Part shown: positions 1-29,750 of the stretch, piece after piece
Layout: every line of letters starts with the position of its first letter
Position numbering within the stretch: position 1 is the first letter of the stretch
From: Fragilaria crotonensis
Taxonomy: Eukaryota; Bacillariophyta; Fragilariophyceae; Fragilariales; Fragilariaceae
DNA length: 29,750 nucleotides
Assembly (NCBI GenBank): GCA_022925895.1
Contig: JAKSYS010000730.1
Span: 1 to 29,750, forward strand
Direction of reading: 5' to 3'
Program-made: the position numbers and the translations under genes
The notes under the pieces: model-generated
Seen by the model: only the letters and a program-made list of their open reading frames with translations
Database searches by the model: none
Told to the model about the DNA's origin: nothing

Positions 1-442
1 GATATAATACAGTAGTTTCTGGTTCTCCAACATCCATGCCTACCCTTGCGTTTCTACGATACTAGATACAGAGTCCAACGATTGCTCCACCGGTGTCGGA
101 TGGTACCGCGTGAGGGTTTGACTCGCTAGTCCAACTCCAAACAGGATAATCCCTGCATTGGTCGGACATTCTAGCGGAATCGAAGTTTAGCAATTGTATG
201 AACGGACGAAGTGCGAGTCTAGCTAGTAGTTGTTTCAGTGTGACTACAGCGGCGGCACGTAATCCAGATCTGGTTTTCAAGTCAGAGCGGACAATACCCT
301 ACAGACTCCAGGCAGAACATTCCATGATGCTCACAGGTGACGAAGATCAGGTACTTTGTCACTTATCGACGCCACAACACAGCCTGAAGAACAAGCCAAG
401 ATTTTTAAACGTATAATGTAGGGGAAAGAGTCGGCAGCCTTC
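1..442. other. no gene recognised at left edge
   Basis: Open frames of about 70 codons exist on both strands, but none shows a domain, a compositional bias or a convincing start. It is probably 3' flanking DNA of the secreted-protein gene that ends at 443. Confidence 0.5.
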
Positions 443-1478
443 TTACATGAAAATCAGGTGGTAGGTGGCTGTAACAACGAGAGGGATTAAAAATGTCAAA
501 CCAAACGGCATCAAGGTGGCCGCACGAGATAAAGGAGCTGTGGTTTTCAATGCCGGGGGGGGTGTCGTATTCAAGGGGCTGCCAGCAAAGGTGGGACCCG
601 CCGAAGGAGCTGGTCCACCAGTATCAGAAGGGGCTGTGATCACGGGGGCGGCTGAAGTGGTGGTAGCAGTGGGGCTTGCTGTTGGACTGGGGGCGGCAGA
701 GCTGGTGGGACCACCAGGGCTGGCGGTGGGACTCGCGGAAGGGACGGATACAGGGCCTACGGGTTGAGCACTCGGGCGTGGTGTGCTCACTGGGCTTGTA
801 GAAGCGGTTGAATTCGACTGCGTGCTGGCTAGAGTGGTAGTTCCCAAATGGCACCCATAATAGGGAATAGCAGAGGCGCTAGAACTCCTTCAAAGCGGAA
901 TCATCCAGCGATGCCCAACCTCCAAATGCACGGGAGTTGCAAGCAGTGGCGGTCGCACCGGCTTCGAGGTTGGAACAGTCGATGTTAGGTTCAATATTCC
1001 CGTCAGGGCATGAATCATGAACGCATGATGCGCATTCCTGACCATTGATGGTGACAGAGCAGCTGGTAAGCGATCCATACCTCGAAAACAGATAGTCAAG
1101 AGTACCATTGCGTCCTTTCGTGTAGGTCCATATGTAGTGTATGTCTTCAACTGTTATGGGCTCAAGATGCCACGAGTCTGGACCACTGACCTCAACCTCA
1201 TCTGTACGGAAGAACGTTGAAATCTGAACGGTGCCGCAAACGCCGAGTGCTGAGACGCAGTAAACACACTTATTCTGGCAATCAATATCGATCGTTGCAC
1301 TGAAATCATAGACATCGCCATTGCAGTCACTAGTACAAACAGGTTCATTCGTACAGTTGCAGGGTTTAGAAAGAACGTATGCATAAGACAAGGTAACATT
1401 TTCCTCGCAAGGGCCGGATTGAACAGCAATGCAACTGACTAACCAAGCCAGAATACTGATCGCGGAGGCCACTCGCAT
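443..1478 (-). CDS. secreted Cys-rich protein with Ser/Thr/Pro stalk and C-terminal anchor, probably frameshifted
   Basis: The minus-strand ATG at 1478 opens 199 codons: a signal peptide (residues 1 to about 20), then an ectodomain with 15 cysteines and three N-glycosylation sequons (N27, N41, N124). The block CxxC followed by DCSNLEAGA (residues 149-180) resembles a motif I associate with diatom secreted proteins. That frame ends in TAG at 879-881. A different frame, open from about 893, runs to 443 and encodes a long Ser/Thr/Pro/Ala stalk and a hydrophobic terminal segment (LMPFGLTFLIPLVV), as expected for a GPI signal or single membrane anchor. The two parts fit one protein of about 340 residues split by a one-base frameshift or an undetected intron near 880-895. 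Likely place is the cell surface or wall; function is unknown. The stalk DNA is G-rich on the plus strand. The signal peptide and stalk are seen; the join is inferred. Confidence 0.72.
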
Positions 1479-2234
1479 CGTGAGTCAAAAAATTCTGTGG
1501 ATTGTTTCAATCGTCAGCAATTGTGCCGCAAAAGTGGAGCTCCAGGTTGCGGCGGTCGCCATCGAATTCGGTTTATTGGAACAACACGTGGTACTAGTAC
1601 CCCCGTTCGCGTGTGCACTTGCGCCCTTCGCATGATCGAGAAGTCGGACCCTCAAATCTTGCTTCTCACACTGATGTGCTTCGAATCCAGGAGGTTACGG
1701 AATCCCTTCTTATCACTGTGGACATGACCAACGACCAACAACAGGATTCAGAATAAAACCGTCATTTCGAACTTCCTAAAGGAATTTTTCTTCGACAAAA
1801 ATAGTAGAAGGACCAACCGCGTTGAGCTCCCACTACATCTGCATCTACATATACTAGCATCGTAATGTCTTCTGGGACACATTTCGAGTCAGGCGAATGT
1901 TCCGCAACATACGAAGGTACATAACGTACGTTGGGTAATCGTCCGGGCTGCATTCTACGAACGACATACATTCTTCACGGATTGCTTTTAAGGTTATTCT
2001 TAAAATACTCCGAAGTATCCTGATGGAATCTTGATGTTGGAATCTTAAATTTTTTGAAATTTTCAATGGCTTTCTCATTTAATCTCATGTTTTCTTAATC
2101 TTTCTTCAGAAAACTTTAAGAAACGTGAAGTTGCTTAAAGGATCTGAAAAAATCTTGTCGCTCGTCTCTTCTATCTGTGACGCACTGAGCGCACTACATT
2201 TGAATCTGAACAGGCTTAAAACATTTTCAACAGC
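1479..2234. other. intergenic, no gene recognised
   Basis: This is the upstream flank of the secreted-protein gene. It has only short unsupported frames on both strands and a TTAA/TCTTAA-rich stretch around 1985-2110. No promoter element can be named with confidence. Confidence 0.45.
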
Positions 2235-2249
2235 AAAGTCCAAATGGAG
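2235..2249. repeat. target-site duplication, left copy of LINE copy 1
   Basis: The 15-mer AAAGTCCAAATGGAG recurs exactly at 5173-5187. The two copies bracket the minus-strand LINE remnant, next to its A/T-rich 3' tail and its truncated 5' end respectively. Confidence 0.9.
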
Positions 2250-2289
2250 AGTAATAACAATAATTAACCTAGTTATTAAGGGTTGTCAC

Positions 2290-2316
2290 CGTCGTTGGTC
2301 TTTTGACAAAACCATC
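2290..2316 (-). other. 3'-UTR RNA hairpin of LINE copy 1
   Basis: In the minus-strand transcript the core reads UGGUUUU-GUCAA-AAGACCA (2314 to 2296): seven pairs including one U-G wobble, closing a five-base loop. The equivalent place in the long copy (18291-18315) folds the same way with a five-base loop, and the C-to-U change in the 5' arm is absorbed by the wobble. LINE reverse transcriptases often recognise a 3' stem-loop of their own RNA, so this is the likely role (inference). Confidence 0.6.
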
Positions 2317-2396
2317 GTGTGTACCCCGTCGTGGCCAGCCCGTATTCCATGGCGGCGACGATCATGTTATCCTAACCCTATCCCTAACTCGAATCA

Positions 2397-5172
2397 TTAT
2401 TTCGGTGTCTGTATTCCAAGTGTGTCTGAACGTTGTGTATCCGTGACCGAAGGTCTGAAAAAATTTGTCAGTAAAGTTTGTCTCTTCCCGTCGCGACTGG
2501 ATCTATCCTGGGCCATTTTCATGTAGCGAATCCATCGTCGTCGTGAGGACGCCAATTTATTTAGAATCTTTTCCAATGGTTGCTCACAGTAATGCCTATC
2601 GCCTGCTCGTAAGTTTTCCGATTGTCGGTGCATTGCAGTTATCTCCGCCGCCTCCGCTTCCCTAATGTGTCGGTTGATGGCATCATGATGGTCATGTAGC
2701 ATTTTATTCTGAGCCTTCCATGTTGTCTGCGTGAGAACATGAGCGGCTTTAAGAATGTTGTGTATGCGGTAGAAACCAATGTCCGGTTTAGCTGGTGAAG
2801 AATCGAACATGGCGTGTTCCGCCATGCAACGCCACTCGACGCTCAAGTACCCTTTGATTGCGTTATCCCATCCTATCGTCTGCTGATCGCGTAGGGCTAC
2901 GCGCAGGCGTTCATGGAATTTAGACGGAATTTGATCGAACGACAGAGGATCGTATACGACAATGCCTCCACCAAAGAGGTGATGCCATCTCGTAGGATTT
3001 GAAACACAGGGTGGGGTTCCGTCGGAGACATTGTTTTTCTGAAAACTTGGATACCTTTTTCATGGTCAAAATTCAAGCGGCATTGAAGCACGTGCTGTGT
3101 CGTCTCATCCGTCGTCTTGCAGCACGGACATAATCGAAGCTGGGGATCTTTGACCCTTGCGTTTCGGATCCTCGTTGCGCCCGTATGCCATTGGTTGAAC
3201 ATGAATTTTGTTTGCGCCACCTGTGCAGCCGGTGGTAATCGTCTATAGAAACGTCCGAGAGCTTCCACGTCGATTCAATTCCAGGTGGCATTCGACCACC
3301 GATGTTGCGATTGGATGTGCAACCGAAGGTGATAACCGTTTATGTGGAAGCGAAGACTGGACTCGACCTGAGATACCAATCGAACCCCGTTAAGCAATAC
3401 CGTGACTCTTGCTTCAGGAGTGTGATCTGTTTTCTCAATTGATTGTCGTTTATTGGATTGTTCGCGATACCATGTTGCCAAGGAGTCAACGTGATTATTC
3501 CGGCTGACATCCCAATTATGACCATTGTAGACATCGTGTCGCACCTTTTGGTGGCCTTTAATCCACTTCAGCGTAATTTCTCCGACAAAGGAACTTCGTT
3601 TCCGATCAAATTACTCCCAGATAATCAGAGTTTGCGGGTTGACGCAGTTTGGTTGGTGATGATCGAGTTTCCCGCACCACGTTGTTTATCGCAGTTTGAC
3701 TGTCCGTTACCCATCGGAACGTGCATTTGTGACGAAGCCCCCAGTGTCGGTGTAGCAATGAGAAAAACAGTAGAGCTGCCGCATATCCACCAAGTTCGCA
3801 TCTCGTACTAGAACTAGCGGTATCGTACGGTCCATCAATAGGTCCTGCCCCTTCACATAGCTAGAATGTCATTCTTTGGTGTCGTCACACTCCATCCAAA
3901 CGTACCTTTGCGGCCTTTCAGGCCGCCGTCAAAAGCAATCGTAAGAATTTGTTTGCGTTGGCATAATTTCCATAGTGTGTCCTCGTCGGATGCAAAATTG
4001 ATGTGAGACAAGAGTCGTCGCGTGTTCCGTGGTAATCGTTTGAGTCTCGACGTTAGGGTCAGGGCGGTATCTTGTTGTTGTGTAGATTCCATGCTGACTT
4101 GTGCCTTCAGATCCTTCAGTGTGCGTTGGGGTGCTACTATCCATGCCCTTCCGTACCTGATAAATTGTGACGCAATATAACGTCTCCACAGACGCTGCTG
4201 TTTCACAGTCGGAGTTTGTTGTCTCGGCCATGTCGGATTTGCAACAAAATCTGTAGGTCGTATGCCGTCAAGTGCCCATTCTGCAATCTAAGAAGGTTCA
4301 TGGCAATCCACCATATCAGCTATCGTCGTCACTTGGAGGAACAGTCGTATGAGATTGATATCTGTTTGTTGTTGCATTGTATAGCCTTTCAAACGGATTG
4401 AGTTCGTGATGTACTGGTCATTTGGACCCCAAAGTGGGAGCGTGAGAGCATTTGTGATGTCCATGCTGATGTTGTGATTGGACATGAACTGATGCATTGA
4501 AAGGATCCAAGTCGGCGTGAGATACGGTATATGTGTACTCGGTTCCGCTAATAGTTGCATGGGGACTCCCGATTCGAGTTGTGATGCCTGAAGTTGAAGG
4601 AGAAGCAACTTCCCGACTTCTGTGTTGCCATAAACCTCGTGACGAAAATATTTAACCATTTCAATTCCTCCCTCTGTGCGAAGATCCATGAGTCCTAAGC
4701 CGCCCATGGATATGGGACCGTGACGCACTGCAACCGGTAATTTGCTGCTGGATAGTCCCAATTCTTGCACAATCGTTGGAATGATTTTTGTCTGCACCTG
4801 AGCCAATTCTTCTTCGTCCACCGCTATTGCTGGCAGTGAATACCGCATGGCCGGGTCATAAATGGTGCGATGGAAAAGGCGGATGTCGCCAGGAGTTAGT
4901 CGAGGGGATTTGAGGTAGCCTGCGAATTTGTCAGCCTTGGCTTTCAGAACTTTGATATGTTCCGAGAAATCCCCTGACGGTGTTTAATGCACACCAAGAA
5001 TCCTTGCAGGCTCGTTGATGTCTTGTCGTCGAATTTTCGCCCTTTGATGATGGGATAATGACCCCTGATATAAATTGATGGAGGGATCGGAGAGGGACGA
5101 TGTGCGCATTTGTGGTCGACCATTGCGCCAGTCCCAATACATAATGTACCAGGAGCATTTCTTCAGATTAAG
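2397..5172 (-). pseudogene. LINE ORF2 remnant: end of RT, RNase H, zinc motif, C-terminal domain
   Basis: At least five frame changes break it. Recognisable blocks from 5' to 3' are: post-catalytic RT/thumb (about 5170-4990, then 4848-4288, containing SMGGLGLMDLRTEGG and YLTPTWILSM); RNase H start (about 3950-3853, AFDGGLKGRKGTFGW); RNase H end and NNHVDSLATWYRE (3544-3275); a complete CCHC-like motif CPCC...HVLQC (about 3140-3070); and a C-terminal domain ending in RRRWIRYMKMA and LLTNFF (2630-2440). The stop is TAA at 2397-2399. The RNase H catalytic Asp context is kept, but the frames are not continuous. It is useful as a comparison for the long copy: here the last zinc-motif Cys is present, while the long copy has Ser. 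Confidence 0.92.
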
Positions 5173-5187
5173 AAAGTCCAAATGGAG
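5173..5187. repeat. target-site duplication, right copy of LINE copy 1
   Basis: An exact second copy of the 15-mer at 2235-2249, abutting the truncated 5' end of the LINE. Removing 2250-5187 restores the pre-insertion site. Confidence 0.9.
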
Positions 5188-5452
5188 TGAAGATGAAAAT
5201 TTCACGAATAGATGCATGGAGGTCAGCACCAGGAGATGGAACCTCTGAAAAACTAATTCCCGATGCACTATCTGACATTGGAAGTGGTGTCCCATTGTTT
5301 TTCTTTTGTTTCTTTGCAGTTGGAATGGGCAGCATATCACAGATTGAGCTTTGTTGTTGATGTCATGGATATGAGCGCCTGTATTAAGTTGCATTTGAAT
5401 GTAACATTTTAATTCAAATCCAACCTACTGGAGACAATAGGAGCACATCAAA
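5188..5452. other. flanking host DNA with a short minus-strand reading frame
   Basis: On the minus strand an ATG at 5337 opens MLPIPTAKKQKKNNGTPLP and runs about 56 codons to TPFGL at the insertion point. In the reconstructed empty site it would stop a few codons later, at 2227-2229. I recognise no family. It may be part of a lost gene or chance. Confidence 0.2.
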
Positions 5453-5551
5453 GCTCCCAACGTAAAAATCTTAAGTTAAATATTGGCTCCTGAGGTATGA
5501 AAATTGGCTCCCGACGTACAAATCCCTAAATAAAATGGCTCCCAACGTATG
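5453..5551 (+). repeat. four degenerate copies of a GGCTCCCRACGTAY unit
   Basis: Units start at 5453 (GCTCCCAACGTAA), 5485 (GGCTCCTGAGGTATG), 5507 (GGCTCCCGACGTACA) and 5537 (GGCTCCCAACGTATG), spaced 22-32 bases by A/T-rich DNA. Spacing is irregular, so this is a loose direct-repeat cluster rather than a satellite. Origin and role are unknown. Confidence 0.65.
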
Positions 5552-5631
5552 TACTAAATATATTTATACTTGAGGAGTTTTTATCTAATTGGAACCCCGC
5601 CCCCTTAGGCACAAATGCACAGCAGCATGCA

Positions 5632-6105
5632 TTGTTGGAGGGTCAGCGAGCTGTGCAAACGCTTCGAGAGTTGTATACATTACGAAACCACTATGAGCCG
5701 TCTGTTCAAGAATTATTGATGGAAGATGTCCGAGAGCATGAGGCCAACAAGCCCACGAGGCACATTAAAACCTGGTTACAGCTCATGGAATCAATTTTAA
5801 GGACAAGTATGCAGCGGGCGACGAGACGGGCGATAACGGGAATGAGGACGATAAAGTCGAATGCGGCAGATGTTGACGCAGGTCGCATTACATTCTTGGA
5901 GAAGATTCTTCTCGAACAAATGGGGGTTTGCTTATTTTATTTTCTGAACCTATGTGGTGGCACAAGCAACTCGAATCCTGCGAGTTCGGGCGAAGCTGGC
6001 GACGATGAGTTTCGACAACCTTCATTGCTATATCATAATTTCTTTTCTATTTGTATTATACACTACGTATACAACATCCGCCCGCCCGAGAGGCCAGCAA
6101 CATGA
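5632..6105 (+). pseudogene. possible C-terminal remnant of another retroelement ORF
   Basis: The frame is open upstream past 5580 with no convincing start. Residues 1 to about 80 form a charged helical domain with LRELYTLRNHYEPSV, a central HEANKP and WLQLMESILRTSMQRATRRA. This arrangement resembles the C-terminal domain after the zinc motif in ORF2 of diatom LINE-like elements: leucine-rich helix, a proline break, then W and Arg-rich helix. From about residue 95 the sequence turns into low-value reading (CLFYFLNLCGG and onward), so real coding probably ends near 5900. No ATG with good context is present. It could equally be a fragment of an unrelated gene. Confidence 0.33.
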
Positions 6106-6987
6106 AATGCAGCTGCCTAGAAGTAGACATCTGATAAACATGTAAGAAGAGTTTAGTATACGTTTACTGTGGCAACACAACACAAACATATAATCGAAGT
6201 AGTTTAGATAGGGGTGTGACTGGACGACAGACTGCTTTCGAACTTGAACTCAACCGTGAAAGAGAACCATTGTCCACAAACGCAAACTCAACTCACTGTA
6301 CGAGGGGCGACACCTTTGAAGTAGGTGATCCGAATTCCCCAGAATCCGGAAGGTTACTTAACGCTTAAAGTACAATGTGAGTTTACGAGTCTGCTGTTGA
6401 AGTCAAAGGGTCAGGGTCACACGATACGAGTCACGAACTTGGGCATCCTGCAAAGTTTGAGGAGTTAGTAGATGGACTACTGGCGAACTAGGTGCTGAGG
6501 GTTGTCATACGAGGCCTGCACAGTTAAGAAACGCAACACTGGTGTGAGTGGAGAGTGCGCTGAAGTGGAGGTCGTTTAGTACTCCTACAAGCTAATGTAC
6601 GGGAGTACTGAGCTCTACTTACTACGGATACAGTGTAAGGTATTTCTATTCTCAGAGGAGCAGTCTTAGATTCGTAGGTAAGCAAGTTGACCTGCAACTT
6701 TATTTGCAATATAGTTTATGGAGTCGATCTTTTTAGAAAACCTCGATAGGCTCGATTTTAGGGGACACTTCATACTCGCATTATGCGTCATACTGTCATA
6801 CTTCATTATACAGAATAGAGTTGTATATTTCTGTGTATAACATATCTGTCGCTTACATTATGTGTATGATATATAAGACATCATCACTCCCGAATATGAG
6901 GACGTGGTACCGGGTACTCACAGCTCAGAGTACCTTCCAGCATCCTTGTACTGTACCAAAACTGTACCGTAGTACTTCAAACTTCAA
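6106..6987. other. intergenic, 3' flank of the silicon transporter, no gene seen
   Basis: No supported reading frame. The stretch is moderately rich in GTAC (6575-6610 and 6905-6985), like the repeat block at 18.9-20.6 kb. The SIT terminator and polyadenylation site should lie here, but no element is distinctive enough to place. Confidence 0.5.
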
Positions 6988-8559
6988 TCATGCCGCAATC
7001 TCTGCGTCGTCACCAGTCCCATCGGACTCCGTGCCATATCCGGATCGGGCTTCTCCACCTCCGTTGGCAACAGTTAGAGTACTGACAAACTTCGCAACGC
7101 TGGGGTCGGACTCCAACAACTCTTTCAAGCTCTCCGGAGCATGGTCAATAAAGTGTGGGAGCATGACAATTTTTCCTGGGCCCCTGTCAAGGATTGTGTC
7201 GTCGTCTTTCATGCTCAAACCGGCACGTTCTTCAGCGGTTCCAATGTACTCTTCATCCCGTTTGAAGCCAGCAATTGCCTTATGAATATCTGCAATTACC
7301 CATGCTCCTTGGCAGAGACCACTGCCTTCCAACAAGAGGCAAATGCGAAGAAAGACGTACGTGATTGGGGAGCTTATGAACGCGATTGGGAAGCAGGAGG
7401 CCACAAGACGCCAAGCGATGGAGCCGATAATTGTGGTGATCAATGCGCCAAGAAGACCGGTATCGAAGAACTTCTGGACGCCGTCAGCTACCCCAAAAAT
7501 ATTCGTCTCGCCTGGGCCAATGTGAACACTCGTAACTCGAGCCACAAAGAACATGCAAGACACAACCATGAGTTGTCGTCCAACCATAAACTTGGGCAAG
7601 TTCTCACCGTTACCAAGAAAGAGGAAGTGGCAAGTTTTCCTTGCAAATATGTTGGAGCCGCGATCGGCCTTGCAAATCTTGGTAACCGCAAAGAAGGCAA
7701 TTTGTACGGCTTCAAGCATACCGACAACACACAAAAGAAAGAGGAAGATGACCATGGCAGCTGCCGGAGGGATGCCATCCCAAACAGTTGTCTTGCCCTC
7801 GAACAAGGCTGAAAAGGTCACCGCCAAAGCAAAACCAAGAACAACGAATGAAAACAAGCATCGCAACCAGAAGAAAAAGGACACTAACCCTGATCTTTGA
7901 GGCTCGTGCCATTCAACTGGCTGTTTGGCCAAACGGCACACGATCATCTGAAAAACATAGGAGGCATGGAGCAACCCTGTAAACTCGATCGCCATGGAAA
8001 CCCAGAAGGTAACGGACATCATCCAGTTGTTCATGTAGTCAAGCATGCAGAGGAAGCGTTGACTTCAGAATTCAGCTGTCCACATGACGGTGAAGAGAAT
8101 CATCGCAAGACCACTACCCAAAAAGATGCTGACGACCCATTCTGGTAGACCCCAGAGAGTAGCACCCTCGATGGGACCGCCGGACATGTTGACAGCAAAC
8201 ACAGTCAAGACAACCAGGAATTGACGACCAAGAAGGTAACGGTGAAAGTTGTCACCGGTGAAGCAGATCTTGCAGATGGAGTGAGCTTTCTTGTGCGAGA
8301 CCTTGTAGAGTTCCGGGTTGACTGGAGCTAGACCAACAAGCGATGCTTGTCCTCCTTCGACAACCGTGAGCCAAATGATAGCAAACCAAATGACAGCGAA
8401 GGCTAGGATAGGACTGACATCCTGAGCGATCTTCGTCTGGCCTGTGAAGATCAGGCCCATGATCATAGCAATAGAGAAGAGAAGTAGTCCAACGGAGTAA
8501 ATACTCTTGAACAACGTTACGTTGTCAGACAAATCCGGAAGGGGTGTTGCGATTGTCAT
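6988..8559 (-). CDS. SIT: silicon transporter (SIT) with one in-frame TGA at 8065-8067
   Basis: Diatom SITs are Na+-coupled silicic acid transporters of about 10 membrane segments in the plasma membrane, built as two pseudo-repeats each with an EGXQ and a GRQ motif. This frame has the family layout over 523 codons: EGGQ at residues 68-71, GRQF at 111-114, EAVQ at 283-286 (a Gly-to-Ala change in the usual EGXQ) and GRQL at 327-330, with hydrophobic segments throughout and a soluble charged tail. ATG at 8559 fits the family N-terminus and the stop is at 6988-6990. Codon 165 is TGA, between WTAEF and SQRFLCMLDY; the frame before and after is the same and both sides align to the family. No GT-AG intron fits around it. 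Thus it is an otherwise intact gene with one nonsense codon: a recent pseudogene, an allele or sequence error, or recoding. Family assignment is firm. Confidence 0.96.
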
Positions 8560-9373
8560 TTTGCTTAGTAGATTTTGCTCTGCAATAGAAGATACAAGGC
8601 CAAAATTGTGAGATGGAACTACTTGTCACGGCGGCATCGGGTGGTTGGATATGCTATTGTACGCTCCCTGCTACAAATAATTGTCAATGGTACAAGTACA
8701 TGCAGTAGGTCAACCTCCAGACATAAGCGAACGAAAAAGAAAACAGTCTAATTGGCGTTTCATGTGACCAACGGCAGACGCAAAATCATGTGACTTGGCA
8801 CAATGTAGTTCGACGTTGTTTGCATGTGTGAATCATGTACTGGGATTGAATCTTTGCTTCCGTATACTGTTTGGATTTGGTGATCGAGACGCGAGGTTTG
8901 GTGGGACAGGATCTTGTCCAAAAGTTTGTGTCACTCCGCATTCCTCGTATGTTTTGATATGTACGTTAGAGAATATCAGGTAAATGACGGTTCGTCTCCT
9001 ATATCGTACTGTAAATTTCTAGTACAACACATTTTCCTGGGATTGAACCTTGAATGGGTGCCTTGAACACATGCTAAAACGTACGACGTTTATCACTTGT
9101 CATACATCATTCGCCTTCCGTCCAATGTCATAGTGCCAATTCTTAGAAACCTTGCGCAGCTTCACCAAAACGTCATCAGATTCGAAATTCTCTAATGGCC
9201 ATACTACAGACTAAAAGTACTCTAAAACCCCTAAACGACGAAAAAGAACATTGAAGTTTCTAGGTTTCGAACAAATTTCAAACTCAAAACCTATTCAATC
9301 ATTAGATTTTTATGAACATATTTTAACTCGATTTCGACACAGCGTCTAAATGAATATGATACATATCATACAC
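8560..9373. other. 5' flank of silicon transporter up to the LINE insertion
   Basis: The bases just upstream of the SIT ATG (8560-8700) should hold its promoter and 5' UTR. I see no TATA box or named motif I would defend. The short plus-strand frame at 8795-8983 has no domain or coding signal. From about 9200 the DNA becomes A/T-rich, and the LINE inserted at 9389. Confidence 0.45.
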
Positions 9374-9388
9374 ATCCATGCACGTGCC
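9374..9388. repeat. target-site duplication, left copy of LINE copy 2
   Basis: ATCCATGCACGTGCC is repeated exactly at 18354-18368, right after the element's A/T-rich tail. The flanking bases differ at both ends, so 15 bp is the full duplication. Confidence 0.93.
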
Positions 9389-9483
9389 ACACAATTTTCT
9401 AATTTAGTTTTTCGCAAGTACGTTCTGTCCGTCGTTCGTAATTGCGTATCCCGAATAGGAAGTTGTCGCGTACCTCAACCACC

Positions 9484-12066
9484 ATGACCATGACCGCCCA
9501 AGCGGCGCTCCCATCGCCCCCAGACCCCGCAGCATATCATGACCCTCGTCACCCTACGTATGGATTTTATACACAGGAGTGGAAAGATATGCCGTCTCCT
9601 CCGGTAGGCCAGGAATGGTTTTCCGCAGAAGAATGCTATCGTCGTGAAGCCAACGCTCATGCGTACAAGCAACATGGAACACCTCAGAATTGGCTCCGAT
9701 ACTTGATGCTTGGGTTTTTCGTGTATGATGACTGTTCCAAGTTCGACAACGTGTGGATGAAGTACAGTGCAGATCCCATCATGTGCCACCGTATGGTTTG
9801 GTATAAAATCATGTATCATGTTGACCGCAAGATTGACATTCCATTCACCTTATCGGCGTGGGCTACTGACGTGTCTCAGCCATATCTGCAACGTTATGCT
9901 CCGCACTATCTAGCCATCAACATGATCGATACTACATGGACTGACTATATTTGTGGGGAACGTGACACTATGGATATTGAGCTGAACAACTGGACACAGG
10001 TGGGCCGCAAGCACAAGAGCCCGAGGAGTAAATCCCCACCTACTGTTTCTGGAGTCTCAGCCCCCGCGGGTCTTCAAAACGGTCCTGATGAGAGAGCTGG
10101 AACAACCAACAAAAACATGAGAACCACTAATGTAAATCGGGCTCAAGACTCAGTATTGGAAACGGATGGCGAATTGAGGACTGACTCAAACATGACGACA
10201 GGCGTAGTCGAGGATCGATCTGACAATATATTCCCCCATCAGCAACCAAGGCCATCCGATGTATCCCACAGCACCGAAGACAACCCATCAGTTCTACAAC
10301 CAGATCTATCCGTTCCAACGAATGACGGTACCTATCGTCTCACAATTAGATGGAATATCAAGGGTGACTTCTCTCGCTACCATGAAGAATCGTCCCTATG
10401 GCTCACTGATGTTCACGCCCTTCTATCCGACATGTTCCCGGGAAACGACTGTTACTTCTACCGCTGGGAAAGCGTCGATTTACAATCCCCGACAACTATG
10501 AAGTCTATGTCTCCAGGAGAGTTACGTGATTTCATTTCTCCTAATGTTTCCTTCCTGCAATCTACGACACAAATTATCTTTGGTGTTCGTGTTTGCTTTG
10601 CTGAGAAATTTCCTGGTCAGTGGAGAACATCCGAGAATACTGTCCGAACACTCGCCGACAACAACGTTCAAGTTTCGATATCCAACTCTACCACATCCAG
10701 CGGCAGAATTGTCACTGCAGGCTACATTCTTTTTAAAGCTGCGCGAACGACACATCGGAACCGCTATCTGCAAAGCCTTCGAAAGCGCCTTCCAAAAGAA
10801 ACTCCATTCTTTGACATTTTGCTCTATCAACGCACTCCAATGGAACAGAAGATCAGTCATTTAGTTATCCAGTGTGGGGAGGCACATGTCTCACCCCTGT
10901 CGCAAGCTCTCTCGGCTCTTTTGACAGGACATAATGCGCCTTTGTTTCTTTCTCGCCTTGCACTTGCGAAACTTCAGCCACAACAGATCAGTGAATACTT
11001 TGAAATGCAAGACCGCTATGCAAAATCATTGAAATCATTTCCTTTGTTTCCCACTTTACTCAACTTGGATAAAGTAAGGAAGGAAATCTACGACAATGGA
11101 GAAGTTATTGAACGATCTACTAGAGAGTGGGCAAGTACAATATTCAAGGAAGTAGATGACCCGTGTGCACGATGCGAGGTTGTGAATGGCGGGTACGATC
11201 AAAAAGCATACCTCTTGGTTCCAAAGAATTTTGAAACACATGTCTCGGAATCTCTCCGTCAGTATCGCCTCCGGATCAATCCCATCGGTCAGAGGGAGGC
11301 TCGTTTTCGCGATAGTCTTATGGGACTTCCTTCGGTCATTCATGTCGACTTATCCATCCAGAAGAATCTTGATCTTCTGGCCCATATGGCATCCACGGCC
11401 GCTTGGAAGCCATCAGACTTTCCATCTGTAAGTGGAAACGACCAGGTACATCCCAATGCTAAGTTGCAACTTGGTAATGGAAAAGGAGCAAGCAGCAGCA
11501 CTGTGCCACCCAGCAAGAAGCATAGTCAACCGGATCGGAGTATGACTACCGGGAGGACTGGAAAAACAAGTCGCAAGACCTATGCAGGGGCAGTATCAAA
11601 TTCAGTTTCGGAATCCGACATCGGCGATGATACCACTGTTTTCACCCACTCAGCAACACTATCTGTGATTGCACCATCGTTCCTCTCTTCCGCAACAACG
11701 CGCCGTTTAGACGAATTGGAAGCCTTGTTTCGAAGACAACAACAAGAAGAAACGTTAGACCAATCCACTCTGACATCTCAAACAACAACACGACTAGCAC
11801 ATATCGAGTCCAAACTGGGAAGGATCGATGATATGGATACAGTTCTCAATGGCAATCGGGACAAACTTGCTATCACGATGGAACGACAACAAGATTCTCA
11901 CGTCCAAATTTTGGATCTGAATCTTCGAGTTTCCAAACTTATGGACGTCATTGACCGTATGGCTTCCCGTATTGAGGTTTTGACAGAGGCACTGGTCAAT
12001 GAGGAGTTGCATAATAAAGGAAGGCTCCTCGCCAAAGGCCAACACGACAGGAAAGCTCGACGGTAA
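9484..12066 (+). CDS. LINE ORF1, gag-like RNA-binding/coiled-coil protein
   Basis: 860 codons from ATG at 9484 (context CCACCATGA); the frame is open a little further upstream, but no earlier ATG exists there. Residues 1-160 form an aromatic-rich N-terminal domain (YHDPRHPTYGFYTQEW, WLRYLMLGFFVYDD). Residues about 165-280 are a Ser/Thr/Gln-rich linker. Residues about 281-640 are a mixed alpha/beta region with no motif I can name. Another polar, Lys/Ser-rich linker follows. Residues about 740-850 are a coiled coil (LDELEALFRRQ, LAHIESKLGRID, ILDLNLRVSKLMDVIDRM). LINE ORF1 proteins commonly trimerise through coiled coils and coat the element RNA; that role is inferred here. No CCHC knuckle is visible in the frame. 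Unlike ORF2, it is intact. Confidence 0.85.
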   Translation: MTMTAQAALPSPPDPAAYHDPRHPTYGFYTQEWKDMPSPPVGQEWFSAEECYRREANAHAYKQHGTPQNWLRYLMLGFFVYDDCSKFDNVWMKYSADPIMCHRMVWYKIMYHVDRKIDIPFTLSAWATDVSQPYLQRYAPHYLAINMIDTTWTDYICGERDTMDIELNNWTQVGRKHKSPRSKSPPTVSGVSAPAGLQNGPDERAGTTNKNMRTTNVNRAQDSVLETDGELRTDSNMTTGVVEDRSDNIFPHQQPRPSDVSHSTEDNPSVLQPDLSVPTNDGTYRLTIRWNIKGDFSRYHEESSLWLTDVHALLSDMFPGNDCYFYRWESVDLQSPTTMKSMSPGELRDFISPNVSFLQSTTQIIFGVRVCFAEKFPGQWRTSENTVRTLADNNVQVSISNSTTSSGRIVTAGYILFKAARTTHRNRYLQSLRKRLPKETPFFDILLYQRTPMEQKISHLVIQCGEAHVSPLSQALSALLTGHNAPLFLSRLALAKLQPQQISEYFEMQDRYAKSLKSFPLFPTLLNLDKVRKEIYDNGEVIERSTREWASTIFKEVDDPCARCEVVNGGYDQKAYLLVPKNFETHVSESLRQYRLRINPIGQREARFRDSLMGLPSVIHVDLSIQKNLDLLAHMASTAAWKPSDFPSVSGNDQVHPNAKLQLGNGKGASSSTVPPSKKHSQPDRSMTTGRTGKTSRKTYAGAVSNSVSESDIGDDTTVFTHSATLSVIAPSFLSSATTRRLDELEALFRRQQQEETLDQSTLTSQTTTRLAHIESKLGRIDDMDTVLNGNRDKLAITMERQQDSHVQILDLNLRVSKLMDVIDRMASRIEVLTEALVNEELHNKGRLLAKGQHDRKARR

Positions 12067-12457
12067 CCGTCGCAGATCTCTGGACGAAATGAAATACGAA
12101 GAGGAAGACAAACAATTTCAAAACAACGGTGGTTCTAAGTCTATGAACATCCTACAAGATCAGCCGTCCATTCATGCTCAGATGAAAAATGATTCTCGTC
12201 GTGCGATTGTCACCGTTTCATCTCCGACGAAGAAAAAATCCAGGTCATTGCAGGATGAATTAGAGGAAATGTCGGTAGGTTCTCACGAATTTGACGACAT
12301 CTCAGAAACACACGAAATGGTATACGATCAATCAGAAATTTGTCATCAAGATGCTCGTTTGTCGATGGATGAGTCCGATGAATGTTCTTCACCAAAGCCC
12401 GATCTGGACACTCAATACAATATCCATAGTGTTCCAGAGGGAGGCGAGGTTGAATGA
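11999..12457 (+). pseudogene. possible N-terminal extension of LINE ORF2 overlapping ORF1
   Basis: ATG at 11999 lies inside the last 68 bases of ORF1 in another frame. The frame is acidic and Ser-rich (KKKSRSLQDELEEMSVGS) and ends in TGA at 12455-12457. After that one stop the same frame stays open into the endonuclease. Either ORF2 began at 11999 and the TGA is a mutation, or this is a spacer peptide and ORF2 starts downstream. The uninterrupted frame argues mildly for the first. No domain is recognised. Confidence 0.45.
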
Positions 12458-14221
12458 CAGAGGATTCACACCACCCCACAGCACTCAACACAGGTCACCT
12501 CACAAGATGATCATCATAGTACATGGCCCCAGTATCATGCCGAAACGCAAGAGCATACAGCTACATCATGCCGACGCGGACAATACATGTCTCGAGGCGA
12601 GGATCGCCATCCACCCATCAATCCGTCACAAGTCCTGCTGTTCGCGACGAAACGACCAGGTCGTTTGCATACACGCAAATCCTGCGATGATGCGGCCAAT
12701 AGTACCTTTGGGGAAACAATTGTTTACAAAGCTCCGGACACCACCAGATTCATGTTTCAAAATGTCAAAGGCTTGACTTACAACCAATCTGGAGATGACT
12801 ACAATTATTATCTATCATCAATGATTTCGTATTCAATCGATGTTTTTGGCATGGCTGAAACCAACTCCGGATGGCAACACCACTATGTTCAATCTAAGTT
12901 CAAACAATGCCTCCGCAGACAACTTTACATTGGTAAAACGTCATTTGGTTCTCCGACACAACAGGTTGATCCGTTAGAGGACAGCGAAACGTTTCAAGCT
13001 GGCAGTTCGATTCAAGTGGTGGCAGGAAGTCTCACTACAACTGTTTTTGGAGATCCTATTCACGATTCCACGGGTTTAGGTCGATGGTGTGGCTTTACTT
13101 TTATTGGCAAGGCAGAGCAGAAATTGAGCGTCATCACGGGGTATCGTACATGCAAAGGTTCTGTCTCAACATCACCACTGGGAAGCACATTTCATCGCGA
13201 GTATGCCTACTACCGAAATAAAGGTATCAAAAACCCGCAACCGAGAACAGAGTTTCTAAAAGACTTGGCACTCACGATTCGGAATCTCCAACAACATGGT
13301 CATGCAATTTTACTTATGATGGACGCAAACTCGACACTGACGTCTGACAAGTCACATGACTTATGGGATTTGCATTCATCCAATCCAGCACCGTCGACAT
13401 ACATCGGATCCTCGGATCAGAGGATTGACTACATATTTGGTTGTTCTAGAACGCGGTCCGCCTGCACCAGGCAAGGGACTTTATCGTATTTTGAAGGTCC
13501 CCAATCTGACCATCGATCATTGTACGTAGATCTGGATTTACAGGTTTTACTCAGCATTACTAATATCACCGGATCGCTCAAGGCAACGCAACCTCAACGA
13601 TGGCTACGAAGTGGAAATCCCGAATCCGTAGAGATGTACGTAGCAAAAATGCGAGACTACTACGCAACACACAACATGCGAGAACGGATTGACACGTTAT
13701 GGAAAACACATAAGGCCTTGACACGTTCACAGGTCAGACGCATCTTGACGGCATGGGATGAAGATCAAGGACATGCCACGCTTGCCGCAGAATCCGTCCT
13801 GGCGACAAGACCCAAGAAGTACCAATGGTCTCCGCGTTTGCGGAATGCAGGTATAGTCTATCGGTATTGGAAATTGCGATTACGAGAAGTGACTCACCAT
13901 GAGGACTACTCCTCAACTTTTCTTCGGTGGGAGCGACAAATTCAGGAATATGATCCATCGTTTACACTATCCCATAACAGTAATGTGACGACGATTCCTG
14001 ACATTCGAAAGCAACTCAATCAGGCCAAGAAACATCTTCGCAAGCTACAAAAGACATCAACTCAGAGTCGAGTTAAATGTTACGAAGAGCTGCTTGATGC
14101 TTTGAAGCCGACGCAAACCCGGCTACGAAGCAAGAATCACAACGAAGAGCAAAAATCGTCTCCAGGACAATCAAGACTGAGGCGATCAAATCTATGTATC
14201 AGAAAATACGACAGACGGTGA
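12458..14221 (+). pseudogene. LINE ORF2 segment 1: APE-type endonuclease
   Basis: First ATG in frame is 12587. The domain spans about 12750-13550. The expected catalytic landmarks are present: Asn in FQNVKGL, Glu in GMAETNSGW, Asp and Asn in LMMDANSTL, SDQRIDYIFG, and the terminal Asp-His in QSDHRSLYVDL. This enzyme nicks the target DNA to prime reverse transcription. After the domain a basic helical linker (RLREVTHHEDY, QAKKHLRKLQK) leads towards the RT. Between about 14100 and 14140 the reading frame moves by one base: the continuing protein is read in the next frame (RRAKIVSRTIKTEAIKSMYQ), and the last 25-30 codons of this frame, ending at 14221, are spurious. Confidence 0.88.
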
Positions 14222-14916
14222 AACCATCTGATCATTCAGGCTTAGCTCAGCTTCAGATTCCGCGCGACCCTACGTATGGAATTACAATAGATCCTGGCCA
14301 GGTTCACACAGTGTTGGAACACACACCGAGCGACCAACTAGTCTGGGATACCATAATCAATAGAGAGGATATCGAGCGTCATCTCTTAAGCTTCAACAGG
14401 GAGGCCTTTCGAGCAGCTGCGGAATCACGGTGTGGCAGAGGAGTGATTCATGACGCACTTCTCCAAACGAGCTTATCAAGCAAAGTGGAAACTTGCCTTG
14501 AAGGAGAGATACCGGATTCCTGGGATATTGACAATCAACTGCTTCGAGAGTTCTTGGAATCTTTTCATATTCCATCTTCGGTGTTGGAGACAGGTCCGAT
14601 AAAATTGGAGATCACAAATGCCGATATTATGAAGGGATTCAAATCTTGGAAAGAGACGACGACAACGTCACCCTCGGGTCGCCATTTAGGGCATTATAAA
14701 GCCATCGTCTCAGACACCATGCTTTTGACGTGTTTCCGCAAGTTCCTGAATATTGCAGTGTCAAGAGGAATAGCCCCTCCGCGATGGTGTAAAGCGGTGA
14801 ACATCATGCTGGAAAAGGATCCTGGGCGACCAAAAATAAACAGGCTCCGTATAATTCATCTGTTCGAAGCCGATTACAACCTTTTTCTAAAATTATGTGG
14901 GGTTCTAGACTCGTGA
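14143..14916 (+). pseudogene. LINE ORF2 segment 2: N-terminal half of reverse transcriptase
   Basis: Same protein as segment 1 after a frameshift; true coding in this frame begins upstream of the ATG at 14194. It includes the RT entry motifs: GFKSWKETTTTSPSGRHLGH (about 14635-14697), the substrate-facing loop of this retroelement class, and the block around PRWCKAVNIMLEKDPGRPKINRLRIIHLFEADYN (fingers, Lys and Arg of motifs 1-2, about 14778-14880). A one-base indel at about 14893-14896 then switches frame: the family continuation WGSRLVRR is read in the next frame and this one ends at 14916. Confidence 0.88.
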
Positions 14917-15419
14917 GACGTTCGGTCGAGTTAAATCTGCTGAATAACGGTCAACATGGATTGGTTCTGGGAAGGACTACAATGGATCCAGTCAGCATGT
15001 TAAATCAACTGACAACAGATCTTTGCCGATTGTTAAAGATTAACTACATTCGATTCGACAACGATGCTTCGGTCTGTTTCGACAGGAAAATTGTTGCTAT
15101 TGGCATGCTCGCAGCTCGTCGGTGCGGTATGCCAGTTGAAGCAGTGCGTACACATTCCAAGGCTCTTGCACTCATGCAATATATGGTAAAAACTGTGTAT
15201 GAGGTTTCCGATGGCTCGTATGGAGGTACGACATTTGAACCACTCTTCAGAACAGGACAAGGAAGTGGGGCATCTCCCTCTGTATGGTTATCGCTGGTCG
15301 TTCTTTTGTTAAATACGTTAGAAAAGGTCGTCCCTGAGAGAATTCACTTCAAATCGGCAGATGGGACCATTGTTCATCAAAGACTTGTGGATGCTTTTGT
15401 CGACGATACTGCCATTTGA
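14895..15419 (+). pseudogene. LINE ORF2 segment 3: reverse transcriptase palm
   Basis: Begins at WGSRLVRRSVELNLL. It holds motif A with its aspartates (RFDNDASVCFDRKI, about 15050-15090), motif B (RTGQGSGASPSVW, about 15248-15286) and motif C as FVDD (about 15400-15411), so the catalytic triad of the polymerase is preserved. TGA at 15417-15419 directly follows FVDDTAI, and the same frame continues sensibly after it (LTDSGRLSMTELIASLEKVAQTW), so this is a point nonsense mutation, most simply from GGA. It is fatal for translation of the thumb and RNase H. Confidence 0.9.
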
Positions 15420-15474
15420 TTGACAGACTCTGGAAGATTATCCATGACCGAACTTATCGCATCACTGGAAAAAG

Positions 15475-18192
15475 TTGCACAAACCTGGTGCCTTGAATTT
15501 AAACAAGTGTTCCTGGTACATCATGTTTTGGGATTGGCGCCAAGGACGACCATATCTTCGGGAGGTCGATCCCCATGATCCGCAAATTCGACTGTTTCTA
15601 GGGTCGAACATACACAACAGGGTTGCGATACGACGACAGCTGTTGCATAAATCAGCACGTATCCTGGGTGTGTTTCAAACCCCATTAGGAGATTTCTCCG
15701 ATAATATTATGGTAATGAAGAAAAAGGCGGATCAATATGCAAGTCATCTACGATCCCCTCGATTGACGCAGAAAGACATCAAGGTGTTTCACAGGTCTGT
15801 TTACTCACCAGCAATGAAATATTCACTCCCCGCACTGGCGATCGATGAGGAGGAATTGGAATGCGTGCAGTCTAAGATTATTCCTACCATTGTTCAACGA
15901 TTGGGTTTTTCCAGCAAAATGGCGACTGTTATCAGATACGGACCCACATCCATGGGAGGCTTAAATCTGATGGACCTTCGCACGGAATGTGCTGGCATCG
16001 AAACGATCAAATATTTCAGACATGAAGTATACGGCAATACCAACGTCGGTCAGCTCCTTTTGGTCCAAATTCAGGCATCACAACTAGAGGCTGGACTCCC
16101 GGTCAATCTATTGGAGGAACCAACAGTTCACATCCCCTATCTCACACCGACATGGATTCTATCAATGCGGCAGTTCATGTCGAATCATAACATTCAAATC
16201 ACGGTGACAGATCCATATCATCTCCGTCTCAGAGGTTCAAGCGGCCAATACATAATGGACCTGAATCGACTCAAGGGATATACGCCCCGACAGCAAAAGG
16301 ACATCAACCTGGTTTGGCTTCATCTGCAGTCAATCACATTGTTGGATTTAGTGGATCGATCGGATGACACCAAAATAGCAACATGGGCACTGGAGGCTCG
16401 GCGACCTTCGGATTTCCACGAGGATGAGTCATGGCCAAGGCAACCGGTCCTCGGGGCATCAATGAAACACATATGGCGTAGATATATATCTTCGCAATGT
16501 TTGAGATATGACCGCTTCTGGAAAGAATCCCCTGGACACGAGATCCGTCGTCATGGCGCCGAAAATGTGTCTTCACCAACAAAGTCAACAATAACAGGAT
16601 CAACTATCTCCCAGGCAATCAAACAGCTACCTCGACATCGTCGTCGCCTTCTGTCGCATGTTAGGCAATTGACATCATCCGATCGGTTGTGGGAGGCATG
16701 TCAAACGAAACAGACGTTAACAATAGCTTCCGATGGTGGCCTGAAAGGACGTCAAGGGACGTTTGGATGGTTAGTGACGACGCCGTCAGATGAGATTCTG
16801 GTCGAAGGAGCGGGACCGGTTGATGGGTCGTTCGACACGTCAAACTCTACCCGGTGCGAACTCGGTGGATATGCTGCTTCATTATTATTCCTCTCTCTCC
16901 TAAATTCGTTATGGGGCAAACGTCACAAATGCAAGTTTCGTTGGCTCACAGACAGTAAAGGTGCGATCGCCAAGGTACTACAGAGGCATTCCAGTCAACA
17001 TCTTCAGATCAAACAACGACAACCGAGCAATGCAGATTATCTTGGCATCATTCAGGCCGAGACCACCGCAATACGTCGGCGGATAAAATCAGTATGGGTG
17101 AAGGGACACCAGGCTTCGACAGCAGGAAGAGGTAATCGTCGAGACATAAAGTGGAACAATCATGCCGACAATTTAGCCTCGTGGTATCGTGGTCAGAAGA
17201 CTCAAAGACAATCGGTCGAACACACTGACCATACTCCTGAAGCACGTGTATCCATTGTCATCAACGGAGTACGGGTAGTCGGTCAAGAAGAGGCGTCTTT
17301 ACGATATCACATTAACGGATATCACCTTCGGCAGTACATGCAGTCGCGACAAAAGTGGACAAATCTATTCGGAGCGTTCCACAATCAACTGTCCCACAGG
17401 GCACAGACTGCTCACACGAAGTTTGTTTTCGAGCAATGGTACACAGGGAATAAACGACTTCAAACTGCAAACACCAAAGACGATAATCTCGATAAGTGCC
17501 CATGCTGTAGGGTACATGGTGAATCATGGCAACACGTGCTTCAAAGTGTTCACAACCCGGACAGGGCTACGATTCTGAAGGATTTGGCAAAGAGTCTGAC
17601 TCCGACAGACTTCCACCCAGTGTTTCCATTACTGAGGAATGGGATCATGGCATGGCTCGACGGTCACACATATGAACCCGATCTTTCCGGTTTTCCTACG
17701 AAAATGTGGGCTCTCATTCGCACCGCATTCACTGACCAGGAACAGATTGGTTGGCACAACGCAATGAAAGGTTATATGAGCGTCGCGTGGCGAGCCATAG
17801 CGGAGACGGACCCATATGGAACCGATATAATGACTCAAGACGGGAAGGGGATTCAGACTCTCCGAACCATACTGACCCATGTTAATCAAACCGCCCAATG
17901 TTTATGGAAAGCTCGAAACAACATCCTGCACCAATCAAATGAGGCAGAATTGCAACTCGTCGGAGATTCCGAAATCGCAGAGATTCGAGAGATGCATGCA
18001 AGTACGGAAAAAATTCCTGCAGCCGATAGACACTATTGCATACGACCACTTGCTGCGATTCTCAAGAAAAATCCTTCGTCGCGGAGACGGTGGCTGCGAT
18101 ATATGAGGATGGCGAGATCCCGCATGGAAAAAGACGGCAGATGCCAATTACTGTTGACACAATTTTTCGACCCGTCAGTAATTGAGATGTGA
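15475..18192 (+). pseudogene. LINE ORF2 segment 4: RT thumb, RNase H, zinc motif and C-terminal domain
   Basis: Real coding starts at about 15487 with GALNLNKCSWY; the join to segment 3 (AQTW at about 15478-15489) lacks several residues expected between the two blocks, so a small deletion changed the frame. The remaining roughly 900 codons are open. RNase H (about 16715-17190) shows its acidic residues in order: Asp in ASDGGLKG, Glu in TRCELGG, Asp in WLTDSKGA and Asp in NNHADNLA, with KGHQ between. The zinc motif CPCC...H near 17497-17547 has Ser (AGT, 17545-17547) where copy 1 has the last Cys. The C-terminal domain ends in SSRRRWLRYMRMA and LLTQFF before TGA at 18190-18192. RNase H would degrade the RNA template during second-strand synthesis. 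Confidence 0.93.
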
Positions 18193-18290
18193 CCCGGAGC
18201 AATCACGTATTCGACATGTTCATTAGGGGGAGGGATATATTGCCTTATTGTCGCCGACCTGTAATATGGGCCGGCCACAAGGGGTACTCA

Positions 18291-18315
18291 CTTTGGTCTT
18301 GGTGAAAGACCGAAG
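18291..18315 (+). other. 3'-UTR RNA hairpin of LINE copy 2
   Basis: CTTTGGTCTT and AAGACCGAAG pair over ten positions (one G-U) around the five-base loop GGTGA, about 40 bases before the tail. The same structure stands in copy 1 at 2290-2316 with compensated changes. It is a candidate recognition element for the LINE reverse transcriptase. Confidence 0.65.
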
Positions 18316-18353
18316 ACGGCGAATAACCCAATAATTAGGTTTTATTTTATTTT

Positions 18354-18368
18354 ATCCATGCACGTGCC
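18354..18368. repeat. target-site duplication, right copy of LINE copy 2
   Basis: An exact repeat of 9374-9388. It follows the tail of TTTTA units at 18340-18353. Confidence 0.93.
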
Positions 18369-18640
18369 TTCTGTATGATAATGTACTGGAGTACTGTAGT
18401 ATATGAAAGACAGTACTACGATAAACAGTAGGGGGTACCAGTAGTTCAATGGACGTCAGCTTCTGTGCATTGCTGTTGTCATTTCCGATCCCCTATTCAG
18501 TACGGGCACTTAGAGGCACTGTACAAACAGATAATTGCAATAAGCATTTGAGTCAATGCCGCGAATTCCTATTGTTGGTTCATCAAGGTTGTGGACCCCA
18601 ACCAAGTACAAGGTTTGGGTACTACAAAAAATTATGTGAC
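18369..18640. other. host or older-repeat DNA between the LINE and the DNA transposon
   Basis: No supported coding. It would have been continuous with 8560-9373 before the LINE insertion. Several GTAC/CAGTAC tetramers occur, as in the repeat block further right. Confidence 0.4.
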
Positions 18641-18668
18641 ACTACATCTAAGGGTGCCAAAACTAAGT
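18641..18668 (+). repeat. left terminal inverted repeat
   Basis: It begins ACTACATCTAAGGGTGCCAA and matches the reverse complement of 29419-29446 at 27 of 28 positions; the difference is T here and C there at position 24. Confidence 0.85.
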
Positions 18669-18713
18669 ACCATAGTTGATACAAGAATTTTTTATCATAG
18701 TTACTGGAAAAAT

Positions 18714-18857
18714 TTCAGGATTCCCATATTTAGCTCAGGATTCCTGAAGTATTGTTCAGGTTTATTTATTTAGTTCAGGATTCTGAAGTTTGCTGTTTCC
18801 TCATTTTTATGAAGAATTTTTTTTGCTCCTGAACTACTGCAGTATTATTCCTGAGCT
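18714..18857. repeat. left subterminal TCAGGA motif cluster
   Basis: Motifs related to AGYTCAGGAWT occur at 18714, 18733, 18754 (partial) and 18771 forward, and 18826 and 18848 reverse. The one at 18735-18747 forms TCAGGATTCCTGA, a near palindrome. Similar motifs cluster at the right end. Probable transposase-binding sites by analogy with CACTA elements. Confidence 0.65.
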
Positions 18858-18910
18858 TTTTTCTTCATAATTTCGACACACATAAAACACCGAGTACTGT
18901 ACGTGTTTTG

Positions 18911-18934
18911 TACGACATACTGGAGTATGTCGTA
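18911..18934. repeat. short perfect hairpin
   Basis: TACGACATAC and GTATGTCGTA are perfect reverse complements around TGGA. It opens the GTAC-rich repeat block. Confidence 0.6.
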
Positions 18935-19070
18935 TCGTGGGTGGGCTAGTGTTTGTGCCGTACAGTGTACAGTATACAGCGTTTTTTACACCGTCTGCTG
19001 GGATACCGTACTAGCGCATGGTTTGTACGCTGTACATTCATTGTACGTTGTACAAGTGTATCACAGCTAT

Positions 19071-19140
19071 GGTGTCTGGTGTCTGGTGTCTGGAGTCTGG
19101 TGTCTGGTGCATGGTGCATGGTGCATGGTGTTCGGTGCGT
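19071..19140 (+). repeat. minisatellite of ten 7-bp units
   Basis: Ten head-to-tail heptamers: GGTGTCT x3, GGAGTCT, GGTGTCT, GGTGCAT x3, GGTGTTC, GGTGCGT. Two homogenised sub-blocks (TCT type and CAT type) indicate local slippage expansion. Plus-strand open frames through this block are artefacts of the repeat. Confidence 0.9.
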
Positions 19141-19588
19141 GGTACAGTACGTTTATGGTGCGGCTGGTGGTGTACAGTGTCTATTATGCTTGTGAGGTTA
19201 ATGACGTAGTACGCTATCGAGTACGAAAGTACCGTTACTCAGTTCAGTTAGAATGCTGGTACAAAAGCCAGTATGCTATTGCGTGCTTATGTATGGTATG
19301 TGTTGTAGGTACCGTCGTGAAACATACAGAGTATCTTACACGACGGTGTATTGTGTATTGTACGGTGGTGTAGTATTGTATTGTGTGTGCTGCAGTGTCA
19401 TGTACGCAGAGTACTACCAGGTAGCTAGCTACCGGTAGTCGTATGAGCACAATGCCGTCATACGTGTGTCCTTTTGTGCGTTGCGAGATCAATTTGTACA
19501 TTTGTACGGGATAAACATACTGACCTATTTTTGGCACCTGCAGTACCAGTGTTTTCCGTACATTTCTACAAGGAATGCTATCTTATAA

Positions 19589-20106
19589 AGCCATCGTATT
19601 GTTTTATGTAGAAACTTACCTGCGAATTTTTGCGGAAGCATGTCACCTCAATTCTTCATTTGGTGCGAACTGCACTTCGTGTCAGACCCAACACCGCAGT
19701 GAATGTTCCATTCTCTGCCACCTTCGCCTCCCACTCTTCGTTTTCAGACGAACCACACTCCTCTCCTGTCTTTGTTGGTGAGTTGTGAATGTTGTGTGCT
19801 GTTTGAGTGTTGATTGATTCGTTTGATCAATCAACAGGATTGATGATGAGTTTTTTCATGCGATTTTCAAGGTGCTGCGGTCGTGCGTGTACTGTCTCCT
19901 ACGTACAGTAGCGCGGTACTGTCTCCTACGTACAGTAGTTGGGGTGCTGTCAAATACAGTACCGCGGAACTGTCAAGTACGGTACCACGGTACTGTACTT
20001 GACAGCACCCCAAGTACTGTGCGTAGGAGACAGTACCTCGCTACTATATAGGCAACGGTAGACCAGTACTACTACTGATCTACCATCCACTCCACTTTGA
20101 CACTGG
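19589..20106 (+). repeat. tandem duplication, unit A
   Basis: It starts AGCCATCGTA and shares long stretches with unit B: ACTGCACTTCGTGTCAGACC, GTGAATGTTCCATTCTCTGC, a GATCAATCAACA core, AAGGTGCTGCGG, and the closing ACTGATCTACCATCCACTCC. Unit A is longer because it carries the complete palindrome at 19916-20036, which in unit B is reduced to part of one arm. Confidence 0.85.
19916..20036. repeat. 121-bp palindrome (long hairpin)
   Basis: The outer 38 positions of each arm pair with only two mismatches (19916-19953 with 19999-20036), and pairing continues imperfectly for about 16 more, leaving a small GTAC-rich centre. A half copy of the arm precedes it (19891-19911). It would fold into a strong cruciform or a double-stranded RNA. 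Confidence 0.88.
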
Positions 20107-20472
20107 AGCCATCGTACTATTGTTTTACATACAACGCTATTCATTTGCCAACTGCACTTCGTGTCAGACCCAACACCCAACACTGCAGTGAATGTTCCAT
20201 TCTCTGCCACGTTGCCCCTCTTCATTTTCAAACGAACCACACTCTTCTGCCTTTGTTGGTGAGTTCTTGTGAATGGCGTTTGTTTGAGTGTTGATTGATT
20301 GATCAATCAACACGATGATGATTTCCTCATGGGATTTTCAAGGTGCTGCGGTTGTGCGTGTACTGTCGCCTATGTATGGTAGCCGTGGTGCTGTCAAGTA
20401 CCGCGGTACTGTAAACAATGGTCGACCAGTACTACTACTACTGATCTACCATCCACTCCACTATGACACTGG
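20107..20472 (+). repeat. tandem duplication, unit B
   Basis: A second, shorter copy of unit A, sharing its start (AGCCATCGTA) and its end (ATCCACTCCACT...GACACTGG). It lacks most of the palindrome. The 20-base block ACTGCACTTCGTGTCAGACC near 20151-20170 is identical in both. Confidence 0.85.
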
Positions 20473-20922
20473 TGCAGCAGCCCTTGTACAGTACTACTGT
20501 GTCAATTTCATCGTTCACCAGCACTTGTGTGACTTTCGAGTTGAAGACTAAGATACCACTTCGTACATGTGCTGGCTCGTTCTTCATGCTTGTTGTACTA
20601 ATCTCCTTCCACTCTCCTTCCTTTTATGCTATTCCTTTTGAAAACTACTAGGAGCGTGGTGACGACAAGTGTTGTGCTTCTCATTTTGTTGTTAATTGAG
20701 GGAATAAGTACTTCGTCTTGTGTGCGTGCTTCGATTGAGTTTGTAAGGCAATCTGTCATCTAGAATCCAATATTCGGTCATCTGCGAGATTCTCATTGAT
20801 TTGAGTGAATCAAACCAGATTGATCTACGGTATTGGTTCTTTTTGTCAGTTGTCTGTTCGCATGCTCAAGAGTTGTATACACGCACACCAGTTGGAGGAT
20901 TATTCATATTTCAACCAACAAA
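20473..20922. other. region upstream of the GNAT/protease-like gene
   Basis: No supported coding. GTAC density falls after about 20600. By position it should contain the promoter and 5' UTR of the plus-strand gene whose first good ATG is at 20923. Confidence 0.4.
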
Positions 20923-21239
20923 ATGGCAGAGGTTCCATCACTGTCCCCTGTCTCTCGTCAGCAAGGAGGAGTCCCTATGGATAAGGCGTACCTGTTCCGT
21001 GATGGTATGGATGAATTCACACCACCTCCAGGAACAAAGGTCAATAGACAATTCAGATCGCAAGTTCGAGTCTTTTATCATCACCCGCTCGTGCTGTTTC
21101 AGAGTTTCCACTACACATGTTCAGCTCTTGGTTTCAAGACCTCCCGTTGTCCAAGATTATGACTCAGAACGAAGAGAGGACTCCAATGAAATTTGGCAAT
21201 TCAAGGTAGTTACATTGTACCCCACGTGTCCAAACAAAC

Positions 21240-21982
21240 AAAGCTGAGGCGACAAGGTTTAAGTGGGCGACAGAAGCTGCAAGGCAATTCTACAGCACAT
21301 CATTCAATTCTACAGAAGCTGATTTGAGCTCTATCGATCGTGCTGTGAATTCTGATCCATCAATAATGATTGTGGGACGTCCTCTTGGAAAGAAGATGAC
21401 CCCTTCAAGAAATCTGTCATAGGGTGCCAAGACTCTGTTGTTATTGCATGCATTACATTTGAAGTGGAATTGGAGATGAAGTTGGTGCGTCGTTGGTGCT
21501 TTGGCTGTTGATTGCAGAATCTGAATCACGGAAGCCATCCGGTCTTACATCCTGGAGACGGCAAGGGTTTTGGGCGTCTGATGTTAGTAATGCTCATCAA
21601 GCATTCAACTTTTTATTATTGTCTCACCGTGAGCTGTCACAATGTCAGGAGAGCCTGCATGGTGTGGACATCTACTTGCAGTGTCCCCATGGCCAGAAAG
21701 GAATTCTACCAAGCCTGTGGGTTCCGTCAAATCAATCTCCAAGACACAACTGGCATTGAGTTTCTTCCCAAGACAATTGCCGACACCTTAATGGACGAGA
21801 CCACAGGTGGATTTGCGTGGATTGTACCAGATTCTGAGGAGCACTGCATTATCCCTCTGATGAAACTTTCTTCCGGTTCCCTTTTGAACAGTGCTGCTAA
21901 CAGTGCTGCTGTCGAGGTTGTTGAAAGCAACAGTGATGTGATCAGTGCAACAAATGATGGTTCCCCCGTGTGCTGTTGTTGA
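21240..21982 (+). pseudogene. GNAT-like acetyltransferase fragment
   Basis: In frame pieces it reads IVGRPLGKKM, SVIGCQDSVVIACITFEVELE (beta strands), GKGFGRLMLVMLIKH (acetyl-CoA-binding loop of motif A, pattern GxGxG/A-like), VDIYLQCP, ARKEFYQACGFRQINL (the FY...GF hallmark of the last GNAT helix and strand) and GFAWIVPDSEEHCIIPLMKL. At least three frame changes occur (about 21408, between 21470 and 21540, and about 21690). GNATs transfer acetyl groups to lysines or small amines; the substrate here is unknown. The fold is inferred from these motifs and needs a profile search. Confidence 0.55.
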
Positions 21983-23115
21983 GTCAGAGGAAGAAAGCAA
22001 GATCAATATAGTATGGAAATCCAGATGTCAACTGATGTGAAATCGAAGGAGCACATTTGCTGTTTTCCACAGGGAATATTCACAAAACTGTTTAAAAGGG
22101 TTGATTCGGCTTCCATTTCCTACTTGCATGCGATGAAAGCACAGTGGTTTTTGCTGTTTGATCGCATTGCAGAATTTCAACACGTCACAGTGCCAAAACG
22201 TCAGAATTCAAATCATTTGATGGATCCCTGTTACGGAAGTCTGAAGTTGGAACTTCAGACTTTCACGTGGCCCTGGATGCCAGTACCATCCAATGCCGCA
22301 GAGGAAGACTGTGTGACCTCACAGGACGACAGTGTTACGTTGGAGGATGTTTCTTCCAGGGAGGATGTTTCGCGAAATGCCAATGAACGGAGTTTGCCAT
22401 CAGAGGAGGATGTTGCCGATTTCAAACCATCTGGATCTGCTGATGGACCTGAACAACAGGAAGAAGATATTGATCTCAACGAAGCCTGGTGGAATGATCC
22501 TGCTAAGCTTCCCCCGAGCAAGCAGGGTATGGAAAGGTGGGCCTCCTCGTACGTATGGTTATGGAGACATTCATGTACCTGATGAATGCCCGAAATTACC
22601 TTTTGGAGAAAGTAGGTACAAAACATTGGTATCAGACAATGAAATTGAGAAATTTAGAAAAAAGTGGCGAAAGAAAGGAGATGAGAAAGATCAGTCAGTG
22701 CTTCTGAGGGATGAAGAGGCAATGAACAAATTTGTGGAGGACAGATTTTTGTACTGGGGTTGGAGCTCTACCAAAGATCACCTGAAGAATGTGGAAAAGA
22801 AGCGGGCCGAGATGCAAAGAAAAATTGATGGATGTAAGAAGAAAAGACGAAGGATGATTACAGAGAGCAGTACACGAAAGAAATAAAGTTTATGAAGAAG
22901 GAAAGGAAGAAATTCAAAGGGCATTTGAATTGGAATGGACATTTGGCACTGAGGCCATGGTGCATGGCCTCAAGTACAACAACGTGAAGATACCTTTGTT
23001 GCACTTTTGGTTTACAATGTTAAGACAAAAGAAGGAAAGTTGGAAATGAAGGAAGAAAAAATTGCTGTTTCAAAGACTGGATCAAGGATGCCGATTATGC
23101 AAAGGGTAATCCAAC

Positions 23116-24078
23116 ATGTCATTAACGGAAACACGGATGGATTTGTACTTGTTCCTGAAGGAAACCATCCTCATTCATACTAAAAAGGTACATAAGCTGC
23201 AATACGTTCACCCACAGACACAATGGGTGTTTGATCCTCAGTCGAAAAGGTCCTTAAGGAGCAACAGTGACTCACCAGGGGGTAAACATATGAAGCAGAT
23301 ACAGGCCCCTGGTTACTGGGAGGTCATCTTTCATGGAGAAACACAGCCCATTCGAACTGATGAAGACTTTGTGAAACAATTTAAGACAGGATTCTTGGAG
23401 GAGGTCAAGCGTATGAGGTGTGGATTTGTTGACATACCAGTGGGCGATTTCAAAGAATCACATTTGCATGAATATCCCAAGCTGCAGGTTCCTGAAGCAC
23501 CCCAGGTGCACTTTGTACAATCCGAAGGTGAAGATCTTTGTGTTTCAAAGTCATTGGCCAGTGCTTTATATGCAATTGGCTTTGATAATGCTGCCAAATC
23601 CATTAACCATTTTGGTGAAAGTCACCTAAGAGGAGGTACTGTTGATGCCATTCGAAAGGTGGGACAGTTTGCTGAAACTCAGCTGCCTACATGGATCACC
23701 CGAAAAGTTCTGAAGAGACCACACATGTTTGATTGGCAACTCCTTCAAGAACAAATGAAGGACACAATGGTATTGGCTGTGCTCAATGAATCCGATGGAA
23801 ATGGTTCACATGCAGTTACCATTCACAGTGGGTATGTGTATGATGCAAATGAAGTGGTTGCAATTCCTCTCTGCAAGGAGGCCTTGGATTATTGCTGCTC
23901 AACCTCAACTGTGAAGAATGAGTTTGTGAGCTTTCGGAAGGCAACTCTTTTTTATGATGGCCCAGACATCAACAGGAAGGCAAGTTTTACTCTTTGGGTA
24001 GATTCAAACAAGCGAGCCGATGGTGATGGTCCAAAGATTGTGAGGGCTCGACAGACGATGGCAACATGTTTCCTTTAG
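23116..24078 (+). CDS. cysteine-protease-like domain ORF of the transposon
   Basis: 320 codons from ATG 23116 to TAG 24076. It is the longest intact piece of the plus-strand gene, though this ATG may not be the native start. Order: a basic N-terminus, GYWEVIFHGETQPIRTDEDF (residues 66-85), a middle strand-rich part, then a segment with a candidate triad in papain-like order: Cys142 in DLCVSKSLASALYAIGF, His232 in GSHAVTIHSG and Asp243 in YVYDANE. A Cys at the head of a helix, a His in a beta strand and an Asp 11 residues later suit C39, OTU or transglutaminase-like folds. I recognise it as a diatom family of unknown function; protease activity is a hypothesis. No signal peptide or membrane segment. 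Confidence 0.55.
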   Translation: MSLTETRMDLYLFLKETILIHTKKVHKLQYVHPQTQWVFDPQSKRSLRSNSDSPGGKHMKQIQAPGYWEVIFHGETQPIRTDEDFVKQFKTGFLEEVKRMRCGFVDIPVGDFKESHLHEYPKLQVPEAPQVHFVQSEGEDLCVSKSLASALYAIGFDNAAKSINHFGESHLRGGTVDAIRKVGQFAETQLPTWITRKVLKRPHMFDWQLLQEQMKDTMVLAVLNESDGNGSHAVTIHSGYVYDANEVVAIPLCKEALDYCCSTSTVKNEFVSFRKATLFYDGPDINRKASFTLWVDSNKRADGDGPKIVRARQTMATCFL

Positions 24079-24691
24079 GTACTTTGATGCAACAAGCTAG
24101 CTAAGCGAATTTGGATGCCCACTCTGTATATGGTTTTGTCTCAAGAACTGTGGAACTGTTGTGTGAGATGGATATAACAAAACAGGGGGCCACGACAGTG
24201 TTTCCAGAGACAAGGTGGTATGTTGGAGACCACTTCCACTCTCTCAACAGGGTTGACTCGTGTTCTTTAATTTCTTCTGTTGTGGATTGAACAACCAGTT
24301 GGTATCTCTCGTCCGGATCCCGGGTGAGTCAACAACAACTACAAGAGCCAAACGACAGGAAACTTCCCATGTTCCCAAAGTCAATTATCATCCAGTCATG
24401 TATGGGACCATCGGACTGATAGCAGGGATGACATCGAAAGGTGTGGACATCTCGTTTGTATTCAGTACAAAAGGTTATTGAGTCGGATTCCTTAAAGGAA
24501 TCAAAAAACTCAATCAACTCCAGGGAAGAGCAAGTAAATCACGGTGAGTTCTGGTGTCCCATTCAATTTTGTACTGAATTTGTTTACTCGATTTGAATCG
24601 ATAAACACAGCCAAATGTTGCTTGTCCGGTGCTCTGAAAGATTCCATTCCTTGTTGTTTCATCATCATGGTGGCTGTCGGGTACATCAGCA

Positions 24692-27010
24692 TCACCATCT
24701 GGTTGCTCCCATGCGCGTGTGTATGGTGTCGATCATGAAGGAGTACATTAAACGTTGGGCTGCCTGAAGTTCATATGCAGAACCCTCAATTCGCTTCTGT
24801 GCCCGTCTCCCAGGGTGCTTTGCAGCAGGAATTAGAAGTGATTCTGGACGCTGTGCACAAAGTTCACTGGAGAGCCAAACCGAGACATATCATCCACAAT
24901 GTGTAACAACTCATGGAATTTCGGAAACTTCCATGCATCCTCGGCATTGCTTTTCTGTCCTTCCTTCCTTATGATGGTTCCCTTTTTCTTACCCTTTTTC
25001 TTGTCATCCTCCTTTCCCTCAACTTTCAAGGGAATGGACTGTTTGCACATATCCATGAAATTGCGAATGGAATCCTGATGTTTCTTCATTTCATTTGCAA
25101 CATGTGCTGGATTTGTAGTCTCCCAGTAATGACTCTGGTTTAGCCAAGCATCGAAACAAAGGAGAGATTCAAGTACTTCAAGGACCTCAGGAACCTTCTT
25201 AGTTGTTCTTTTCTCAAGACATGTTTGGATCATTTGCCATCCTGCTTCATATTGGAAGAGGATGACAAACAAAAAAACGAGGCCAACGCGTTCTGATGCA
25301 GTTATCTTTGTCAAATTTGTTACCCCATTGCTGAAATCTGTTGATGGATACTCCTTTCGGTAGGTTTGGCGATGAGACTTGTGAAATGCTATTGCAAGGT
25401 CATCAAAGGCAGCCTTCTTGGATGCTGGAAGACTGTCAATATAAGTTTTGTTACTTTCTCGATGACACCTTTCCGAAATGCATGCATTGTCTCCACAGGA
25501 GTGGCCCCAAAGATTCCACGCTCAGGGTCAGCAAAGGCAATGTGTTCAAATGCATTTTCAAGTTTATGTTGAGACCATCGTTTCCTGAGATCATCATCAT
25601 TACTCCTGGCAATGAAACCCATATCCGAGGCTACCAGGTATTTGCAATGGACATCACAGTTCTTCAGATCATCATAATTGACATCACAGCACCGATGAGG
25701 CGTTGGATTCCACTGGTGTGAACACCATACCGACCACACAGCATATCTCCTTCTTGCATATCTTGAATGATGAACAACACACATGTGACAATGTCGACAC
25801 AGATTCTACCCTTTGGACCAATTGGCAAATGAACACCACACAGTTGTGGTGAACATTTCGAAAGGTCTCCAATACAGCATCCAGCTCCTTATGATAGATA
25901 CGAATGGCATCGTATACGAAGTGTCTGCTTCTGAGCTGATGAGGACTTCCTCTTTGGGAGAAAGCCATGATAGCCCCATGCCTTGATACTCCTTCTGAAT
26001 TTTTCTGTAAAAATGGCTGGAGTGAACATGTAGGGTTTAAGTGAAAAGCGATCATTCCCTGTTACAGAGGTACGATCAATCCATTGGATGATTGGAACAA
26101 ACAATTGCTTCTGAGGATCTGTGATTAATCGATCATACGCCTTGCGATAGACACTCCCGGACAGTGCCTCACCCAAAACATTGCTGCCTTTCAATTTGTG
26201 GTAGGGCTTCAGGGGATCATTGATATCAATGGCAAGGTTTTCTGCAGTCATAATGCTTGGATTTTGCAGCAAACTTAGCAACTGTGAAGCGAAGTCAAAA
26301 CAAATCACATCTGATGGAGAGCCATGATGTACATCCACTCTTCGTACAAAGGGAAGCAGTCTTTTCCCATTACGAACTGAGTTGATCAGGGCATCAACAT
26401 TTTGGCACGAGAGTCCACCCACTGGGTTGTAAGAATAATTATCAGCAGATGCAGAGCGTGCCCACTCCAGGACTTGACCAAAAGTGTAGTCGGGTGCATT
26501 GGCATGGTCCAGGATTTTGAGGAGAGAAACAGTCCACTTCTGATCGGTAGTATACATGAAGTTTGAACGAAATGATGGGGCTTCCACATCTTCATCAAGT
26601 GCAGAATTCGTACAGGTAAGAATGTTTGGGTCATCACTTAACACGGACAAATCATCACTTTTGTTGCAGTCCTCGATGTCCTCACAAGAAGTGCTTTCAA
26701 CTTCCACACCATTGCCAGCCGGAAACTGCAGAAGGTTGTCTGTGCCATCAAAATCCATGTGGGGATCATTCACCATATGTCGCCTTAAAAGGGCAGGCCT
26801 CTTGTTACTTGTGCATGTGATATTCCCATCCTCATGAAGACGGCGACGGTGTGAAGCAGAAGCCCCATGTGTTGCTGCATGGTGTGATTTCTTCACAATG
26901 AAATTATAACACCCGATGTTTCTATCAATATGCTGTGTATATGCTGCTTGATTGGAAAAGGGTTTCTTGTTGAAATTCAGGCAGAAGGGTTTTGACAGAA
27001 GAGCAGGGTG
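24692..27010 (-). pseudogene. Plavaka/CACTA-like DDE transposase, frameshifted
   Basis: Read from right to left: a zinc-finger-like N-terminus (NQAAYTQHIDRNIGCYNF, about 26960-26905); the long open piece 26896-25889 with an acidic linker, TFGQVLEWARSAS and the first catalytic candidate in PIIQWIDRTSVTGNDRFSLKP (Asp274 of that piece); then, after frame changes near 25900 and 25720, CDVNYDDLKNCDVHCKYL and GIFGATPVETMHAFRKG (about 25700-25470); KKAAFDDLAIAFHKSHRQTY (about 25410-25350); 25314-24832 with KITASERVGLVFLFVI; and finally PESLLIPAAKHPGRRAQKR (about 24860-24800) before TGA at 24692-24694. This is the layout I know from diatom Plavaka-type transposases. At least four indels disable it. 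It catalyses element excision and integration in the nucleus when intact. Confidence 0.75.
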
Positions 27011-27388
27011 CCTTTGAGGAAGCAGACGAGGACAACATTTTGAAGAGAAGGTTTTGAAGAAAGGGTTTTGAAGAGGACGAGTGAAGTGAAAATGAGGTGT
27101 TGAAATTGACAGGACACAGATTCACTAAACAGAAGTTCGGAAAGCGTGCATTCAAATTGTACATTTACTTTCGTACATTTTTGGTGTATGTAAAAATGAA
27201 GGGGTGTGGTATGAATTCAAAATTTGAAAACCCTGCATGAATGTGTAGAACCTACATACCAACTCGGTACTTGGTATGAAATTCAAATGGTGGCAAAAGA
27301 CTATCCCACAAACAGGATTTTCAGTGTTCAAAATTTGGCGCACAATCGGAAAGTTTTCACACAACAAGGAAGCACCACAAATACAACC
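27011..27388. other. divergent intergenic region between transposase and plus-strand gene
   Basis: It separates the minus-strand transposase from the plus-strand gene starting at 27389, so it should hold both promoters. A purine-rich stretch (26960-27100, repeats of AAGAGG and GGGTTTTGA) lies on the transposase side. The transposase frame may begin anywhere in that stretch. Confidence 0.4.
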
Positions 27389-28885
27389 ATGGCATCAATG
27401 GCACACCAAACAGCAGCAGGCATGACTGCCTTAAAGCCCAGCTCTAGGAAACAAAGGAGAGACTTCATAAGGCGTGAAGCAGTGACCACAGATCCCAATG
27501 ATCTGATTCAAAGTGACAACGAGGAGGAGGAGGAAGAAGTGCCACGGAAAATGGATGCAAAACTAGGACAGAAGCATGCATACGAAATCCACCATCCCTA
27601 CCTTCAACTATTAAAGTCGGAAATCAAGTGACAGCCAACTAACATCATCGGTTCCAGGGCTAAGCAGCATAGTGGACATGAGCATGACGGAAAATACAGA
27701 AGAGAATCAAATCAGTGTGATCAAGACTTGCATCAAAAAACACGTGTTCTCTATTTGGAAGTTCTATCAAAAAGACTATCATTCTCATTTCAGTGAAGAT
27801 GAGAAAACACTTTGTGGCTTTATCATGAAGCACACAAACATTCGAGGAACCGAAAACTGGTGGCTTGGGATGCGGAGAATAGTTGTAAAAACACACACTG
27901 ATCTTCGGAACAATGCAATAAAAAACATTTCAAAGGTGAGGAATTGAAGTGAGTGTACTTTGCCAAAGCCCGAGCATACTCACACTCACTTACTTGCATG
28001 CAACATCAAACACCTTGCATCCAGAGGGATTCACTTCCAATTTAGGAACGTATGAACACAGCCTATACAGTGGAAGCGAGGAAGAAACCAGTTACCTCCT
28101 CAAGATGAGGGATAATATCTGCTACTATGCCCAAATCATAGACACCTATGCCCCATGCATTGTCGGCAGCAGCAAGTGGAATAACACTATCAACATGGAG
28201 AACCACTGTGCAACAACTGACAGAAAAGTATGGAGCAAGAAAATCCTGTCCATAAGTGATGAAGCATTCATTTTGCTGTGCCTGATCAACTATGGGAAGA
28301 GGTGGTTCGCGGAATTAGTTAAGACAGAGAAAATGGTAAGTTTATCCGAATGGTTTGTCACAGAACAAACAACAAGAAACTGACTTGTTTTGTTATCACT
28401 TGTTGGAAACAGCGAATTGGTACATGGACTGATGAGGACAACAACAACCTACCCGTAAGTTACACTATGATACTAAATGAAATGAAAAAACCACATCCTA
28501 ACTTCTGACCAATCTTTGCAATACCATGTTCGGCAGCCACCACTTTACACATTCTCCAGGAACAAGGGTGCTCATGATAATGGGGGAGGCTGTGGTTGGT
28601 CACAGGTGGGAATGAGGAAATACGATGAATTATACATGGCCATCAAGAATGATAGAAAGAAATCAACCACCCCAACATTCAACCAGGAACTACTTAAAAT
28701 GTTTCTGTCCAGAAGGAAAAAGGAGTCTGGCCGGGGTCAGGAAACAATTTGATGACAAGGGTAAGAAACGCCCACACAAGTGCATTGATGTATTTGACGA
28801 GGACTCTGATGAGGAGGATGATAACTACTCCAGTCATCTTGCTCCTGAACTTGTCTACAGTGAATTGAAAGTGGAGGCAGTTTAG
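27389..28885 (+). CDS. intron-containing transposon-associated protein, family of unknown function
   Basis: Start ATG 27389 (CAACCATGG). Exon 1 codes a basic then Glu-rich N-terminus (SDNEEEEEEVPRKMD). A frame change near 27628 is either a 40-base intron (27628-27667, with CTAAC) or an indel. Later exons join in phase: 27669-27935 (KHVFSIWKFYQKDYHSHF), intron 27936-28026, 28027-28335 (SISDEAFILLCLINYGKRWF), intron 28336-28412, 28413-28454 (RIGTWTDEDNNNLP), intron 28455-28536, then 28537 onward (GWSQVGMRKYDELYMAIKND). Introns 3 and 4 start GTAAGT and end CAG. A one-base shift near 28735 is needed to reach the acidic tail (DEDSDEEDD) and the stop at 28883-28885. I recall this helix-rich GWS...YNELY pattern beside diatom transposons; function unknown, possibly DNA binding. 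Confidence 0.62.
28336..28412 (+). other. spliceosomal intron (77 nt)
   Basis: Donor GTAAGT after ATG and acceptor GGAAACAG. Removal keeps phase 0 and joins ELVKTEKM to RIGTWTDEDNNN. Confidence 0.75.
28455..28536 (+). other. spliceosomal intron (82 nt)
   Basis: Donor GTAAGT after CTACCC, a possible branch CTAAC near 28497, and acceptor TCGGCAG. Removal joins NNNLP to PPLYTFSRNKG in phase 0. Confidence 0.78.
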
Positions 28886-29082
28886 AATAGATCAGACACT
28901 TAGTAATGAATAGTAGAATGGTTCATCAAAGCCACACGAATAGGCACAATTAAAACTAATCTCCAACAAAAGTTAAAATGAGCGACAATAACATCTATTA
29001 TATGAACAATGTCAGCTCAGAACTACTGAGGTGATTACTTCATACACACTACACAGCAAACTTCTTCTTTTCGAATATCTAA

Positions 29083-29290
29083 TTCAGGAATTGAAATTCA
29101 TGATCACAAATGAAGAAGTGGTATAGTTCATATATTTAGAGTCCAAGAGTTCAGGAATCCCACCCAGTGTTAGTAAAAATGAGTCAGTGAAATTCAGGAA
29201 TTGAAATTTTGGAGCTCAGGAATGCAAAGTATGAGCTCCTATGCAAGAGATGAAAAGTTCAGGAAAATAAATTTCAGAGTTCAGGAATAC
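29083..29290. repeat. right subterminal TCAGGA motif cluster
   Basis: Six TTCAGGA or CTCAGGA motifs, near 29083, 29149, 29193, 29215, 29258 and 29279, all in plus orientation, several followed by AAT(TGAAAT). They match the motif near the left end and lie 130-360 bases inside the right terminus. Confidence 0.68.
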
Positions 29291-29337
29291 GAGAAACCCG
29301 CTTCATACACATGATGTACAAGCTCTTTAGTCCTAAG

Positions 29338-29362
29338 TTTTTACCTATATTTTAGGTAAAAA
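29338..29362. repeat. perfect 10-bp inverted repeat
   Basis: TTTTTACCTA and TAGGTAAAAA flank TATTT, about 60 bases inside the right terminal repeat. No counterpart is seen at the left end. Confidence 0.6.
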
Positions 29363-29418
29363 TTATGAACAAAAAATTATCATATCAAAGATAATTGGTT
29401 TTTCATATCCAAGAGCCG

Positions 29419-29446
29419 ACTTGGTTTTGGCACCCTTAGATGTAGT
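29419..29446 (-). repeat. right terminal inverted repeat
   Basis: Its reverse complement begins ACTACATCTAAGGGTGCCAA and matches the left repeat at 27 of 28 positions. Confidence 0.85.
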
Positions 29447-29469
29447 ACTCCGAGAGTGTATCAGTTTAA

Positions 29470-29750
29470 CTGATCATCGCGCCTTTCTCCAAAGCAAGAA
29501 AGTACAAATGGTCAGACCAAACGTGGTCATCCATCGCATGTGATGCATTTATGACCTGTGCCAGGGAACCAACTCTTACGAACCCGGTCACCCGGTCCAA
29601 GATTGTTCGCAACTGGCTTCACCTCGGTACGCAACGCGCTAAATTCGGGACAGGAGGGAACACTCAAGAAATTGCGCGCTGCTGTCCCTACTGTTGTCAG
29701 GAGGAAGATTTTACTCACATGCTCAGTTGTGACGACTCCTGTGCAAAAAG
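29470..29750 (+). pseudogene. C-terminal fragment of another retroelement ORF, runs off the window
   Basis: The plus-strand frame is open from 29470 (after TAA) to the end of the window. It reads YKWSDQTWSSIACDAFM, PVTRSKIVRNWLHLGTQRAKF and then a zinc-like motif CCPYCCQEEDFTHMLSC. A Trp/His-rich helical segment followed by a CPxC...H...C motif is what follows RNase H in LINE-like ORF2 proteins of diatoms, and it corresponds in position to KFVFEQWYTGNKRLQ...CPCC in copy 2. Sequence identity to copy 2 is low, so it is another family. It begins only about 25 bases outside the DNA transposon, but no matching half is visible left of 18641. Confidence 0.6.

What the first reader, a model, noticed from the sequence alone, without database searches (positions are those of the whole stretch)
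18641..29446. A 10.8-kb CACTA/Plavaka-like transposon that may carry an acetyltransferase/protease-like cargo
Seen: 28-bp terminal inverted repeats with one mismatch, TCAGGA clusters inside both ends, a DDE-type transposase remnant on the minus strand, and two plus-strand genes, one with GNAT-like motifs followed by a Cys/His/Asp protease-like domain. Known: CACTA elements have CACTA ends, subterminal repeats and often two genes; cellular chromatin silencing limits them. Inference: the acetyltransferase and protease-like domains could be an anti-silencing or transposition-helper module that travels with the transposase. I know of no characterised function for this pairing.
Basis: partly seen in the sequence, partly recalled or inferred. 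Interest (0 to 1): 0.9.

Follow-up and report, generated by a model that had tools for sequence, protein, structure and literature searches.

The report
Jumping gene carrying predicted silencing-breaker protein
A family of jumping genes, in a genome that very likely belongs to a freshwater diatom, carries beside its transposase gene a long conserved gene for a protein predicted to join a histone-acetyltransferase-like domain, a SUMO-protease-like domain and a papain-like domain, which would likely help the element escape chromatin silencing.

Summary
The finding holds up and is richer than described. The element spans 18645-29442: 24-bp inverted repeats (CATCTAAGG...), a 2-bp target duplication, and TCAGGA repeats inside both ends. 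Its ends are not CACTA. The family's transposase is Plavaka (Pfam 41.3 bits, cut-off 26.3).

The genome fits the diatom Fragilaria crotonensis. It holds 121 matches to the terminal motif. Of 40 end-to-end copies, 17 give hits to all gene queries. Copies differ mainly by 1-bp indels, so most broken frames are probably assembly noise.

Best explanation, inferred: an anti-silencing protein that acts on SUMO and acetylates chromatin. Transposon-borne TET and Ulp1 are precedents; this combination was not found in print. No activity was tested, and the SENP-like domain may lack its canonical Asp.

The parts
18643..18644 (.). Target-site duplication, left (TA)
   Evidence: Flanks of 10 copies compared; 2-bp duplications in 8 of 10 there and 15 of 16 testable pairs
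18645..18668 (+). Left terminal inverted repeat, 24 bp
   Evidence: core has 121 genome matches, 0 in control
18715..18855 (.). Left subterminal TCAGGA/TCCTGA cluster (six)
   Evidence: same offsets in 10 of 10 copies
20923..24104 (+). Cargo gene, broken in this copy: GNAT-like, (SENP-like, deleted here), linker, papain-like
   Evidence: Start and end placed by alignment to other copies; relatives are one protein of 1,630-1,790 aa
21401..21790 (+). Part of the GNAT-like domain; WRRQGFG motif at about 21553 (outer limit approximate)
   Evidence: fold in a divergent relative
22012..22013 (.). Junction of a 1.1-kb deletion that removes the SENP-like domain
23461..23976 (+). Papain-like domain; Cys codon 23539-23541, His 23809-23811, Asp 23842-23844
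   Evidence: Model of window 23281-24033, fold match, invariant residues in 9 of 9, coordinates
24517..27164 (-). Plavaka transposase gene (stop-to-stop frame of the copy majority, broken here)
27389..28885 (+). Third gene, predicted introns, function unknown
   Evidence: ORFs of ten copies, genome hits, 57 relatives, coordinates
29084..29286 (+). Right subterminal TCAGGA cluster (six)
29419..29442 (-). Right terminal inverted repeat, 24 bp
29443..29444 (.). Target-site duplication, right (TA)

Best explanation
This is a Plavaka-type cut-and-paste DNA transposon in a genome that very likely belongs to the diatom Fragilaria crotonensis, and its family carries, tail to tail with the transposase gene, a conserved long cargo gene whose protein is predicted to join a GCN5-like acetyltransferase, a SENP/Ulp1-like domain and a papain-like domain and would likely act as an anti-silencing factor for the element. 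Proposed working: the transposase, perhaps with the third protein, binds the inverted and subterminal repeats and moves the element. The cargo protein strips SUMO from host silencing factors at element copies and acetylates nearby histones, so that the transposase gene can be transcribed and the ends reached. The papain-like domain would process the long protein or cut a host factor. Shown: ends, target duplication, copy family, linkage and order of genes, conserved residues, selection on the cargo. Predicted: the three folds. Inferred and untested: substrates, activity and the anti-silencing role.
Against: No activity, expression or localisation was tested. The strand where the canonical SENP Asp would sit reads FFRYCS, with an invariant Cys (placed by eye). 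Pfam C48 and GNAT matches stay below the curated cut-offs; a sequence profile of the SENP-like part finds no SENP among solved structures, and Foldseek's 50 listed rows for that model are GNATs, none a SENP. For the papain-like model Foldseek has no match at E 0.001 or better. Nine of 47 distant loci have no transposase hit nearby (the transposase searches scored only 83 of 518 and 81 of 372 candidates). Some other Plavaka lineages of the genome (34-36% identity) showed no cargo hit near them.
Confidence: 0.5

Rival explanations
1. The SENP-like domain is a SUMO reader rather than a cutter: it docks on SUMO-rich silent chromatin and delivers the acetyltransferase there.
For: SENP-like fold with an invariant Cys where the canonical Asp would be expected.
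Against: His-Trp, Gln and Cys of the active site are invariant in 11 of 11, which a mere reader would not need.
Confidence: 0.2
2. The cargo is a transposition helper: it deconjugates or acetylates the transposase or repair factors and acts after transcription.
For: Close and always convergent linkage to the transposase.
Against: 14 of 40 copies without a cargo hit have spread to many places, though help could come in trans; related precedents act on silencing.
Confidence: 0.15
3. The cargo is a polyprotein that the papain-like domain cuts into separate products with unrelated roles.
For: Long, poorly conserved linkers between the domains in the alignment of 11 relatives.
Against: No cleavage site was identified or tested; the three domains keep one frame and order in five full relatives.
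Confidence: 0.1
4. Passenger: a captured host gene without benefit to the element.
For: Transposons often capture genes, mostly lost later (PMC13317346, passages); 14 of 40 copies have no cargo hit.
Against: Purifying selection; the three-domain order is kept at about 30% identity in database relatives and in distant families of this genome.
Confidence: 0.05

Closest known systems
Plavaka DNA transposons with a TET/JBP dioxygenase in fungi (PMC12730594, abstract and passages)
   Same: Plavaka-type transposase; ends beginning CATC, 2-bp duplication as in PlavakaB; accessory enzyme thought to counter silencing.
   Different: Diatom instead of fungus; the fifth terminal base differs (CATCT, not CATCA); accessory protein acts, if as predicted, on SUMO and histones rather than on DNA methylation.
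VANDAL elements with VANC-type genes carrying Ulp1 (KIU, Arabidopsis; PMC13317346, passages; PMC10398659, start of abstract)
   Same: Transposon accessory protein with a Ulp1 domain; VANC proteins counter silencing of their own family.
   Different: MULE transposase, not Plavaka; no acetyltransferase or papain-like domain mentioned in the passages seen.
CACTA-ULP elements of plants (PMC2528002, passages)
   Same: Ulp1 domain in a transposon with a transposase related to Plavaka.
   Different: True CACTA family; no acetyltransferase mentioned in the passages seen.
SENP/Ulp1 SUMO proteases and GCN5/PCAF acetyltransferases
   Same: Predicted folds; CoA motif and His, Gln, Cys residues.
   Different: 11-14% identity in the aligned parts of the best rows; both on one transposon-borne protein; the canonical SENP Asp is apparently a Cys.

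Membership tests
Plavaka DNA transposon | Transposase matches the Plavaka profile PF18759 over its cut-off | tested here: met
   41.3 bits against 26.3 for a 517-aa piece of the majority frame; the window's own longest frame 21.7, under the cut-off
Plavaka DNA transposon | D, D, C(2)C, H(3-4)H, E motif set | tested here: met
   91 relatives of 840 aa or more out of 120 listed: both Asp, H(3)H, Glu 91 of 91; first Cys of C(2)C 66 of 91, His in the window's family. Positions assigned by me from the motif description in PMC12730594
PlavakaB | Termini CATCA..TGATG, 2-3 bp duplication | tested here: not met
   Duplication of 2 bp fits, but the ends are CATCT..AGATG; no tree was made
CACTA/EnSpm | Termini CAC..GTG and 3-bp duplication | tested here: not met
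   Ends CATC..GATG, 2-bp duplication
GNAT acetyltransferases | GNAT fold | tested here: met
GNAT acetyltransferases | CoA motif R/Q-x-x-G-x-G/A | tested here: met
   Invariant in 11 of 11; the motif itself is recalled
GCN5/PCAF histone acetyltransferases | Catalytic Glu and histone substrate | not tested
   No residue-level superposition, no assay
C48 (Ulp1/SENP) peptidases | SENP/Ulp1 fold | tested here: met
C48 (Ulp1/SENP) peptidases | Catalytic His, Asp/Asn, Cys and oxyanion Gln | tested here: inconclusive
   His, Gln, Cys invariant in 11 of 11; the expected Asp position is an invariant Cys, placed by eye; triad recalled
Papain-like (clan CA) peptidases | Papain-like fold with Cys, His, Asp/Asn in this order | tested here: inconclusive

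The most novel reading that the evidence does not exclude
A transposon encodes its own two-handed chromatin opener: one protein that removes (or docks on) the SUMO that builds silent chromatin and at once writes the histone acetylation that reverses it, giving Plavaka elements of diatoms an enzymatic answer to host silencing without touching DNA methylation.
Probability: 0.35. Interest if true: 0.9.

Novelty: new variant of a known kind. Interest (0 to 1): 0.74.

Why it matters
Few transposon proteins are known to fight host silencing: VANC in plants, and TET on fungal transposons as a likely case. A conserved protein that combines a predicted acetyltransferase with a SENP-like domain would point to SUMO and histone acetylation as the battlefield in diatoms, and it makes that question testable with one protein.

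Tried and rejected
Rejected: CACTA ends. Rejected as the main reason for broken frames: decay, because copies differ mostly by 1-bp indels in homopolymers and the published assembly used Nanopore reads with short-read polishing (PMC9476933, text part 1 of 2); the 1.1-kb deletion of the window copy is separate and real in this assembly. Viral origin: a scan of viral contigs with the cargo alignment found no relative (one scan, two peptide patterns). A profile of the SENP-like part alone against solved structures gave only chance-level hits. Pfam gave nothing for the third gene. Selection on the transposase: 3 nonsynonymous against 1 synonymous difference, uninformative. Copy C156 was left out of the ten-copy alignment because its right end was not found.

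Seven paper searches listed no transposon with this cargo and no paper about Plavaka in diatoms; the library holds open-licence papers only and I judged by titles and abstract starts. PMC12633428 and PMC9674265 hold both words, Plavaka and diatom, and were not opened.

Full report
What the element is. The window lies in a 62.1-Mb genome in 881 contigs. This fits Fragilaria crotonensis SAG 28.96 (61.85 Mb nuclear, 879 contigs; PMC9476933), and two of 15 cargo relatives are named from that species. The identification rests on these facts. Terminal repeats are 24 bp, starting CATCTAAGGGTGCCAAAAC. A 2-bp target duplication is exact in 8 of 10 copies and in 15 of 16 testable pairs. The terminal core occurs 121 times with up to 2 mismatches and 0 times for the reversed control (100 places listed). 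TCAGGA clusters sit at the same offsets in 10 of 10 copies.

Copies. From the 100 listed ends plus four pairs added end-to-end copies were built. 17 give hits to all four queries (papain-like part, GNAT/SENP-like part, transposase, third gene); the window copy is one of them although its SENP-like part is deleted. 14 give the third gene only, 13 of them 6.7-6.9 kb long. Eight hold intermediate sets. One (C21, 1.5 kb) is a doubtful pairing in a nested site. The hits come from capped searches, so a missing gene may be a missing hit. The one third-gene-only copy that I could read in part keeps the start of the transposase gene and then runs into unrelated sequence, so this class looks like a non-autonomous derivative. 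Two subtypes of the long copy differ in the left 2 kb.

State of the genes. In seven copies of one subtype there are 2-19 substitutions and 16-54 deletion runs per copy against the ten-copy majority; 59-83% of the 1-bp deletions fall in homopolymers of 3 or more, which make up 18% of bases. The published assembly is Nanopore with short-read polishing. I infer that most frame breaks are assembly noise in repeats. The majority transposase frame of that subtype is 887 aa from stop to stop; natively open stretches of 765 and 714 aa exist, and a 981-aa protein 96% identical to the query is in the protein database (P0016). The window copy carries a 1.1-kb deletion at 22012/22013 that removes residues about 205-583 of the 907-aa frame of copy C347, the SENP-like His and Cys included.

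Transposase. Pfam Plavaka 41.3 bits over a cut-off of 26.3 for a 517-aa piece of the majority frame. In 91 relatives of 840 aa or more (of 120 listed), both catalytic Asp, the H(3)H pair and the Glu are invariant (positions assigned by me). The first Cys of C(2)C is present in 66 of 91 and is His in the window's family. PMC12730594 (abstract and passages) gives PlavakaB as CATCA..TGATG with 2-3 bp duplications; our ends are CATCT..AGATG, so I call it Plavaka but not PlavakaB.

Linkage and selection. Outside the close family, 47 loci encode relatives of the papain-like part (fragments merged by hand). 38 have a related transposase less than 1.6 kb away; the 39 pairs within 4 kb are all convergent. 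Nine have none, four of them with 28-29% identity; the transposase searches scored only part of their candidates. Of ten distant GNAT/SENP-like loci, nine have the papain-like part 1.6-2.0 kb downstream on the same strand; C874 does not. Relatives of the third gene (listing cut) lie 6,722-6,727 bp from the papain-like part in four loci and 8,170-8,183 bp in three, at other distances in five (one of them 20 kb), and three have no papain-like hit on the contig. They sit on the cargo side instead of the transposase side, so the gene set is kept but its layout changed; whether all lie inside one element was not shown. Between the two subtypes the cargo shows 18 nonsynonymous and 17 synonymous differences in 1,169 codons (17 against 13 and 1 against 4 in the two parts; one-sided p 3e-4 against equal rates, no correction for transition bias). 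The transposase has 3 against 1, which is uninformative.

How it most likely works. SUMO promotes silent chromatin in yeast, plants and animals, and SUMOylation of HDAC1 promotes deacetylation in C. elegans (PMC8131101, abstract and one section). In the diatom P. tricornutum about 40% of transposons carry H3K9 or H3K27 methylation marks, while H3K9/14 acetylation has an activating effect (PMC4504042, one section). A protein with a SENP-like and an acetyltransferase-like domain is suited to reverse both. This is inference; a SUMO reader, a transposition helper and a polyprotein are live rivals. TET on Plavaka and Ulp1 on VANDAL and CACTA elements show that transposons take up such domains. The combination here was not listed in seven paper searches.

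Noticed in passing
window 9442-18192 (+): By eye, a non-LTR-retrotransposon-like pair of long reading frames (endonuclease, reverse-transcriptase FVDD and RNase-H-like stretches), also frame-broken; the transposon lies just downstream of it.
   Followed up: no
G000 contigs C34, C42, C154, C186, C402, C482, C511, C549, C563, C599, C658, C694, C702: A uniform 6.7-6.9 kb class with the same ends that gives hits to the third gene only, often with long open stretches (C702 409 aa, C482 403, C34 402); one copy keeps the start of the transposase gene. Why the third gene stays open without a transposase is unexplained.
   Followed up: partly
P0192 (Fragilaria crotonensis protein): An annotated protein joins a third-gene exon to a domain matched by PF13843 and named Transposase IS4: a gene-model artefact or a real fusion.
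   Followed up: no
G000 C317:72614, C687:24345, C312:42399, C55:35865: Four relatives of the papain-like part at 28-29% identity with no transposase hit on the contig nearby: another element lineage or a host gene.
   Followed up: no
G000 C518:35664, C30:104805, C137:67892, C17:66658, C43:100947, C170:64804: Distant transposase relatives (34-36%) with long open stretches and no cargo hit near them and 21 other than the C518 copy itself.
   Followed up: no
G000 C21:49422-52807 and C405:153587-159056: Extra terminal repeats inside or beside short copies suggest nested or adjacent insertions.
   Followed up: no
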